From Larkinella soli (GTDB taxonomy: Bacteria > Bacteroidota > Bacteroidia > Cytophagales > Spirosomataceae): a stretch of DNA of 64,000 nt. Both the position numbers and the translations under genes were made by a program. Location: contig NZ_QTJY01000027.1 of the NCBI RefSeq assembly GCF_003703975.1, positions 1-64,000 on the forward strand, read 5' to 3'. Shown here in pieces: positions 1-64,000 of the stretch. Within the stretch, counting starts at the first letter, position 1; every line of letters begins with the position of its first letter. The notes beneath the pieces are model-generated. The model ran no database searches, was not told where the DNA came from, and worked only from the letters and a program-made list of their open reading frames with translations.

Positions 1-1
1 A

Positions 2-472
2 AGGGCCTGGCAGAAGTATGACGTCGACATGAAGTCGTACCCGGAGTTTAAGAAACTGAACCTGACGACCCTGCTGTTCACCGACCCCAAAGTACAGCAG
101 TACTGGAACGATATTTTCGACCGCGTCTATGCCGGAGAGATCGATACCTGGGATTACCAGTGGTGCTACGCCGTCTGGACGAACTACGGTCTGTGCATCT
201 GCCCGAACCGGAACCTGATCTCCAACATCGGCTTCGATGCGGAAGCCACCCATACGAAGGAGAGCACGGATGAGTTGGCCAACCAGCCGCTGCAGCCGCT
301 GCCGACGGTCACTCACCCCCGTTTTCTGGTCGAATGCCGGCAGGCCACCGAGTATGCACTGAACCGGTTTTTCCGAAAAATTACGCTGATCGAGCAAAAG
401 GTAGAGAATATCAAGAAGCGAACCGGGTTAAAAGGAATGGGGGCTGCTTTCAAAAGGCACCCGCTTTCCTGA
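2..472 (+). CDS. HlpA-like nucleotide-diphospho-sugar transferase, C-terminal part (5' end outside window)
   Basis: The frame is open to the left edge, reading on upstream of the first ATG (position 29), so only the last 156 codons are present. Segments such as YWNDIFDRVYAG, WDYQW and NLISNIGF followed by ATHT resemble the C-terminal half of proteins often labelled hemolytic protein HlpA, which have a GT-A-like nucleotide-sugar transferase fold. The name is historical and no hemolytic role is implied. The catalytic N-terminal half cannot be seen. It ends 11 bases before the next glycosyltransferase gene on the same strand, which fits membership in the polysaccharide locus that follows. The sugar transferred is unknown. 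Confidence 0.7.
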   Translation, partial: RAWQKYDVDMKSYPEFKKLNLTTLLFTDPKVQQYWNDIFDRVYAGEIDTWDYQWCYAVWTNYGLCICPNRNLISNIGFDAEATHTKESTDELANQPLQPLPTVTHPRFLVECRQATEYALNRFFRKITLIEQKVENIKKRTGLKGMGAAFKRHPLS

Positions 473-483
473 CAATCACCGGC

Positions 484-1581
484 ATGAATATATTTTTCGA
501 CCACCAGATTTTCTCCCGACAAAATTACGGCGGTATTCCCCGGTACATCTGCGAGCTAATCAACGGGATCAATCAGCCTTCTTCCCCCCATCTGGCTTAC
601 CTTTCCGTTCTGTTTTCCAACAACGTTCACCTGCGGGAAGGCGGTTTTCCGGCGCTTCCCTTCTTCCCGAAACAGCCGTTTGCCCGCACCCAGCCGCACC
701 TGTACCGGATCAACCGGCTTTTTACGCTGCTGGAACTGCGGGCCCGTTCCTACGATCTGTTCCATGCCACCTATTACGATCCTTATTTTCTCGGCCATAT
801 CGGCCGGAAACCCTATGTGGTGACGGTGCATGATCTGATCCACGAACGCCTGTCGGCCCGGTTTGAGGGGCTGAAAGCCGATCACAAAATCATTCCCTGG
901 AAGAAGGAGATCCTTAGCCGGGCGGCCGGCATCATCGCCGTCTCGGAAAGCACCCGGCGCGACCTGGCGGAATGTTACGGCATACCGCCCGAGCGCGTGC
1001 GGGTGGTTCACCTCGGTTCCTCGCTGGGGGTATCGGAAACCGGGCCGGAGGTCGAACATCCGTACCTCCTGTTTGTCGGGAACCGGGGCGCCTACAAAAA
1101 TTTTCTGCCCTGGCTGGAGGCCGTGGCTCCGCTGCTGCCGTCGTTCGGGATGCAGGTGGTCTGCGCGGGCGGGGGTGGTTTTACCCCGGAGGAGCAGGAA
1201 ACGATCCGGCGGCTGCACCTGACCGACCGGGTCCGACAGCAGCCGATCGACGATGCCGGACTGGTCGGTCTGTACCGGGGGGCGGGGGCGCTGGTTTTCC
1301 CTTCCCTCTACGAAGGCTTCGGCATTCCGGTGCTGGAAGCGTTCGCCTGCGGCTGTCCGTGCCTGCTGAGCGACCGGAGTTCACTGCCCGAGGTGGCGGG
1401 GCCGGCAGCCGTCTATTTTAATCCGGACGATGCGGCCTCGATGAAAGCCGCCACCGAACGCATTTTGTCCGATGCCTCCCTCCGCCGGGACCTGGCCGAA
1501 ACCGGGCGAAACCGCCTGCGTCAGTTTTCCTGGGAAAAGACCGTCCGGGAGACCGTTGCCTTGTATGAAAGTCTGGTTTAG
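484..1581 (+). CDS. Glycosyltransferase family 4 (GT-B) protein
   Basis: A 365-residue GT-B glycosyltransferase that would move a sugar from a nucleotide donor to a growing lipid-linked glycan at the cytoplasmic face. The C-terminal donor-binding half carries YEGFGIPVLEAFACG, the E-x7-E motif of GT4 enzymes, followed by SSLPEVAG, and there is a Rossmann-type VTVHDLIHERL near residue 115. The frame is open upstream to 334, but ATG 484 was chosen: it lies just after the previous stop, the protein then begins MNIFFDHQIFSRQNYGGIPRY as in related enzymes, and this avoids a 140-base overlap. Its acceptor and sugar cannot be told from sequence. Confidence 0.9.
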   Translation: MNIFFDHQIFSRQNYGGIPRYICELINGINQPSSPHLAYLSVLFSNNVHLREGGFPALPFFPKQPFARTQPHLYRINRLFTLLELRARSYDLFHATYYDPYFLGHIGRKPYVVTVHDLIHERLSARFEGLKADHKIIPWKKEILSRAAGIIAVSESTRRDLAECYGIPPERVRVVHLGSSLGVSETGPEVEHPYLLFVGNRGAYKNFLPWLEAVAPLLPSFGMQVVCAGGGGFTPEEQETIRRLHLTDRVRQQPIDDAGLVGLYRGAGALVFPSLYEGFGIPVLEAFACGCPCLLSDRSSLPEVAGPAAVYFNPDDAASMKAATERILSDASLRRDLAETGRNRLRQFSWEKTVRETVALYESLV

Positions 1582-1591
1582 CCGACTTCAT

Positions 1592-1599
1592 TATCTTTG
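1592..1599 (+). promoter_or_regulatory. Bacteroidota -7 element (TATCTTTG) at the GT2 gene start
   Basis: TATCTTTG matches the Bacteroidota -7 consensus TAnnTTTG exactly and is separated from the ATG at 1603 by only three bases. Transcripts from it would be essentially leaderless. No convincing -33 TTTG sits 19-21 bases upstream, so it may be an internal promoter of moderate strength inside the polysaccharide locus, or chance. Confidence 0.45.
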
Positions 1600-1602
1600 T
1601 GC

Positions 1603-2343
1603 ATGCCGTTCGTATCGATCATCACCGTTTGTTTCAACAGCGAAGCCCATATCGAACAGACCATCCGGTCGGTTCTGAACCAGACGTTCGGCTCCATCGA
1701 ATACATTCTGATCGACGGAAAATCGACCGACGGGACGCCGGCGCTCATCGAACGCTACGCCCGGGAGGCTCCGGACCGCATCCGGTACGTCTCCGAGCCG
1801 GATACCGGCATCTACAACGCCATGAACAAGGGCCTGCGGCTCGCGCAGGGCGAACTGATCGGCATCATCAACAGCGACGACTGGTATGAACCCGACGCGG
1901 TGGAAAAAGTCGTGGCGGCTTACCGGCAGCACGGCCCGGCGGTTTACCACGGCATCCAGCGGACCTACCGAAACGAGCAGGAGGTGGGCCTGATCCGGAC
2001 GCATTCGAACGCGCTCGGCGAAAAAATGATCGAACACCCGACCTGTTTTCTGCCCTCGGCTTATTACCAAAAATACGGCGGGTTCGACGAGCGTTATAAG
2101 TATGTCGGTGATTATGAACTGATTCTGCGGCTGCGAAATCAGAACGTCCCGTTTATTCCGTTGCCTGAGATTCTGGCCAATTTCCGGGAGGGGGGCGCTT
2201 CCCACGACCAGCGGGCCGTCTGGGAAACCTACGATCTGTGGTACCGGTCAGGCATGCTGCCCCGGCCGCAGTATCTTTCCGTACTTTACCGGGATAAATT
2301 CAAATGGTACGCCAAACGCCTGTTCAGCCGCCGGTCTAACTGA
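1603..2343 (+). CDS. Glycosyltransferase family 2 protein
   Basis: A 246-residue inverting GT-A transferase, close in length to a single GT2 domain. The start MPFVSIITVCFNSE is the typical nucleotide-binding strand. DGKSTDGT and the DxD-like INSDDWY, after the region PDTGIYNAMNKGL, complete the GT2 signature and match the WcaA-type subfamily. No transmembrane segment is seen, so it should act on the inner face of the membrane. ATG 1603 is preferred to the in-frame TTG at 1597 because it gives the normal N-terminus and directly follows a TATCTTTG element. The following gene starts ten bases after its stop. Donor and acceptor are unknown. Confidence 0.9.
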   Translation: MPFVSIITVCFNSEAHIEQTIRSVLNQTFGSIEYILIDGKSTDGTPALIERYAREAPDRIRYVSEPDTGIYNAMNKGLRLAQGELIGIINSDDWYEPDAVEKVVAAYRQHGPAVYHGIQRTYRNEQEVGLIRTHSNALGEKMIEHPTCFLPSAYYQKYGGFDERYKYVGDYELILRLRNQNVPFIPLPEILANFREGGASHDQRAVWETYDLWYRSGMLPRPQYLSVLYRDKFKWYAKRLFSRRSN

Positions 2344-2352
2344 TTCAACCTC

Positions 2353-3642
2353 TTGAACGTACGCCATATCCTCTATCTCTCGCTGCTCGTCGGTCTGTTC
2401 GGCACCGTCACGAACCTGATCTTCATCAGCCCGCTGCCGTCGCTGCTCTGCGTGGGCTTTCTGCCGCTGGTGCTGTACCTGCTCGGCCGGAACCGGACGG
2501 TGGTCGTTCCGAAATACCTGCTGTGGCTGTACGCGTATTTCATCTATTCGCTGCTCGGTATTCTGATTTATCATCCGGCCTCGCTGGCGAACTTCGGGTT
2601 TTATCGGTACGACGGTAATTTCATCATCTCCTACGCTCCGCTCCTGCTGATCCCGTTCTTCACCTTCAATTATGACATGGACCGGCTGTTCCGGCGGTTT
2701 CTGATCTTTGCGACCGTCGTCAACGGCCTTGCGTTCGGGCTGAACCTCGTCATGACCCGGTTTACGGCCATCCTCGACTGGAGCAACCCGGAAACCTACT
2801 TTCACGGCTTCTTCAAAAGCACCAACGGGGCCGGCGGGTTCATCAGCATCATGCTGTCGCTCAACATCATCTATTACCTGAAAGACCGCCGGCGGTTCTG
2901 GCTCTATCTGATCGCGGTCAACGCCCTGTTTCTGGTATCGACCTCCTCGCGCGGCTCCATGCTCGGGCTGGTGGCCGGGTTCGCCTTCTACTATTTCGAC
3001 CGGATCGGCAAAACCTACCTGATCAAACTGTCGCTGCTGGGCATCGTGCTGGTGCAGTGCGGCATTCTGTATTTTACCTACCCGATCTACAAAACCTACG
3101 TCCGGAATGTCGACCCGGGCGAGGGCGGGTCGGCCACCTACATTTCGCCCCTGTTCGGGCAGGTGACCACCAAATCGGCCAATCTGCTCATCCGGGTAGT
3201 CGAAACCTGGCCGCGGGCGGTGGATAACTTCATTCACTCCCCCCTGTTCGGAGCTGGTTTCGGGGCCGTCAATGACGTGCCGTTCCGGTATGCCGGCCTG
3301 CCGTATTTCGTGAGCATCAACGTCCAGCGCAACAAGGTCTTCAGCGACGCCCACGCTCACCACTCCTACCTGCACCTGCTGGGCGAGCAGGGCCTCGTGG
3401 GCCTATCCATCTTTTTGATGTTCTGGTATTCGGTGTACCGGTATCTGAAAAAAGGCCCCGACGAACCCGTCCGGAATTTCCTGCTCGTGTCGTTCTTCAA
3501 CCTGTCGATCATGAGCTTTACGGAACACAGGATCACTTCTCCCTCCAACGCCCTGCCGTTCGTGGTCGCGTTTTGTTTGTATGTATTGAAGCGCAATTAC
3601 CTGAACAAGCGGGCAAGGCGGCTGGAAACCACCGTTGCCTGA
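2353..3642 (+). CDS. O-antigen ligase/polymerase-like membrane protein (Wzy/WaaL superfamily)
   Basis: A 429-residue polytopic membrane protein with roughly ten to twelve hydrophobic segments, starting from a TTG codon ten bases after the previous gene. A large polar loop between about residues 240 and 340 contains HAHHSYLHLLGEQGLVG, matching the conserved His-rich periplasmic loop of the O-antigen ligase/polymerase superfamily. Members either polymerise undecaprenyl-linked repeat units (Wzy) or transfer finished glycans to an acceptor (WaaL); sequence alone does not separate the two. Within an exopolysaccharide locus that also has an initiating phosphotransferase, a Wzy-type polymerase is the likelier role. 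No Wzx flippase gene is visible nearby. Confidence 0.8.
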   Translation: MNVRHILYLSLLVGLFGTVTNLIFISPLPSLLCVGFLPLVLYLLGRNRTVVVPKYLLWLYAYFIYSLLGILIYHPASLANFGFYRYDGNFIISYAPLLLIPFFTFNYDMDRLFRRFLIFATVVNGLAFGLNLVMTRFTAILDWSNPETYFHGFFKSTNGAGGFISIMLSLNIIYYLKDRRRFWLYLIAVNALFLVSTSSRGSMLGLVAGFAFYYFDRIGKTYLIKLSLLGIVLVQCGILYFTYPIYKTYVRNVDPGEGGSATYISPLFGQVTTKSANLLIRVVETWPRAVDNFIHSPLFGAGFGAVNDVPFRYAGLPYFVSINVQRNKVFSDAHAHHSYLHLLGEQGLVGLSIFLMFWYSVYRYLKKGPDEPVRNFLLVSFFNLSIMSFTEHRITSPSNALPFVVAFCLYVLKRNYLNKRARRLETTVA

Positions 3643-3682
3643 AGGCCGGAATACCCACCGGCCTGAATGACTTTTCTTTTCA

Positions 3683-4756
3683 ATGACTCAACCCGTTATC
3701 GTCAATACACGTTTTCTCTCCCAGCCCGTCACCGGTATGCAGCGGGTGGCGATCGAGTTCTGCCGCCAGCTGAAAGCCCGGCTGCCGGACGTCCGGTTCG
3801 TGGCCCCGCACAACATCATGCACCCCGAACTTGCCGCCGAACTTGCCGTCGAAATCGTCGGCCGGCGGAAGGGAATCCTCTGGGAGCAGTTCGACTTTCT
3901 GCGGTATCTGCGTCGCCTGGGCAATCCGCCGGCGGTCAACCTCTGCAATACCGCCCCGCTCGGGTACCGCAAGCAGCTGGTCATGGTCCACGACCTTTCC
4001 TTCCGGCTGCACCCCGAATGGTTTTCGGCGAAACTTCGGGCGCTGTACGGATTCATGGTGCCAAGGGCAGCCCGGGCCGCAGCCAAACTCCTGACCGTCA
4101 GCCGGTATTCGGCGGAGACGCTCCGGGCGGAATACCGCCTTCCGGCCGATTCGGTGGAGGTCATCTATCCCGGTGTTTCCGACGCCTTCCGGACGGCCCC
4201 GGCCGTCGCCGGGCCGAACCCCTACGGGCGCTTCATTCTGGCGGTTTCCTCACTCGACCCCCGCAAAAATTTTCGGGGCCTGATCGCGGCTTTCCACGCG
4301 GCCCGGCTCCCGGAGGTGAAGCTGGTGATCGTCGGGGCGGCCCATTCGATTTTCCGGGACCCCCAGCTGAACGAACTGGTCCGGGAGAACCCGTCGCTCA
4401 TTTTTACGGGCTATCTCAGTGATACGGAGTTAATCAACCTGTACCGGCACGCCCTGTTTTTTGCTTATCCCTCCTTCTTCGAGGGATTCGGCCTGCCGCC
4501 CCTCGAAGCCATGGCCTGCGGCTGTCCGACGCTGGTGTCCGACACGACGAGCCTGCCGGAAGTTTGCGGAGACGCCAGCCTGTATGTGAACCCGGCCGAT
4601 ACCGACAGCATCCGGGCCGGGCTGGAGAGACTTTACACGGACCCGGAACTGCGGAAGCGGCTGATCACAAAGGGCTTCGAGCGGGTCCGGCAGTTCGACT
4701 GGAACGAGGCCGGCCGACAACTGACGACCCTGGTCCGGGAGATGGCCGAAAGCTGA
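3683..4756 (+). CDS. Glycosyltransferase family 4 protein (tandem paralog A)
   Basis: A 357-residue GT-B enzyme. The C-terminal half has AVSSLDPRKNFRGLIAAF, the donor-site Arg/Lys region, and YPSFFEGFGLPPLEAMACG, the E-x7-E motif. The N-terminal half holds an acceptor-site HDLSFRLHPEWF. Its length and start (MTQPVIVNTRFLSQPVTGMQRV) are nearly those of the gene at 5778, which has the same 357 residues and shares most motifs, so the pair arose by duplication. The start lies 40 bases after the O-antigen-ligase-like gene. It is most probably a mannosyl- or rhamnosyl-transferase type, but the specificity cannot be read from sequence. Confidence 0.9.
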   Translation: MTQPVIVNTRFLSQPVTGMQRVAIEFCRQLKARLPDVRFVAPHNIMHPELAAELAVEIVGRRKGILWEQFDFLRYLRRLGNPPAVNLCNTAPLGYRKQLVMVHDLSFRLHPEWFSAKLRALYGFMVPRAARAAAKLLTVSRYSAETLRAEYRLPADSVEVIYPGVSDAFRTAPAVAGPNPYGRFILAVSSLDPRKNFRGLIAAFHAARLPEVKLVIVGAAHSIFRDPQLNELVRENPSLIFTGYLSDTELINLYRHALFFAYPSFFEGFGLPPLEAMACGCPTLVSDTTSLPEVCGDASLYVNPADTDSIRAGLERLYTDPELRKRLITKGFERVRQFDWNEAGRQLTTLVREMAES

Positions 4757-4780
4757 CCGCCCGGCTTTTGAAAGGTAACT

Positions 4781-5743
4781 ATGGGAATCCATCTGATTAC
4801 GAAGGACCGGGACGCCGGCAGACACGTATCGCGGGAGATTGCGAAGGAATTCGAGGAGGCCATCATCGCTTCGGGGCAGGTGACCGTCGTCGATAACCCG
4901 TATGCGCTGGTCGCCAAAGTTACCCGCAACCTGGCCTTCAAAGCCGCTCCCCTGCTGAAAGGGCTTCGGGCATCCCCGGAAACGCTTCTCTTTTCGGTGC
5001 TGATGGGGGCGGATTTCGACAAGGTGTTTCCCTACTTTCTGTCCGGCGGACCCAAAAGCGTCTACCTGTTCGACGCCTGGCCCGACCACCATGCCTACAT
5101 CGAAGCGTTTCTGCGGAAGACCGGGGTGCAGGACGTCTTTTTTTCCTCCCGGCAGGTCACCGAAATCTTCAACGCCCGTTCGCAGCCCTGCGCGGCCCAC
5201 TGGGTGCCGGAAGGCGTCACGCCCTCCCGCTACCGGTTCACCGAATACCACCGGAAAGACATCGACATTCTCCAGTTCGGCCGACGGCTCGAAGCGCTTC
5301 ATCAGGCTTATCTGCCGCTTGAAAACGAGGGCGTTACGTATCTCTACCAGCGCAGCCGCGAGCAGCTCGTCTTTCCCCGGAGCGAGGATTTCGTCGACGG
5401 GCTGGCCCGGACCCGCATCTCCGTCTGCGTTCCCTCCAGCCTCACGCACCCCGAGCGGTCGGGACCCATCAGCACCATGACGATCCGGTATCTTCAGTCG
5501 ATGGCGTCAAAATGTCTGGTCGTCGGTATACTGCCGGATGAGATGCGGGAGTTATTTGATTATAATCCCCTTGTAGAGGCCGATCTGAGCGACCCGGCCG
5601 GGCAGATGAAACAGCTGCTCCAGAACGTCGATTCCTATATCCCGCTGATCGAGAAGAACTACCGGACGGTTTGCGCACACCATACCTGGGCCAACCGCTG
5701 GGAGCGCATTAATCAGGTCCTGAAAAAGAAGTATTCGCTTTAA
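4781..5743 (+). CDS. CgeB-like glycosyltransferase family protein
   Basis: A 320-residue protein with the outline of a GT-B C-terminal half: the segment TMTIRYLQSMASKCLVVG followed by a helix and YNPLVEADL resembles glycosyltransferases of the CgeB/Glyco_trans_1_2 type. A clear E-x7-E motif is lacking, and the N-terminal half is divergent with no signal peptide or membrane segment. It lies between two nearly equal-length GT4 paralogs (gaps 24 and 34 bases), which suggests it works in the same glycan-building sequence. The transferase call rests on weak C-terminal similarity and on context, so activity is less certain than for its neighbours. Confidence 0.65.
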   Translation: MGIHLITKDRDAGRHVSREIAKEFEEAIIASGQVTVVDNPYALVAKVTRNLAFKAAPLLKGLRASPETLLFSVLMGADFDKVFPYFLSGGPKSVYLFDAWPDHHAYIEAFLRKTGVQDVFFSSRQVTEIFNARSQPCAAHWVPEGVTPSRYRFTEYHRKDIDILQFGRRLEALHQAYLPLENEGVTYLYQRSREQLVFPRSEDFVDGLARTRISVCVPSSLTHPERSGPISTMTIRYLQSMASKCLVVGILPDEMRELFDYNPLVEADLSDPAGQMKQLLQNVDSYIPLIEKNYRTVCAHHTWANRWERINQVLKKKYSL

Positions 5744-5777
5744 GCCTTACTTTTACGCGTCTTTTACCCCCCGAAAC

Positions 5778-6851
5778 ATGAACAAAAGTTCAGTTGTCGT
5801 CAATGCCCGGTTTCTAACGCAGCCGATCACCGGCACCCAGCGGGTAGGCATCGAGCTTTGCACCCGGTTGAAACACCTGCTGCCCGACGTCGTTTTTCTT
5901 ACTCCGCATAACATCCAGCATCCGAAAATAGCCGAAGAAATCGGCGCCACGTTTCACGGACGAACGAAAGGGTATCTCTGGGAACAACTGGAGATGCCGC
6001 AGTATCTGCGCTCGCAGGGAAGCCCGCTGCTGGTCAACCTGTGCAATACGGCTCCCATCGTCTACCGCAACAAGATCGTGACCGTGCTGGACCTGTCGTT
6101 TCACCTGCATCCGGAGTGGTTTTCAAAAAAGTTTTCCCTGCTTTATAACTTTACGATTCCCCGCATCGTCAAATCGGCGCATAAAGTACTGACGATCAGC
6201 GAAGCTTCCCTGAACGATCTGGCGACGCACTACCACGTTCCGCGCTCCGCACTCGACATCGTTTACCCGAGCATTTCGGATATTTTCCGGCACCCGCCCG
6301 CCACGAAGGGCGAGAATCCCTACGGAAAGTACATTCTGGCGGTGTCGTCGCTCGATCCCCGCAAGAACTTCAGGGGGCTGATCCAGGCGTTCCAGATGGC
6401 GAAATTTCAGGATACCAAGCTGGTCATCGTCGGAGCGGCCCACAAGGTGTTTGCCGACACGGGCCTGAAGGAAATGATCCAGAACGATCCGTCGATCATC
6501 TTCACCGGTTATATCAGCGACGAGCAACTGGTCAATCTGTACCAGCATGCCCTCTTTTTCGCCTATCCTTCGTTTTTCGAAGGGTTCGGTATTCCACCGC
6601 TCGAAGCCATGTCGTGCGGGTGCGCCACGCTGGTGTCCGATACGACCAGTCTGCCCGAAGTCTGCGGGGATGCGAGCGTCTATGTGGACCCGTACGACGT
6701 CGCCGGCATCCGCGACGGCCTGATAAAGCTCTATGCCGACGAGGCCCTGCGGAAGACGCTGATCGAAAAAGGCCGCGGGCGGGTCGAGCGGTTCAGCTGG
6801 CAGCAGTCGGCCGAAAAACTGGCCGGCATCATCACCCGCCTTAACCCGTAA
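5778..6851 (+). CDS. Glycosyltransferase family 4 protein (tandem paralog B)
   Basis: A 357-residue GT-B glycosyltransferase closely related to the product at 3683. Both share VNARFL or VNTRFL near the start, RKNFRGLI, YPSFFEGFG followed by PPLEAM, and SDTTSLPEVCGDAS. The E-x7-E motif is intact. The duplication seems old: the middle acceptor-facing parts differ (for example SFHLHPEWFSKKF against SFRLHPEWFSAKL, with different helices after it), suggesting the two enzymes add the same or similar donor sugar to different acceptors. A near -7 box (TACTTTTA, about 5747-5754) lies upstream, so it may also have its own weak promoter. Confidence 0.9.
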   Translation: MNKSSVVVNARFLTQPITGTQRVGIELCTRLKHLLPDVVFLTPHNIQHPKIAEEIGATFHGRTKGYLWEQLEMPQYLRSQGSPLLVNLCNTAPIVYRNKIVTVLDLSFHLHPEWFSKKFSLLYNFTIPRIVKSAHKVLTISEASLNDLATHYHVPRSALDIVYPSISDIFRHPPATKGENPYGKYILAVSSLDPRKNFRGLIQAFQMAKFQDTKLVIVGAAHKVFADTGLKEMIQNDPSIIFTGYISDEQLVNLYQHALFFAYPSFFEGFGIPPLEAMSCGCATLVSDTTSLPEVCGDASVYVDPYDVAGIRDGLIKLYADEALRKTLIEKGRGRVERFSWQQSAEKLAGIITRLNP

Positions 6852-6878
6852 TCGTTCCGGTAGGAACCCACAGACTGC

Positions 6879-8006
6879 ATGCCTGACAACAAGATTGCCG
6901 TCGTTCACGAGTGGCTGGTGACGTTTGCCGGTTCGGAGCGGGTGGTGGAGCAAATCCTGAACGTCTATCCCGACAGCGACCTCTATACCCTGGTCGACTT
7001 TCTTCCGGAACAGCAGCGGCCGCTGGTTCGCAGCAAGCGCGCCCGCACCAGCTTCATCCAGCGTCTGCCCTGGGCGAAGAGCAAATACCGCACCTACCTT
7101 CCCCTGATGCCGCTGGCCGTCGAACAGTTCGACCTCAGCGGCTATGAGCTGGTTCTGTCGAGCAGCCACGCCGTGGCGAAGGGCGTGCTGACCGGCCCCA
7201 ATCAGCTTCACATCTGCTACTGCCACTCGCCGATGCGCTATGCCTGGGATCTGTACCACCAGTACCTGACGGAAGGCGGCCTGCGGTCGGGGGTCAGCGG
7301 TCTGCTGGCACGGTTGATTCTGCACTACATCCGGCTCTGGGACTACCAGTCGGCGCAGCGGGTGGATCATTTCGTAGCCAACTCACGCTATATCGCCCGG
7401 CGCATCAAAAAAGTATACGGCCGCGAGGCCCACGTCATCTACCCGCCGGTCAATACGGCGCAGTTCGCCCCCGGAGCCCGCAGGGAGGAGTATTATCTGA
7501 CGGCCTCGCGGATGGTGCCCTACAAAAAAATTAACCTCATCGTGGAAGCGTTTGCCGCCATGCCCGACAAGCGGCTGGTCGTTGTCGGCGACGGGCCGGA
7601 CTTTGAAAAAATCAAACGGCTGGCGACGCGCAACGTCGAGCTGGTAGGCTATCAGCCGGAAGATAGTTTGTCGCGTTATATGCGGGAAGCAAAAGCGTTT
7701 ATATTTGCGGCCGAGGAAGACTTCGGGATTACGCCCGTCGAGGCCCAGGCCTGCGGAACGCCGGTGCTGGCTTTCGGGCGGGGCGGAGTGCTGGAGTCGG
7801 TCGTCGACGGGAAAACCGGCCTGTTTTTTGACCGCCAGGAAGCCGTTTCGCTAACGGAATGCGTGAAGCGATTCGAGCGGACGGCCGACCGGTTCGACCC
7901 GGTTTCCATCAGCCGTCATGCGCAGAAGTTCAGCAACGAGAACTTCCGGCTCGAATTTGAACGTTTCATAAAGGCGCGGCTTCAGGAATGGCGGGCAGAA
8001 CGGTAA
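6879..8006 (+). CDS. Glycosyltransferase family 4, WbaZ-like
   Basis: A 375-residue GT4 enzyme of the WbaZ-like group. It opens with KIAVVHEWLVTFAGSERVVE, typical of that group. A YCHSPMRYAWDLYHQYL region follows near residue 115, then SRMVPYKKINLIVEAF and the donor-site EEDFGITPVEAQACGTPV, which supplies the E-x7-E motif. WbaZ-type enzymes are commonly mannosyl- or rhamnosyl-transferases in O-antigen and colanic-acid-like pathways; the actual sugar here is unknown. It is the last transferase of the plus-strand run, separated by about 265 bases from the initiating phosphotransferase gene, which may be transcribed separately. Confidence 0.88.
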   Translation: MPDNKIAVVHEWLVTFAGSERVVEQILNVYPDSDLYTLVDFLPEQQRPLVRSKRARTSFIQRLPWAKSKYRTYLPLMPLAVEQFDLSGYELVLSSSHAVAKGVLTGPNQLHICYCHSPMRYAWDLYHQYLTEGGLRSGVSGLLARLILHYIRLWDYQSAQRVDHFVANSRYIARRIKKVYGREAHVIYPPVNTAQFAPGARREEYYLTASRMVPYKKINLIVEAFAAMPDKRLVVVGDGPDFEKIKRLATRNVELVGYQPEDSLSRYMREAKAFIFAAEEDFGITPVEAQACGTPVLAFGRGGVLESVVDGKTGLFFDRQEAVSLTECVKRFERTADRFDPVSISRHAQKFSNENFRLEFERFIKARLQEWRAER

Positions 8007-8271
8007 GCGGTTTATAACTATCTGACCAATAAATAGAATTCAGAAAAGACCTCTTCCCGGTCTTGTCCCTCAAGATAACTAAAGCGTCGCTTTTTGATAA
8101 ATTTTAATGCAATAACATACAATTTGAGAGAACTTAGAGTTATTGACTTAGCAGACCCCTGTTATAATAAGTACCTTTCATCGGTAAGGATTTAAAGGAT
8201 GAACGGATTTTGTGTAGTGTGTTCACGAGGAGAACGAGGCATCGCTTGAATACTGTCCGAACAGTTTGCTT

Positions 8272-9654
8272 ATGAAACACCGGTTTTCTTTCTTACTTAG
8301 ACCGTTTAGCGCAACGATGGATATTCTGTCCCTGAATATCTGTTTTACGCTGGCCTATCGATTGAAATTCGGTTCTACCGAGGCCCTTTTCGATATTCCG
8401 TACGTTACGCTCTTCTGGTTTTTCAATGCGGCCTGGTTGCTGATATTGCTGGTCACCCGGCCTTATAATTTTTCCCGTCTGACGTTTACGATCCAGAACC
8501 TGCTGATGGGCATGGCGAAGCTTCTGGGGCTTCATATTGCTCTCGTGTCGGTTTTCTGGGTGTTTACGCGGGGTGGTTTTTATTATTCCCGGGAGCATCT
8601 GCTGCTGGCCTACGTCCTGTTCATGTGCAGCGGGGCGCTCTGGCGAACGGTCATTCTGATTCTGCTGAAGGTATACCGGGCCATGGGGTACAATACCCGC
8701 CGGTTCGTGGTGGTGGGCTACGGTCCGCTTTCCCGGAGCATCCAGACGTTCTACCAGATGTATCCGGAAATCGGCTTCAAATTTTACGGCTATTTCGACC
8801 GGCTGTCGCCGGAAAACGAATCGGCGCTGCGGGGCGATTACAGCCAGCTCCGGGAGTTTATCATCCGGAACGAAATCGACTGCGTCTATTGCTGCCTGCC
8901 CTACATCCAGACGGATCAGCTCCGGCAGATTATGGATATGTCGGAAGAAACCGGCTATCAGGTGAAACTGATCGTCGACTTCAAGGGCTTCCTGACGAAA
9001 GGAATATCGGTGGAATACCACGACATTCAGCCGGTCATCAGCATTTCGACGCATTATCTGGACGACCTCCGGGTAAACGTCTTCAAGCGGGCCTTCGATA
9101 TTGCCTTCTCGGCCACCGTCCTGGCGGCCGGCGCTCCGGTTTTTCTGCTGGTCGCGGCCATTACCCGCCTGACCTCGCACGGGCCCGCCCTGTATTCGCA
9201 GGAACGGATCGGGAAGTGGGGCAAGCCGTTCCGGATCTACAAGTTCCGGAGTATGTACATCGACGCGGAAAACGGCGGCCCGGCCCTTTCGACGGGTGAA
9301 ACCGACCCCCGCATCACGCCCTGGGGCCGTTTCATGCGGAAGACCCGGCTCGACGAACTGCCCCAGTTCTACAACGTGCTGAAAGGGGAAATGTCGGTGG
9401 TGGGCCCGCGCCCGGAACGCCAGTATTTCATCAATCAGATTCTGGAGAAATCGCCCGAATACAAATACCTGCTCATGGTCAAGCCCGGCATCACCTCGAT
9501 CGGCCAGATCAAATACGGCTATGCCGAAAACGTCGAGGAGATGGTGCAGCGGCTTTGGTACGACCTTGAATACCTGCGAAACGTTTCCTTCTCGACGGAT
9601 GTGTGGCTGATCGTTCAGACGCTCCGGGTCATGGTTCAGGGCCGGGGAAAATAA
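8272..9654 (+). CDS. Undecaprenyl-phosphate glucose phosphotransferase (WcaJ/WbaP-type initiating enzyme)
   Basis: A 460-residue polyisoprenyl-phosphate hexose-1-phosphate transferase, the enzyme that loads the first sugar-phosphate onto undecaprenyl phosphate. Four hydrophobic segments fill the first 125 residues. A Rossmann-like CoA_binding_3 domain follows (VVGYGPLSRSIQTFYQ, about 145-240), then a re-entrant membrane helix near residue 280 and the catalytic Bac_transf domain with KRAFDIAFSA, ERIGKWGKPFRIYKFRSM, RKTRLDELPQFYNVLKGEMS and VVGPRPE. ATG 8272 was preferred to the TTG two codons earlier. The 265 bases before it hold only a short AAGACC/GGTCTT hairpin (8046-8064). Glucose is the usual family label; galactose or another hexose is possible. 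Confidence 0.92.
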   Translation: MKHRFSFLLRPFSATMDILSLNICFTLAYRLKFGSTEALFDIPYVTLFWFFNAAWLLILLVTRPYNFSRLTFTIQNLLMGMAKLLGLHIALVSVFWVFTRGGFYYSREHLLLAYVLFMCSGALWRTVILILLKVYRAMGYNTRRFVVVGYGPLSRSIQTFYQMYPEIGFKFYGYFDRLSPENESALRGDYSQLREFIIRNEIDCVYCCLPYIQTDQLRQIMDMSEETGYQVKLIVDFKGFLTKGISVEYHDIQPVISISTHYLDDLRVNVFKRAFDIAFSATVLAAGAPVFLLVAAITRLTSHGPALYSQERIGKWGKPFRIYKFRSMYIDAENGGPALSTGETDPRITPWGRFMRKTRLDELPQFYNVLKGEMSVVGPRPERQYFINQILEKSPEYKYLLMVKPGITSIGQIKYGYAENVEEMVQRLWYDLEYLRNVSFSTDVWLIVQTLRVMVQGRGK

Positions 9655-9702
9655 GTGTGCCTCTGCCTTTAGTTGCTTCCTGCAGCTCTTTCCACTTCAT
9701 CT

Positions 9703-11196
9703 ATGAAACTAAAAGCCGGATTGGTATTTCTCATATCCGTCTGCTCATCATGTGCGGTTTTTGCCCAGCAGACGTATCCTCCTAAAACCAGTCAGGTGCA
9801 GGTGCAGGTAGGAACGTATTTATCTACCAGTAATTATATGCCTTTCTGGTTCCGGGCCAACCAGTTCGGAACCGTTCCGCTCAAAACGCCGGTGGCTACC
9901 GTCCGGGTCGGCGCCTGGTCCGACTACGCCCGGCCCCTGCGCGACAGCGGGCAGAGCCGCCCGAAAAAAGTAGATTGGGGGTATGGCGTGGAAGCCGTCG
10001 TCAATGCCGGAAACGTCAATCAGGTCATCTTCCCGGAAGCGTACGTCAAAGGCCGGTTTCACTTCATCGAACTCTATGCCGGCCGCCGGAGAACCGTTCA
10101 GGGGCTGGTCGATACGACGCTGACGTCCGGCTCCTATGCATGGTCCGGGAACGCCGTCCCGATTCCGGTGGTTCAGCTGGGAACGCCCGGTTTCGTGTCC
10201 ATTCCGTTTACGAACGACCTGGTGGCCGTCAATGCGTTTTACAACCACGGCTGGTTCGGCAACGACCGCATCGTCAAAGGCTCCTATCTGCACCAGAAAG
10301 CCCTGTACGGGCGTCTGGGCCGACCGCAGGGCCGCCTGAAACTGTACGCCGGGATTAATCACCAGGTGCAGTGGGCCGGCTATTCGAACGCCATTGCGGG
10401 CGATCTGACCCAGAACGGGCGGCTGCCTTCCAGCCTGAAAAGCTACTGGTTTATGGTGACGGCCCGCCGGAATCCGACCCGGTATGACAGTACGCTCGCC
10501 AGCTTTGAGGAAAACCGGGTCGGCAACCACCTCGGCTCCTTCGATCTGGCTCTGGAAGCCAAACTGGGCTCGTTCAACCTCCTGATGTACCGCCAGAGCG
10601 TGTACGACGACGGTTCCCTGTTCTACCTGACCAACATCCGCGACGGCCTGCAGGGCCTCCGGCTGCGCAACGAACGGAGCGAAAAAGCGTTCTTCGCCAT
10701 CGACGAAGCCCTGTTCGAGTTTCTGTATACCAAGAGCCAGGGCGGATCGGATTTCGTCATCAGCAACGCGGCCAAACGCGGCCTCGACAATTATTTCAAT
10801 CATTCGCAATACATCGACGGCTGGGTGTACGAGAGCCGGACCATCGGCACCCCCTTTCTGACCCCGGGTACGGAAGTGCGCCGGCGTTTACCGAAGGGAG
10901 CGATCGCCAACAACCGCGTCAGGCTCTTTCACTTCGCCCTTTCCGGCTCGCTCGGCAAGATCAACTGGCTGGGAAAACTGTCGTACAGTGACAATGACGG
11001 CACCTACGACAATCCTTTTCCTGCCAACACGTACCAGCTTTCGACCTATTTCGGCCTGACGGCCCCCGTACGGCTTTCCCCCCTCGGCGACTTCCAGCTC
11101 AATGCCGCCTTTGCCTCTGACTACGGACGGCTTTTCTACCACAGCGCGGGCGTCTTTCTGGGTTTGAAAAAAACGATCGCTTCGCAGCCCCATTAA
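9703..11196 (+). CDS. Capsule assembly Wzi family outer-membrane protein
   Basis: A 497-residue protein with a signal peptide (MKLKAGLVFLISVCSS up to the Ala-Gln after VFA) and a body rich in alternating polar and hydrophobic strands ending in a short C-terminal strand, as expected of an 18-strand Wzi-type outer-membrane barrel. Wzi proteins help anchor or organise capsule at the cell surface. The frame opens at 9673, but ATG 9703 was taken because the signal peptide begins there. It closes the polysaccharide locus, 48 bases after the phosphotransferase gene, so the two are probably cotranscribed, and runs into a shared terminator facing nuoJ. Confidence 0.85.
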   Translation: MKLKAGLVFLISVCSSCAVFAQQTYPPKTSQVQVQVGTYLSTSNYMPFWFRANQFGTVPLKTPVATVRVGAWSDYARPLRDSGQSRPKKVDWGYGVEAVVNAGNVNQVIFPEAYVKGRFHFIELYAGRRRTVQGLVDTTLTSGSYAWSGNAVPIPVVQLGTPGFVSIPFTNDLVAVNAFYNHGWFGNDRIVKGSYLHQKALYGRLGRPQGRLKLYAGINHQVQWAGYSNAIAGDLTQNGRLPSSLKSYWFMVTARRNPTRYDSTLASFEENRVGNHLGSFDLALEAKLGSFNLLMYRQSVYDDGSLFYLTNIRDGLQGLRLRNERSEKAFFAIDEALFEFLYTKSQGGSDFVISNAAKRGLDNYFNHSQYIDGWVYESRTIGTPFLTPGTEVRRRLPKGAIANNRVRLFHFALSGSLGKINWLGKLSYSDNDGTYDNPFPANTYQLSTYFGLTAPVRLSPLGDFQLNAAFASDYGRLFYHSAGVFLGLKKTIASQPH

Positions 11197-11213
11197 ACGA
11201 TTTAACTGGAAAC

Positions 11214-11248
11214 AAAAAAGCCTCTGCCGGTAAGACAGAGGCTTTTTT
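11214..11248. terminator. Bidirectional intrinsic terminator between the Wzi gene and nuoJ
   Basis: A perfect 13-base inverted repeat, AAAAAAGCCTCTG (11214-11226) and CAGAGGCTTTTTT (11236-11248), encloses a 9-base loop. Because the A tract on one side is the T tract on the other, it works on both strands and serves the convergent Wzi gene and the nuo operon. Confidence 0.93.
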
Positions 11249-11264
11249 ATGACCGAAAAACAGG

Positions 11265-11783
11265 TCAGAAATGCCGGTCGCCGGGTTCCCGTTTGCCGAG
11301 CATTACCGCCCCGACCATCGCCACCAGAAACAGCACCGAGGCCAGTTCGAACGGCAGCAGATAATCTTTGTACAAAACCATCCCCAGGCTCTCGACCAGA
11401 CCGACCCGCGTGTTGTAGGTCGCCGGATCGTAGGGGGCGACCGAAGCCGCCCGGAAAACCGCCACCATCACCACCAGCAGCACCCCGCCGACGACGACCG
11501 CAGCCATTTTGGTCAGGGTGGTTTTGGACTCTTCGTCTTCCTTCTGCAGGTTCAGGAACATGATGGTGAAGAGGAAGAGGACCATGATGGCCCCGGCATA
11601 CACGATGATGTTGACCGCAGCCAGAAACTGGGCGTTCATCAGCACGTAATGCCCCGTCAGGCAGAAGAACGTCAGAATCAGAGCCAGAACGCTGTGTACC
11701 GGGTTGCGGGCCGTAACGACGAACGAGGCACTCAGCAGCGTGATGGCGGTTAAAACGTAAAAGATGATCTCAGTAGCCTTCAT
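11265..11783 (-). CDS. nuoJ: NADH-quinone oxidoreductase subunit J
   Basis: A 172-residue membrane subunit of complex I. Five hydrophobic helices are visible, with the subunit J pattern VLALILTFFCLTGHYVLMNAQFLA and YAGAIMVLFLFTIMFLN in helices two and three, the latter being the helix with the pi-bulge in known structures. It links the NuoH/NuoA region to the antiporter-like arm. It is the last gene of the operon here: the stop is only 17 bases from the terminator and no nuoK follows, although nuoJ and nuoK normally sit side by side. Confidence 0.96.
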   Translation of the reverse strand: MKATEIIFYVLTAITLLSASFVVTARNPVHSVLALILTFFCLTGHYVLMNAQFLAAVNIIVYAGAIMVLFLFTIMFLNLQKEDEESKTTLTKMAAVVVGGVLLVVMVAVFRAASVAPYDPATYNTRVGLVESLGMVLYKDYLLPFELASVLFLVAMVGAVMLGKREPGDRHF

Positions 11784-11844
11784 GGTTCAGTAAATTAGCC
11801 GGTAACCAGGGTGCTGACCACCGGTTACCGGCCTGAAAATTTGA

Positions 11845-12408
11845 TTACGTTGCAGAACGCGACAGCGTAGGCTCCGTCGGGGTAGCCCTGACCTCGGAGC
11901 CGGTCCGGACATAGCGGTCGTCGAGTTGCTCGACCAGCCGGTCCTTGCCGTAGATCACCTGATCGCGCTCGGTAAAGACGGGTACGAAACGGTCGTGGCG
12001 AAGGTAAACCGCCTGTTTCGGGCAGGCTTCCTCGCACAGGCCGCAGAAGATGCACCGCAGCATGTTGATCTCATAAACGGCCGCATACTTCTCTTCCCGG
12101 TACAGGTTTTCTTCACCCTTCTTCCGCTCGGCGGCCACCATCGAGATGGCTTCGGCCGGGCAGGCCAGCGAACAGAGTCCGCAGGCCGTACAGCGCTCAC
12201 GACCTTCCTCATCCCGCTTCAGGACGTGGTGGCCCCGAAAGATCGGACCCAGATACCGCTTCACTTCCGGATACTGGATGGTCGGCTTTTTCTGGAAAAA
12301 GTGCTTTATCGTAATAGCCAGCCCCTGTGCGATGGCGGGAAGGTACATCTTCTCCGCCAGCGTCATTTCCTTGTTGCTGACCTGTTTGGATCGGTTTGTC
12401 AATTGCAT
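11845..12408 (-). CDS. nuoI: NADH-quinone oxidoreductase subunit I (two 4Fe-4S clusters)
   Basis: A 187-residue ferredoxin-like subunit carrying clusters N6a and N6b. Two C-x2-C-x2-C-x3-CP motifs are present, CTACGLCSLACP at about residues 73-84 and CIFCGLCEEACP at about 118-129. It passes electrons from the NuoG arm towards NuoB. The last 40 residues after the second motif are acidic and of low conservation. It lies 15 bases downstream of nuoH. Confidence 0.97.
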   Translation of the reverse strand: MQLTNRSKQVSNKEMTLAEKMYLPAIAQGLAITIKHFFQKKPTIQYPEVKRYLGPIFRGHHVLKRDEEGRERCTACGLCSLACPAEAISMVAAERKKGEENLYREEKYAAVYEINMLRCIFCGLCEEACPKQAVYLRHDRFVPVFTERDQVIYGKDRLVEQLDDRYVRTGSEVRATPTEPTLSRSAT

Positions 12409-12423
12409 ATCGTCAGGGCGTTA

Positions 12424-13578
12424 TCAGGATCGCTGGGGTTGAACGACACGTTTGGGCGCCCGGGCCGACGACATCACCGCCAGGACCACCATTACGATGA
12501 CGATCAGCCAGCTGGCATATTCAATGTCATACAGCAACCCGAAACCCGTCACGACCACGTTCAGGATCGACAGCGGGATCAGGCTCTTCCAGCCCAGGTT
12601 CATCAGCTGATCGTACCGGAAGCGCGGAAGCGTCCAGCGAACCCACATAAAGAAAAAGATAAAAAAGAAAATCTTGGCGAACAGCACCAGCATACCGATG
12701 AGCGTGGCCAGGTTATGGCCGGTCACCTCGCCGAGCGAGCCCGTCAGCGCGTTGTGTACCGTGTTCATGAAGGGGTAATGATACCCGCCGAAATACAGCG
12801 TCGAAATCACCGCCGACGACACGAACATGTTGATGTATTCCGCAAACAGGTAAAAGCCCAGCTTCATGGAGCTGTACTCCGTATGATACCCGCCGACCAG
12901 TTCGGTTTCGCACTCAGGCAGATCGAACGGGGTCCGGTTACACTCGGCGAACGCGCAGGTCAGGAAGATGATGAAGCCAAGGGGCTGCGTGAACACGTTC
13001 CAGGTCAGGAAGCTTTCCTGCCCGGCGACGATGCTCCGCAGCGACAGCGAGCCCGTCATCATCAGAATCGCGATGATCGCAAGACCCATCGCAATCTCAT
13101 AGCTGATGTTCTGGGAGGCCGCCCGGATGGCGCCCAGCAGCGAGAACTTGTTATTGGAAGCCCAGCCGCCGACCATGATCCCGTAAACACCCAGCGAAAC
13201 GACGCCGAACACGTACAGAATCCCGATGTTGATCTCGACGCCCTGCACCGGAATGGTCAGCCCTTCGTACCGGATGCTGTCGCCGAACGGAATCACGGCG
13301 CTCGACATCAGGGCCGTCAGGATGGCCAGACACGGCCCGATGATGAACAGCCATTTGTTGGCCTGTGAAGGAATGAAATCCTCCTTGAAAAACATTTTAC
13401 CGGCGTCGGCCAGCGGTTGCAGCAACCCGAACGGCCCCGCCCGGTTCGGACCCAGACGGTCCTGCATGAAACCGGCCACCTTGCGCTCGGCCCAGGTCGA
13501 ATACATGGCGATCACCAGCGTTACCCCGAAGATGACGAGGATGATGATCGACTTGATGATAAGTTCTGTCAGATTCAT
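12424..13578 (-). CDS. nuoH: NADH-quinone oxidoreductase subunit H
   Basis: A 384-residue integral membrane subunit that forms most of the quinone chamber. Diagnostic segments are TWAERKVAGFMQDRLGPNRA near residue 30, the loop ECNRTPFDLPECETELVGG followed by EYSS near 215-240, and FMWVRWTLPRFRYDQLM near 315. About eight to nine transmembrane helices are predicted from hydrophobicity. It lies 11 bases after nuoG and 15 before nuoI in the operon. Confidence 0.97.
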   Translation of the reverse strand: MNLTELIIKSIIILVIFGVTLVIAMYSTWAERKVAGFMQDRLGPNRAGPFGLLQPLADAGKMFFKEDFIPSQANKWLFIIGPCLAILTALMSSAVIPFGDSIRYEGLTIPVQGVEINIGILYVFGVVSLGVYGIMVGGWASNNKFSLLGAIRAASQNISYEIAMGLAIIAILMMTGSLSLRSIVAGQESFLTWNVFTQPLGFIIFLTCAFAECNRTPFDLPECETELVGGYHTEYSSMKLGFYLFAEYINMFVSSAVISTLYFGGYHYPFMNTVHNALTGSLGEVTGHNLATLIGMLVLFAKIFFFIFFFMWVRWTLPRFRYDQLMNLGWKSLIPLSILNVVVTGFGLLYDIEYASWLIVIVMVVLAVMSSARAPKRVVQPQRS

Positions 13579-13589
13579 TGTCGTTGATT

Positions 13590-14672
13590 TCAGGGTTCCG
13601 GATCGTTGGCGTGGGGCAGCTGCGCGAAGCGCTCCGGCGGCAGCTGCTGAATGCCCAGCTGAGACGTATCGCGTTCATCGTCGACGTCCGTGTAGCTCGA
13701 TGCGGCCAGCTTGCGCTGGAAATCCGGTTTGATGGTATCCCTCCGGTATTTATTGACCGAAATGACCGAACTGCGCGAAATTTTGGTCGGCCCTTCGATC
13801 ACCCAGTCGCTGGTTTTCTTCTTCTCGAAACGGCAGGTATTGCAGATGAACTCCGTCACCTCGTTCCATTCGTTCTTACGGGCCGTCACCCGGATCACGT
13901 CATCCCCGCGGTACCAGAGCGTCACGTTGCCCGAGCAGGTCGGACAGTCGCGGTGGGCATCCACGGGTTTCGTGAACCACACCCGGTTTTTGAACCGGTA
14001 GGTTTTGTCGGTTAGAGCGCCGACCGGACAAACGTCGATGACGTTCCCCGAAAATTCGTTGTCGACGGCTTTCTCAATATAGGTGCTGATCTCGGCGGCA
14101 TCGCCCCGACCCAGCACGCCGTGAACCCGTTTCTGTGTGATCTGATCGGCGGTATAGACGCACCGATAGCACAGAATGCAGCGGGTCATGTGCAGCTGGA
14201 TGTACGGCCCGATGTCCTGCTTGTCGAACGTCCGGCGGTCTTCCTCGTAGCGGGTCGTCGCCATGCCGTGTTTGAAGGCAAAGTTCTGCAGGTCGCACTC
14301 GCCGGCCTGGTCGCAGACCGGGCAATCGAGCGGGTGGTTGATCAGCAGAAATTCGACGATGCCCTTGCGGGTGTCGAGCACCTGCTGGCTGGTCGTGTTC
14401 TCGACCACCATGCCGTCCTGAACCGGCGTAATGCAGGACGCTACCAGTTTGGGCATCGGACGGGGGTCTTTCGCCGACCCGGCCGCCACCCGCACCAGGC
14501 AGGCCCGGCACTTGCCGCCACTGCCTTTCAGCGGCTGGTAGTAACACATGGCCGGTGGGGCCACGTCGCCACCGATTTTCCGGGCGGCCTGCAAAATGGT
14601 CGTACCCGGTTCCACCTCGACCTCGATGTTGTCGATGGTGACTTTAAATAATTGGGGTTTGTTATCTTCCAT
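13590..14672 (-). CDS. nuoG: Short NuoG-type 2Fe-2S/4Fe-4S subunit without the molybdopterin domain
   Basis: A 360-residue NuoG. In order it has a 2Fe-2S ferredoxin fold with Cys in MCYYQPLKGSGGKCRACLV and a later SCITP (cluster N1b), HPLDCPVCDQAGECDLQ (N4), and CILCYRC with CPVGAL further on (N5). A remnant 4Fe-4S Mo/W-type segment follows, with CPTCSGN and ICNTCRF. Typical NuoG has 700-900 residues with a large molybdopterin-oxidoreductase-like domain; that part is absent, as in many Bacteroidota. The frame extends upstream to 14762, but ATG 14672 (MEDNKPQLFKV) was chosen because earlier codons overlap nuoF and lack family similarity. The gap to nuoF is 17 bases. Confidence 0.93.
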   Translation of the reverse strand: MEDNKPQLFKVTIDNIEVEVEPGTTILQAARKIGGDVAPPAMCYYQPLKGSGGKCRACLVRVAAGSAKDPRPMPKLVASCITPVQDGMVVENTTSQQVLDTRKGIVEFLLINHPLDCPVCDQAGECDLQNFAFKHGMATTRYEEDRRTFDKQDIGPYIQLHMTRCILCYRCVYTADQITQKRVHGVLGRGDAAEISTYIEKAVDNEFSGNVIDVCPVGALTDKTYRFKNRVWFTKPVDAHRDCPTCSGNVTLWYRGDDVIRVTARKNEWNEVTEFICNTCRFEKKKTSDWVIEGPTKISRSSVISVNKYRRDTIKPDFQRKLAASSYTDVDDERDTSQLGIQQLPPERFAQLPHANDPEP

Positions 14673-14689
14673 GAAAGTAGGTCCCGTTG

Positions 14690-16030
14690 TTAGACAAGGG
14701 CCATGTCGCCCTTGTACACCGCTCCCGGCCGGGTGGCCTCCTGCGGGTTGGTAATATGCCATTCGAACTCCTCACGGAAGTGCCGAATGGCGCTGGCTAC
14801 CGGCCAGGCAGCCGCATCGCCCAGCGGGCAGATGGTATTGCCTTCGATCTTCTTCGCCACATCGACCAGCAGATCGATGTCGTGCATGCTGCCGTGACCG
14901 TATTCGATCCGGTGCAGGACTTTTTCCATCCAGCCGGTTCCTTCCCGGCACGGGCTGCACTGCCCGCACGACTCGTGGTGGTAGAAGCGCGAGAAATTCC
15001 AGGTGTTCCGGACGATGCAGGACGTCTCGTCGAAGACGATGAAACCACCCGATCCGAGCATCGTACCGGTCTGAAAACCGCCGTCCGACAGCGACTCGTA
15101 GCTCATCATCCGGGGTTCGCCGTTGGCGAGCTTCAAAATCAGGTTGGCCGGCAGGATCGGTACCGAGGAACCACCCGCGACGACGGCTTTCAGATGGTGG
15201 CCGTCGCGGATGCCTCCGCACCACTCGTCGGAATAGAGGAACTCCTCGACCGGCAGGCCCAGTTCGATCTCATACACGCCGGGCTTTTTGATGTGTCCGG
15301 ACGCCGAAATCAGCTTGGTTCCCGTGCTGCGCCCGACGCCGATGGCGGCATAGGCGTCACCGCCGTTGTTGACGATCCAGGCGGTGGTAGCAATGGACTC
15401 GACGTTGTTGACCACCGTCGGAGACTGGTATAACCCCTTGACGGCCGGGAACGGCGGTTTATTGCGCGGGTTGCCCCGTTTGCCTTCCAGCGATTCCAGC
15501 AGGGCGGTTTCCTCCCCGCAGATATAGGCACCTCCGCCCGGCTGCACCACCAGTTCGAGGTCGTAGCCGGTGCCGAGAATATTCTTCCCCAGAAAACCGG
15601 CGGCCTTTGCTTCGGCAATCGCTTTCTCCAGGATATAAATCACATACATCAGCTCGCCCCGGACGTAGATGAACGATTTGTTCGCGCCCAGTGCAAAGCT
15701 GGAAATAATCATCCCCTCGATCAGCAGATGCGGGATGTTCTTCATCAGGTAGTGGTCCTTGAAGGTCCCCGGCTCCGATTCGTCGGCATTACAAACCAGG
15801 TAGCGGGGTACGCCCTCAGGTTTGGCCAGGAAGCTCCATTTCATTCCCATCGGGAAGCCGGCTCCCCCACGGCCGCGGACGCCGGATTTCTTCACTTCCT
15901 CCACGACCGCTTCGGGCGTCATGGTTTTGAGTGCCTTCTCGACGGCCGTATATCCTCCCTGCTTCCGGTAAACGTCGTAGGTGTCGATCCCCGGGACGTC
16001 GATATGTTCGAGCAGAATCTTTTTTGACAT
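14690..16030 (-). CDS. nuoF: NADH-quinone oxidoreductase subunit F (NADH/FMN site)
   Basis: A 446-residue subunit where NADH is oxidised. It shows SGVRGRGGAGFPMGMKWSF near residues 50-68 (NADH/FMN binding), YICGEETALLESLEGKRGNP near 168-187 (FMN site), and the N3 cluster ligands ESCGQCSPCREGTGWM near residue 354 with a fourth Cys in GNTICPLGDAAAWP. Length is normal for the family. Its start is 30 bases downstream of nuoE. Confidence 0.98.
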   Translation of the reverse strand: MSKKILLEHIDVPGIDTYDVYRKQGGYTAVEKALKTMTPEAVVEEVKKSGVRGRGGAGFPMGMKWSFLAKPEGVPRYLVCNADESEPGTFKDHYLMKNIPHLLIEGMIISSFALGANKSFIYVRGELMYVIYILEKAIAEAKAAGFLGKNILGTGYDLELVVQPGGGAYICGEETALLESLEGKRGNPRNKPPFPAVKGLYQSPTVVNNVESIATTAWIVNNGGDAYAAIGVGRSTGTKLISASGHIKKPGVYEIELGLPVEEFLYSDEWCGGIRDGHHLKAVVAGGSSVPILPANLILKLANGEPRMMSYESLSDGGFQTGTMLGSGGFIVFDETSCIVRNTWNFSRFYHHESCGQCSPCREGTGWMEKVLHRIEYGHGSMHDIDLLVDVAKKIEGNTICPLGDAAAWPVASAIRHFREEFEWHITNPQEATRPGAVYKGDMALV

Positions 16031-16060
16031 AATTCCGTAATCTTACGATACAGTGAGTAC

Positions 16061-16558
16061 TTACCGGCTTAATTCGCCGATGATTTCATCGACCCGCTCC
16101 CGGGTCAGGTTCATATGGTACTGCTCCCGGATCTGGAAGACCGGACCCATCCCGCAGGCGGCCAGACATTCCACCTCCTTCAGCGTAAAAAGACCGTCGG
16201 CCGTGGTTTCCCCGGCGCCGATGCCCAGTTTCTGCTTCAGATAGTCGTAGACTTCCTCCCCGCCCATCAGGCAGCACGGCCCTGTCCGGCAGTATTCGAT
16301 CACGTGTTTCCCGACCGGTTCCAGGTGGAACATGGTATAGAACGTAGCCACTTCATAGACCTCGATCGCCTGGATATCCAGCATCCGGGCCACATAGTCC
16401 ATCACTTCGGGGCTCAGCCATCCCCACTGCGCCTGAGCCAGGTGCAGCAACGGCAGCAGGGCCGACTTCTGCCGGCCTTCCGGGTAACGGGCAATGATTT
16501 CCTGTGCTTTGGCGAGCCGCTCGGGGGTAAAGGCTACGGTATTGTGCGTTTCCGTCAT
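16061..16558 (-). CDS. nuoE: NADH-quinone oxidoreductase subunit E (2Fe-2S, thioredoxin fold)
   Basis: A 165-residue subunit binding cluster N1a. The ligands are in CRTGPCCLMGG and CLAACGMGP, the expected two pairs separated by about 35 residues. The N-terminal helical bundle (YPEGRQKSALLPLLHLAQ) and the EVATFYTMFHLEPVGKH strand are typical. It lies between nuoD and nuoF with gaps of about 30 bases. Confidence 0.97.
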   Translation of the reverse strand: MTETHNTVAFTPERLAKAQEIIARYPEGRQKSALLPLLHLAQAQWGWLSPEVMDYVARMLDIQAIEVYEVATFYTMFHLEPVGKHVIEYCRTGPCCLMGGEEVYDYLKQKLGIGAGETTADGLFTLKEVECLAACGMGPVFQIREQYHMNLTRERVDEIIGELSR

Positions 16559-16591
16559 ATCGGTTTACAGCAGGTATTCTTCAATAGGTGC

Positions 16592-17839
16592 TCAGGCGTC
16601 AAGTTCGCCCGCAATCACGTTCAGGCTACTCATGATCACGATGGCGTCGGAAAGGGTCGTTCCCTTGCACATCTCCGGAAAAGCCTGATAATAGATGAAA
16701 CACGGACGGCGGAAGTGCAGGCGGTAAGGGGCCCGGCCTCCGTCACTGATCAGGTAGAAACCGAGTTCTCCGTTTCCGCCCTCGACGGCGTGGTACACCT
16801 CACCCGCCGGCGCGTCGATCTCACCCATGATGATCTTGAAGTGATAGATCAGCGCTTCCATGTTTTTGTACACCTCCTGTTTGGGAGGCAGGTAATATTC
16901 CGGCGCATCGGCGTAATACGAGCCTTCGGGCAGGTTTTCGATGGCCTGCTCGATGATCCGCAGGCTCTGCCAGATTTCCTCGTTCCGGACCATGAAGCGG
17001 TCGTAAGTGTCTCCGCTCTTGCCGACCGGAATGTCGAACTCAAAGTCTTCGTAGGACGAGTACGGGTTCATCACCCGAACGTCGTAATCGACGCCTGCGG
17101 CCCGCAGGTTGGGTCCGGTAAAACCGTAACTCAGGGCGCGTTCGGCCGAAATCGGACCGACGTCCACCACCCGGTCCATGAAGATCCGGTTGCGGTTGAA
17201 CATCTTTTCGAACTCCTGCATGACGGCCGGGAACCGCTTGATGAAAGCCCGGATCTTCCGGATGGCTTCCGGTGAGAGGTCGCGCTCCATCCCGCCGATC
17301 CGGCCCATGTTGGTCGTCAGACGGGCCCCGCACACCTCTTCGTAGATTTCGTAGATATTCTCACGTTCCTGGAACAGGTACAGGAAGCCGGTGAAGGCGC
17401 CCGTGTCCACCCCGAGGATTCCGTTACAGATCAGGTGATCGGCGATGCGGGCCAGTTCCATCATGATGACCCGGATGTACTGCGCCCGTTTCGGCACGGT
17501 AATGCCCAGCAGCTTCTCGACCGTCATGAGCCAGCCCATGTTGTTGATGGGCGACGAACAGTAGTTCATCCGGTCGGTGAGGGTCGTGATCTGGTAAAAG
17601 GGCCGCCGTTCGGCGATCTTCTCAAAGGCCCGGTGAATATACCCGACGGTCTGCTCTGCGGAAACGATCTTTTCCCCGTCCATCTGGAGGATGTTCTGGA
17701 AAATACCGTGGGTCGCCGGGTGCGTCGGACCGAGGTTCAGGGTCGTTAACTCGTTGACGTACTGAATGGGACCTTCCGACTGCGCGGGCACATCGCTGCC
17801 CGGTATGTTTTTATTCGATATATCGAGTACGGTATTCAT
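16592..17839 (-). CDS. nuoD: NADH-quinone oxidoreductase subunit D
   Basis: A 415-residue subunit related to the large subunit of NiFe hydrogenases; it lines the quinone site together with Nuo[15 protein letters not shown] near residue 35 holds the His that binds the quinone head group, and [17 protein letters not shown] with [15 protein letters not shown] follow. It is a stand-alone nuoD, not the nuoCD fusion of enterobacteria. Spacing to nuoC is 32 bases. Confidence 0.97.
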
Positions 17840-17871
17840 GAGTTGAAGGTTCGGGAGAAGCGATCGGACGC

Positions 17872-18378
17872 TTATCTTCCAAAAAGAGCATCGATTTTGT
17901 CTTCACGCGTCGGGTCTTCGAGCGGGTACTCCTTCCGCATCGGGAAGTAGTCCATGTCCTCCATGTTCAGGATCCGGATCAGGTTGGGATGCCCGTCGAA
18001 AATGATACCGAAGAAATCATAGGTTTCCCGCTCCATCCAGTTGGCGCTGGCGTAAAGCGTTATTGCCGTCGGCAGGTGCAGATCGGCTTCGGCCAGAAAC
18101 ACCTTGATCCGAACCCGAAAGTTGTTGACCAGACTGTGAAGGTGGTAAACGACACAGAACTCCCGGGCCGGATTCGGATCGTCCGGATAGTGGACGGCGC
18201 AGATGTCGGTCAGAAAGTTAATCTGATAAACCGCGTGGTCTTTCAAATGCTGAAGAATCGGGATCAGCTTCTCCCGGGAGGTCGAGAGAGTCAGCAGGCC
18301 GAACGGTTCATCGAAATCATAGACTTCTTCCCCAAACTTACGGATCAGATCTTTGGCAACTTCCTCGTTGGTGAGCAT
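17872..18378 (-). CDS. nuoC: NADH-quinone oxidoreductase subunit C
   Basis: A 168-residue peripheral-arm subunit (30-kDa type). The signature ERETYDFFGIIFDGHPNLIR, about residues 116-135, and the C-terminal MRKEYPLEDPTREDKIDALF are diagnostic. It has no cofactor and packs against NuoD. The gene starts six bases after nuoB and is separate from nuoD. Confidence 0.96.
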   Translation of the reverse strand: MLTNEEVAKDLIRKFGEEVYDFDEPFGLLTLSTSREKLIPILQHLKDHAVYQINFLTDICAVHYPDDPNPAREFCVVYHLHSLVNNFRVRIKVFLAEADLHLPTAITLYASANWMERETYDFFGIIFDGHPNLIRILNMEDMDYFPMRKEYPLEDPTREDKIDALFGR

Positions 18379-18384
18379 GTTGAA

Positions 18385-18930
18385 CTATTGAATATTGTAT
18401 GACTCGAGCAGGTGCTGGTACTCGGGCGAGTTCCGACGGCGAAGCGATTCGTTCTTCGCCAGCTCCTGAACCTGCATGAGACCATCCAGAATCTGCTCGG
18501 GGCGCGGTGGGCAGCCCGGTACATAAACGTCGACGGGAATGATCCGGTCGATTCCCTGAAGCACACTGTAGGTATCGAAAATACCGCCACTGGAGGCACA
18601 GGCACCGATCGCCACGACCCAGCGAGGCTCGGCCATCTGAAGATAAACCTGCTTCACCACCGGCGCCATCTTTTTGGCGATCGTCCCGGCTACCAGCAGG
18701 ATGTCCGCCTGGCGGGGAGAGAAGCTGGGCCGCTCCGCACCGAAACGGGCAATGTCATAATGGGACCCCATCGTCGCCATGAATTCAATACCGCAGCAGG
18801 AGGTCGCAAACGGCAGGGGCCACAGGGAGTTGGCCCGGGCCAGACCGATTACCTTATCGAAGGAAGTGGCGAAAAACCCGGACCCCTCATGGCCCTCCGG
18901 TGCTTCGGCCAGCTTGATGTTACTTGCCAT
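18385..18930 (-). CDS. nuoB: NADH-quinone oxidoreductase subunit B (cluster N2)
   Basis: A 181-residue subunit holding the terminal cluster N2 next to the quinone site. The tandem cysteines in [13 protein letters not shown], the Cys in [10 protein letters not shown] and the Cys in [15 protein letters not shown] are all present, the last three motifs in the right order. It starts 58 bases after nuoA, the largest gap within the first part of the operon. Confidence 0.97.
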
Positions 18931-18988
18931 AACGTCTTGATCGTTTGTTGATGGAACAACAAATAAACATTTTATACTGCATGAAAGT

Positions 18989-19360
18989 TTACTCCCACTT
19001 CAATACTCCTTTCCGGAGAATGTAGTAAAAACCCGCCAGCAGCAGACCCATGAACAGAATCATTTCAATGAAGCCTTCCATACCCAGCCCCTTGAAATTG
19101 ACGGCCCAGGGATACAGGAAGATCACTTCGACGTCGAACAGCACGAACAGAATGGCGATCAGGAAGTATTTGATGGAAATCGGCGTCCGGGCATCCCCTT
19201 TTACCGGGATTCCGCACTCGAACGGATCGTCTTTCTTCTCGCTATGTCTTTTAGGCCCGATGTTGTGCGAAACGATCATGGACCCTACGATAAATCCTAA
19301 CGCTAATACCAACTGGATAAAGATTGGCAGATAATCGGAAGGCAGATAGGTTGTGTTCAT
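18989..19360 (-). CDS. nuoA: NADH-quinone oxidoreductase subunit A
   Basis: A 123-residue membrane subunit with three hydrophobic helices. The loop [21 protein letters not shown], centred on residue 50, contains the conserved Cys of the family, and [13 protein letters not shown] in helix two is diagnostic. As first gene it sits downstream of a good -7/-33 pair at 19418-19448, so the ten nuo genes probably form one transcript. Confidence 0.96.
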
Positions 19361-19417
19361 ATTTGGTTACAGAAAGCGCTGCAAGTTAGCTATATTTCCA
19401 ACACGGCAATCAGCTTT

Positions 19418-19448
19418 CAAATTTACCACATAAGCACGGATTTATCAA
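19418..19448 (-). promoter_or_regulatory. Putative promoter of the nuo operon
   Basis: On the minus strand TAAATTTG (19425-19418) matches the Bacteroidota -7 box TAnnTTTG. A TTG that could serve as -33 lies 20 bases further upstream (19448-19446), just inside the foot of the preceding terminator. The start codon of nuoA is about 57 bases downstream. Confidence 0.55.
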
Positions 19449-19485
19449 CAAAAAAGCGGGTCTCTCCACCTGCTGAGAGACCCGC
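19449..19485 (-). terminator. Intrinsic terminator after the 712-residue esterase gene
   Basis: The 11-base stem GCGGGTCTCTC (19456-19466) pairs with GAGAGACCCGC (19475-19485) around an 8-base loop; on the minus strand six T follow. It lies about 19 bases past the stop at 19504 and insulates the nuo promoter. Confidence 0.9.
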
Positions 19486-19503
19486 TTCTTCGTAGTACGG
19501 TAT

Positions 19504-21642
19504 TTACTTTATCCAGACTCTGCGGGTTGCCTTGTAGCCGTCGGCCCTGACCTGAACGATGTAGTTGCCCGTCGAGAGCGCGGCAAGATTGAGGGTCAGC
19601 GGAAAATTGAAGGTGCCGATTTTGGTCCGGTAGGCCACCTGGCCGGATAAGGTCGTCACGGTCACCTCCGCATTGACGAGGTCCTCCCTGATTTCGATCC
19701 GGACCAGCCCGTCGGCCGAGGGGTTCGGATACACGACCAGGCCGTTCTCGGCAGTTTCATTGCTGACGTAAAGAGCCTCCTTCGAATACTCGGAATAACA
19801 GGTCAGCGAGTTCGTTCCCAGCGTAAATACGGTTTTGGCCCGGGCGGCATACGAACCGCTCTGCGTCACCTTGACCAGCGATCCGCTGCCCGACAGAAGA
19901 CGGGTGCCGGATTTCCACTCGAAAGTGGTCTGGCCGGCGGGTGCATTGGCCGGGAGCGTGGCCCGCAGGGAGAACGGCCCCTGGGTTTCCACGGTCGGAG
20001 GAAGCACTTTGGGCCGGACGATGAGGCTGACCGACGCCGAAGGCGGGGACGTACAGCCGTAGACGTTCACCGAACGGGCCGTGTAGGTGCCGGCCGTACC
20101 GGTCGTCAGCTTCCGGCTGTTGACGTTATTGCTCCAGACCACGCTGTTGACGGCGGGGCTGTCGGTCGAGAAGGTAAACGACGAATCTGCGCAGGCCTGC
20201 TGCTGCCCCGAAGGAATGATGTTTGGGGCCGTCGGCAGCAACGGCGCCGTCACGTTGATGGAAGGGGAGATGAAGGTGGTTCCCTCGGGGTCTTTGGCGA
20301 TGGCGTAATACGTACCGGGCGTCGATACGGTCAGCGTATTGCCTTTCTGGCCGTTGCTCCAGGTGATGTTGGTCAGCGGATAGACGTCGCCCCGGTAGTC
20401 GCGGACTTCCGTCGGCAGGCTCAGGTTGACGGCCTGGTTGGTCGTCGCGCAGGAGACCGTCAGCGTGGGTGCCGGCAGGGGCAGCAGCGGGATGGCGCCG
20501 GAGAAGAACCGCTCGTTCATGCTGGCGAACCAGGCTTCGGCTACCTGCCGCAGCCCCTCGCCCCCAAAGTGGGTTCCGCCGTCGCCGTTGACGGCATCGT
20601 ACCGCGGAATCTGAATCTTATCGGTTTCCGGACCGGCCCAGACGTTGTTGTTGAACGTATTGATCACCTGATTCTGGGCGGCAATGATGCCGGGGTCCAG
20701 GCGGCCCAGGTTGTAGGACGACCGGGCCAGCATCCAGGCCGTATACCGTTTGGAATCGGCCCGGGTTTTGTTGATCAGGTACTGCATATTGTTGTAGTAC
20801 TCGGTCTGCCTGGCCCGGATGTGGTTATCGGTTTCGCCCTGCTGCCACAACACGGCCCGGAGGCCCTGGAGTGCGCTGAAATACCGAAGGGCGATCAGGA
20901 GGTTGCCGTACGGCATTCCCTGCGGGAAAAACCGGTCGGCGAAGACGTTCTTGGTGATCTGGCCGTTGGCGCTTTCGACCCAGTTGTGGATGGCGGTGCC
21001 TTCCCAGGCGGTATTGATAAAGAGGACGGGAACCTGATACCGCTGCACGATCATATCGCCCAGGATTCCCCAGCACCAGGCGCTCTGGCCGCGTGGCCCG
21101 ACGAGCGCATCGGCTCCCAGCTGCCGAAAGCTGGGAGAGGGCGGGTTTTCAAGGGAATTGGTGACGGAGTTGTCGTAGGTGATGCAGTTGACGCGGTCGT
21201 CTGCGGCCCCTTCCGCGCCCTTCTGCTGAAAGCCCTGGGCGTTGGACTGGCCGGTAATAATGAAGACTTCCCCGATGCCGACCCGAAGCACGTTGTCCTG
21301 CCCGACCAGCGTACTTCCGTCCCAGCCCCGGACTTCGAGCCGGTACCAGCCGCCGGTGCCCCGGATGACGCCTTGAAAAACGCCCCCTTTCGGCTGATCC
21401 TGAACCGTCTGCCAGTCGGTATCGTTGCCCTGTCCTTCGCTCATTTTTACCAGCCGGGCTTCAATTCTGGTTACCGGAACGGCATAGGTCCCGGCGATGT
21501 TGATGTTGCTGGAATTGGCCTGATCGCGCTGGAAAATAGCCCGGGTTGCAGGGTAGGTAATTTTAATCTGGGCAAAAGCCGAATAACAGCAAAGCAGCAG
21601 AAGTGCCACACTGAGCAGACGGCCGGATACGGTAAATTTCAT
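19504..21642 (-). CDS. Secreted GQSN-type (sialate O-acetylesterase-like) esterase with Ig-like repeats and T9SS tail
   Basis: A 712-residue secreted protein. A signal peptide ends after CCYSAFAQ, followed by a beta-rich domain (about 26-120). An SGNH-type esterase domain spans about 120-390: the nucleophile Ser is in ITGQSNAQG, LWQQGETDN forms a second block, and the catalytic Asp-x-x-His place is GDGGTHF. Three divergent Ig-like repeats follow, then a C-terminal sorting domain beginning VVYPNPSADG and ending in a basic strand, as in T9SS cargo. Such enzymes remove acetyl groups from sialic acids or plant polysaccharides; the substrate is not evident. It is a paralog of the next gene upstream, with three fewer repeats. 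Confidence 0.85.
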   Translation of the reverse strand: MKFTVSGRLLSVALLLLCCYSAFAQIKITYPATRAIFQRDQANSSNINIAGTYAVPVTRIEARLVKMSEGQGNDTDWQTVQDQPKGGVFQGVIRGTGGWYRLEVRGWDGSTLVGQDNVLRVGIGEVFIITGQSNAQGFQQKGAEGAADDRVNCITYDNSVTNSLENPPSPSFRQLGADALVGPRGQSAWCWGILGDMIVQRYQVPVLFINTAWEGTAIHNWVESANGQITKNVFADRFFPQGMPYGNLLIALRYFSALQGLRAVLWQQGETDNHIRARQTEYYNNMQYLINKTRADSKRYTAWMLARSSYNLGRLDPGIIAAQNQVINTFNNNVWAGPETDKIQIPRYDAVNGDGGTHFGGEGLRQVAEAWFASMNERFFSGAIPLLPLPAPTLTVSCATTNQAVNLSLPTEVRDYRGDVYPLTNITWSNGQKGNTLTVSTPGTYYAIAKDPEGTTFISPSINVTAPLLPTAPNIIPSGQQQACADSSFTFSTDSPAVNSVVWSNNVNSRKLTTGTAGTYTARSVNVYGCTSPPSASVSLIVRPKVLPPTVETQGPFSLRATLPANAPAGQTTFEWKSGTRLLSGSGSLVKVTQSGSYAARAKTVFTLGTNSLTCYSEYSKEALYVSNETAENGLVVYPNPSADGLVRIEIREDLVNAEVTVTTLSGQVAYRTKIGTFNFPLTLNLAALSTGNYIVQVRADGYKATRRVWIK

Positions 21643-21787
21643 TGGTCAATCAGTAATCGTTCTCAAATCAGCTTCTTTTGGGTGTTGACTATCTGCTCCG
21701 AACGTGTATGAATCGATAAAAGAAAGGAGGCTGGTTCGCTTTTTCCTTCTTCCAAATAACAAAGATTCCGCTTTTTTCCGGGAAAAC

Positions 21788-21825
21788 AAAATGGCCCCGG
21801 GAAAGTGATTCCGCGGGGCCATTTT
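21788..21825 (-). terminator. Intrinsic terminator between the two tandem esterase genes
   Basis: A 12-base stem AAAATGGCCCCG (21788-21799) pairs with CGGGGCCATTTT (21814-21825) around a 14-base loop. It lies 17 bases downstream of the stop of the 908-residue gene, so the two paralogs are probably transcribed separately. No exact -7 box was found for the downstream paralog in 21643-21787. Confidence 0.85.
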
Positions 21826-21841
21826 CGGGCTAATCAATCGG

Positions 21842-24568
21842 TTACAAGCCGATTATCAGACGTTTCGAGACCTTGAAACCGCCGGAGCGAACGGTCAGGA
21901 CATAATGCCCGGCCGGGACCGTCGACAGGTTCCAGGACTTCCGCTCGTTGAACACTTCGACGGTGGTGGTCCAGATCGCCTGGCCGTTCAGGGTGTATAA
22001 AGTGAGCGTGGCGTTGGGAATATCCTCCAGCGTTTCGATGATCAGCTGCTTGTCCGGACTGGGGTTCGGATAGATGCTTAACCCTTCGTTGTCGACGATG
22101 AGGGTGAATGCGATCGGGGCGGAATAACCGGACGAACAAACCAGTCCGCCTTCATAGGCCAGGTACGCACGGGCGCGGTAAGTTCCGGTCTGGTTGGCCT
22201 TGACGATGGCCGTGCGGGCTTCAACGGCGGCATTGTCCCGCTCCCAGAGATAATAATCTCCCTGACGGGTGCCGGTAGCTTCCAGCGTATAGGTACCGAT
22301 CTGCTGCACCGTCGGGACACTCGGAACGGCTTTCACGTCGACTTTGATGACTGAGGCAAAGGGCGAATAACAGCCGTTCGCATCCCGAACCCGGGCCGTG
22401 TAATTGTTCGACCGGGTGGCGACGATGCTCTGGGTCGAATCTCCGACGTTCCAGAAGGCCTTCAGCGGGCCGCCGGCCGACAGCGTTACCCGGTCGCCGT
22501 CACAGAAGGTAGTGGGACCGTTGGCCGACAGCACCGGGGCCGGGGGCAGCGGATTTACTTTCACCAGAACCGCATTCGACGGATCGGAGAGACAGCCGTA
22601 GGTGTTCCGGGTCCGGACTACATAGCTGCCGGACTGATTGATGGTGATGCTCCGTGTCGTCTGGCCGCTTGCCCAGACATAAGCTTCTTCGGAAGTGGAA
22701 GTCAGGGAAACGTTCTGATCGGCGCAGAAGGTAGTCGGGCCACTGGCGGCAATGGCGGGCCGGTTCGGCAGCGGATCGACGATGACCTCGATCCGATTGG
22801 ACTCTCTGGACGTACAGCCGTTCTGGTCGGTGACGGTCAGGGAATAATTACCGCCCTTTTTCACCTCGATCTGTTTCGCTTTCTCTCCCGTGCTCCAGTT
22901 GTAAACCAGGGCGTCCGTAGACTCCAGAAGGGTGGAAAGGCGGTCGCAGAAACGCGTAGCGCCGAGGGCCTTGACGGTAGGAGGAGCCGGCAGCGGATTG
23001 ACCCGGACGGCCAGCTCGTCGGAGACGAACTCACAGCCGTTCACGTCCCGATAGCGGGCGCGGTAGGTTCCGGCGGTGGCCACCGTAATGGAACGGCCCG
23101 TGGCGTTGTTGCTCCAGGTAATGTTATCGTAGCTGGAACTCAGCGTCAGGTTGCCCCCCTCACAGAAGGTGGTCGGGCCGTTGGCCGAAATACCCGGACG
23201 GTCCGGAACCTGGTAAGGTGCCGAGAACAGGGTATTGCCCAGGCCGTCTTTCACAATGGCCATATAACGACCGGGGCCGGTGGTGAGCGTGGGGCCATTC
23301 CCGCCCGAATTCCACCGAACGGAGCTGAAGCCGCCTTCCACTTTGAGCGCGAGGGTGTTGGTCCCGGCGCAGGCAACGGAAATGGCCGGATTGCCGCCGG
23401 CGGGCGACTGCGGCTGCGAATTCTGGAAAAAATCGTTGTTCAGACTATTGTTCCAGGCATCGCCCAGCTGAACCAGCCCGTTTTCGTAGAAGTGAACGCC
23501 GTCGCCGTCGCGCTGATTGCCTCCGCTCCGCGGGATCTGAATGGCATCGGTGTTGGGACCGGCAAAAGCGTTCCCGGCGGTCTGGATGGCCTTGTCCTGC
23601 CCGGCAATGATATTCCCGTCGACGCCCTGCGAATCCGAATAAGACGACCGGCCGATCACCCAGGAAATATTTTTCCCGCTGTGTTCGCGGGTACGCTGAA
23701 TCACCTTGATCAGGTTAGCCGCATAATCGTCGGCCGACCGGTTGAACTGGTTATCGGCCTCGCCCTGCTGCCATAAGATGGCCCGGATTCCCAGGCTGTG
23801 AACATAAAAATTGAGCGCCGTCCGAAGGTTTCCGTAAGGCTGGCCGACCGGGTATTTCTCCGTGTTGGTATATTCTTCCGTCGTCTGGATACCGTCGGCG
23901 CTTTCCCGCCAGTTTTTGGACGAGGACCCCTGCCAGCCGGCATTGAAGAACAGCACCGGCACGCCCAGCCGCTCGACCAGCCGGTCCCCCAGCCTGCCCC
24001 AGCACCAGGCCGAAAAGCCTCTCGGATAAATGCGGTTTCCGGCATCCAGGTGGCTGAATTCCAGATAATCGGGATCAAACGGCGATTGATTGGTTTCCGT
24101 TCCGAAGTTGACACAGTTGACGCGGTCGCTGGCGGCTCCGGGAGCGCCGTAGTTGTTGAAACCCTGGGCGTTCGACTGCCCGGCCACGACGAAAACCTCC
24201 CCGACTCCTACCCGTTCCACGGACGAAACACCGGTATATTGTTCGCCCTGCAGGCCTCTCACCTCGATCCGATACCATCCGCCTTTCAGGGTCAGGTTCC
24301 CCGAAAATGCCCCGCCCTGCGGATTATTCTGGATGATGGTCCAGCCGGTTTCGGTACCCCCCTCCATCGGTATGGCCCTGGCTTCAATCCGGCTAACGGC
24401 TGCATTGAAATAGCCGCCGACCCGGACGGGGGCTTCGTTGCCGCCGTTTCGCTGAAAAACCATTCGCGACACGGGGAAAGTAATCTGAACCTGTGCCAGG
24501 ACAAAAGCAGGAAGGGTGAATAAGAAAGCGATCAGTAACGTTGTTCTCAATATTTCGTTTTTCTTCAT
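21842..24568 (-). CDS. Secreted GQSN-type esterase with expanded Ig-like repeats and T9SS tail
   Basis: A 908-residue paralog of the 712-residue protein. It has a signal peptide (to about residue 25), a beta domain, then an SGNH esterase domain with VAGQSNAQG, LWQQGEADN and GDGVHFYENG. About six Ig-like units follow from residue 400. The middle four (about 73-75 residues each) are alike, each opening with a GPTTFC or GATRFC block and closing with an NGC or YGC block, so each has a likely disulfide. The last 80 residues (IYPNPSPDKQ onward) form a T9SS type A sorting domain. It starts 48 bases after obg and may be read through from it. The repeats probably act as a surface spacer or in binding. 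Confidence 0.86.
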   Translation of the reverse strand: MKKNEILRTTLLIAFLFTLPAFVLAQVQITFPVSRMVFQRNGGNEAPVRVGGYFNAAVSRIEARAIPMEGGTETGWTIIQNNPQGGAFSGNLTLKGGWYRIEVRGLQGEQYTGVSSVERVGVGEVFVVAGQSNAQGFNNYGAPGAASDRVNCVNFGTETNQSPFDPDYLEFSHLDAGNRIYPRGFSAWCWGRLGDRLVERLGVPVLFFNAGWQGSSSKNWRESADGIQTTEEYTNTEKYPVGQPYGNLRTALNFYVHSLGIRAILWQQGEADNQFNRSADDYAANLIKVIQRTREHSGKNISWVIGRSSYSDSQGVDGNIIAGQDKAIQTAGNAFAGPNTDAIQIPRSGGNQRDGDGVHFYENGLVQLGDAWNNSLNNDFFQNSQPQSPAGGNPAISVACAGTNTLALKVEGGFSSVRWNSGGNGPTLTTGPGRYMAIVKDGLGNTLFSAPYQVPDRPGISANGPTTFCEGGNLTLSSSYDNITWSNNATGRSITVATAGTYRARYRDVNGCEFVSDELAVRVNPLPAPPTVKALGATRFCDRLSTLLESTDALVYNWSTGEKAKQIEVKKGGNYSLTVTDQNGCTSRESNRIEVIVDPLPNRPAIAASGPTTFCADQNVSLTSTSEEAYVWASGQTTRSITINQSGSYVVRTRNTYGCLSDPSNAVLVKVNPLPPAPVLSANGPTTFCDGDRVTLSAGGPLKAFWNVGDSTQSIVATRSNNYTARVRDANGCYSPFASVIKVDVKAVPSVPTVQQIGTYTLEATGTRQGDYYLWERDNAAVEARTAIVKANQTGTYRARAYLAYEGGLVCSSGYSAPIAFTLIVDNEGLSIYPNPSPDKQLIIETLEDIPNATLTLYTLNGQAIWTTTVEVFNERKSWNLSTVPAGHYVLTVRSGGFKVSKRLIIGL

Positions 24569-24616
24569 GGTGCGCGTCCGATTTGTTCAATCGTAATGGT
24601 CGCCGGTGGTTGGTTA

Positions 24617-25624
24617 TTATGGCAAATCAGCAGGTTCAGTCAAAGCTTTCCAGATCAGATCTTTGAGTTCGGCAAGCCCCTGCTGGCGAATGGCTGATAT
24701 CAATACCGTCGGTATATCAGTCGGTAAACGCTTCCGAAGTGCGTTATAGTCTGTTTCTTCGATCAAATCCATTTTGGAGACGGCCAGAATCCGCTGCTTT
24801 CCAAGCAGCTCGGGATTATACTCCCGCAATTCGTGCAGCAGGGTTTCATACTCGCTCCGGATGTCTTCCGTGGTTGCCGGAATCAGAAACAGCAGAATCG
24901 AATTTCGTTCGATGTGCCGCAGAAACCGCAGCCCCAGCCCCTTTCCCTGCGAAGCTCCTTCGATAATTCCCGGAATGTCGGCCATCACGAAGGATTTATA
25001 ATCTCTATAGGCTACGACCCCCAGTTGCGGGACAAGGGTTGTAAAGGGGTAGTCGGCAATTTCGGGTTTGGCCGCCGACAGAACGGACAGCAGCGTGGAT
25101 TTTCCGGCATTCGGAAAACCGACCAGCCCTACATCCGCCAGCAATTTTAGTTCCAGAATGATCCATTCCTCCAGACCCGGTTCTCCGGGTTGGGCATAAT
25201 AGGGGGTTTGTTTGGTCGACGTTTTGAAATGGTCGTTCCCCAGGCCGCCCCGTCCCCCGCTCAGCAGAATCACTTCCTGCCCGTCGTCGGTGATTTCCGC
25301 CATCCGGTCACCGGTTTCCGGGTGCCTTGCCACCGTCCCCAGCGGCACTTCGATGATCACATCCTTGCCCTGAGCACCGGAGCGCCGGCCGCCTTCTCCC
25401 GACTTGCCGGGTTCGGCTTTGATGTGCTTCTGGTATTTAAGGTGCAGCAGCGTCCACAGCTGCGCATTTCCTTTCAGGATAATATGGCCTCCGCGCCCGC
25501 CGTCCCCACCATCCGGGCCGCCTTTGTCGACGTATTTTTCACGGCGAAAGTGAACCGACCCGGCTCCCCCCGCCCCGGAGCGGCAGTTGATCTTTACGTA
25601 ATCTATAAAATTTGATGAAGCCAT
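24617..25624 (-). CDS. obg: GTPase Obg/CgtA
   Basis: A 335-residue ribosome-associated GTPase needed for 50S assembly. The Gly-rich Obg fold fills residues 1-158 ([21 protein letters not shown]). The G domain follows with [11 protein letters not shown] (G1), the DIPGIIEG block (G3) and SKMD (G4). The C-terminal OCT domain of some homologs is absent, normal for short Obg. The upstream frame extends to 25642, but ATG 25624 ([12 protein letters not shown]) matches the family start. It lies 28 bases after adk, so the two are probably one operon. Confidence 0.96.
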
Positions 25625-25652
25625 ACTTTCCTCCGACGGCAACCGGCAGTCA

Positions 25653-26240
25653 TTACCGGACGTTTGCAGCCGCCGTTTCTATTTTCTCGCAAATGGTTTG
25701 AAAAATCTCTTCGATTTCACCGATGCCTTTGACGGCCTTGTACTTGCCCTGGGACTCGTAGTAATTGGCAACCGGTGTCGTCTTGTCTTTGTACTCCTTG
25801 ACGCGCCGGCGGATAAGGTCTTCATTCTGATCGTCCGACCGTCCGGAGGTCTGCCCGCGAAGCAGAAGCCGCTTCGTCAGTTCTTCCTCGTCAACCACCA
25901 GGGCTACCATGACGGTAATCTGGGTATTATACTGCTGCAACAACTCGTCGAGGGCCTGCGCCTGCGGAACCGTCCTCGGAAAACCGTCGAAAATGAACCC
26001 CGCTGCCGACTGGTTTTCCCGTAATTTATTGTCGATCATTCCGATAACCACTTCGTCCGGAACCAGAATACCCTGGTCCATCAGGGTTTTAGCCCGAAGC
26101 CCCAGTTCGGTACCGGCCTGAATTTCAGAGCGAAGCAAATCACCGGTCGACAGATGCACCAGCCGATATTTTGCAATCAACTTTTCACTTTGAGTGCCTT
26201 TTCCGGCACCCGGAGGACCAAAAAGTACAAGATTTAACAT
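25653..26240 (-). CDS. adk: Adenylate kinase
   Basis: A 195-residue enzyme that interconverts ATP + AMP and 2 ADP. The P-loop [10 protein letters not shown] lies at about residues 7-16, the AMP site is [18 protein letters not shown] follows, and the lid region ([20 protein letters not shown]) is the short form without zinc-binding cysteines. ATG 26240 was chosen over an upstream in-frame ATG at 26261 because [11 protein letters not shown] is the canonical N-terminus. Confidence 0.97.
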
Positions 26241-26274
26241 ACAGGGTTCTCGAATGTACAAACAGGTTTTGGTG

Positions 26275-26282
26275 CAAAATTA
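26275..26282 (-). promoter_or_regulatory. Putative -7 element for adk-obg
   Basis: On the minus strand TAATTTTG fits TAnnTTTG and lies 34 bases ahead of the adk start, downstream of the terminator at 26343-26375. No clear -33 TTTG is seen at the right distance. Confidence 0.4.
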
Positions 26283-26342
26283 CGATTGTTGGTTAAAAAC
26301 GGCGATTTCCGCATTAAGTATTTATTAAGGGGAGCCATAAAC

Positions 26343-26375
26343 AAAAAAGGAACCGCCTGAAGCGGTTCCTTTTTT
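26343..26375. terminator. Intrinsic terminator after the TPR gene
   Basis: A perfect 14-base inverted repeat, AAAAAAGGAACCGC (26343-26356) and GCGGTTCCTTTTTT (26362-26375), has a 5-base loop CTGAA. It lies 22 bases past the TPR gene stop and ends the exbB-to-TPR cluster. Confidence 0.93.
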
Positions 26376-26397
26376 GGATAATTTATTACCAATCAGC

Positions 26398-28158
26398 TTA
26401 TTTGGTTGCCTTCCCGGCCGGCTTTTTAGTAGTTGCCGGTTTAGCAGCCGGTTTAGCGGCCGGTTTGGTAGCCTGCGGGTTCAGCGCATTCTGAACATCG
26501 GTATCCGTCGGGTCCAGTTCAGCGGCTTTGGTCAGGTATTCCCGTGATTTGGTCGCGTCGTTCTTGCTGGCATAATACGACGACAGGAATTTATAGGCCG
26601 TCATCATATTCTTTTTATACGTTTCCTTCTTGGCTGCGTCGGCCGTAATTTCCTTGCCGGCTACATCCAGGAACTGCTCATAGTAAGGCACGGAAGCTCC
26701 GTTGGACATCGCTTCTTCACGCGGATACATGAAGTAGTTGGTCTGTGCTCTCCAGTAGTAACCCGGTGCCCAGTCCGGCGTAATCTTCGCTACTTTGGCG
26801 AAAGCGGAGTCGGCGGCCGAGAAGTACTGCTGACGGGCCTGCTTCTTGGCGTCTTCGGACAGCGTGCTGTCACGCAGGGCGCGGTTGCCGGACAGGAAGT
26901 TAGCGTACCCTAATTGAAAGTAGTCGTTCGACGTAGCTTTAGCCGTATCGTAGGCGACGGCCATTTTATAGGCGTCGGCCATTTTTTCATAGCTTTTCGC
27001 CGTCTGATACATCTTACCGATTTCCTTATACAGGTTTTCGGTCGTATCCTGCGGGGCCGCCTTCAACAGGTTCAGAACGGCCAGTGAGTCACCTTCCGGC
27101 GTCCCAAGCTGTGCATAGGCGCGGCCGAGGTATTTGTAATCGTCATAGATGACCCGGTCCGGAGCCTTCTGGATAAAGTTATTCAGGCTTTGAATCGCCT
27201 GATCGTACTTGCCGGAGTTAGAATAAGCCCAGCCGTAGATCCGCTCGATTACCGGGTTGTCGACCTTGCCTTTCAGGGCATCGAGCTTCTGAATGGCGCG
27301 GGCGTTGTCACCGGCCAGAAAGTCGAACTGAGCCGAACGAAGGAGTTTATTGATGTCCGTCGACTGGCTCTTCTGAATATACAGGTCCATGTTCTTGGCT
27401 GCGTTCTTATAGCCCCGCGAGCCGAAGAAGGCTTCGGCCAGATCTTCATACGTCGGAGCGTATTCCGGATCGGCTTCAACGGCCTGGTTGTAAAATTTCT
27501 GAGCCTCGGCATAGTTTTTACCACGCAGGTAAACGTTACCGATCTTGTATTTGGCTTCAGCGCTGTTCGGCTGAATGGTCAGGGCGTTTTCGTATTTGCT
27601 GACGGCATTTCCACCGTCGTTCTTCAGCAGGTAGGCATCCCCGAGAGCCATTTCGATATCAGGATTCTCGTTTTTCTTATCGCGCTGATCGGCGATTTCA
27701 AGAATCCGGATCGCTTCGGCCGGATTGTTCATGCCCTGGTCCCTGAACATCGCATAGGCTTCACCCGCACGGAGCAGAACGCCCAGGTCTTTGTTCTTGG
27801 TCTCCTTCAGCGCATTGTCGATCAATGTCTTGGCGGTAGCACCATCTTTCTTGGCGAGTGCCACCATTCCTAAACCGACATTGTTCAGCTGGTTTTTCGG
27901 GTCGGCCGCAGCACCTTTCGTAAACGCTTCTTTTGCGGCATCGGTATTACCGGCTTTTAACTGGGCGTATCCCAGGTAAAAATAGTTATCGGCCGATGGC
28001 GCACTGGATGCCAGACCCTGGAACGTTTGAATAGCCTTGTTGTAACGGCCCGCTTCCAGGTCTTTCACGCCCGACTGCGCATCTTGGGCAACCGCCTGTA
28101 ACGTCCCAAGCGTCATGGCGGCAACCACTGTCAACAGAGCTTTCTTTCTGAAATTCAT
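26398..28158 (-). CDS. Exported TPR-repeat protein of the TonB cluster
   Basis: A 586-residue periplasmic protein with a signal peptide (cleavage near LQAVAQ) and TPR-like helical hairpins over residues 30-560, visible as repeated A-x-x-Y/F-x-x-G-A/N patterns such as YFYLGYAQLKAGNTDAA and AKYKIGNVYLRGKNYAEA. The C-terminal 25 residues are a low-complexity Lys/Pro/Ala tail (KPAAKPAAKPATTKKPAGK) that could bind peptidoglycan or the membrane; that is inference. It is the last gene of the exbB-exbD-exbD-tonB-PstS-TPR order common in Bacteroidota. An exact -7 box at 28216-28223 suggests it also has its own promoter. Confidence 0.85.
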   Translation of the reverse strand: MNFRKKALLTVVAAMTLGTLQAVAQDAQSGVKDLEAGRYNKAIQTFQGLASSAPSADNYFYLGYAQLKAGNTDAAKEAFTKGAAADPKNQLNNVGLGMVALAKKDGATAKTLIDNALKETKNKDLGVLLRAGEAYAMFRDQGMNNPAEAIRILEIADQRDKKNENPDIEMALGDAYLLKNDGGNAVSKYENALTIQPNSAEAKYKIGNVYLRGKNYAEAQKFYNQAVEADPEYAPTYEDLAEAFFGSRGYKNAAKNMDLYIQKSQSTDINKLLRSAQFDFLAGDNARAIQKLDALKGKVDNPVIERIYGWAYSNSGKYDQAIQSLNNFIQKAPDRVIYDDYKYLGRAYAQLGTPEGDSLAVLNLLKAAPQDTTENLYKEIGKMYQTAKSYEKMADAYKMAVAYDTAKATSNDYFQLGYANFLSGNRALRDSTLSEDAKKQARQQYFSAADSAFAKVAKITPDWAPGYYWRAQTNYFMYPREEAMSNGASVPYYEQFLDVAGKEITADAAKKETYKKNMMTAYKFLSSYYASKNDATKSREYLTKAAELDPTDTDVQNALNPQATKPAAKPAAKPATTKKPAGKATK

Positions 28159-28215
28159 GCCAATTCAGGTTGAGAAATGGGTGAAAAAATTGATTACTAG
28201 GTTATTAACAAAATA

Positions 28216-28223
28216 CAAATTTA
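28216..28223 (-). promoter_or_regulatory. Putative -7 element upstream of the TPR gene
   Basis: On the minus strand TAAATTTG fits TAnnTTTG about 57 bases ahead of the TPR start, in the 93-base AT-rich gap after the PstS-like gene. There is no well-placed -33 box. Confidence 0.4.
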
Positions 28224-28251
28224 AATAATTGCTCAAAAAGAAGAAAAAATT

Positions 28252-29181
28252 TCACTTCTTCTCTAAAACAACTTCCCGGTTATACGGGATAGCCGGCCAT
28301 AGACCGCTTTTCTCGATCAGCAGTCCGCCGACATCCCGGGCAATGTAGGTAATCAGGCCGCTTCCCAGGCCCGAATGCGCTTCGCGGCTGATAATATACA
28401 CTTTTCGGCGTAAAGGATAGGTCTCCAGACCTAAATTCCTCTGGAACGGCTGATAGTATTCATTGATCGAAACCGGATTCGCCTGGTCGGAAACACCCAT
28501 CACCCGGAGGTCTTTCGAAAGTTCGGCCGCCAGCGGTGAATCGCCGTCACTGATCCAGTTGACCCCAATGAAACCAAGGGCCGTCGGGTTCTTACGAACA
28601 TATTCGATTACCTCTTTGTTTGACTTTACCGTAAAAATCTTAATTCGGCTTAAGTCGGTGAGGCTGAACCGTCTCAGCATGAAGTTCAGGTTGCTGGAGT
28701 TGTTGTTGTCAAACACCAGCACGATCGGCCCACGCTGATTGCCGCCTTTCAGCTGTTCCCAGCGGGTCAACTGCCCTTTGAAAATGCTATTCAGTTCGGC
28801 CATCGTAATCAGGCTGTCCGTATTGGGCCGCCCGATGATCAGAGCGATCCCGTCGGTGGCAATCGGTTCGGTCCGGAATTTGATCCGCTCGCGTTCCAGG
28901 GCGGCTTTTTCCTTCTCGTTCAGCTCCCGCGTCGAGAAGACCATCCGGGCGCTGTCGCGGAGCATGGCGCTGATGGCTTCCTGCTCCGGTTTGTAAACTA
29001 CGTTGAATTTGGCATTCGGATAAACCCCTTCATACGTTCGGCACAGGGACTCGACCATCGGCTCGAGCGATTCGTCGGCCGTCAGGGTAATCTGTCCGCG
29101 CGTCGGGTTATCCGGTGGCGTCGAACAGGCCGCCAGACCGGCCAGACCGAGGCCCATCACCGCCTTCCTCAGGTAATTCAT
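28252..29181 (-). CDS. PstS-like substrate-binding lipoprotein of the TonB cluster
   Basis: A 309-residue lipoprotein: the signal peptide ends in a lipobox LAAC, so Cys-19 would be lipidated. The body is a PstS-type periplasmic binding fold, with LTADESLEPMVESL near the start, AMLRDSARMVFSTREL in place of the usual anion-binding SR block, PIATDGIALII and, later, the IVLVFDNNNSSN stretch. No pst permease or ATPase genes are near; instead it lies in the tonB/exbBD cluster, an arrangement typical of Bacteroidota whose function is not established. Phosphate binding is therefore only a family-based guess. The start codon overlaps the stop of the small membrane gene. Confidence 0.82.
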   Translation of the reverse strand: MNYLRKAVMGLGLAGLAACSTPPDNPTRGQITLTADESLEPMVESLCRTYEGVYPNAKFNVVYKPEQEAISAMLRDSARMVFSTRELNEKEKAALERERIKFRTEPIATDGIALIIGRPNTDSLITMAELNSIFKGQLTRWEQLKGGNQRGPIVLVFDNNNSSNLNFMLRRFSLTDLSRIKIFTVKSNKEVIEYVRKNPTALGFIGVNWISDGDSPLAAELSKDLRVMGVSDQANPVSINEYYQPFQRNLGLETYPLRRKVYIISREAHSGLGSGLITYIARDVGGLLIEKSGLWPAIPYNREVVLEKK

Positions 29182-29390
29182 AAATCACGAAAATGTTGAA
29201 TACCCCGATACATCCTGAAAAGGCCATACACGACTAACAGGCCGCCGAGCAGATACCGGAAGGGGCCGGTAGGCAGCATTCCAAAAGACTGAGAGGAGGC
29301 TATCAGAAAGATGCCTCCTCCCATGTATGCCAGACCCATCAGCACGTTCAGATACCGGCTGAGCAGGTCCGAAGGTGGTGGTCGTCTCAT
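29178..29390 (-). CDS. Small two-helix membrane protein between tonB and the PstS-like gene
   Basis: A 70-residue protein with two hydrophobic segments (about 12-32 and 40-60) joined by a short turn (SFGMLPTGPFRY), and a basic C-terminal end (MYRGIQHFRDL). It overlaps the next gene by four bases (ATGA) and starts seven bases after the tonB stop, so coding is well supported by context although the family is not recognised. It may assist the energy-coupling complex in the inner membrane; that is inference only. Confidence 0.7.
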   Translation of the reverse strand: MRRPPPSDLLSRYLNVLMGLAYMGGGIFLIASSQSFGMLPTGPFRYLLGGLLVVYGLFRMYRGIQHFRDL

Positions 29391-29397
29391 GCCGATC

Positions 29398-30225
29398 TTA
29401 CTCCAGCTGGAAGTTGATGGGCAGGTTGTACTTCACCCGAACCGGACGACCGGACTGTTTACCCGGTTTCCATTTCGGCATCGAACGAACAACGCGAATG
29501 GCTTCTTCATCCGTACCGAAGCCCAGTCCTTTCAGCACCTGAACGTCCTGGATACTACCGTCAGTGTTCACGACGAAGCTCACGAACACGCGGCCGGAAA
29601 CGTTGGCTCTGGAAGCGGCAGCCGGGTAGCGGATGTTCTTACTCAGGTATTGGCCCAGGGCGGACATTCCACCCGGAAACTCGGGGTTCTGCTCTACCAC
29701 GGTGAAGATCTGCTCTTCTTTCGGAGCGGCTTCCACGGCGGCTTCCACCTTGGTCGGGCCGGCCGTTTCTTCCGGAGCTACGATGACTTCTTCCGCGTTG
29801 GGATCTCCTTCCTGCGTTTTTTCAGCGGCCACGGCCTCCTTCAGTTCTTCGACCGTCGGCGGGGGCGTCTCTTCCGGTACATCCTCATCCGGCTTTACTT
29901 CCGGCGGAAGGAATTTCACCGTGTTTACTTTCGGAACCTCGATCGGCGGGGGCGGGGGCGGAGGAGGCTCGTTCGGGTCAATAGGCGGGGGCGGTAACTT
30001 CATCAGGTCCACTTCCACCATAGCCTGCTCCTGTTCTGCAGGAGCCAGGGCCGTGATGATGGAGGGGGTCGCCATTGCCAGGAGAAATAAGGCGGAGCCG
30101 ATGATCAGCGCGCGGTAAATCGTCTTGGAATAGTCTTTCCTTAATGAATACGCACCATATGCCTTGTTACGATCCGCAAACACGATATCATCGAGTGTTG
30201 CGCTAGTTGTCGTTACTTCTGCCAT
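29398..30225 (-). CDS. tonB: TonB-family energy transducer
   Basis: A 275-residue protein. A cytoplasmic N-terminus has the Bacteroidota-typical FADRNKAYGAYSLRKDY, followed by one transmembrane helix (about residues 40-60). A Pro-rich periplasmic spacer has PPPPIDPNEPPPPPPPP at about residues 79-95, with Glu-rich stretches after it. The C-terminal TonB domain (about 195-275) contains YPAAASRANVSGRVFVSFVV and a final LPINFQLE strand. It transmits proton-motive force to TonB-dependent receptors. ATG 30225 was chosen because the earlier in-frame ATG at 30282 lies inside exbD and conservation starts after it. Confidence 0.93.
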   Translation of the reverse strand: MAEVTTTSATLDDIVFADRNKAYGAYSLRKDYSKTIYRALIIGSALFLLAMATPSIITALAPAEQEQAMVEVDLMKLPPPPIDPNEPPPPPPPPIEVPKVNTVKFLPPEVKPDEDVPEETPPPTVEELKEAVAAEKTQEGDPNAEEVIVAPEETAGPTKVEAAVEAAPKEEQIFTVVEQNPEFPGGMSALGQYLSKNIRYPAAASRANVSGRVFVSFVVNTDGSIQDVQVLKGLGFGTDEEAIRVVRSMPKWKPGKQSGRPVRVKYNLPINFQLE

Positions 30226-30262
30226 GGTGATTGAATCATTGAATTCGCCTTTCGGCTGTACG

Positions 30263-30793
30263 TCACTTGATTTTGTCGGCAATCAGTTTGCTTTCGTCCG
30301 GAGTCAACTGGTCAACCAGTGCGTAACGCTTGGTTTTCGTGATGGCCATCTCGTCCAGAATATCCACCATGTTTTTATAGGTGGATTTGGCTGTCGGTTT
30401 GATGACCACTACAAAATCAGGTCCGACTTTGGCTTTGCTGGTCTGGATCGCCGTGCGCAGGTCCATCCCGAAACGGGCCGTCTTTAACTCCGGATTTTCG
30501 TTGGCAGCCTTACCGAAGATGTAATGCACTTCGTTGTTGTTGCCCAGGAAAATCGTCATAACTTTCGAAGCTTTGATAGGCTCCGTTTCCTCTTGCTTTT
30601 CGGTCTTGTCCGGCACGTTCAGTGTCATCGAAGACGGTTTGCTCAGGGTAGTGGCAAGAATGAAGAAGGTGATCAGGAGGAAAGCCAGGTCCACCATCGG
30701 AGTCATATCGATCCGGGTAGACGCTTTTTTACTGCGGACTTTACCACCTTTATGCTTACCACCACCTCCACCACCGGTGTCGATTGATGCCAT
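30263..30793 (-). CDS. exbD: ExbD-family biopolymer transport protein (second copy)
   Basis: A 176-residue inner-membrane protein with a Gly/Lys-rich cytoplasmic start, a single helix in IDMTPMVDLAFLLITFFILA (about residues 28-47) holding the conserved Asp of the proton path, and a periplasmic domain. It differs from the first copy by its Gly-rich N-terminus and shorter periplasmic part; the two probably form a heterodimer within the ExbB pentamer, as two-ExbD systems are proposed to do. There are 50 bases between the two copies. Confidence 0.92.
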   Translation of the reverse strand: MASIDTGGGGGGKHKGGKVRSKKASTRIDMTPMVDLAFLLITFFILATTLSKPSSMTLNVPDKTEKQEETEPIKASKVMTIFLGNNNEVHYIFGKAANENPELKTARFGMDLRTAIQTSKAKVGPDFVVVIKPTAKSTYKNMVDILDEMAITKTKRYALVDQLTPDESKLIADKIK

Positions 30794-30843
30794 CGTTTTA
30801 GAAATTTAAGGCGATTAATCGCTTGTGTTAGTGGTTATTTGGG

Positions 30844-31470
30844 TTAATCATTGGTCCAGCCGGCCGGCGGAGCTTCCGTACCCGTAATCAGGTTGAACTT
30901 GTTGATGTTCTGCGACTGCAGGGAACTCAGCACGTTCTTGAAATTGGGAAACTTCGCCAAGTTATCGCCTTTAACGGCGATCCGCAGCTTGTTGTTCGCC
31001 TTACGGGCATTGAAAATCCACTGTGCCAGTTGGTTGGTCTGCGGATTGGCGGTAGAGTCGACCGGAACGCCCGGCTGCTTCACCTGCTTCTGCTGCTCCG
31101 GCTTCAGGTTCAGATAAGACTTCAGCTGAGCGAGCGGCAGCCCGAAGTTCGGCAGAATGGCGAAGGCTTTCTTCTCCTTGTCCGAGAACGTCATTCCGTA
31201 TACTTCCCCCATGCTTTCGAGCATCGAGATCCGGTGCTGCATGTTGTCGATACCGAAATAGACCTGGCCCTGCTTGTCCAGACTGATCGTCATGATGTCG
31301 TTATCAGGCACTTTGATCCCGGATATCGACGTCGGCGTTTCGATCGTGGCGGCATCCTGTACTTTGAACTGAGCCGTCAGAATGAAGAAGGTCAGCAGCA
31401 GGAAGCCCACGTCGCACATCGCCGTCATATCCATTGCCGGACTTGACCGTTTAGGCTTAACGATAGGCAT
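30844..31470 (-). CDS. exbD: ExbD-family biopolymer transport protein (first copy)
   Basis: A 208-residue ExbD: a short basic cytoplasmic tail, one helix (MDMTAMCDVGFLLLTFFILT, about residues 13-32) with the functional Asp in CDVGF, and a periplasmic domain longer than in classic ExbD (about 140 residues). The extra length includes a Gln/Pro-rich insertion near residue 128 (PEQQKQVKQPGVPVDS). It lies 48 bases downstream of exbB and forms the proton channel with it. Confidence 0.92.
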   Translation of the reverse strand: MPIVKPKRSSPAMDMTAMCDVGFLLLTFFILTAQFKVQDAATIETPTSISGIKVPDNDIMTISLDKQGQVYFGIDNMQHRISMLESMGEVYGMTFSDKEKKAFAILPNFGLPLAQLKSYLNLKPEQQKQVKQPGVPVDSTANPQTNQLAQWIFNARKANNKLRIAVKGDNLAKFPNFKNVLSSLQSQNINKFNLITGTEAPPAGWTND

Positions 31471-31518
31471 ATGCTAATGTTGTTTTTTCTGTGTATTACT
31501 AAACGTTACCGACACGCA

Positions 31519-32355
31519 TTAATTGTGTGCGGCAAAGTTCTGCTGGATGCTCAGACCGATCTCGTCGATGTTGTAGGTCAGTTCATCGATCCGGCTCGTG
31601 AAGTAGCTGTACATGATGGTGGCGATGGCTGCCGTACCGATACCCAGTGCCGTGTTTACGAGGGCTTCAGAGATACCCGTTGCCAGAGCGGCCGTGTCCG
31701 GCTGACCCGTCGTACCCATGGCGGCAAATGCGCGGATCATACCCAATACCGTCCCGAGCAGGGCAACCAGCGTGGATACGGAAGCCAGCGTAGCGATGAT
31801 GGTCAGGTTCTTTTCCAGCATCGGAAGTTCCAGGGTCGTGGCTTCTTCAACCTCTTTCTGCAAAGCGACCAGTTTCTGCTCTTTGTTGAGCTCCGTGTCG
31901 GTCGTCAGCTGCTGGTACTTCACCAGAGCGGTTTTCACAACGTTTCCAACGGAACCCTTCTGACGATCGCACTCCTTGATGGCGGCTTCGATTTCGTTGC
32001 GGTCCAGCATGGATTTTATTTTCCGCACGAATTCGTTGATTGAACCACTGCCGTTGGCGCGACCAATAGTGATAAAACGTTCAATTGAGAACACCAATAC
32101 GATCAGGAAGCAGGTAAACAGCAACGGTACGATCGGTCCCCCTTTGTAAACGATACCAAAATAGTCACCATCGAGGGGCGAGTTTTCGTTATTTCCTCCC
32201 TGGAAGTGGCTGGGATCACCGAATACGAACATGTACGTAAGGAGGGCAATCACAAACAGAATGGGAATAACGAACACCGGATTCAGACCGCCCGATTTCT
32301 TGGGTTTGGACGCTGCTGCCTTAGTTGGTGCTGGAGTTGGAGTTTGTGTTTTCAT
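31519..32355 (-). CDS. exbB: ExbB/TolQ/MotA-family proton channel protein
   Basis: A 278-residue membrane protein. A Pro/Thr/Lys-rich N-terminal tail precedes the first helix (about 25-45). A second helix (VPLLFTCFLIVLVFSIERF) lies near residue 78, and the last two helices (LTIIATLASVSTLVALLGTV and IGTAAIATIMYS) line the channel. It uses the proton gradient to drive TonB. As first gene of the cluster it has a candidate promoter about 120 bases upstream (32471-32504). Confidence 0.93.
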   Translation of the reverse strand: MKTQTPTPAPTKAAASKPKKSGGLNPVFVIPILFVIALLTYMFVFGDPSHFQGGNNENSPLDGDYFGIVYKGGPIVPLLFTCFLIVLVFSIERFITIGRANGSGSINEFVRKIKSMLDRNEIEAAIKECDRQKGSVGNVVKTALVKYQQLTTDTELNKEQKLVALQKEVEEATTLELPMLEKNLTIIATLASVSTLVALLGTVLGMIRAFAAMGTTGQPDTAALATGISEALVNTALGIGTAAIATIMYSYFTSRIDELTYNIDEIGLSIQQNFAAHN

Positions 32356-32793
32356 TAGACTGACTGTAGAGTTAAATTGAAACTGGTTTTTTGTGTAAAG
32401 AAAACGAAAATTTCAAATTGATACGTTTTGGTAGAATAAAATTTCGGGAGACTTTTCTCGAAGCCTAACACAAAAGTATCAATTTTCTGCCTGAAATTAT
32501 GCAAGCGGTCGGGTCATTTTTTTGTAAAATTGAGAAAAATTTTTGCCTTTTTTAGACTATTCCAAGTTTACAATTTCTTCATACACGCTATTGTATCTTT
32601 ATAACAATTTCTTTCACAACCATTTATACAGAATAATATTTGTTTTGCTATCCAAACATGATTGCACCGGGAAACGTATAAAGATTACTGTGCATCAGAC
32701 GGATAAGCTAATTTTATATACATTTTTCTTTTATGTGGCCTTCAAAAATCCGCCCCGCTTTCGTCGGTTTCCCCTCTCCGGCCCCCGTCCATA
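32356..32793. other. AT-rich 438-base intergenic region between exbB and the MFS gene
   Basis: No credible coding frame was found. The part next to exbB holds a candidate promoter (32471-32504); the part next to the MFS stop shows no clear terminator. The stretch 32500-32720 is markedly richer in A and T than the rest of the window, and the weak box TATCTTTA near 32596 is the only other recognisable signal. Confidence 0.6.
32471..32504 (-). promoter_or_regulatory. Putative promoter of the exbB cluster
   Basis: On the minus strand TACTTTTG (32478-32471) matches TAnnTTTG exactly; a TTG at 32504-32502 could act as -33 with a 23-base spacer, slightly long. The exbB ATG is about 115 bases downstream, leaving a sizeable AT-rich leader. 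Confidence 0.45.
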
Positions 32794-33996
32794 TCATACA
32801 GAATTGTTGGAGCGGAACCGGGCCTGGCCGAAAAGAGACAGAGTAAGATAAAAGAAAGACAGGGTCGAAAAGCCGGAAATAGCCAGGAAGGCGGTCAGAA
32901 ATTGATCGGCCCGATTGTCGTACAGCCAGGCCGACAGATACGCGCCCAGCCCGATGCCGGTCTCCATCGCAATGTACATGGTCGCCATGGCCCGACCCCG
33001 GTTTCCCGGGTCGCTGAGGTCCACCGTCCAGGCCTGGGCCGTCGGCGAATACATTCCCGATGCGATCCCGAAAACGACCCCGGCCAGCAGGAAAGCCGTA
33101 GGGGAAGTACTGAAAGCGATCAGGACCATCGCCAGCGAAATCAGCACGGACGCAATCCGCAGTACGGGCCGGCGTCCATACCGGTCGGACACCTTGCCGG
33201 CCAGAAACCGGATGGCCAGCGAAGCAATGGTAAATACCGTGAAGAACAACCCCTTGTTGCCGACGCCCAGCGCCTGACTGAAATCCGGAGCCAGCGTGAT
33301 GACCGCTCCGAAAGCGAATGAATTGAGGAACGTAACCAGGGAAGGCGGCAGAACCGCCGGTTCGAACACATCCCGGCGGGAAATCCGCAGCAGGCCCCAG
33401 CGGAAGGGAACCCGGTCCGGCAGCGTCTCCTTCATGTTCAGAAGAATAACGATGGACAGCAGAGCCAGTACCGAAGACGTATAAAACAGGACATTCAGCC
33501 CCGCAAGACCCGTAACCCAGCTGCCTAGCGCCGGCCCGAACGCCATGCCCACGCTCCCGCTCAGCCCCAGAACGCCCATGGCCTCTCCCCGCCGGTCGTC
33601 GGGGACGATGTCGGCGACATAAGCCGAGGTTCCGGTCGGTTTGAAGCCGGTCGAAAAGCCGTGGATCAGGCGCAGCATCAACAGGGCCGCCACGCCGTTG
33701 AGGGCGGTCGAAGCCACCGCCGGATACAGGAAACCGCACACGAAACAGACCAGCGATCCGAACGCCATTACCGGCACCCGGCCGACGGTATCGGTCAGCC
33801 GGCCGCTGAAGGGACGCGAAATACCGGCCGTCAGCGTAAACAAACCAATCAGAAGGCCCTTATAGTCCGCACCGCCCAGGCTCGTCAGGTAACCGGGCAG
33901 TTCCGGAATCAGCATGTTAAAGCTGGAATAGAAGAGAAAAGCGCTTAAACAAAGAAGAAAAAAAGGAAACGTATAGATCGACCGCGGCTGCTCCAT
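32794..33996 (-). CDS. MFS transporter (DHA1-like)
   Basis: A 400-residue polytopic protein with about twelve hydrophobic helices. The loop 2-3 motif GRLTDTVGRVPVMAFG (the family's G-x-x-x-D-x-x-G-R-R/K-type motif A), the mirrored GKVSDRYGRRPVLR in the second half and GPALGSWV are clear. It is a drug- or metabolite-exporting type by similarity; the substrate is unknown. ATG 33996 was chosen over the TTG at 34002 because a perfect -7 box (TACTTTTG) ends only three bases before it. Confidence 0.9.
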   Translation of the reverse strand: MEQPRSIYTFPFFLLCLSAFLFYSSFNMLIPELPGYLTSLGGADYKGLLIGLFTLTAGISRPFSGRLTDTVGRVPVMAFGSLVCFVCGFLYPAVASTALNGVAALLMLRLIHGFSTGFKPTGTSAYVADIVPDDRRGEAMGVLGLSGSVGMAFGPALGSWVTGLAGLNVLFYTSSVLALLSIVILLNMKETLPDRVPFRWGLLRISRRDVFEPAVLPPSLVTFLNSFAFGAVITLAPDFSQALGVGNKGLFFTVFTIASLAIRFLAGKVSDRYGRRPVLRIASVLISLAMVLIAFSTSPTAFLLAGVVFGIASGMYSPTAQAWTVDLSDPGNRGRAMATMYIAMETGIGLGAYLSAWLYDNRADQFLTAFLAISGFSTLSFFYLTLSLFGQARFRSNNSV

Positions 33997-33999
33997 TTG

Positions 34000-34007
34000 C
34001 AAAAGTA
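34000..34007 (-). promoter_or_regulatory. -7 element abutting the MFS start codon
   Basis: On the minus strand TACTTTTG (34007-34000) matches TAnnTTTG and is separated from the ATG at 33996 by three bases, which implies a leaderless or near-leaderless transcript. No -33 box at the usual distance was found. Confidence 0.45.
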
Positions 34008-34034
34008 ACCATTTTTGCCCTATACGGAATCATC

Positions 34035-34066
34035 AAAAAAGCCATCCCCGACCCGGAGATGGCTTT
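34035..34066 (-). terminator. Intrinsic terminator after the small secreted protein gene
   Basis: A 9-base stem AAAGCCATC (34038-34046) pairs with GATGGCTTT (34058-34066); read on the minus strand it is followed by a T run (complement of the A tract 34035-34040). It lies about 47 bases past the stop at 34113. Confidence 0.8.
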
Positions 34067-34112
34067 CCTATCTTTTCTTAACCTAAACTAATCCTACAGT
34101 CATTCTTTATGC

Positions 34113-34490
34113 TTAATTCATCGAAATCTGCCGGCGCGGCTCCTGCACCTTCGGCGTGCCTACCCGGACCGTCTTCCGGATGCTGCCTTCCGGCGACCGG
34201 AACTCCAGCTCATACTGCCCGTCAGACAACTCGCTGACATCCAGCTTTACGGCGTACTTATTCTCCTTTTTGCCGACGGTGCGCTGGTACAGTACTTCAT
34301 TATTCGTATTGCGCAGTAAAATCACCACCGGCTGCGGGGCCGATTTTTCAACGGCTACCCAGATTTTGTTCTGGACCGTAACGAAGGAGCTGGCTCCGAA
34401 AGACAGGTTGGCCGGCGTGTTCGGGGTGGCCGTTCCCGGGTTGGCGCTCAGCAGCGCCGAGAAGATCAGATGACTAAAAAAGGCGTTCAT
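34113..34490 (-). CDS. Small secreted protein of unknown function (125 aa)
   Basis: A 125-residue protein with a hydrophobic N-terminal signal (about 1-20) and a single beta-sandwich-like domain: alternating strands such as PVVILLRNTNNEVLYQRTV, a DVSELSDGQYELEFR turn and a final basic strand RKTVRV. The strand-turn pattern, ending with L-x-x-G-x-Y, resembles the fold of T9SS sorting domains, but the YPNP opening is missing and it is free-standing. No family was recognised. It has its own terminator and faces the marR gene divergently, so the 258-base gap between them must hold promoters for both. Confidence 0.7.
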   Translation of the reverse strand: MNAFFSHLIFSALLSANPGTATPNTPANLSFGASSFVTVQNKIWVAVEKSAPQPVVILLRNTNNEVLYQRTVGKKENKYAVKLDVSELSDGQYELEFRSPEGSIRKTVRVGTPKVQEPRRQISMN

Positions 34491-34711
34491 GATGTGTTCG
34501 TATTTGTTGTTGTTGTTTCAGTTTCTTTGTTGTTCACTGCTCTGACTATTTACTGCCAATTGCTGTGCCAATCAGCTAACTTACTGATAATCAATTGCGG
34601 ATTTTTTTATCTTGCGTAAAGTTGTCCGTCAGCGTACACTTTTTATCCGGATGCGGACAAACCGGACGTATTCGGACAATTTCAGAATCCCGGAAACTTT
34701 CAACGGAAAAA

Positions 34712-34743
34712 TTTGGTTGATATATCGACGTTATTTAGTTTTG
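34712..34743 (+). promoter_or_regulatory. Promoter of marR, -33 TTTG / 20 bp / -7 TAGTTTTG
   Basis: TTTG at 34712-34715 and TAGTTTTG at 34736-34743 are 20 bases apart, a near-perfect Bacteroidota housekeeping promoter. The ATG at 34749 is only five bases beyond, so the transcript has almost no leader. The 14-bp palindrome at 34716-34729 lies directly in the spacer. Confidence 0.75.
34716..34729. promoter_or_regulatory. Candidate MarR operator O1 within the marR promoter spacer
   Basis: GTTGATATATCGAC is an imperfect palindrome: the central GATATATC is symmetric and the outer GT/AC arms match, with one mismatched pair. It fills the space between the -33 and -7 boxes, so a bound dimer would block RNA polymerase. 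An identical copy stands at 35253-35266 in front of the pump genes. Confidence 0.6.
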
Positions 34744-34748
34744 CACTC

Positions 34749-35231
34749 ATGGTAACCCAGGAAAAAACCAAATCAGGCGTAGAGGAGAGGATCATGGAGT
34801 CGTTCGGCCGGCTGCTGACCTTCAACATCAACCATGTCTCCCACCTGATTGCCCGCTACACGAACCGAGAACTGAACCGGCTGGGTTTTGCCCTGCAGAT
34901 GGAACAACTCCCGGTTTTGGTTCTGGCCTATTATTCGGGAGAGGATTCACCCTCCCAGCAGGAGATCGCCAATCAGCTTCAGAAGGATAAGGCGGGTATT
35001 CAGCGTTCGATCCGGACGCTGGAGCGCGACGGTTACCTCCGCATCGTTCCGGACCTGACCGACCGCCGGAAAAACCTGATCAAACTGACGCCGGCCGGTA
35101 AAATGGCCGTCGAGAAGATCCTGGAAAGCGCCGTTGAAATGGATCAGCGCCTGGTTCAAAGCTTAACCGAAGAAGAAGCACAAACTTTACAGAGCCTGCT
35201 CCGGAAAGTGGCGACCCGGTTTGAACAATAA
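34749..35231 (+). CDS. MarR-family transcriptional regulator
   Basis: A 160-residue winged-helix regulator. The helix-turn-helix is in SQQEIANQLQKDKAGIQRSIRTLERDGYL (about residues 63-91; first twenty residues are enough for recognition) and the wing in VPDLTDRRKNLIKLTPAG. The flanking N- and C-terminal helices would form the dimer interface. ATG 34749 was chosen over the upstream frame opening at 34713 because the promoter's -7 box ends at 34743. It most probably represses itself and the pump that follows, releasing DNA when a toxic ligand binds. No redox cysteine was seen, so a small-molecule signal is more likely. Confidence 0.9.
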   Translation: MVTQEKTKSGVEERIMESFGRLLTFNINHVSHLIARYTNRELNRLGFALQMEQLPVLVLAYYSGEDSPSQQEIANQLQKDKAGIQRSIRTLERDGYLRIVPDLTDRRKNLIKLTPAGKMAVEKILESAVEMDQRLVQSLTEEEAQTLQSLLRKVATRFEQ

Positions 35232-35252
35232 TTCTATTTTTTTGAATAAACC

Positions 35253-35266
35253 GTTGATATATCGAC
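35253..35266. promoter_or_regulatory. Candidate MarR operator O2 upstream of the efflux operon
   Basis: GTTGATATATCGAC, identical over 14 bases to O1, lies in the 60-base gap between marR and the outer-membrane-factor gene. A -33-like TTTG is at 35241-35244 but no matching TAnnTTTG follows at 19-21 bases, so how the operator overlaps a promoter here is unclear. Confidence 0.58.
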
Positions 35267-35291
35267 TGTCGACATGTCACCTACATTGAAA

Positions 35292-36626
35292 ATGAAAAAG
35301 TTAATGAGTATCGGGCTTCTGTCGGCCCTCCTTCTGCCGCTGGGCAGCCGGGCTCAGGCCCCGGCCGACTGGTCGCTGAAGGCCTGCATCGACTATGGTC
35401 TGAAGAATTTCGGAACCGTCCGCGTGGCGCAGTACCAGAAAGAAGTGGCTCACCAGCAGGCCCGCGAAGCCGTTTCCGGCTATCTGCCCCAGGTGAACGG
35501 CTCCGGTAGCCTCGACGACAACATCAAGCTTCAGACCACCGTCCTTCCGGCCGGCTTTGCCGGTCCGGAGCCGCTCCGTATTGCGCTTGGTTCCAAGTTT
35601 CAGACGAGCGTGTCGGCCTCCGTCGATCAGCCGATCTTCGACAAGACGCTGCTGCTCGGTCTGAAAGCCAACAAACCGAACCAGGAACGGGCCGACCTGA
35701 ACGAACGGCAGACCCGGGAAGACGTCATCTATAGCATTTCGAGCAATTATTATCAGGTCCTGGTCGCTCAGGAGCAGATTGCTCTGCTGAAAGACAACCT
35801 GAACCAGACGGAACAGGTCCTGAACGTCCTGAAGCTGCAGCGTGACAACGGTGTGATTCAGCCGGTCGATTTTGACCGGACGGAAGTCAACTACAACAGC
35901 ACGAAGTCACAGCTGACGCTGGCCGAAAATAGTCTGAATCTGGCCCTCAACCGGCTCAAGTTCCAGATGGGAATGCCCCAGGACCAGAACCTGATGGTTT
36001 CCGACTCGCTGATGCAGAGCCGGCTGCCGGCTATCGAGACGAACGGGTTCGAAGCCCGGAACCTCACCAGCTTCCGGCTGTCGGAAAACGAGCTGACGCT
36101 CCAGCGTCTGAACCTCCAGCGGACCCAGGCCGGCTACCTGCCCAAACTGAGCCTGAACGCCCGGTATGGTTCATTGGCCCTCGGCAACGAACTCGGCCCC
36201 TCGCTGAACCGCTTCGTCGGATTCGGAAGCGTGGGTCTGCGGCTGACGGTGCCTATTTTCGACGGCTTCAAACGGGATGCCCAGATTCAGCAGTCGAAAC
36301 TGAACGTGCAGACGCTCCAGGAACAGCAGCGGCTGAACGTGGCCTCCTACCAGCTTCAGTTCAACAACGCCCAGACCCAGCTGCAGAAGTCGCAGACGCA
36401 GGTGCAGAACGACGACCGCAACGTGAAACTGGCGCTGAAGGTCTACGAGGTGACGACGCTCCAGTATAAGCAGGGAACCAAACCCCTGACCGACCTGATC
36501 AACGCCGAGACCTCCTACCGGCAGGCGCAAACGAACTTTGTCAACTCGCTGATCAATTTTTACCAGGCGCGGCTCGACCTCGAACAGTCGCAGGGGACGC
36601 TCCTGAACTTTTATAATCAACTCTGA
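35292..36626 (+). CDS. TolC-family outer-membrane efflux protein
   Basis: A 444-residue outer-membrane factor with a signal peptide (MKKLMSIGLLSALLL to SRAQA) and two repeats of the long amphipathic helices and strands of TolC. These show as Gln/Asn-rich coiled stretches such as LLKDNLNQTEQVLNVLKLQRD and, at the end, YKQGTKPLTDLINAETSY and NFYQARLDLEQSQGTLLNFY. It forms the exit duct of the tripartite pump. An alternative ATG at 35274 adds six residues; 35292 gives the more usual MKK start. The adaptor gene begins 22 bases downstream. Confidence 0.92.
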   Translation: MKKLMSIGLLSALLLPLGSRAQAPADWSLKACIDYGLKNFGTVRVAQYQKEVAHQQAREAVSGYLPQVNGSGSLDDNIKLQTTVLPAGFAGPEPLRIALGSKFQTSVSASVDQPIFDKTLLLGLKANKPNQERADLNERQTREDVIYSISSNYYQVLVAQEQIALLKDNLNQTEQVLNVLKLQRDNGVIQPVDFDRTEVNYNSTKSQLTLAENSLNLALNRLKFQMGMPQDQNLMVSDSLMQSRLPAIETNGFEARNLTSFRLSENELTLQRLNLQRTQAGYLPKLSLNARYGSLALGNELGPSLNRFVGFGSVGLRLTVPIFDGFKRDAQIQQSKLNVQTLQEQQRLNVASYQLQFNNAQTQLQKSQTQVQNDDRNVKLALKVYEVTTLQYKQGTKPLTDLINAETSYRQAQTNFVNSLINFYQARLDLEQSQGTLLNFYNQL

Positions 36627-36648
36627 TCATTCCATACAACCTGAGGAA

Positions 36649-37704
36649 ATGAAAAAGACCACACTCATCATCGTCATCGCTATGCTGGGCCTCACTTCCC
36701 TGATCGGATTCCGGCTGGCTTCCAACAAGAAAAAGATCGACGAAAAGAACCAGATGCCGGCCACCACGACCGTCGCCATTCCGGTAACGGTAGCGTCCGT
36801 CGCCGAAGGAACCGTCAGCCAGCAGCTCATCAAGACGGGGAACCTGATTCCCTTCCGGGAAGCCGACATCATGGCGACCGCCCAGGGCAAGGTGACCAAA
36901 GTCAACTTCAACCTCGGCTCCCCGGTCCGGCAGGGGGCCACGCTCGTCCAGCTCGACAACAAACTGAAAGAACTGTCGCTGCAGGCCACGCAGCTGAGCA
37001 TCGAGAAACTGAAAAAGGACGTGAACCGCTACAATACGCTGTATGCCGGCAACGCCACGACCGAAATTCAGGTCAACGAAACGAAATACAATTACGAAAA
37101 TGCGCTGAACCAGTCGGAGCAGATCCGGAAGCAGATCCAGGATGCCGTCATTCAGGCGCCGATCAGCGGTCGAATCGTGAAGAAAAACATCGAGCCGGGC
37201 GAGTATGTCAGCCCCGGAACGGTGCTCGGGACGGTGCTCGACGTATCCCGGCTGAAGGTGCAGGTGCCGGTCAATGAAAAGGATGTGTACAGCCTGAAGG
37301 AAGGCCAGCCGGTTCGCGTGACGGCCGACGTTTTCCCGGGCCGGACCTTCAGCGGACGGATCACCTACATCGCTCCGCAGGGTACCGAAGAACATAACTA
37401 TCCGGTCGAAATCACGGTCGACAACGCCGGTGGTCTGAAAGCCGGTACGTTCGTGAACGTCGACTTTTCGAAGAAATCCAGCCAGATGGCCCTCCAGATT
37501 CCGAGAGCCGCCCTGGTGGAAAGCATCAAGAATCCTTACGTCTACGTCGTCGAAGGCCAGGTGGTGCGCCAGCGGAAGATTGCCGTCGGCCGCGAACTGG
37601 GTGAAAACATCGAAGTGCTGGGCGGTCTGAAGGAAGGCGACGTCGTCGTCACCACCGGCCAGCTGAACCTCAGCGAAGGAGCCACGGTACAGATTACCAA
37701 ATAA
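36649..37704 (+). CDS. RND efflux periplasmic adaptor (HlyD/AcrA family)
   Basis: A 351-residue adaptor with one N-terminal hydrophobic helix that anchors or exports it (no lipobox Cys). The lipoyl-like half ADIMATAQGKVTKVNFNLG and its partner APISGRIVKKNIEPGEYV flank a short helical hairpin (about residues 98-165). A beta-barrel domain (VNEKDVYSLKEGQPVRVT) and a membrane-proximal C-terminal domain follow. It bridges the inner-membrane permease and the TolC-like duct. Gaps are 22 bases before and 10 bases after, supporting one operon. Confidence 0.93.
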   Translation: MKKTTLIIVIAMLGLTSLIGFRLASNKKKIDEKNQMPATTTVAIPVTVASVAEGTVSQQLIKTGNLIPFREADIMATAQGKVTKVNFNLGSPVRQGATLVQLDNKLKELSLQATQLSIEKLKKDVNRYNTLYAGNATTEIQVNETKYNYENALNQSEQIRKQIQDAVIQAPISGRIVKKNIEPGEYVSPGTVLGTVLDVSRLKVQVPVNEKDVYSLKEGQPVRVTADVFPGRTFSGRITYIAPQGTEEHNYPVEITVDNAGGLKAGTFVNVDFSKKSSQMALQIPRAALVESIKNPYVYVVEGQVVRQRKIAVGRELGENIEVLGGLKEGDVVVTTGQLNLSEGATVQITK

Positions 37705-37714
37705 GCTTAACGCC

Positions 37715-40700
37715 ATGTCAATTACCGAAGTAGCCATAAAACGGCCGTTGCTGATGACGACCATCTTCACCGTCCTGATCCTCTTCGGAGTGATCAGTTA
37801 CAAGCAACTGTCCTATAACTTGCTTCCCAAGTTCGAAGCCAACGTCATCAGCGTGGCGACGACGTACCGGGGTGCCTCCGCCGACGAGGTGGAAACCAAC
37901 GTAACGAAACACATCGAAGACGCGCTGTCGTCGCTGGAAGGGCTGGACCGCATCCAGTCCGTCTCGCAGGAAAGCGCTTCCATCGTTACCATTCAGCTGA
38001 AAAACGGCGTCGACGTGACGCAGGCCCAGCAGGACGCCCAGCGCAAGGTGGAGCAGATCCTGAACCTGCTGCCCGACGACGTGGACCGGCCGATCATCAA
38101 TAAATTCTCGACCGACGAGATTCCGGTGCTGCGGATGGGCGTGACGGCCAACCTCACGCCTACCCAGCTGTTCGACCTCATGGACGACAAACTGAAACCG
38201 CAGCTGTCCAACGTGGCCGGCGTCGGTCAGGTGAATCTCATCGGCGGCTCCGAACGCGAAATCCAGGTCAACGTCGACCAGGAGAAGCTGCGGGCCTACA
38301 ATATCTCGATCGGGCAGGTGGCACTGGCCATCAACAACGCCAACGCCAGCTATCCGGCCGGTCAGCTCGAAACACGCGAGACTCAGTATTCCATCCGCTT
38401 CGATGCGTCGGTCGAAACCGTCAACCGGCTGCGGGAGCTAATCATCGCCCGCCGGACCGACGGCAGCCAGGTCGAACTGAAGGACGTCGCCGAGGTAGTG
38501 GACGCCACCACCAAGCCGACGGCCATCAACCACATCAACGCGCGGCCGTCGGTGGGTCTGCAGATTCAGAAGCAGTCGGACGCCAACGCCGTGGAGGTGA
38601 GCAGGCTGGTCCGGCAGCGGATCGCGACACTGGAGAAGCAGTATGCCTCCTCCGGCCTGAAATTCAACATCGCCAGTGACCAGTCGACCTATACGCTGGC
38701 GTCGGCCAATGCCGTCGTGGACGACCTTTTCCTGGCGGTTCTGATCGTGTCGGTGGTGATGCTGCTCTTCCTGCACAGCTTCCGTTCGTCGCTGTTCGTG
38801 CTGGTGGCGCTGCCCTCGTCCATCATCCCGACCTTCGTGCTGATGTACCTGTCGGGCTTCTCGCTGAACCTGATGACGCTGATGGCCCTTTCGCTGGTTG
38901 TCGGTATTCTGGTCGACGACTCCATCGTGGTGCTTGAAAACATCAACCGCCACCTCGAAATGGGCAAGAACAAGCGGCAGGCGGCCCTCGACGGCCGGAA
39001 TGAAATCGGCTTTACGGCCCTGGCCATTACCCTTGTGGACGTGGTGGTGTTCGTGCCGCTGGCCATGACGGGGGGTCTGATCGGGAACATTCTGCGGGAA
39101 TTCTCGCTGGTGGTCGTTTTCTCCACCATCATGAGTCTTCTCGTGTCGTTCACGCTGACCCCGCTGCTGGCTTCGCGTTTCGGGAAAGTGGAAATTCTGA
39201 GTAAGAAATCCCTCTGGGGTCGTCTGAACCTCGGTTTCGAGCATCTGCTGGACCGGGTTGCGGCCGCCTACGGTCGCATCCTGACCGGTATTCTCGGTCA
39301 TAAACGCTGGGTATTCCTCGGCGTGCTGGCCCTGCTCATCGGTTCGATCGCACTGGTTCCGGCCGGTTTCATCGGGGCGGCTTTCATGCCCCAGAGCGAT
39401 CAGAGTGAAATCAGCGTGCAGGTGGAACTGGCGCCGACGGCTTCCATCTACCAGACCAATGCGGTTTCGCAGCGGGCTGAGCAGATCATCATGAAGCACC
39501 CCGAAGTAACCAACGTCTTTACCAACGTGGGCTATTCGAGCAACGGTCTGGCGACCGCTTCCAACAGCAACCTGGCCGACCTGAACGTCAAGCTGATCGA
39601 CAAGAAACAGCGCACCCTCTCGACGGAAGAATTTGGTCAGGCCATCAAGAAGGAAGTCGGGCAGATACCGGGGGTGAAGGTGACGGTGAGTCCGGTCGGG
39701 ATCGTCGGCGCTTCGCAGGCACCGATTCAGATCGCCGTTAAAGGCACCGACCTGGCCTCCATCCGGAAAGCCGCGGCTCAGGTGAAGCAGGTCGTGCAGT
39801 CCGTACCGGGTACGCAGGACGTCAAATATTCCGTGAAAGATCCGAAACCGGAAGTAACGGTTAACCTCGACCGGGAAAAGATGGCCCAGCTGGGCATCAG
39901 CGCTTCCGACGTCGGGATGGCCCTGCAAAGTGCCTTCCGGGGCGATGACCGCTCCAAGTTCAAGCAGAACGGAAACGAGTACGACATCCTGATCAGCCTC
40001 GACCGCTTCGACCGCACCAGCCAGAGCGACATCAGCCGGCTGACGTTCGTCAACAACCAGGGCCGTACCTTCGAACTGTCGCAGTTCGCCCGGGTCGAAG
40101 AGCGGATCGGTGAAAGCGTGCTGGAACGGAACGACCGTCTGTCGTCGATCACCATCAATTCGCAGGTCGTCGGGCGTCCGGTCGGTACGGTCGGTGCCGA
40201 TATTCAGACCAAAATGGCACAGGTGAAGCTGCCGGAAGGCATCTCGATCCAGTACCTCGGTCAGATGCAGCAGCAATCCGACGCCTTCGGCAGTCTGGGT
40301 CTGGCGCTCATCCTGGCGATCCTGCTCGTCTATTTCATCATGGTCGGTCTGTACGAAAGCATCGTGTATCCGTTCGTCGTGCTGTTCTCCATTCCGGTGG
40401 CCCTGATCGGTGCTCTGATGGCGCTGGCCCTGACGATGGAGAGCCTGACGGTCTTCTCGATCGTGGGGATGATCATGCTGCTCGGTCTGGTAGCCAAGAA
40501 CGCCATCCTGATCGTCGACTTCACCAACCACCTGAAGGCGGAAGGCATGGACGTCGTGAAGGCCCTGGTCGAAGCCGGCAAGGAGCGTCTTCGCCCGATT
40601 CTGATGACCACGCTGGCCATGATCTTCGGGATGCTGCCGATTGCGCTGGCAAGCGGGGCCGGAGCAGAGACCAAGAACGGGATGGCCTGGGTCATCATCG

Positions 40701-40834
40701 GCGGTCTGACGTCCTCCCTGCTGCTGACGCTGCTCGTGGTGCCGTCGGTCTACCTTGTCGTCGACCGAATGATCGCCCGCTTCAGCCGGAAAAAAGGCAG
40801 CAGACAACCGCAGGAGGTGGCCGTCGAAGCCTGA
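37715..40834 (+). CDS. RND efflux permease (AcrB/HAE1-type)
   Basis: A 1039-residue proton-driven pump subunit. Twelve transmembrane helices flank two large periplasmic loops. Helix 4 carries the paired Asp of the proton relay in VGILVDDSIVVLENI, and helix 10 the Lys in GLVAKNAILIVDF. The N-terminal SITEVAIKRPLLMTTIFTVL and the two helix-5/11 repeats are typical. Length is that of drug-type HAE1 pumps rather than heavy-metal CzcA pumps, and the metal-specific residues are not evident, so small organic toxicants are more likely substrates. It ends 21 bases before a strong terminator. Confidence 0.95.
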   Translation: MSITEVAIKRPLLMTTIFTVLILFGVISYKQLSYNLLPKFEANVISVATTYRGASADEVETNVTKHIEDALSSLEGLDRIQSVSQESASIVTIQLKNGVDVTQAQQDAQRKVEQILNLLPDDVDRPIINKFSTDEIPVLRMGVTANLTPTQLFDLMDDKLKPQLSNVAGVGQVNLIGGSEREIQVNVDQEKLRAYNISIGQVALAINNANASYPAGQLETRETQYSIRFDASVETVNRLRELIIARRTDGSQVELKDVAEVVDATTKPTAINHINARPSVGLQIQKQSDANAVEVSRLVRQRIATLEKQYASSGLKFNIASDQSTYTLASANAVVDDLFLAVLIVSVVMLLFLHSFRSSLFVLVALPSSIIPTFVLMYLSGFSLNLMTLMALSLVVGILVDDSIVVLENINRHLEMGKNKRQAALDGRNEIGFTALAITLVDVVVFVPLAMTGGLIGNILREFSLVVVFSTIMSLLVSFTLTPLLASRFGKVEILSKKSLWGRLNLGFEHLLDRVAAAYGRILTGILGHKRWVFLGVLALLIGSIALVPAGFIGAAFMPQSDQSEISVQVELAPTASIYQTNAVSQRAEQIIMKHPEVTNVFTNVGYSSNGLATASNSNLADLNVKLIDKKQRTLSTEEFGQAIKKEVGQIPGVKVTVSPVGIVGASQAPIQIAVKGTDLASIRKAAAQVKQVVQSVPGTQDVKYSVKDPKPEVTVNLDREKMAQLGISASDVGMALQSAFRGDDRSKFKQNGNEYDILISLDRFDRTSQSDISRLTFVNNQGRTFELSQFARVEERIGESVLERNDRLSSITINSQVVGRPVGTVGADIQTKMAQVKLPEGISIQYLGQMQQQSDAFGSLGLALILAILLVYFIMVGLYESIVYPFVVLFSIPVALIGALMALALTMESLTVFSIVGMIMLLGLVAKNAILIVDFTNHLKAEGMDVVKALVEAGKERLRPILMTTLAMIFGMLPIALASGAGAETKNGMAWVIIGGLTSSLLLTLLVVPSVYLVVDRMIARFSRKKGSRQPQEVAVEA

Positions 40835-40855
40835 TTCTTACGATAGTATCTATTG

Positions 40856-40897
40856 AAAAGCCGCCGGGTGGCCTTGTGTCACCCGACGGCTTTTTTT
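40856..40897. terminator. Intrinsic terminator between the RND operon and the DUF2278 gene
   Basis: A 15-base stem (40856-40870 with 40880-40894, one mismatch) contains CGGGTG/CACCCG and ends on the plus strand in seven T (40891-40897); on the minus strand four T follow. It therefore serves both convergent genes. Confidence 0.9.
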
Positions 40898-40910
40898 GTC
40901 GGTCCGGGTC

Positions 40911-41921
40911 TCAGCGGTTGAACACCACCAGCGCCCCTTTGCGGGAAACCTGATTTTTGGTATACGACACCCCGTCCCGTTTTTTGCCCTCCGCATCCAG
41001 CAGCGAGATGGCTCCGCCGTCGTTTCCGAGCTGCGGCCCTCCACCGTTGAGCGGCACCACCAGCAACTCGCCGGCCTGAACGGTTTGCGGACCGAACCGC
41101 TGTTTCCGTTCCATCCGGTCGGCCAGCGCCCAGTCTTTCAATTCGACCGGAGCAACGCCGGCGTTCAGGAGATAGACTTTTTCCGACTCTCCGGCCCGGG
41201 CGTTCACCAGAGCCGCGACGATGTACAGGTCGCGCGTTTGCTGATCGGTCCAGGTACCGCCGTCGGTGATGGCATTGCCCTGCTCGTCGGTCTGGAACGA
41301 CTGCGACTGGAACGCCAGAAACAGGGCTACCCAGCGGTTGGTCTGTGCAAAGTGCAGCAGCATGCCGCCGTCCTGCCAGATGCCGTTGTCTTTTTTAAAT
41401 TCCCCGGCATTGCCCTGGTTCATGTGAATATCGTGGATGCCCGAACCGGGTTCGAACCCGAAATACTGATCGGGTTTATTCTCTTCCGGTCCCCAGCGCT
41501 CCCCCCAGGCATAAATCAGCACGTCGGGCTGGTCGACGGCTTTTTTGATGTAAAAATCCAGCTTCTCGTTGAGGTCGTTGTCCGGCCCTTCGACGTCGAA
41601 CGGCAGCGGCTTCATGGCCCGGACGTCGAACAGGTTCCGACGAACGAAGTCCAGGGCCAGGTCGTTGGGCCGACTGGGTACCGGCGTGAAGCCGATGGGC
41701 AGGTCCGCCTGCACGAGCCGGTCGGTCAGTTCGTGCCGGAAATCGTCATCGAAAAAATAAAGGAGTTCCGAAGGCGCCTGCTTCGACTTGACATTCACGG
41801 CGATGCGGTGTTGTTGCCCGGCGTCGTCCTGCAACAGAATCTGGTAGTGCGGTTTGGTTTTCGTGGCCAGTTTTTTATCCACGACCCGCGCTTTGAGAAC
41901 GAAATAGTTTTTGAGTGCCAT
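40911..41921 (-). CDS. DUF2278 family protein with lamin-tail-like C-terminus
   Basis: A 336-residue protein matching the YukJ/DUF2278 outline: MALKNYFVLKARVVDKK at the start, YAWGERWGPEENKPDQYFGF in the middle, and GIHDIHMNQGNAGEFKKDNG followed by WQDGGMLLHF. The last 100 residues (VYLLNAGVAPVELKDWALAD to the C-terminus) read as a lamin-tail-like Ig domain with LGNDGGAISLLDAEG. No signal peptide is seen, so it is probably cytoplasmic. Function of the family is unknown. The frame extends to 41975, but ATG 41921 matches the family start. It lies 128 bases after the isomerase gene and may be a separate unit. Confidence 0.85.
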   Translation of the reverse strand: MALKNYFVLKARVVDKKLATKTKPHYQILLQDDAGQQHRIAVNVKSKQAPSELLYFFDDDFRHELTDRLVQADLPIGFTPVPSRPNDLALDFVRRNLFDVRAMKPLPFDVEGPDNDLNEKLDFYIKKAVDQPDVLIYAWGERWGPEENKPDQYFGFEPGSGIHDIHMNQGNAGEFKKDNGIWQDGGMLLHFAQTNRWVALFLAFQSQSFQTDEQGNAITDGGTWTDQQTRDLYIVAALVNARAGESEKVYLLNAGVAPVELKDWALADRMERKQRFGPQTVQAGELLVVPLNGGGPQLGNDGGAISLLDAEGKKRDGVSYTKNQVSRKGALVVFNR

Positions 41922-42049
41922 ATCATTGAGGGAGCAGGATTCTCTCCGGGTGAGGCCGGAAAAATTTCGTACCAAAGAACGGCAGGATCGACCGGCCCGT
42001 CAATGGGAAATGGCCCTTTTCATGTTAAGAAATTACGCGGGTCGGCCTC

Positions 42050-42949
42050 TCATTTTACGTCGATGGCCCGGTACGCTTTCAGGGCGGCTTCAGCACCTTC
42101 TTTGCCGGGTTTGCTCAGGCGGTGTTCCAGCCCGACGAAGCCCCGGTAGCCTTTGGCATACAGATGCCGCAGGACATTCGGATAGTTGATTTCCCCGGAG
42201 GTGGGTTCATACCGCCCCGGCGTGTCGCCGATCTGCACGTAACCGATCTCATCCCAGGCATAATCCAGCGTGTTGAGCAGGTTTCCCTCCTGGATTTGAA
42301 CGTGATAGACGTCGAACAGCACCTTCACCGACGGCCGGCCCACGGCTTTCGCCAGCGCGTAAGCCTGTGGGATGGTATGCAGAAACATGCCCGGATGATC
42401 GACGCGGTGGTTCATGCTCTCCATGACCATCACGAGGCCGTGCGGTTCGTAGAGGTCGGCAATCCGTTTGAGCAGCTCGACCGCATTCGCCATCTGAAAA
42501 TCCCAGGGCAGCCGCGGGTCGGCCATACCCAGCACGTTGTGAATGAATTTGGTATTCATCCGTTTGGCAATTTCCACCGACGCCCGCACGTCGTCCAGCA
42601 CCTTCTCCCGCAGCGCGGTATCCCGCCCGGCAAAGGTAACGTCTTTGAAAGTCAGCGTGCCGACGAACTGACCGAACTCCATGCCCAGCTGCTGAACGGT
42701 CCGGCTAATGCGCTCCTGCTCGGCCACGGGGCGGTTTTTCAGCATCGTACTCTCCCAGGCCCGGAAGCCCTGATCCCGGCCCCATTTGATCTGCTCGACC
42801 GGGTCCGCTCCCGACAGGGCGCTGAAAATACCGAACTCAGGAGAAAATTTGGTCCGGAACGGTTCCGGGTTGTCGGCCGGAAGCGGGCGGGAAGCCAGGA
42901 CGGCGGCCCCGGAAAAAAGGCTGTGGCGGAGAAAGGTGCGACGTTCCAT
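42050..42949 (-). CDS. Tat-exported TIM-barrel sugar isomerase/epimerase-like protein
   Basis: A 299-residue AP-endonuclease-2/xylose-isomerase-like barrel. The leader MERRTFLRHSLFSGAAV has the twin-arginine pattern with RRxFL, then a weakly hydrophobic stretch to about residue 25. The barrel shows GFRAWESTMLKNRPVAEQER, HGLVMVMESMN, VKVLFDVYHVQIQEGN and IGYVQIGDTPGRYEP. Glu-152 region, Asp in LFDVYH, and His/Glu in the last segments are the expected metal ligands. The closest families are hydroxypyruvate isomerases and 3-keto-sugar epimerases. Substrate unknown. It follows the large haem protein gene by 24 bases. Confidence 0.85.
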   Translation of the reverse strand: MERRTFLRHSLFSGAAVLASRPLPADNPEPFRTKFSPEFGIFSALSGADPVEQIKWGRDQGFRAWESTMLKNRPVAEQERISRTVQQLGMEFGQFVGTLTFKDVTFAGRDTALREKVLDDVRASVEIAKRMNTKFIHNVLGMADPRLPWDFQMANAVELLKRIADLYEPHGLVMVMESMNHRVDHPGMFLHTIPQAYALAKAVGRPSVKVLFDVYHVQIQEGNLLNTLDYAWDEIGYVQIGDTPGRYEPTSGEINYPNVLRHLYAKGYRGFVGLEHRLSKPGKEGAEAALKAYRAIDVK

Positions 42950-42973
42950 GACGGAGAGCCGGGTTTAGGGTGA

Positions 42974-45900
42974 TCAGCGAAGAATGGCCTGGTCGGTGGC
43001 AGGGTCCTGGTCCTGACCGAGCAGGAACGCCATCAGGTCCGACAGCTCCTGGGTCGTCAGCAGCTGGTCGAGACCCTGGGGCATCAGCGAGGTGTCCTGA
43101 AGCTCCATCGAAGTAACTTCACCACGCGGAACCCGGACCGACGTTTGGGGTGAAGTTCCCAGCACGATGGCCGACGGACTGTTCTCCTGCACGATACCGA
43201 CGTATTCGGCCTGCCGGGTTCTGACGCGGTACGGTTCATACTCCCTCACAAAGCTGACGCTTGGGTAGACGATTGCCTCCATCAGGTCGTGAGCCGATCG
43301 GTCGCGCTGGATGGAGGTCAGGTCCGGCCCCAGCTTCCCGCCGTCGGCGCCCACCTTGTGACAGGTGCCGCAAACCGCTTTCCCGAAGAACAACACCCGG
43401 CCCCGTTCGAGGTCCCCTTTGACGAGGCTTTTCTGGAGGGCCTGAAGCCGCTGAAGCCGGTTGGCCTGCGCCTGCCGGAGTTTATCCAGAAGCCGGTCCA
43501 CGGCGGGCCGGACAGCATCCGAATAGCCGGCGAAGGTGGTTTTGAGAGCTTCCTCCGAAAAACTATCGAGGGTCGGCGAGCCGGCCAGGGCCGTAGCGAG
43601 GGCCGTGCCGACCTCGTCGGAGTGGGCTCCGCGGAAAGCGGGCAGCAGGCGCGGCAGCAGGAAGGCGTCGGCTTTCGGCAGGTAGTTCCGGCTCAGTTCC
43701 GCCAGTTGTGACTCCGAAAGCCGCCCCTGCGTCAGCACCCCGGCCGCCTGCTGGCGAATACCGGCTTCTTTGCCGTTGCGCAGCTGGTCGAACAGAAAGG
43801 CAAACCGGTAATCCGTCAGTTCCGGCTGCGCTTTCAGGAGTGCGCCCAGCGACTGTAGACGCAAACCTGCCGGATTCCTGTCATCGTCAGCCAGCCGGCT
43901 GAGGGGCCCGGCCAGCGAAGTAATGTTCCGAAGACCGACCAGTTCGATGGCCCGGGCCTTTACTTCCGGCTCGTTGTCCGGGGCAAGCTGCCGCCCGACA
44001 GGTTCCGTCCAGACTGCCGGGAATTTTTCACCCGGAAGGCGGGACATCGCATTCAGCAAAAACAGTTTCCGCTCCTTCGACGCCCCCTCCAGCTGCTCGG
44101 CCATGAACTGCTGCATCTCCGGGTTTCCGCTGAACGACACCAGCACGTCGCCGTAGAGTTTTTCTTCGTCGGCCGTCAGGGCCGCGCCCTGAAACCGCTT
44201 TTTCAGGAAGGCCGCCATATCGGGTGCCCAGTCCGGATGGTGCGAAGCCACCCAGAGGGCCGTAGCCTGAAGGTTTCTATCCGTACCCGCCAGGAACGGC
44301 GTCAGCCGGTCGGCCCGTAGTGGGGAATCTTCCATCTGGTCGAGGGCGATCAGAGCGGCTTCCCGGACTTTCGGGGAGGAATGAGCCAGGGCGGCTTCCA
44401 CTTTCTGCGGCTGGTTTAGCGTGATAAGCGAATAAATGATCCCATGCCGCACAAAGCGGTCGTCGGTTTTTTCCGCGGCCGCCAGCAGAGCCGTCACCGC
44501 CCGGGCATCACCGATCTGGCCGAGCGCCGTAGCAGCCTGCCGCCGGACGGCGGGATCATCTTTCAGGATCAGTTCCGACAACCGGCCGACGGCCGCCTGA
44601 TCGTGCGCCAGGCCCAGCGACCGGGCCGCAGCCACCCGCACCGATACCTCCGCATCGTTCAGCCCCGAACGGACCGAGGCCATTGCCGGACCGCTTCCGA
44701 TGCGGTACAGCGCAAAAACCGCTTTGGTGCGAGCCTCCGCCGAAGGCGACCGGCGAAGCACCTCCGTCAGTGCGACCATGGCGGCCGGCCCCAGGTCGAC
44801 CAGCCGCCCGACGGCCCGGTCGCGGACAAACGGCCGGGCGTCGGTCAGGTACGAAATGGTTTTGGCGGTATTGAGCGTACGCCAGTCGATGCGGTTGCCG
44901 TAAGGGTCGCTCGGTTTGGCGGCTCCGGTCCGGCGAACGCGGTAGATGCTGCCCTGCAACTCCGGTTTCGACACCTGCGAGAGCGGGCAGCCTTCGATGA
45001 ACCAGCCGCCGGTTTCGACCACCAGCAGGCTTCCGTCGGCATCTTCCAGCACGTCGGTCGGGTGGAAGTCTTCGTTGCCGGTGGCGAAAAACACCTGATC
45101 TTCCGTGCGGAAAGAGCCACCTTCGCGAATCAGTTTATGCCGCAGCACCCGGTGCGTATTGAACTGGGCGCTGAACAGATTATCCCGAAAATCCTCGCCC
45201 AGCGCCGTGTGCCGATACCGCCCGATGCCGGAGGGCGCCACGCGGGAAAATTTAGATACCACCGGCATCAGATCGCCGGTCCGGGTCAGGCTGTCGAAGC
45301 CGATGTTGCGGTGCGGTTTGGGATACACACCGCCTTCGGTCCAATAGACGAGGGCGTCGCGCTGGCCGGCCTGCGGGTCGGTAAAATAGGTTTCGGTGCC
45401 GATCGGTTCGCCGGCTTCCGTGAAGGTCAGTTCGACGGGATTGTTCATGCCCCCGGCCGCAATCCATTCCAGCCCCGAGCCGTCGGGCCGTACGCGCCAG
45501 ATGCGGGCCGTCCGGCCTTTCAGTTGCTTCCCTTCTTTCGTCCGGACGTTGAAACCGGTAATGGCGCTGGTCATGTAGAGCCAGCCGTCCGGCCCGGCAA
45601 ACGGCCCGATCAGACTGTTGGCGTTCACGTTCAGCGTCCAGCCCGTCAGCAGCACCTCGCGCCGGTCGGCTACCCCGTCGCCGTCCGTATCCGTAAATTT
45701 GAGCAGATCGGGCGCGGAGGTGGCATAGAGGCTGCCTTTATAGAAAACCCCGCCCTGCGGAAACCCGACTTTGTCGGCGTAGATGGTGCTTTTATCGTAG
45801 ACGCCGTCGCCGTTGGTATCCTGAAGCAGGTTGATCCGAAACTGCGGATTGTCCAGGGCGTCTTTCGTCTTTTTGTAGACATGGCCGATGGATTCGAACA

Positions 45901-46096
45901 CGAACATCCGCCCGGTTTCATCGAGGGTGGCAAACATCGGATAATCGATCAGGTCCGGGCCGGCGGCCACCTCCACCGAATACCCCTCCGGCACCCGGAT
46001 GTCGACCGGCTTTACCGGTTTTCCGCTTTTCCGCGGAACATAAGCCAACAGGAAGGCAAGCGTCAGAAGCAGAAGCGGGGTTTTCGGAAAGGTCAT
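42974..46096 (-). CDS. PVC-type haem-binding protein: propeller, HEAT repeats, cytochrome c
   Basis: A 1040-residue exported protein with a Sec-type signal peptide. The N-terminal 360 residues form a PQQ/sugar-dehydrogenase-like beta-propeller with Asp-rich DTNGDGVYDKST and TDTDGDGVADRRE calcium-type loops. HEAT repeats follow (about 400-880; EVSVRVAAARSLGLAHDQAA), then a cytochrome c domain with CGTCH at about residues 909-913, LGPDLTSIQRDRS, and a Met in TSLMPQGLDQLL as a likely distal ligand. Such proteins are common in Planctomycetes, Verrucomicrobia and Cytophagales and probably accept electrons in sugar or alcohol oxidation, though none is well characterised. ATG 46096 gives the signal peptide; the frame opens 14 codons earlier. 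Confidence 0.88.
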   Translation of the reverse strand: MTFPKTPLLLLTLAFLLAYVPRKSGKPVKPVDIRVPEGYSVEVAAGPDLIDYPMFATLDETGRMFVFESIGHVYKKTKDALDNPQFRINLLQDTNGDGVYDKSTIYADKVGFPQGGVFYKGSLYATSAPDLLKFTDTDGDGVADRREVLLTGWTLNVNANSLIGPFAGPDGWLYMTSAITGFNVRTKEGKQLKGRTARIWRVRPDGSGLEWIAAGGMNNPVELTFTEAGEPIGTETYFTDPQAGQRDALVYWTEGGVYPKPHRNIGFDSLTRTGDLMPVVSKFSRVAPSGIGRYRHTALGEDFRDNLFSAQFNTHRVLRHKLIREGGSFRTEDQVFFATGNEDFHPTDVLEDADGSLLVVETGGWFIEGCPLSQVSKPELQGSIYRVRRTGAAKPSDPYGNRIDWRTLNTAKTISYLTDARPFVRDRAVGRLVDLGPAAMVALTEVLRRSPSAEARTKAVFALYRIGSGPAMASVRSGLNDAEVSVRVAAARSLGLAHDQAAVGRLSELILKDDPAVRRQAATALGQIGDARAVTALLAAAEKTDDRFVRHGIIYSLITLNQPQKVEAALAHSSPKVREAALIALDQMEDSPLRADRLTPFLAGTDRNLQATALWVASHHPDWAPDMAAFLKKRFQGAALTADEEKLYGDVLVSFSGNPEMQQFMAEQLEGASKERKLFLLNAMSRLPGEKFPAVWTEPVGRQLAPDNEPEVKARAIELVGLRNITSLAGPLSRLADDDRNPAGLRLQSLGALLKAQPELTDYRFAFLFDQLRNGKEAGIRQQAAGVLTQGRLSESQLAELSRNYLPKADAFLLPRLLPAFRGAHSDEVGTALATALAGSPTLDSFSEEALKTTFAGYSDAVRPAVDRLLDKLRQAQANRLQRLQALQKSLVKGDLERGRVLFFGKAVCGTCHKVGADGGKLGPDLTSIQRDRSAHDLMEAIVYPSVSFVREYEPYRVRTRQAEYVGIVQENSPSAIVLGTSPQTSVRVPRGEVTSMELQDTSLMPQGLDQLLTTQELSDLMAFLLGQDQDPATDQAILR

Positions 46097-46190
46097 GGCG
46101 GCTCGAACGATTAGGTCAGGAAACGGCAACCGACGCAACGGCCGAAGGATGCCGTAGCTAAAGATAATCAGAAGATTGCGGAATTCTGTC

Positions 46191-47447
46191 CTAACTTATC
46201 CGAACCAGGTCCTGAATCTCCCGGCCTTCGTGTTCGAAGCGGGCGAGCGTATAAACCGTGCCGTCAGCCCCGACGGCGATGGAGTTGACGTAGGTCGGGC
46301 GGCCGCCGTCCGGATAGAAAACCGGGCCGTGGTCGCGGTAGGTGCGGGTAGGAAGGTGAAAGGTGACGAGGTGAAGGTTTTCGAGTCCTTTGGCCGCGCC
46401 TTTGGCGATCTGCTCCTCCCCTTTCAGGCGCTTTCCGTCCACATAAATCGGCCCGCCCGTCAGGTAGTATATGGTTTCGCCGTCCGGCCCCGGCTGAAAA
46501 CCGAGGTAGCCGTAACTGAACTGGTCGAACATCCCGCTCCGGCGCGAAGGCTCGGAGGTGATTCGCTCGACCAGCTCGACGGTTTCCTGTCGTGGGTCGA
46601 ACCGGAACAGGTACCCGGAATTGCCGTGGACGCCGTAGGCCACCTGCTCGGGTGCATACCAGAAGATTTTGCGCCAGTTGTAGCCCATGCTGCCGGGGTG
46701 CGTCGGATCGTATTTCCCAAAATAATCGAGCCGCAGATCGACGCCTTCCAGTTTCTGCAAAGAGCCGGTTTCGGGTCGATACCGGAAAATGTCGCCTTCC
46801 GAAGTGGAATAATACACCGCCCCGTCGCGCGGATCGACCACCATCGAGCGGCACAGAACGCGGTAGTCGGCCCCCGGCGTGCCGGCTTCACCCCGCGCCG
46901 ACACCGGCCCCCGGTTTATCAGTTTACCGTTGCGGTAATGCAGAAAATAACCGGTCGGCCAGGTGATGCCGTATAAGTCACCGCGCTCGCGGTCCATCGT
47001 CAGGGTCAGGATGCCTTCCCCGTCCGGAGCCGTCGCCAGATTTTCGAACTGACCGGTCTGGAGATCATACGACAGGAAGTGGCCGCCCGGATACAGCGCC
47101 CGGCCGCCCGGGGCCTCCTGCGGCATCCGTTCCATGCCGTCGATGATCTGGTACACCCCGATGTGGGTGGCGAAATACAGCCTGCCCCGGCTTTCGTAAA
47201 ACCGCACGTGGCTTTTCCCCTGCGGGATGGCGTTGGCGCCTGATTCTCCGCAGATTTCGGTCAGGTCGGCCAGGCATTCGGTGCGGTCGGTCGGCGGGTC
47301 GTACCGGTACATCCGGCCGCTTTCCTCATACGACTCGGAGCAGAGAACGTAATAAATTTTACCGTCGGAAGCGGCCGTGATGGCGTTGTAGGTGTCGTGC
47401 GCCCGGTCGAAGCCGGAGTAATAGGGAATGGCGGCAAGTGAGGGCAT
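46191..47447 (-). CDS. Beta-propeller protein of unknown function
   Basis: A 418-residue protein made of repeated four-strand blades, visible as recurring DGKIYYV, GRLYFATH, GDLYGIT, GAVYYST and GTVYTLA strand endings, giving about six to seven blades. There is no signal peptide, unlike most neighbours, so it should be cytoplasmic unless a start was missed. No catalytic motif was recognised; the family resembles YVTN-like quinoprotein propellers found beside ceramidase-like genes. It starts four bases after the ceramidase-like stop and so is tightly coupled to it. A 94-base gap separates it from the haem protein gene. Confidence 0.72.
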   Translation of the reverse strand: MPSLAAIPYYSGFDRAHDTYNAITAASDGKIYYVLCSESYEESGRMYRYDPPTDRTECLADLTEICGESGANAIPQGKSHVRFYESRGRLYFATHIGVYQIIDGMERMPQEAPGGRALYPGGHFLSYDLQTGQFENLATAPDGEGILTLTMDRERGDLYGITWPTGYFLHYRNGKLINRGPVSARGEAGTPGADYRVLCRSMVVDPRDGAVYYSTSEGDIFRYRPETGSLQKLEGVDLRLDYFGKYDPTHPGSMGYNWRKIFWYAPEQVAYGVHGNSGYLFRFDPRQETVELVERITSEPSRRSGMFDQFSYGYLGFQPGPDGETIYYLTGGPIYVDGKRLKGEEQIAKGAAKGLENLHLVTFHLPTRTYRDHGPVFYPDGGRPTYVNSIAVGADGTVYTLARFEHEGREIQDLVRIS

Positions 47448-47451
47448 CGGG

Positions 47452-48822
47452 TCAGGGTTTAGGAATACCGGCCTGTCCGGCCAGCTCGGTTACGGCCTGC
47501 AGAATGGCGGTTTCGATGGACGCGTCCCAGACGCTGGGCAGGCCGTAGACCATCTGGGACGATGCCCCCTCGTAGCCGCCCTCCTGCAAAACCGTATGCG
47601 TCGGAATATACCCCATGACGTCGTTCGAATACCCCATCACGAACCACTCCCGCCCGAACCGCCGTTTCAGCTCGACGGCATAGCCGACGACCACCTCCCC
47701 GCCGAGGCTCAGAAGCGGCTGGTCGCCCAGCTTCCAGAGCTGCACCGGATACGGATACGAGGTCAGAACGGGTTTGCCCTGCTTCTTTTCGGTCAGCATC
47801 CGGGCGGCCCAGCGTTTCATGTAACTCTCCCCTTCGGTCGTCATTTTGGCCAATTCGGATTCCGACGGCGGAGGGGCCAGTCTGAGGTCTACTTCGGTGT
47901 AGGCGGTGGTCAGGCCGGCGGGCAGTTCGCGCATGGCGTCCTCCAGCACCCGGTCCACGGCGGCCGCCAGTTCCCGACCGTACTGCCGGGCCAACGGCAC
48001 CGTCCGGCGGGGCAGCGGGTTCTGATCCCCGCCCGCGCCCTGAAAAAACAGGGCCGTGGCGCCCGGATGCCCCTTTTCCAACTCCAGCTGGGCAAAGCCG
48101 ACGTAATCGCCCGACCACTGGTAGGTATCCAGAACGGTGGGATGGCAGGCATAGCCGAAGACGACGGCTTTCAGTCCGCCCTTTGCATCCTCCACCCGAA
48201 TCACCGGAACGGCGTAGTCGTTGGGCCCTTTCAGTTCCGACTGGTCACGCAGGACGGCTTCGCGGTTGTTGCGCCGGTTCACCTGAAAACGGGTGACGCC
48301 GTTGGCGGCAAACAGCCGGACGGGTTCCAGATTTTTCACGGCCTGCCCGATCAGCGCTACCACCTGGTCTTCCAGCCGGCGGGTGTAGTCGGCCACTTTG
48401 GCGAGTTCGGCCGGTTCGAGGGGATAAATATCGTAAAGGGCATCCTTCAGCACCGGGCCGGAGTGAGTGTGCGAGCTGCTCAGAATGACCTGCGCCTTCG
48501 ACAGGTTCTGGCCGGTTCTGAGCCGCTCCCGAATCCGGTCGGAGAGTCCTTTCGGAAAGCCCAGCAGGTCGGTCGTGACCAGCACCGCCCGCTTGCCGGT
48601 TTCGTCTTCCAGCGCCAGCGCCTTGGCCCAGAGGTCGTGCAGTTTGCCTTCGGCGGGGTGGTTGCGGGCGGCATAGCCGGCCATCCACATGGGCTGTTCG
48701 GGCGTGATCACCACGCGGGCCACCCCGGCCTTCCAGCCTCCGGCCGGTTTCTGCGCCCAGGCCGGTAGCAGCAGAATCATCCAGAAGCAAAGAATACCGG
48801 CCGTCGTCAACCTTCTGCTCAT
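47452..48822 (-). CDS. Exported neutral/alkaline ceramidase-like hydrolase
   Basis: A 456-residue protein with a Sec-type signal peptide (to about LLPAWAQ) and the neutral ceramidase N-terminal-domain pattern: GVARVVITPEQPMWMAGYAARNHPAEG, LVTTDLLGFPKGL, SSSHTHSGPV (the paired His of the zinc site) and FGYACHPTVL. Classic ceramidases are over 600 residues and have a C-terminal Ig-like domain; that part is missing here. Short relatives are widespread in Planctomycetes and Cytophagales with unknown substrates, so ceramide is not assumed. The start overlaps the stop of the aminotransferase gene by four bases (ATGA). Confidence 0.82.
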   Translation of the reverse strand: MSRRLTTAGILCFWMILLLPAWAQKPAGGWKAGVARVVITPEQPMWMAGYAARNHPAEGKLHDLWAKALALEDETGKRAVLVTTDLLGFPKGLSDRIRERLRTGQNLSKAQVILSSSHTHSGPVLKDALYDIYPLEPAELAKVADYTRRLEDQVVALIGQAVKNLEPVRLFAANGVTRFQVNRRNNREAVLRDQSELKGPNDYAVPVIRVEDAKGGLKAVVFGYACHPTVLDTYQWSGDYVGFAQLELEKGHPGATALFFQGAGGDQNPLPRRTVPLARQYGRELAAAVDRVLEDAMRELPAGLTTAYTEVDLRLAPPPSESELAKMTTEGESYMKRWAARMLTEKKQGKPVLTSYPYPVQLWKLGDQPLLSLGGEVVVGYAVELKRRFGREWFVMGYSNDVMGYIPTHTVLQEGGYEGASSQMVYGLPSVWDASIETAILQAVTELAGQAGIPKP

Positions 48823-50246
48823 TTCAGCGTCAGCAGTTTTTCGGCGTTGGCGCGGACTTTTTCGATGGCCCCGGCAATTTCGTCCATGTCCTGACGGCTG
48901 CCGAGCAGCAGATTCTGAGTCAGCCAGACGGCTTCCTCGTTACAGATGCGCTCGTTTTCCGGGCAGCGATTCCGCTCGACATAGCTTTTGAAATCGAGCA
49001 TTTCCTTCGGATAGATTTTGCGGAAGTTCTTTGACTGAAACGCATCGTTCAGATACGGCATGTTGTTCAGCGTCGCATAACCTTTCTGGCAGGGTACGCC
49101 CTCGGCGCTGAGGGCCTTGATGAACACCTCGCGGGGCAGGCCCTTGAAGGCGTCTTTCTTATACCGAAACGCGAACAGGTGAAAAGCCGCCCGGGTCACG
49201 TCGTCGTAGAGCCGGTAGGGCACGATGCCGGGAATGTCCTTGATTTTCGATTTGAGGTAAGCCGCGTTTTCGTTGCGGGTGGTGGTCTGGGCGTCCAGCC
49301 GCTTGAGTTGTGCCAGCCCGATGGCGGCCTGATATTCGGTCAGGCGGAGTTTGGTGCCCTGATACGGGGTGCCGAGGCTGACCGACACCGAACCGGCGGA
49401 GCCGTAGGCATTACCGAAGTTCTGATACGAGAAACAACGATCCATGAATTCGCTGTTGTCGCTGACCACCGCCCCGGCCTCCCCGATGGCGAGGTTCTTG
49501 GAATTCTGGAAGCTGAAGCAGCCGGCGTCGCCGAGCGTCCCGACCTTGCGGTGGTTGATCTCGGCCAGATGGGCCTGGCAGGCATCCTCGATCACCACCA
49601 GTTTGTGTTTTCGGGCAATGGGCAGAATCCGTGTCATGTCGGCCGGCAGACCCAGAATATGCACCGGGATAATGGCTTTGGTGCGGGGCGTAATTTTGGC
49701 TTCGATTTTCGCCGGATCGATCTGGAAGGTGTTGGGGTCGATGTCCACGAAAACCGGCATGGCGCCCGTCGCCAATACCGCCGAAACGGTGGCAATGAAG
49801 GTATAGGGCGGAATCAGCACCTCGTCGCCTCCCCGGATGTCGAACTGGGCCAGGGAAGTGATCAGGGCGTTGGTGCCGTTGACGACCGCCAGACAGCGTT
49901 TGGACCCCAGCGTGGCGGCCCATTGCTGCTCGAACTCGCTGACCACGGCCGCCCGCGACCAGACCCCGCTCCGCATCACCTCCAGCAGCCGCTTCTCGTC
50001 GGTTTCCGGAATCCACTGCGGCCAGATGGGCCATTCCTTCGTTCGGACGGGCCGCCCGCCCATCAGGGCCGGGGCGTCGGCGACGGAAAAAGCCGGTGCG
50101 GCCGGGCGGGGGTCGTCCAGGACCGTGAATGCGCTTTTTTCGGCCGCATTTGCCAGGAGGGAGGGCGTCAGCACGGCGCCGAGGCCCGTCAGGGAATTTC
50201 TTCGGAGAAATTCGCGTCTTGAAAAATTCGGTTCCGGGGTCTTCAT
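48819..50246 (-). CDS. DegT/DnrJ/EryC1/StrS-type aminotransferase with twin-arginine leader
   Basis: A 475-residue PLP-dependent sugar aminotransferase-like protein. The leader FSRREFLRRNSLTGLGAVLT is a textbook Tat signal, about 35 residues, so a folded enzyme would be exported. The core (about 90-470) has the fold-type-I pattern: PPYTFIATVSAVLATGA, VVIEDACQAHLAE, and CFSFQNSKNLAIGEAGAVVS, in which the Lys would form the Schiff base with PLP. DegT proteins normally act in the cytoplasm on nucleotide-linked keto sugars; a Tat leader on one is unusual. It shares a stop-start overlap with the ceramidase-like gene. Aminotransferase activity is a family inference. Confidence 0.87.
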   Translation of the reverse strand: MKTPEPNFSRREFLRRNSLTGLGAVLTPSLLANAAEKSAFTVLDDPRPAAPAFSVADAPALMGGRPVRTKEWPIWPQWIPETDEKRLLEVMRSGVWSRAAVVSEFEQQWAATLGSKRCLAVVNGTNALITSLAQFDIRGGDEVLIPPYTFIATVSAVLATGAMPVFVDIDPNTFQIDPAKIEAKITPRTKAIIPVHILGLPADMTRILPIARKHKLVVIEDACQAHLAEINHRKVGTLGDAGCFSFQNSKNLAIGEAGAVVSDNSEFMDRCFSYQNFGNAYGSAGSVSVSLGTPYQGTKLRLTEYQAAIGLAQLKRLDAQTTTRNENAAYLKSKIKDIPGIVPYRLYDDVTRAAFHLFAFRYKKDAFKGLPREVFIKALSAEGVPCQKGYATLNNMPYLNDAFQSKNFRKIYPKEMLDFKSYVERNRCPENERICNEEAVWLTQNLLLGSRQDMDEIAGAIEKVRANAEKLLTLK

Positions 50247-50284
50247 GGTCTTGGGGAGGAATCGTCCAGGTGTCGAAATGCAGA

Positions 50285-50306
50285 ATAAAAAGCCGCCGGG
50301 GCGGGC
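50285..50306 (-). terminator. Possible weak terminator after the Rossmann oxidoreductase gene
   Basis: On the minus strand the GC-rich segment GCCCGCCCCGGCGGC (50306-50292), able to form a short CCGC/GCGG stem, is followed by TTTTTATT directly after the stop at 50310. The stem is only four base pairs, so efficiency is doubtful. If real it splits the run of periplasmic genes into two units. Confidence 0.3.
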
Positions 50307-50309
50307 AGA

Positions 50310-50990
50310 CTACTCTTTCGCCAGCCGGACGATGTCCCTGACTTCCAGAATCTTCTTCTCGTATCCCCGGCTAACGACATGAATCATCGCCAGCCCCAGT
50401 TCGGCAAGCGTCGAAACAAAGCCGGGAAACAGCGACCGCATGGCCGGGTACAGCCAGGTAATGTATTTATACAGCGACAGCGTGTTTTTCAGCCCTTTGG
50501 TCGGCTGCATGAACCCCGGCCGGAAGGCGTAAACCGCCCGGATCGGCAGTCGGAACAGGTCATTCTCGGTTTTCCCCTTCACCCGCGCCCACATGGAGCG
50601 GCCCTGTTCGGTGCTGTCGGTTCCGGCCCCCGAGACGTAGCAAAACACCAGGTCGGGATTGAGCCGGCTGAGCGTTTGGGCGAAGTGCATCGTCAGCGTA
50701 TAGGTTTTCTGCCGGTACTCGTCCTCTTTCATACCGACCGACGACACGCCGAGGCAGAAGAAGCAGGCATTATAGTCCTTTAGGCGGCCTTCAATGGGGG
50801 AAATGTCGAAAAAGTCGCCGTGAATCACCTCCTGGAGTTTCGGGTGCGTCAGGCCAAGGGGCCGGCGGTTGACGACCAGCACGGCTTCGACGTCGGGGTG
50901 TTGCAGGCATTCGTGCAGTACCCCCTCGCCTACCATGCCGGTCGCCCCGGTGATGATGGCCCGGATGCGGGCCGGTTTGCGGGTTTCCAA
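50310..50990 (-). CDS. NAD(P)-binding Rossmann-fold oxidoreductase
   Basis: A 226-residue short protein of the atypical SDR type: IRAIITGATGMVGEGVLHECL near residue 9 gives the G-x-x-G-x-x-G dinucleotide motif, and FFCLGVSSVG and VFCYVSGAGTDST follow. A YxxxK-like catalytic pair is not evident; MWARVKGKTEN may supply a Lys. There is no signal peptide, so it is probably cytoplasmic. Similar proteins are labelled epimerase or nucleoside-diphosphate-sugar epimerase without a known substrate. It starts four bases after the GMC oxidoreductase stop, suggesting cotranscription. Confidence 0.8.
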   Translation of the reverse strand: METRKPARIRAIITGATGMVGEGVLHECLQHPDVEAVLVVNRRPLGLTHPKLQEVIHGDFFDISPIEGRLKDYNACFFCLGVSSVGMKEDEYRQKTYTLTMHFAQTLSRLNPDLVFCYVSGAGTDSTEQGRSMWARVKGKTENDLFRLPIRAVYAFRPGFMQPTKGLKNTLSLYKYITWLYPAMRSLFPGFVSTLAELGLAMIHVVSRGYEKKILEVRDIVRLAKE

Positions 50991-50994
50991 AACC

Positions 50995-52713
50995 TCAGAG
51001 GTTTTTCTTCTTCAGTTCGCCCACGGCGTGGTTGGCCGCGCGGGCCGTGATCGCCATGAAGGTCAGCGAGGGGTTCTGCGTCGAGGTCGAGGTCATGCAG
51101 GCGCCGTCCGTCACGAACACGTTTTTGCAGTTATGGAACTGGTTCCACTTGTTGAGCAGGGAGGTTTTGGGGTCTTTGCCCATCCGGACACCGCCCATCT
51201 CGTGAATGTCCAGCCCCGGTGCCTTGTCGGGCCGGTCGTGAGTCTGGACGTTGATAAACCCGGCCACGGTCAGCATTTCGGTCATCTGCTCGTGGAAATC
51301 GCGGATCATCTTCTCGTCGTTGTCGTCGTAAGCCACCGAAATCCGCAGCTGTGGGATGCCCCAGGCATCGGTCAGGGCCGGGTCGAGGGCCACGTAGTTG
51401 CTTTCTTTCGGGATGGTTTCGCCCATCATGTGCGAGCTGACCCGCCAGTTGCCCAGATTCCGGGCCATCAGGCTGTTTTTCAGGTCTTCACCGATGGCCG
51501 CCCGGTCGATGTCGATGCCCCGGCTGGAACCGAAGCCGGCCGCGTAGCCCCGGAGGAAGTCGGTTTCCTGCTTCTGTACGTTGCGGAAGCGCGGAATATA
51601 ACTGCTGTTCGGACGGATGCCTTCCGGCATGGTATCGCGGAAGCCTTCATGCTCGGCCGAGATGGTTGTCCGGAAGTTGTGGAAGGCCACGTATTTGCCC
51701 AGCAGGCCGTTGTCGTTGCCCAGGCCGTTCGGGAAGCGGTTCGATTTGGAATTGAGCAGGATCAGGTTGGTATTCAGGCAGGCGGCATTCAGGAAAATGA
51801 CTTTGGCGTAGTATTCGGTCATCTCCTTCGTGTGGGCGTCGATCACCCGCACGCCGGTCGCCTTGCCTTTCTTCTCGTCGAAAATGATCGAATGCACCAC
51901 CGAATCCGGCCGGAGGGACATTTTGCCGGTTTTGGCGGCCCAGGGCAGCGTCGAGGAGTTACTGCTGAAATAACCGCCGTAGGGGCAGCCCCGCTGGCAG
52001 AGCGAGCGGTTCTGGCACTGGCCCCGGCCCTGCTGGAGGTGAATCGGCTGCGGCTTGGTCAGGTGGGCGCAGCGCCCGATGATGATCGGGCGGGTGTTGT
52101 TGTACCGCTTCGCCATCTCCTGGCTGAAGTGCTTCTCGACACACGACATCTCGTGGGGCGGCAGAAACTCGCCGTCGGGCAGTTGGGGCAGCCCGTCCTT
52201 ATTCCCGGAAATACCGGCAAACTTCTCCACGTAGCTGTACCAGGGCGCAATATCGGCGTAGCGGATGGGCCAGTCGACGGCGAAGCCGTCGCGGGCGGGG
52301 CCGTCGAAGTCGAAGTCCGACCACCGCTGCGTGCCGCGGGCCCACATCAGCGACTTACCGCCGACCTGGTAGCCCCGAATCCAGTCGAAGGGCTTCTCCT
52401 GCACGTAGGGATGTTCGTTGTCTTTGACGAAAAAGTGGGCGGCATCCTCGCGGAAGGCATAACACCGGCTGGCAATGGGGTTGGCGTCGGTCAGTTCTTT
52501 CGGCAGGTTCCCCAGATGCGGAAACTCCCAGGGCTGCATCATGGTGGTGGGGTAATCCGTGACGTGTTTGACGTCACGGCCCCGCTCCAGGACCAGCGTA
52601 CGCAGGCCCGCACCGGTCAGTTCTTTCGCGGCCCAGCCGCCACTGATACCGGAGCCGACCACGATGGCGTCGAACGTCCGGTCCTTTATGGAATCGATAT
52701 TCAGGAAAGACAT
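50995..52713 (-). CDS. GMC-family FAD oxidoreductase, gluconate/glucoside dehydrogenase-like large subunit
   Basis: A 572-residue flavoprotein: FDAIVVGSGISGGWAAKEL near residue 13 is the FAD dinucleotide motif, and the C-terminal GMC signature lies in VRMGKDPKTSLLNKWNQFHN and TDGACMTSTSTQNPSLTF. Near residue 220, the CQNRSLCQRGC stretch places three Cys as C-x5-C-x3-C, close to the spacing of the 3Fe-4S ligands in bacterial FAD-glucose dehydrogenases. There is no signal peptide; related large subunits are exported with the Tat-leadered small subunit, which is the next gene upstream. Likely substrates are sugars or sugar acids. Confidence 0.88.
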   Translation of the reverse strand: MSFLNIDSIKDRTFDAIVVGSGISGGWAAKELTGAGLRTLVLERGRDVKHVTDYPTTMMQPWEFPHLGNLPKELTDANPIASRCYAFREDAAHFFVKDNEHPYVQEKPFDWIRGYQVGGKSLMWARGTQRWSDFDFDGPARDGFAVDWPIRYADIAPWYSYVEKFAGISGNKDGLPQLPDGEFLPPHEMSCVEKHFSQEMAKRYNNTRPIIIGRCAHLTKPQPIHLQQGRGQCQNRSLCQRGCPYGGYFSSNSSTLPWAAKTGKMSLRPDSVVHSIIFDEKKGKATGVRVIDAHTKEMTEYYAKVIFLNAACLNTNLILLNSKSNRFPNGLGNDNGLLGKYVAFHNFRTTISAEHEGFRDTMPEGIRPNSSYIPRFRNVQKQETDFLRGYAAGFGSSRGIDIDRAAIGEDLKNSLMARNLGNWRVSSHMMGETIPKESNYVALDPALTDAWGIPQLRISVAYDDNDEKMIRDFHEQMTEMLTVAGFINVQTHDRPDKAPGLDIHEMGGVRMGKDPKTSLLNKWNQFHNCKNVFVTDGACMTSTSTQNPSLTFMAITARAANHAVGELKKKNL

Positions 52714-52766
52714 GAAGGAAAAATGAGGGTCTAAAATGGGTTGTTGAGTTCAGATCCGGAAGCCGG

Positions 52767-53285
52767 TTATTGTTTGACCGGAACGCAGCCGTGGTAGAAA
52801 CCGGGCGCCATGTTGAATTTCGCCACGTTGGTCAGGTAGTATTCCGAGTTGGTATACCCCTGAATCGTCAGCCCTTTGGTCATGCCGACGAACTGCCTGC
52901 CGATCTGATCTTCGGAAGCCGCCATGCGGGTCAGAACATCCTTGCGCTGGGCGGGGTCGCAACTCATAAACGCTTTGGTATACAACTGCGTAGCGGCCTG
53001 GTCGGTGAGTTGAAGGCCCTGTTTGATGGTCGTCTGGGCCGGTTCGCCGTAGCAATCCTGAATCATCCGCAATACGAACTGATGCACTTTAAGCGACTTT
53101 GCCCCCGGGGTGGTCGTCTCCGGGATGTAGGTTTCAACGATTTCGGCGAGCAGGTCTTCTTCAGAAGGGGTAACTCCGGTGGTTTTTCCGAGTGATTCAG
53201 GTGTCCAGCCGCTGGCCCATGACGGAAGACTAACCAGTCCTCCCATGGCCACCGCCAGGCTTTTAAGAGCAGAACGACGTTGCAT
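52767..53285 (-). CDS. Gluconate 2-dehydrogenase subunit 3-family protein with Tat leader
   Basis: A 172-residue small subunit. MQRRSALKSLAVAMGGLVSL is a twin-arginine leader, and the body holds the family pattern LLAEIVETYIPETTTPGAKSL near residue 48 and, at the end, YYLTNVAKFNMAPGFYHGCVP. Such subunits carry the Tat signal for a signal-less GMC partner, here encoded 53 bases downstream. ATG 53285 was chosen over the frame opening at 53309. The upstream gap to the inverted-repeat element is AT-rich, and only a one-mismatch -7 box (TATCTTCG near 53330) was seen. Confidence 0.87.
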   Translation of the reverse strand: MQRRSALKSLAVAMGGLVSLPSWASGWTPESLGKTTGVTPSEEDLLAEIVETYIPETTTPGAKSLKVHQFVLRMIQDCYGEPAQTTIKQGLQLTDQAATQLYTKAFMSCDPAQRKDVLTRMAASEDQIGRQFVGMTKGLTIQGYTNSEYYLTNVAKFNMAPGFYHGCVPVKQ

Positions 53286-53387
53286 GATAGAGAAGTTGAA
53301 CGAAGGCAAGATTTAGTATAAAGGGATTACGAAGATAGACAAAAACCCGGTTAATAAAAAATTTTAAAATACGTAAAGCATTTACCG

Positions 53388-53499
53388 CCCCCCGGCCCCG
53401 CACCGGCGGCCCGGCCTCCTTGGCAAGGAGGAGTTGGCTCCGCAGTTGCTGGAAAGTGGCAGCGCCCTCCCCTCCTTACCAAGGAGGGGGGCCGGGGGG
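53388..53499. repeat. Compact inverted-repeat element (REP/MITE-like) in an intergenic gap
   Basis: About 112 bases bounded by CCCCCCGGCCCC (53388-53399) and its exact inverse GGGGCCGGGGGG (53488-53499). Inside are two hairpins built from the same arms, CCTCCTT-GGC-AAGGAGG (53415-53431) and CCTCCTT-ACC-AAGGAGG (53471-53487), around an unpaired core. The nested arms suggest a mobile or amplified extragenic element. No second copy lies in this window, so its genomic copy number is unknown. It ends four bases before the stop codon of the PIG-L gene. Confidence 0.7.
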
Positions 53500-53502
53500 T
53501 GG

Positions 53503-54387
<885 letters not shown>

Positions 54388-54507
54388 AAAGGGGTTCGGA
54401 TTAAGTGTTTCGGAATAACCAATGATAACACTTTTTCCGTTGCCACCGCTGCTCCGACCGGCTGCCAATTGGCAGCCGGAGCGATTTTCAGGTCGGTCTT
54501 CCTGCCT

Positions 54508-55293
54508 CTACAGGCCGTACCGGATTCCGACAACGGCCGAGTTCGACTGAAACAGCGTGTAGGTCTTTTCGCTGTCGGCCTTACCGTCAAGCAGGCGGTA
54601 ACCGGCTTTCAGGTGCAGCCGGTCGGCAAGGCGGTAGGTCAGCGCAGCCAGCACGTCCACCGCCCGGCCCCGGCTCGAACCGAAGGCGTCGGTTTCCAGC
54701 ATGGTCCCGAACCGCTCGGTAGGCTGCCAGCGGGCGTACAGGTTCAGCAGCGGTACCGGCCCCACGTTGCTGTAGCGGCTTTTCTGCGTGGCATCCTCCA
54801 CTTCGACGTAGGCATCGCGGATGTTGAGCGTCAGCCCGGCCCCCAGCCGGAACGGTTCGGTGCGGATGAAATCGTAGCGGTAGGTAAACCGGTAGCCGTT
54901 GAAGCGATAACCGACCTTCAGACCGTTGGCCGGCACAAACGTCAGATTGTTGAAAATGATCGGGGCGGTTTCCTGGCCTTTGTAGGTGGCTGTGGTGGTG
55001 TAGGGCGCATACAGGACGCTGATGGTGTGGCGGTCATGGAAGGTGTAACCGAGCCGCGCCCGAAAGTTCAGCACCGGCCTGGATTCAAAACCCGGCCCGA
55101 ACGCATCGAAGCGGGTATTCGGAGCGGTCTGCGGAATCTGAATCTGATTGGTCCGACCCGGAAAAACCGCCCCGGTTTCCACGTCGATCAATACCTGCGA
55201 GCGGGCCTTCGGCAGAAAATTCGTCAGTAAAATGCCTGCCAGGAGGAAGGCCGCCCGGCAGGTCGGGGTACATGCACGAAAGAAAAGTTTCAT
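54508..55293 (-). CDS. Outer-membrane beta-barrel protein of unknown function
   Basis: A 261-residue protein with a signal peptide and about ten amphipathic strands ending in aromatic or hydrophobic residues, such as LNFRARLGYTFHDRHTISVLY and RFTYRYDFIRTEPFRLGAGL, closing with VVGIRYGL. It looks like a small outer-membrane barrel (OmpW/porin-like). No family name could be given. ATG 55293 (MKLFFRACTPTC) was chosen because it starts the signal peptide; the open frame reaches 55482. It points away from the ABC-F gene. Confidence 0.72.
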   Translation of the reverse strand: MKLFFRACTPTCRAAFLLAGILLTNFLPKARSQVLIDVETGAVFPGRTNQIQIPQTAPNTRFDAFGPGFESRPVLNFRARLGYTFHDRHTISVLYAPYTTTATYKGQETAPIIFNNLTFVPANGLKVGYRFNGYRFTYRYDFIRTEPFRLGAGLTLNIRDAYVEVEDATQKSRYSNVGPVPLLNLYARWQPTERFGTMLETDAFGSSRGRAVDVLAALTYRLADRLHLKAGYRLLDGKADSEKTYTLFQSNSAVVGIRYGL

Positions 55294-55425
55294 AGAATCG
55301 TCCGTTGAGTCTACCGGAATAACCGGCTTAGTACGGAAAAGTTGAAAAACATCCGTTTTGGTTTGTTTATGTATCAACCGGAAGAAAATCCAGAATAACC
55401 GTTTGGTAAGTAATCGATCACCGGC

Positions 55426-55458
55426 TTTGGAGGCCGGGACGTTTTCACCGTATCTTTG
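55426..55458 (+). promoter_or_regulatory. Promoter of the ABC-F gene, -33 TTTG / 21 bp / -7 TATCTTTG
   Basis: TTTG at 55426-55429 and TATCTTTG at 55451-55458 are 21 bases apart, one of the best Bacteroidota promoter matches in the window. Transcription should start near 55464, about 275 bases before the ABC-F start codon. Confidence 0.7.
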
Positions 55459-55464
55459 CCCCAT

Positions 55465-55739
55465 CCCAACGAATTCCTTCACATCATGTGAGAGTTAAGT
55501 AGACGGGAACGGTACCGACCCTCCCGGGTTCCGGCCCAACGGAACGATTTGACAACCGACGTCAATTCATCAGCGCCCCATTGCCGCCAGGCCGTGCGCT
55601 GACCCATACTTAGAAACCATGTAATCCGATTCTTTCCGAAGCGCTCTCTTTCAATAGCGCCTTCCCTCCGCAACCGATGCCCCGCGCGGCCGGTCTGCCT
55701 CCTTTTCCATTCCTTTCCAACCTCCAGCGGATTCTTCTC
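55465..55739 (+). other. Long structured 5' leader of the ABC-F gene
   Basis: About 275 untranslated bases lie between the predicted start site and the ATG at 55740. They contain a start-stop pair ATGTGA (55486-55491), a stem TCAGCGC / GCGCTGA with an 18-19 base loop, and a second hairpin GAAGCGCT / AGCGCCTTC close to the coding region. No known riboswitch motif was recognised. ABC-F genes of the antibiotic-resistance type are often controlled by leader attenuation, so a regulatory leader is plausible; a separate small RNA cannot be excluded. Confidence 0.4.
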
Positions 55740-57332
55740 ATGAGTATCGTCGTGAATTCACTTTCCTATAGCCATCCGGACCGGGAGGTCCTGTTTGAAA
55801 ACCTCGGCCTGTCGGTAGCCGCCGGAGAAAAGGCGGCTCTGGTGGGCAACAACGGCACCGGCAAATCGACGCTGCTCCAGCTGATTGCGGGTCGGCTGCA
55901 ACCCTTCGGCGGGGAGATCATCCTGCCGGAAAAGCCGTATTTTGTACCGCAACACCTGGGTCAGTATGACAACGCGTCGGTAGCCGGGCTGCTGGGCGTC
56001 GACCGGAAACTGCTGGCCCTGCGGGCGATTCTGGACGGGGACGTTTCCGCCGATCCGTTCACCCGGCTGAACGACGACTGGGAGATCGAAGACCGGGTCC
56101 GGGCGGCTCTGGCCCACTGGCATCTGGAGCATATCAACCCTTTTCAGGCCATGAAATCGCTGAGCGGGGGCGAAAAAACCAAGGTGTTTCTGGCCGGGAT
56201 TCTGGTGCATTCGCCCGGGGTCATCCTGCTCGACGAGCCGTCCAACCATCTGGATGCGGAGAGCCGGGAAAGCCTGTATGGGTTTATCCGGAAAACAAAG
56301 GCGACGGTGCTGGTGGTCAGCCACGACCGAACCCTGCTGAACCATCTGGACACCACGCTGGAACTGAGCCCCGGCGGCATCGAGGTCTTCGGCGGAAATT
56401 ACGAGTTCTACCGCGAACAGAAGGAAGGCAAACTGAACGCCCTGCAATCGCAGCTCGACGAGAGCGAAAAGACACTGAAACAGGCCCGCCAGAAAGCCCG
56501 GGAGGTGGCCGAGCAGCGTCGGAAGCAGGAAGCGAGGGGGCAGAAACAGGGGCAAAAACAGGCTCTGCCCCGCATCGTGGCCGGAAACCTGAAACGGCAG
56601 GCCGAGCAGAGTACGGCGAAACTGAAGGATGTCCATAACGAGAAGATCGAGGAGATCACCGATCACCTGAAGCAGATCCGGAGGCAGATTCAGGAACACC
56701 TCGTGCTGAGCATCGACCTCCGGAAGTCCGACCTGCACCGGGGCAAGATTCTGATCGAAGCCGAAGAGGTTAACTTCAGCTACGGCGACCGGCTGCTGTG
56801 GCCGTCACCCCTGAGCTTTCAGGTGCGCTCCGGCGACCGGATACGGATCGAGGGCCGCAACGGCTCGGGCAAAACCACCCTCCTGCACCTGATGACGGGG
56901 GCCCTGCCGCCCTCGGCGGGCAGAATGTATGTGGGTAATTTTCAGCATGTGTTCATCGACCAGGAGTATTCGATCCTCAACGGGCGGCACACCGTTCTGG
57001 AACAGGTCCAGCAGTTCAATACCCGCCGGCTGGCCGAACACGATCTGAAGATGCTGCTGCACCACTACCAGTTTTCCCGGGAAATGTGGGACCGGACCTG
57101 CGAGGGGCTGAGCGGGGGTGAAAAGATGAAACTGACGCTCTGCTGCCTCGCGGTCATGAACAATACGCCCGACCTGCTGATCCTGGACGAACCGACCAAC
57201 AATCTGGACCTGCACAGCCAGGAGGTGCTGACGTCGGCCGTCCGGAACTACAGCGGCTCGGTCCTGGTGATTTCGCACGACCGGTATTTCATCAACGAAG
57301 TCGGAATCGACGCCACGATCGCGCTGGATTGA
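55740..57332 (+). CDS. ABC-F family ATPase (ribosome-associated type)
   Basis: A 530-residue protein with two fused ABC domains and no transmembrane helices. Walker A motifs are GNNGTGKST (about residues 36-44) and GRNGSGKTT, signature motifs [13 protein letters not shown] and [12 protein letters not shown], Walker B blocks [12 protein letters not shown] and [12 protein letters not shown]. The linker (about 245-335) is long, charged and helical, as in ABC-F factors that reach the ribosomal P site. These proteins rescue stalled or drug-bound ribosomes; whether this one protects from antibiotics or acts in housekeeping cannot be told. ATG 55740 is preferred to an upstream in-frame ATG at 55677 because [15 protein letters not shown] is the usual start. 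Confidence 0.92.
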
Positions 57333-57352
57333 GCGCGGCCCGCTTTTCCGGG

Positions 57353-57384
57353 GGAGTTCCGTCCGATTGGCCGGAACTCCTTTT
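57353..57384 (+). terminator. Intrinsic terminator after the ABC-F gene
   Basis: A 9-base stem GGAGTTCCG (57353-57361) pairs with CGGAACTCC (57372-57380) and is followed by TTTT (57381-57384), 20 bases past the stop codon. Confidence 0.82.
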
Positions 57385-57416
57385 CCCAGGGTAGTTACGG
57401 TTATCAACTTGCTGTG

Positions 57417-57424
57417 TATCTTTG
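57417..57424 (+). promoter_or_regulatory. -7 element of the first LytS-type kinase gene
   Basis: TATCTTTG matches TAnnTTTG exactly, after the ABC-F terminator and 26 bases ahead of the chosen TTG start at 57451. No -33 TTTG was found at the expected distance. Confidence 0.45.
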
Positions 57425-57450
57425 TTCTCAAAGATCTAAACCGCCTTCCT

Positions 57451-58554
57451 TTGACTACGCTGAACGATCGCTGGGTGCGCATTGGCGGTATTGGTGTGCT
57501 GTGGGTGCTGAGCATCCTGACCAATAACCTGCATAAGCAGCCGCTGACGTCCCAAACGCTGATCCGGGTGACGCTCAGCCTGGTGTCGATTGCCGTCACC
57601 TGGCACGTGATCCGGTATCTTATTCTGTATTTCCGGAGAAAATATTTCTCGAAGCAGGACGTATTCAAGCGGCTATTGCTGACGTTCGTGACGGGAAGCA
57701 TTGCCTCCACGGTCATTCTGCTGATCACCGGCGCGCTTCGGCACCTCCTGCTTTACGGCACCCTGGAAAGTTATCACAACACCTCCGCCAGCATTACGAT
57801 CAACGGCCTCACCTTCGCCCTGAATCTGTACGGTTTCGACTTCGTTCAGGCAGCCACCACCTTCATCTTTTTCCAGAGTATTTACGAAACCCTGTTCTTT
57901 GCCCAGAACTCGATTCAGTACCAGAAACGCCTGAAAGAAACGGAACGCGAACGCGACAAACTCCGCCTGGCCGGCCTGCAAAGCCAGCTCGACGCCCTCA
58001 AGCAGCAGGTCAACCCGCATTTTCTGTTCAATAGCCTGAACGTCCTCGATTCGCTCATCGAGGACGACCCCCGGCAGGCCCGGCTGTTTCTGGAAGAACT
58101 CTGTACGGTATACCGTTACCTGCTGCGCTCGAACGAACACTACCTGACCGATCTGGGGACCGAACTCGATTTTATTCACTCCTATTTTCACCTCCTCAAA
58201 ACCCGGCATGGGGAGGGCGTGTCGCTCGACGTGGCCGTCGACGGGCAGTATCAGGATTACCGGCTTCCCCCGCTGACCCTCCAGCTGCTGGTCGAAAACG
58301 CCGTCAAGCACAACATCGTCCTCCCCGACCAGCCCCTTCAGATCGTCATCTCGACCGACGGCCGGGGCGGCCTGACCGTCCGCAACAACCTGCAGCGGAA
58401 ATCGGTGCGGGTGGCTTCCAACGGCGTCGGCCTGACCAACATCCTGGCCAAATACCGTATGCTCGGCCGGCCCGCCCCGACGATTCGGGAAACCGAGGGC
58501 GAGTTTGTGGTCTCCCTGCCGCTGATTGCCGCCACCGATAAGGAGCCGGTATAG
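57451..58554 (+). CDS. LytS-type sensor histidine kinase
   Basis: A 367-residue membrane kinase with about four to five hydrophobic segments in the first 150 residues and a HisKA_5 (LytS-type) catalytic part. The phospho-accepting His is in QQVNPHFLFNSLN, and the N box in LLVENAVKHNI is followed by a G box VGLTNILAKYRMLG. A coiled stretch (RLKETERERDKLRLAGLQSQ) links the parts. Such kinases usually act with a LytTR regulator; none is adjacent. The frame opens at 57367, but that start precedes the -7 box at 57417, so TTG 57451 (MTTLNDRWVRIG) was preferred. Confidence 0.88.
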   Translation: MTTLNDRWVRIGGIGVLWVLSILTNNLHKQPLTSQTLIRVTLSLVSIAVTWHVIRYLILYFRRKYFSKQDVFKRLLLTFVTGSIASTVILLITGALRHLLLYGTLESYHNTSASITINGLTFALNLYGFDFVQAATTFIFFQSIYETLFFAQNSIQYQKRLKETERERDKLRLAGLQSQLDALKQQVNPHFLFNSLNVLDSLIEDDPRQARLFLEELCTVYRYLLRSNEHYLTDLGTELDFIHSYFHLLKTRHGEGVSLDVAVDGQYQDYRLPPLTLQLLVENAVKHNIVLPDQPLQIVISTDGRGGLTVRNNLQRKSVRVASNGVGLTNILAKYRMLGRPAPTIRETEGEFVVSLPLIAATDKEPV

Positions 58555-58673
58555 TTTCACTCATCACCGCATTGGGGCAAGCTGCATAATTTCCGGCTCA
58601 GGCCGGGTCAATTTCCGTGCGTCCGCCCGCCGGATTCCGTTTCTTCACGGCCGTAGAACAACGGCTGACGAAC

Positions 58674-59852
58674 ATGAAGAAATCCTGCCTGCCCATCGTG
58701 GGCGCGCTCCTGCTATCCCTACTGCTGACCGGCTGCCAATCCGAACAAAACCGCCGAACCGACCGGCCATCCACCCCAAATACCGCCCCCGCCCGGACCA
58801 CCACCAAAAGCCCGGCGCAGGGGCTGGAAGCCCGCTGGTATGCCGACGCCGACCGGAATGCCGTTCCCGACTTTATGGAGCAGGAACTCGGCTACCGACC
58901 GGATGCGGAGGATTGCGCGGCCGATGCTTCCCGCTGCGGGCCGGGGGCCGCCGGAGAGGAACTGGACTTTACCGTCAACACCCTGCTGATGCTCGATGCC
59001 TCCGGTTCGATGGCCGCCCGGATCGGCAGCACCACCAAAATGGAAGCGGCCAAAACTTCGCTGGCCCGGTATGCCTCGGTCGTACCGGAAGCGGTCCGGC
59101 TCGGTTTTCTGCTCTATGGCCACGAAGGCGCCAACACGGAAGCCGGAAAAGCCGCCAGCTGCGCCGGAATAAGCCTGCTGGCCCCCATCGGCGCCGTGAA
59201 CGGAGAAACCATTCAGGCGGCCCTCCGGTCCTTTCAGCCCACCGGCTGGACCCCCATCGCCGGGGCGCTGCAAAAAGCGAAGGAAAGCTTTAGCGGCCTG
59301 GAGAAAAAGAACAACCGCATCATCCTGGTCAGCGACGGCATCGAAACCTGTGGCGGTGACCCGGTGGCCGTCGCGAAGGAACTGCATGACTCGGGCTTTT
59401 CGGTCACCGTCGACGTCATCGGGTTCAGCGTTCCCGGCAGCGACGCCCGGCAGCTCCGGGCCATTGCCGAGGCCGGGGGCGGGGTGTATAACGATGTCCG
59501 CTCGCAGGCGGAGCTGGATGCCTATTTCGAGCGGCAGAGCCGGGCATTCGTCAAAACCATCGAGGCCGCCAACTGCTACCTGGAGGTGTTCAACCGGGCC
59601 TGGATCTGCGATGCGGGGCTGGTCAACAAGGCGCTGTTGCAGTTCAACCGCCACCGGCAGGCATTTCTGAAGGAAGGTAAACAGGCGGAAGCCGAGACCG
59701 TTCTCCGGCTGCGCGCCAAAGCGGACGAGGCCCATCAGGCCCGCAAAGCGAAACGGGCGGCTTTCCGGCAGCAGGCGGAAAAGCTGCGCCGGGATGCGTT
59801 CGCCATTAATGCCAGAATCCTGAAGGCCTATCAGAAGATAAAACCACAGTAG
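58674..59852 (+). CDS. VWA-domain lipoprotein
   Basis: A 392-residue lipoprotein. A signal peptide (MKKSCLPIVGALLLSLLL) ends in a TGC lipobox. A von Willebrand A domain (about residues 100-300) has the metal-site motif MLDASGSMAAR near its start, the Thr in FQPTGWTPIAGALQKA and the Asp in RIILVSDGIETCGGD. The last 90 residues form basic, Ala-rich helices (RLRAKADEAHQARKAKRAA), probably a coiled coil. It resembles exported single-VWA proteins thought to bind partners at the envelope; no partner is evident. ATG 58674 was chosen over the GTG at 58617. Confidence 0.85.
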   Translation: MKKSCLPIVGALLLSLLLTGCQSEQNRRTDRPSTPNTAPARTTTKSPAQGLEARWYADADRNAVPDFMEQELGYRPDAEDCAADASRCGPGAAGEELDFTVNTLLMLDASGSMAARIGSTTKMEAAKTSLARYASVVPEAVRLGFLLYGHEGANTEAGKAASCAGISLLAPIGAVNGETIQAALRSFQPTGWTPIAGALQKAKESFSGLEKKNNRIILVSDGIETCGGDPVAVAKELHDSGFSVTVDVIGFSVPGSDARQLRAIAEAGGGVYNDVRSQAELDAYFERQSRAFVKTIEAANCYLEVFNRAWICDAGLVNKALLQFNRHRQAFLKEGKQAEAETVLRLRAKADEAHQARKAKRAAFRQQAEKLRRDAFAINARILKAYQKIKPQ

Positions 59853-59870
59853 ACCCCCTTCGGAACCGGG

Positions 59871-60218
59871 TCACCGTCCTGCCTGATCCGGGAGCCGCAG
59901 CGCGGTAGTCCGGCCCCAGTCAAGCAGCTGGCGGAGGATCGGCAGCAGCGAGCGGGCGGAGTCGGTCAGGGCGTATTCGACCCGGGGCGGCACTTCCGCA
60001 AAGACGGTCCGGGTCAGCAGGCCGCTTTCCTCCAGTTCATCCAGCTGCCGGGCCAGCATCCGCTGGCTGAGGGCGTGGCGCCGGCGAAGCTGCCCGTACC
60101 GGTTGCAGCCGTCGGCCACCGAAATCAGCATGGCGGCCTTGCATTTTCCCTTCAGCAGGTCGATGCAGAAGTCGATGGGACAGTCGGACGAATAAATGGC
60201 GGGTTCAGCCTGCATCAT
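59871..60218 (-). CDS. HxlR-family transcriptional regulator
   Basis: A 115-residue winged-helix regulator with the HxlR pattern: CPIDFCIDLLKGKCKAAMLI (usually GKW; here the Trp is Cys), a recognition region RHALSQRMLARQLDELEESG, and a wing PPRVEYALTD. The Cys near residue 13 matches the sensing Cys of redox-active members, so thiol sensing is possible. It is divergent from the MBL-fold gene with a 129-base gap holding both promoters, and converges with the VWA gene at an 18-base gap. Confidence 0.9.
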   Translation of the reverse strand: MMQAEPAIYSSDCPIDFCIDLLKGKCKAAMLISVADGCNRYGQLRRRHALSQRMLARQLDELEESGLLTRTVFAEVPPRVEYALTDSARSLLPILRQLLDWGRTTALRLPDQAGR

Positions 60219-60347
60219 TAATTGAAAATTAAGAATCTGTAAGTCAGCAATAGTGCATTCGGGTGCAGTAGGTGTCAGGCCGTGCCGTACTTGATCCGGT
60301 GGCTGAAAAGGTGAGTACTTTGATAGACAAACCTACAATAATTCGTC

Positions 60348-61412
60348 ATGAAGTACTTTAAATTCCTGCTTCCGGTTCTGATGCTGGGCCTATCGTGGCG
60401 GCTCTCCGCCCAGACCGACGACTTCATCATCGAACAGGTCGCCGACCAGGTATATGCCGCCATCCCCAAACGTTCGGAGAAGATCAGCGCCACCTCGACC
60501 ATCATCGTCCACAGCCGTTTCCTGACGGTGGTGGAAGCCCAGACCGACCAGACCCGGGCGAAAGCGCTGCTGCGGGCCATCCGGGAGCGGATTTCCGCCC
60601 TGCCCATCCGGTATCTGATCCTGACCCACTATCATGCCGACCACGTAATGGGGACAAAAGCCTTTCTGGAGGAGAACCCCGGCCTGACGATTCTGGCCCA
60701 CCCCCGCACCCGGGAGGCCATGGCCCTCGACAGCCCGACCGACGAAGCCTGGGTCGTCTCCTGGCGGAACTACCTCCGCAGCCGGATCGACGAACCAGCC
60801 CCCACCGACTCGCTGAAGGCCCGGCAGGCCGGCCTGCGGGCCTACTTTCGGCACCTGTCGGATTCACCGGTGGTGCTTCCGACGCTGACCGTTGCGGATT
60901 CGCTCACCCTTCACGATGTTTCCGCCGACCTTCAGATCCGGTATCTGGGTGAAGGCCACACCACCGGCGATCTGGTGGTATTCGTTCCGCAGGCCCGTGT
61001 CCTGATCACCGGCGACCTCGTGCATGATTTCGAGCCGCTTTTTTTTAAGGTTTCGCCCGACCGCTGGATCGGGACGCTGAACCGGCTGGAGCAGATTCCC
61101 TTCGATCACCTCGTCGGCGGACATGGGCACCCGCAGCGGGGCAAAGCCGTGGTCGGTTACTGGCGGTCTTACATCGAAGAAATCAGCGGCCGGGTTCGGG
61201 AGGGCCTCCGTCAGGGGCTAAGCCTGGAGCAGATTCAGACCCGGTCCACCCCGGAGACGCTCCGCTCGCTGCTTCGGCACGATTACGGCCGACGCATCCA
61301 GCAGGCCCGGGAAGCCGCCATGACGCCGACCTACATCGGTCCGCTGGCGCTGGCCGTTCAATCGAATATAGCGGCTATATACCGAATCTACAGGGCACAA
61401 ACCCTCCACTAA
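60348..61412 (+). CDS. Exported MBL-fold metallo-hydrolase
   Basis: A 354-residue protein with a signal peptide (MKYFKFLLPVLMLGLSW to SAQ) and a metallo-beta-lactamase fold. The HYHADH motif near residue 97 gives four metal ligands; further ligands are the His in LGEGHTTGDLVV, the Asp in VLITGDLVHD and the His in VGGHGHPQRGK. The C-terminal 90 residues are helical and outside the core. Substrates of such periplasmic enzymes vary widely; no drug resistance is implied. It is divergent from an HxlR regulator, which probably controls it. The next gene starts seven bases downstream. Confidence 0.88.
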   Translation: MKYFKFLLPVLMLGLSWRLSAQTDDFIIEQVADQVYAAIPKRSEKISATSTIIVHSRFLTVVEAQTDQTRAKALLRAIRERISALPIRYLILTHYHADHVMGTKAFLEENPGLTILAHPRTREAMALDSPTDEAWVVSWRNYLRSRIDEPAPTDSLKARQAGLRAYFRHLSDSPVVLPTLTVADSLTLHDVSADLQIRYLGEGHTTGDLVVFVPQARVLITGDLVHDFEPLFFKVSPDRWIGTLNRLEQIPFDHLVGGHGHPQRGKAVVGYWRSYIEEISGRVREGLRQGLSLEQIQTRSTPETLRSLLRHDYGRRIQQAREAAMTPTYIGPLALAVQSNIAAIYRIYRAQTLH

Positions 61413-61419
61413 ATTCCTT

Positions 61420-62334
61420 ATGCTCCGTCGTTTTCTTGCCATTTCAGCTTTATTTGGTGCCGTCTTCTCCATCGCCGGCTGCGGATGCCGGTCGTCGGCA
61501 ACGAACCCGGTTTTCTCCATTCCTGCCGGGCGGGTCGTGCTGTCGAATATCGCCTACGACACGGTCGGCGGCCGGCCGCTGTTCCTGGATGCCTACCTGC
61601 CGGCCTCCCAGTTGGGGCAGGACCCTTGGGTGCAGTTTCCCACGGACCCTCGCCCGACACTGCTCTATTTCCACGGTGGGGGCTGGAGCGAGGGCGACCG
61701 GATTTCGCGGTCGCTGCTCCTGCTGCCCTATCTCGAAAAAGGCTGGTGCGTCGTCACGGCCGATTACCGCCTGCTGGGTCCCACGAACCTGCTCGATTGC
61801 ATTCGTGACTGCCGGGCCGCCCTGCGGTGGGTGTACGGCCAGGCCGGGAAGTATCCGTTCGACACCGCCCGGATCGTGGTGTCGGGGGAGTCGGCCGGGG
61901 CGCATCTGGCCCTGATGACCGGCCTGACCGCCGACGACCCGCAATTTGCCGTAGATTCCGTGCCTTCCGGTCGGCCGCTGCGGGTGGCGGCCGTCATCAA
62001 CTGGTTCGGCATCAGCGACGTGGAGAAAGCCGTTCGGTTCTGGAACAGCGACGCCTATACCCGGCAGATTGTCGGATCGAGTCCTTCGGCGGCCGGGCTG
62101 CTGAAGCTCGCATCGCCGGTGCAGCACGTCCGCCCCGGATCGCCCCCGGTGCTGAGCGTCCACGGTGAACTGGACGTCAACGTGCCGATCAGCCAGTCGG
62201 AGGCCCTGCATACGGCGCTCGACCGGCACGGCGTTCGGAACGAACTGATCCGAATTCCCGAGAAAAAGCACGGCAATTTTTCGGCGGAAGAGTTTGCCCA
62301 GGCGTTTGAACGGATCTGGCAGTTCGTCCGGTAG
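61420..62334 (+). CDS. Alpha/beta-hydrolase (HSL-type esterase) lipoprotein
   Basis: A 304-residue lipoprotein: the leader ends in a lipobox SIAGC (Cys-21), followed by a second Cys. The hydrolase core has the oxyanion-hole HGGGWSEG near residue 88 and nucleophile Ser in VVSGESAGAHLAL near residue 160; the Asp in HGELDVNVP and the His in EKKHGNF complete a triad. This is the hormone-sensitive-lipase/carboxylesterase layout. It starts seven bases after the MBL gene, so the two are likely one operon under the HxlR regulator. Natural substrate unknown. Confidence 0.88.
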   Translation: MLRRFLAISALFGAVFSIAGCGCRSSATNPVFSIPAGRVVLSNIAYDTVGGRPLFLDAYLPASQLGQDPWVQFPTDPRPTLLYFHGGGWSEGDRISRSLLLLPYLEKGWCVVTADYRLLGPTNLLDCIRDCRAALRWVYGQAGKYPFDTARIVVSGESAGAHLALMTGLTADDPQFAVDSVPSGRPLRVAAVINWFGISDVEKAVRFWNSDAYTRQIVGSSPSAAGLLKLASPVQHVRPGSPPVLSVHGELDVNVPISQSEALHTALDRHGVRNELIRIPEKKHGNFSAEEFAQAFERIWQFVR

Positions 62335-62350
62335 GCGGTATTTTTGTCGG

Positions 62351-62770
62351 TTACTCCGGAACGACCGCAATGGCGTCCATCTCCACGAGATAGTCGGGAT
62401 GCCCCAGGCCGGCGACGAAAACCACCGTGATCAGGGGCGGGTGGCTCATCTGGCGCATCGCCGGCTGGAACACCTCGTAGGCAGCCTGCGGTGACTGGCC
62501 CTGAACCAGGTAGGCGTTCCATTTGATGATATGGGCGAACGACGCTCCGGCGGCTTTCAGCGCGGTTTCCAGGTTCGCCAGAATCTGCCCGGCCTGCGCC
62601 CGGAGGTCGCCTTTCCCGACCACGTTTCCCTGGGCGTCGACGGCGTCCTGCCCGCCGATGTAGATGGTCCGCGAGCCGGAAGGAACGACGGCGACATGGG
62701 AAAAAGCCGGGGAATGAATCAGCCCTTCCGGGTTCAGAAACTGAACCGATGCAGTAGGTTGTGTTTCCAT
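62351..62770 (-). CDS. Rid-family (RidA-like) protein
   Basis: A 139-residue protein of the YjgF/YER057c/UK114 fold, trimeric in relatives: TIYIGGQDAVDAQGNVVGKG near residue 35, QAGQILANLETALKAAGASF, and VEMDAIAVV at the end. At the place where catalytic RidA enzymes have the imine-binding Arg (in the PAR-type segment), this protein appears to have Leu (PPLITVV), so it probably belongs to a non-canonical Rid subgroup and may not be an enamine deaminase. It converges with the esterase gene at a gap of 16 bases. Confidence 0.85.
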   Translation of the reverse strand: METQPTASVQFLNPEGLIHSPAFSHVAVVPSGSRTIYIGGQDAVDAQGNVVGKGDLRAQAGQILANLETALKAAGASFAHIIKWNAYLVQGQSPQAAYEVFQPAMRQMSHPPLITVVFVAGLGHPDYLVEMDAIAVVPE

Positions 62771-63031
62771 GATGGAGTTGGTGAAAAGATGGGAGGAGCC
62801 GATGGCTCATCGTTCAGAACCGGGAATGGGCCCGTTTGGTTGCCGAAATCCGCGAACCTGAGGGCACGGCCCTTCCCCGCTTCTTCGGAGGAAGGCGGGC
62901 TGCAAACCGGGTATAAATACCGTTTAAACGCAAAAACCCTCAGGTGACATAAAATCCGGGTCACCTGCTGCGGTTTTGCCGTATTTTAAAGTTCGGGAAG
63001 CGATTCCCGGATAGCCGTTCGTCTTAAGTTC
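62771..63031. other. Divergent intergenic region with two inverted repeats upstream of the second kinase
   Basis: A 261-base gap between the Rid-family gene and the second kinase. It has CAGGTGAC / GTCACCTG (62941-62948 and 62960-62967) as a perfect 8-base inverted repeat, and GGTAT-AA-ATACC (62910-62921) within a wider A/T-flanked symmetric element. Both are candidate regulator-binding sites or hairpins. No exact TAnnTTTG box was found; TATTTTAA near 62982 is the nearest. Confidence 0.45.
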
Positions 63032-64000
63032 ATGTCCATGATGAGTCTGGTGAGTACGATCCTCCAGCAGACCGGTTTGCCCTTTAGCCCGCGTCAGTAC
63101 TGGAGGTTTTCGATCCTGTTCTGGGGAAGCTTTGCGCTGCTCTCCTACGGCCAGGGGACGCTGGTGCAGCTGCTGTCCGGCCGGCCGATGCTCTACACCG
63201 ACACCCTGCACTGGCTGGTTCGCTGGGGGTTATGGATTCTGGCCAACCCTGTTTTTCTGTATGCCGCCTGCCGCCTGCCGATCCTGAACAGCGGCCCGGC
63301 CGGGCCGCTTCTGAAATCCGTCCTGTACCACTTTCTGATCCTGACCGCCTACTGCCTGGTTTCCACGCTGGTGGAATATGTGCTGGTGTTTCGGCTGTAT
63401 GAACTGGAGTCGGGGCGGATGATGCCGGTTCAGCAGGCCCTGATCAGCCTTTCGGCCCGGTATACGGTCATGGCGGCCATTTATATGCTGATCGTGCTGG
63501 GCTACAACATCGTGCTGTACGTCCACCGGTTCCAGCTGCTGAAAGACCAGAATTCGGAATACGAACTGAAGACCGAGCAGCTGAAGGCGCAGGTGGCCAA
63601 CGCCCAGCTTCAGGCGCTGAAGATGCAGCTCAACCCGCATTTTCTGTTCAATACGCTCAATTCCATCGTCGGGCTGATGATCGCCCGTGAAAACCGCAAA
63701 GCCATCAGCATGGTCAACTCTCTGAGCGAACTGCTGCGCACCATCGTCGACAGCAAGGACGTTCACCTCGTGCCGCTGCGGGAAGAGATCGACATCATCA
63801 AGAAATACCTTCATATTCAGCACATTCGCTTTGAAGACCGCCTTCAGGTGGAGCTGGAGATCGATCCCGAAACCGAGTGCTGTCTCGTGCCGCATTACAT
63901 TCTTCAGCCCCTCGTCGAGAATGCCGTGGTGCACGGCATCGAGAGCAAAGCCAGCGAAGCCCTGATCCGGATTACGACCCGCCGGATTTACGACTCTCTG
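63032..64000 (+). CDS. LytS/YehU-type sensor histidine kinase, 3' end outside window
   Basis: The frame runs from ATG 63032 to the right edge without a stop, giving 323 codons so far. Four hydrophobic segments lie in about residues 20-165, then a coiled stretch (ELKTEQLKAQVANAQLQAL) and the LytS-type His box MQLNPHFLFNTLN near residue 206. An N box, PLVENAVVHGIES, lies close to the edge; the rest of the ATPase domain is lost. It is a relative of the kinase at 57451 (both have four or more membrane helices and the NPHFLFN box) but not a close copy. ATG 63032 is the first of three nearby Met codons. Confidence 0.85.
   Translation, partial: MSMMSLVSTILQQTGLPFSPRQYWRFSILFWGSFALLSYGQGTLVQLLSGRPMLYTDTLHWLVRWGLWILANPVFLYAACRLPILNSGPAGPLLKSVLYHFLILTAYCLVSTLVEYVLVFRLYELESGRMMPVQQALISLSARYTVMAAIYMLIVLGYNIVLYVHRFQLLKDQNSEYELKTEQLKAQVANAQLQALKMQLNPHFLFNTLNSIVGLMIARENRKAISMVNSLSELLRTIVDSKDVHLVPLREEIDIIKKYLHIQHIRFEDRLQVELEIDPETECCLVPHYILQPLVENAVVHGIESKASEALIRITTRRIYDSL

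Follow-up and report, generated by a model that had tools for sequence, protein, structure and literature searches.

A conserved gene module around a putatively exported DegT-type aminotransferase in Larkinella soli, and its separate neighbours

The described pairs of a Gfo/Idh/MocA dehydrogenase and a DegT aminotransferase, such as NtdC/NtdA, GnnA/GnnB and WlbA/WlbC, are biosynthetic. GnnA and GnnB are cytoplasmic and act on UDP-GlcNAc, with oxidation at C3 followed by transamination to give UDP-GlcN3N for lipid A. To our knowledge, DegT-class sugar aminotransferases are known only from the cytoplasm. The BT_2158-type glycoside 3-dehydrogenase pathway takes a 3-keto route in glycan breakdown and is not known to include a DegT, a ceramidase-like protein or a propeller. 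GnnA and GnnB are stated to make GlcN3N (PMC3342949), and PtaA and PvdN of pseudomonads are described as PLP enzymes that are exported by Tat in folded form with their cofactor, a precedent for exported transaminases (PMC6206403).

Here we compare these systems with a group of genes in Larkinella soli, within a window of 64,000 nucleotides (contig NZ_QTJY01000027.1). A sequence-only reading had joined the genes into one candidate periplasmic sugar oxidation and amination system; we find that they are more probably three separate gene sets side by side.

Gene content and layout

Eight open reading frames are present on the minus strand from 53285 down to 42050:

52767..53285, minus strand: subunit 3, a Tat-leadered gluconate 2-dehydrogenase subunit 3 (PF13618, E 5e-31)
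50995..52713, minus strand: GMC, a GMC flavoprotein with a pyranose-oxidase-like C-terminus (PF05199/PF00732, GMC_oxred_N/C)
50310..50990, minus strand: SDR, a short Rossmann NAD(P)-binding protein (PF01370, Epimerase, 24.1 bits vs cut-off 20.9)
48819..50246, minus strand: DegT, a Tat-leadered DegT/DnrJ/EryC1/StrS-type PLP aminotransferase (PF01041, DegT_DnrJ_EryC1, E 4e-97)
47452..48822, minus strand: Cer, a neutral-ceramidase-superfamily Zn amidase whose leader looks Sec-type by eye (PF04734, Ceramidase_alk, E 6e-17)
46191..47447, minus strand: Prop, a beta-propeller of no named family, 418 aa (predicted structure)
42974..46096, minus strand: CytHEAT, an exported DUF7133/TIGR02604 protein with propeller, HEAT and c-type haem (CxxCH) parts (Pfam, NCBIfam)
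42050..42949, minus strand: TIM, a Tat-leadered xylose-isomerase-like TIM barrel (PF01261, AP_endonuc_2, E 2e-33)

The gene count, the three Tat-type leaders and the tight spacing claimed in the earlier reading were all borne out. Seven of the eight proteins have a Pfam match over the cut-off, and RR leaders can be read directly in subunit 3 (MQRRSALKSL), DegT (FSRREFLRRN) and TIM (MERRTFLRHS). The DegT and Cer genes overlap by 4 bases and there are 4-base gaps at the GMC-Rossmann and Cer-Prop junctions; 63 bases lie between the Rossmann gene and DegT, and 94 between Prop and the ATG of the cytochrome gene. For the latter, a start at ATG 46096 is more likely than one at TTG 46138. The GMC and subunit 3 pair is flanked by the Rossmann protein gene and by a gene for a PIG-L protein. 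Promoter and terminator scans gave matches at chance level only, and near-matches to the Bacteroidota -7 element that precede subunit 3 and CytHEAT lack a -33 counterpart.

Separate neighbours: the GMC pair and the CytHEAT and TIM genes

The system proposed earlier would have GMC and subunit 3 make a 3-keto-sugar, DegT aminate it and TIM epimerise it, with electrons passing to the cytochrome. It is true that all eight genes share a strand with short gaps, and that their families suit keto-sugar chemistry. Furthermore, a PVC-type (TIGR02604) cytochrome lies within 8 kb of DegT, on the same strand, in 13 of 46 loci, and one Kiritimatiellae locus has DegT beside a Tat-type TIM barrel. However, a conserved eight-gene neighbourhood had been set beforehand as the test, and no locus examined holds the combination: the GMC pair stands apart from the aminotransferase set in all 20 fetched GMC loci and in all 46 DegT loci with 4 kb flanks. 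No GMC, subunit 3 or Rossmann gene was found in the 46 DegT loci, and no DegT, Cer, Prop, Rossmann or TIM gene in the 20 GMC loci. Among 59 close-kin genomes, the window's own included, GMC (at E<=1e-150) is present in 42 and DegT in 17. A terminator-like site between SDR and DegT (50308-50293) also argues against a single system, but sites of this type occur here at chance frequency. We consider one eight-gene system very improbable.

Comparison across genomes suggests that GMC and subunit 3 are an independent unit, an ordinary periplasmic GMC dehydrogenase. Subunit 3 is present in all 20 fetched GMC loci and adjoins GMC in 29 of 30 loci (again counting the window's own). The pair at 50995-53285 resembles gluconate 2-dehydrogenase-type pairs in having a PF13618 subunit with a Tat-type leader beside a GMC protein, but differs in having no adjacent cytochrome subunit and is unlinked to the DegT module in relatives; against TIGR02462 the GMC protein scored 61.6 bits, below the cut-off. 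A counterpart of SDR gave no match in the 20 GMC and 46 DegT loci of relatives, and SDR thus appears to be a conserved neighbour of neither GMC nor DegT. The idea that a keto-sugar arises beyond the cytoplasm and undergoes amination or deamination there has gained support in the part that concerns DegT, whereas GMC with subunit 3 as the oxidiser is not supported.

CytHEAT and TIM appear to be a third, separate module. In a genome of another family (G040), a 67% CytHEAT homologue lies near a TIM homologue without DegT. CytHEAT carries DUF7133 and HEAT matches in Pfam, with Cytochrom_C barely over its cut-off (21.7 vs 21.3 bits), and passes the cut-offs of TIGR02604 (170.6 vs 122.2 bits) and TIGR02603. 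TIM is typed as a hydroxypyruvate isomerase or keto-sugar epimerase (3ngf, E 2e-23; 6wn6, a 3-keto-D-glucoside 4-epimerase, E 1e-9), and reached none of the nine NCBIfam equivalog models listed (best 126.9 vs 353.45 bits). As core partners of DegT, CytHEAT and TIM were rejected, with 0 of 46 DegT loci by close homology, a count that does not take in distant TIM barrels (e.g. in L031) or cytochromes with a higher score against the shorter PVC-cytochrome representative. As the window's own genome has 26 stretches that match TIGR02604, the adjacency of CytHEAT alone is weak evidence. Nevertheless, in 7 of 56 distinct DegT loci the gene right after Prop encodes a TIGR02604 protein, and because of this the CytHEAT and TIM module, putatively an exported cytochrome of dehydrogenase-like type paired with a keto-sugar isomerase, could be a recruited electron acceptor.

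The DegT, Cer and Prop genes

The middle gene set, DegT, Cer and Prop, is a conserved module, as its recurrence in relatives shows. On the same strand as DegT and within 8 kb of it, Cer is found in 36 and Prop in 38 of the 46 loci; the trio is contiguous in 29 of the 56 distinct loci, and Cer lies no more than 400 bases downstream in 37 of these. Among 296 Bacteroidota genomes, DegT, Prop and Cer are each present in five, the identical five. In the 59 close-kin genomes, all 17 with DegT have Cer, and Prop is present in 14, all with DegT. Three genomes of the same genus (G004, G006 and G008) have DegT without Prop, and four other genomes (G002, G003, G007 and G040) have Cer without DegT; thus, the trio is not inseparable. 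Among the 296 Bacteroidota genomes, two (G218 and G227) have DegT and Prop on different contigs. DegT has other neighbours in loci of Planctomycetota, Verrucomicrobia and Kiritimatiellae (L039, L043, L045 and L031). No description of a DegT-Cer-Prop module was found among the literature matches listed, from a search that subscription journals mostly lay outside.

DegT, putatively exported, appears to be the core of this module. The Tat motif (RR) is present in 53 of 54 distinct orthologues, and the PLP lysine Lys250 in 61 of 61 and Asp221 in 60 of 61 aligned sequences (same-species duplicates kept in); conserved in this way across orthologues, leader and catalytic lysine are no chance reading. 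The nearest solved chains include 8gyh and scyllo-inosose aminotransferases, and the structures nearest in sequence are mostly named as sugar or cyclitol aminotransferases. DegT shares a Tat leader and PLP lysine with PtaA and PvdN, but those enzymes act on a glutamate side chain of pyoverdine, whereas DegT is a member of the DegT family in sugar loci.

In Cer, H118, H227, E376 and Y405 align to positions 97, 204, 411 and 448 of the neutral ceramidase 2zws and are invariant among 27 orthologues; we take His97, His204, Glu411 and Tyr448 of 2zws to be its Zn ligands. These four positions are kept, but Cer has 456 aa against 646 in 2zws, and its 26.7 bits do not reach the cut-off of the neutral ceramidase equivalog NF041649 (1200 bits). 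Ceramide is an unlikely substrate in the present setting. A natural fusion of Cer and Prop also exists.

The window's Prop scored below every Pfam and NCBIfam cut-off, and ten orthologues scanned singly scored below every Pfam cut-off; in these eleven proteins there were weak, below-cut-off Pfam matches to propeller repeats and strictosidine-synthase-like proteins, and for the other 17 members the best Pfam E-value was 0.00025 (E-values only). The AF2 model is a beta-propeller (pLDDT 85.3). Among the 50 Foldseek matches listed there were generic propellers only, with a best TM to query of 0.55, and when solved structures were searched with a Prop profile, the best matches were designed Kelch-like propellers. 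No export signal was seen in the sequence of Prop, which may bind substrate or ride out with DegT.

Neighbours in relatives and the chemistry of the module

Two kinds of oxidoreductase recur beside DegT, namely Gfo/Idh/MocA proteins and PVC-type cytochromes. Within 8 kb and on the same strand, GfoA is found in 24 and GfoB in 21 of the 46 loci, NagP-like MFS in 20, NagA in 18, NagB in 20, LacI in 20 and HiPIP in 12; SusC is in 20 of the 46. In the 20 GMC loci, which served as a control and were counted over the whole locus on either strand, there were three GfoB, two SusC and one PVC cytochrome, and no Cer, Prop, GfoA, NagP-like MFS, NagA, NagB, LacI or HiPIP. GfoA lies directly upstream of DegT in 22 of the 56 distinct loci; conversely, 22 of the 46 have no GfoA within 8 kb and 28 have no NagA. 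GfoA is present in nine of the 296 Bacteroidota genomes, including all five with the trio, and four have it without DegT. Secreted-looking proteins of the Rid imine deaminase family lie directly before DegT in seven loci. In the window DegT has neither a Gfo nor a Nag gene next to it; contig C2 of the same genome carries GfoA and GfoB, both with RR leaders, together with a NagP-like MFS, NagA and a ROK gene. The NagP-like and NagB-like proteins are below their model cut-offs.

On balance, we lean towards three neighbouring modules, among which DegT, Cer and Prop would form an exported system for interconverting keto- and amino-sugars, like the cytoplasmic Gfo and DegT pairs (GnnA/GnnB). DegT would be loaded with PLP, exported folded by Tat, and would swap amino and keto groups on a free sugar, with no nucleotide, in the periplasm. 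The keto group would be made or consumed by the Tat-leadered dehydrogenases GfoA and GfoB, whose genes lie before or after that of DegT in roughly half of the loci of relatives. Cer would remove (or add) an N-acyl group, Prop would assist in one of the ways given above, and a NagP-like permease would import the product, a hexosamine, for breakdown by NagA and NagB. We infer working leaders, the substrate class, the C3 position, the role of Prop and the direction, which is probably catabolic.

The likeness to GnnA/GnnB is that the same two enzyme families are paired in about half of the DegT loci of relatives. However, DegT and its Gfo partners carry Tat-type leaders and lie beside NagP-, NagA- and NagB-like genes, which argues for a free sugar in place of UDP-GlcNAc and probably for the reverse direction. 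The BT_2158-type pathway is similar in its Tat-leadered Gfo/Idh/MocA oxidoreductases in Bacteroidota loci, and GfoB resembles the BT_2158 family model NF058561, but far below the cut-off (142 vs 750 bits for the L018 homologue).

A more specific form of this chemistry, rather unlikely and offered tentatively, is the periplasmic breakdown of 3-amino-sugars (e.g. lipid A GlcN3N and N-acylated relatives) as GnnA/GnnB reversed. Cer would deacylate, DegT would turn the amine into a ketone, Rid would clear imines in some species and an exported Gfo would reduce the product ahead of the NagP-like, NagA and NagB steps, with Prop as a regular part.

Alternatively, DegT could aminate a periplasmic 3-keto-sugar to give a kanosamine-like amino sugar for secretion or for the cell envelope, with Cer trimming or transferring acyl groups. 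The described Gfo and DegT pairs are biosynthetic, and the solved chains nearest DegT include cyclitol aminotransferases that act on free ketones. The neighbours in relatives nonetheless look catabolic, with SusC, NagA, NagB and NagP-like genes at the frequencies above, LacI/ROK regulators, and GH20 and GH109-type genes (as in the L127 operon), and we regard biosynthesis as unlikely.

Finally, the trio might act on a non-sugar N-acyl compound (e.g. N-acyl amino acids or a lipoamino acid), with the Nag genes reflecting use of the released sugar. The Cer superfamily is named after lipid amidases, and creatininase-, DapA- and 3-hydroxyacyl-CoA-dehydrogenase-type genes lie near some copies. Against this, the structures nearest DegT are mostly those of sugar or cyclitol enzymes and the best models for GfoB are sugar/inositol dehydrogenases, including UDP-GlcNAc 3-dehydrogenase, all below cut-off; we think this alternative quite improbable.

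In summary, this stretch is a warning: where separate modules adjoin in a single genome, they can be misread as one plausible pathway. The DegT module gives a concrete setting to a propeller family that is unnamed in the libraries searched. If the exported keto/amino-sugar interconversion that we favour is true, it would place amino-sugar chemistry before import, by means of a Tat-leadered DegT, an exported Zn amidase, a propeller and uptake genes.

The eight genes and their neighbourhoods

All eight minus-strand genes that the sequence-only reading had placed in this part of the window are present where it mapped them:

52767-53285, minus strand: subunit 3, partner of the GMC flavoprotein (ATG start)
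50995-52713, minus strand: GMC flavoprotein
50310-50990, minus strand: SDR, a short Rossmann protein
48819-50246, minus strand: DegT, a PLP aminotransferase
47452-48822, minus strand: Cer, a Ceramidase_alk hydrolase
46191-47447, minus strand: Prop, a beta-propeller of unnamed family
42974-46096, minus strand: CytHEAT, a TIGR02604/HEAT/cytochrome protein (ORF open from TTG 46138)
42050-42949, minus strand: TIM, a PF01261 barrel

Pfam and NCBIfam upheld the proposed families for seven of them, with Prop falling below every cut-off. The RR leaders claimed for subunit 3, DegT and TIM are real, as are the 4-base overlap of DegT with Cer and the 4-base gaps between GMC and SDR and between Cer and Prop. 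A short way upstream of subunit 3, on the same strand, is a gene for a PIG-L deacetylase whose N-terminus includes a hydrophobic stretch (53503-54468); downstream of TIM is a DUF2278 protein (40911-41975) whose C-terminal lamin-tail-like match is slightly below cut-off.

The same reading had proposed that the eight genes form one periplasmic system for sugar oxidation and amination. The window is contig C25 of a 6.9-Mb genome. A DegT search of genome contigs returned 68 loci; the closest DegT relatives named there, from Arsenicibacter, Spirosoma, Telluribacter and Larkinella, make a Spirosoma-like member of the Cytophagales the probable source. When ten window proteins were compared with these loci by tblastn, Cer and Prop were found to adjoin DegT in Dyadobacter, Larkinella, Arsenicibacter, Adhaeribacter, Telluribacter and others, and also in Rudanella, Parapedobacter and Chitinophaga; CytHEAT matched at about 30% in some loci, and GMC, subunit 3, SDR and TIM matched in none of the 68. 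For counting, 45 of the 68 (weaker DegT matches omitted) were combined with 19 further loci; keeping DegT matches above 400 bits and dropping 5 duplicates left 56 distinct loci, and the 46 of these that had 4 kb or more on each flank were used for neighbour counts. A gene was taken as a neighbour of DegT if it lay on the same strand no more than 8 kb away; around GMC, both strands of the entire locus were counted.

GMC homologues (E<=1e-150) occur in 42 of 59 genomes, and subunit 3 adjoins GMC in 29 of the 30 loci fetched (about 4.7 kb each; the window's own is included in both counts). Among these 30, SDR and DegT stand beside GMC only in the window's own locus. In a wide-flank control of 20 GMC regions (19 of 19.8 kb, one of 14 kb), subunit 3 was present in every region; the other genes seen were GfoB-type (a Gfo/Idh/MocA protein; 3), SusC (2) and a PVC cytochrome (1). 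A single eight-gene system could draw on the TIGR02604-type cytochrome that recurs near DegT in relatives, and on a Kiritimatiellae locus (L031) in which DegT is followed by an RR-leadered TIM barrel of the PF01261 family; an aldo/keto reductase that matches TAT_signal weakly is encoded there too. However, GMC, subunit 3, SDR, TIM and CytHEAT are absent from all 46 DegT loci, and DegT, Cer, Prop, SDR and TIM from all 20 GMC regions, although the zeros for TIM and CytHEAT cover close homologues only, since every stretch took the label of the representative that it matched best. These counts set the GMC and DegT sets apart: the conserved neighbourhood, whose absence the sequence-only reading itself had named as a refutation, is missing in relatives, and we consider such a system very improbable. 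No PIG-L deacetylase homologue was found in the same 46 and 20 loci.

The DegT-Cer-Prop module

Of the 56 distinct loci, 37 have Cer no more than 400 bases downstream of DegT and 29 have the trio contiguous; Prop comes directly after DegT in 7, and GfoA, another Gfo/Idh/MocA protein, directly before DegT in 22. A survey of 296 genomes from across the phylum found DegT (at E<=1e-130) in five, and Prop and Cer (both at E<=1e-60) in exactly the same five: the window's own (present by construction), two of its family and two more distant. The naive chance of one pair of sets coinciding (4 of 295) is 3.2e-9, a figure that ignores kinship and overstates the evidence. DegT and Prop lie on different contigs in two genomes (G218, G227), and in a third (G246) their split falls at contig ends.

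Of 59 close-kin genomes, own included, 17 have DegT (E<=1e-100), 14 have Prop, always with DegT, and 21 have Cer, namely all 17 DegT genomes plus G002, G003, G007 and G040. Within the genus, G004, G006 and G008 have DegT and Cer but no Prop, and G002, G003 and G007 have only Cer of the trio, which looks like stepwise loss. As three same-genus genomes carry DegT without Prop, the link between the two is strong, but not absolute. In two Bacteroidota MAGs Cer and Prop form a single ORF (L019:9671-12352, 893 aa, its junction read directly; L027:3335-6019, 894 aa), which suggests that Prop may work with an exported amidase.

Of 54 distinct DegT orthologues above 500 bits, 53 have an RR motif in the first 75 residues, and the one without it is cut off by the end of its contig; among 8 weaker orthologues, 5 have the motif. 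Lys250 is conserved in 61 of 61 aligned sequences and Asp221 in 60 (duplicates included). Among solved structures, 8gyh, scyllo-inosose aminotransferases and an 8-amino-octulosonate transaminase come closest to DegT, and most nucleotide-sugar enzymes rank below them; this ranking fits a free ketone as the putative substrate, without being proof of it. Cer H118, H227, E376 and Y405, invariant in 27 sequences, align (two HMMER stretches) with positions 97, 204, 411 and 448 of the 2zws chain, which we take to be the Zn ligands of Pseudomonas ceramidase; the score of Cer itself is far below the ceramidase equivalog cut-off. Prop is a predicted propeller (mean pLDDT 85.3) resembling generic propellers in Foldseek, with a best TM to query of 0.55 among the 50 matches listed. 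Neither it nor ten orthologues has a Pfam match over cut-off, and no hydrophobic leader was seen by eye in the orthologues examined. By analogy with GMC proteins, which presumably hitch-hike in export with subunit 3, our guess is that Prop may be exported together with DegT.

Cytochromes, CytHEAT and TIM

Of the 46 loci, 13 have a shorter TIGR02604-type cytochrome no more than 8 kb from DegT. In 7 of the 56 distinct loci (L007, L017, L021, L023, L030, L127, L135) such a cytochrome comes immediately after Prop, with a HiPIP-like protein next in four of the seven. Thus, the slot after Prop is repeatedly occupied by this family, and CytHEAT may be a species-specific substitute there; the window's genome has 26 matched stretches of TIGR02604. 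TIM homologues (E<=1e-70) occur in 6 and CytHEAT homologues (E<=1e-150) in 8 of the 59 genomes, own included. One clear case, G040, from a different family and lacking DegT at the threshold used, has both (78% and 67%) in one cluster (L182 5426-14787), separated by a DMFA2_C-domain protein and surrounded by a GlcNAc 2-epimerase-type and an enolase-superfamily gene. This case points to CytHEAT-TIM as a putative unit of its own, perhaps an exported sugar-acid pathway in G040.

Neighbouring genes and a candidate pathway

Within 8 kb of DegT, the 46 loci hold GfoA (24), GfoB (21), GfoC (13), a NagP-like MFS permease (20), NagB (20), NagA (18), LacI (20), SusC (20), HiPIP (12), AmidoH (5) and a Rid protein (5). 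These names come from scans of representatives, of which nagA (306.8 bits) is over its cut-off and NagP (398.5 against 625) and nagB (152.8 against 236.9) are below. GfoB shows a distant likeness to the BT_2158 glycoside 3-dehydrogenase and a weaker one to UDP-GlcNAc 3-dehydrogenase; L127 has GH20 and GH109-type genes besides.

In seven loci (L032, L033, L035, L036, L037, L044, L049) a secreted-looking Rid-type protein (imine deaminase family) of about 400 aa directly precedes DegT, in the order PVC cytochrome, HiPIP-like protein, Rid-type protein, DegT. Pfam also identified creatininase (L017), DapA-type (L127), and 3-hydroxyacyl-CoA-dehydrogenase-type and small Rid genes (L142) beside the DegT operon; look-alikes, judged by first residues, recur across L007, L017, L127 and L142.

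In the window's own genome, GfoA, GfoB, MFS, NagA and a ROK gene lie together on another contig (C2, about 368.6-374.8 kb; L139), both Gfo proteins having RR leaders, and this set is the probable partner of the DegT module in the window. Gfo/Nag genes can also stand apart from DegT: G012 has a second such set, with no DegT in the 18 kb retrieved around it, and four of 296 phylum genomes have GfoA but lack DegT.

A Gfo/Idh/MocA dehydrogenase paired with a DegT aminotransferase is a usual cytoplasmic route to 3-amino sugars, with NtdC/NtdA and GnnA/GnnB as examples. GnnA and GnnB are reported to make GlcN3N (PMC3342949). The same two families occur in the relatives' loci, but there each has a Tat-type leader, and in about half of the loci amino-sugar uptake and breakdown genes lie alongside. 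From these leaders and neighbours we infer, with somewhat better than even confidence, that DegT-Cer-Prop would interconvert keto and amino sugars in the periplasm, Cer working on the sugar's N-acyl group; the neighbouring genes favour a putatively catabolic direction. Export by Tat has precedents among PLP enzymes in PtaA and PvdN (PMC6206403). An open literature search found no account of the module, which is weak evidence as many journals lie outside it. All of its parts except Prop belong to known families; their combination and location appear to be new, at least to us.
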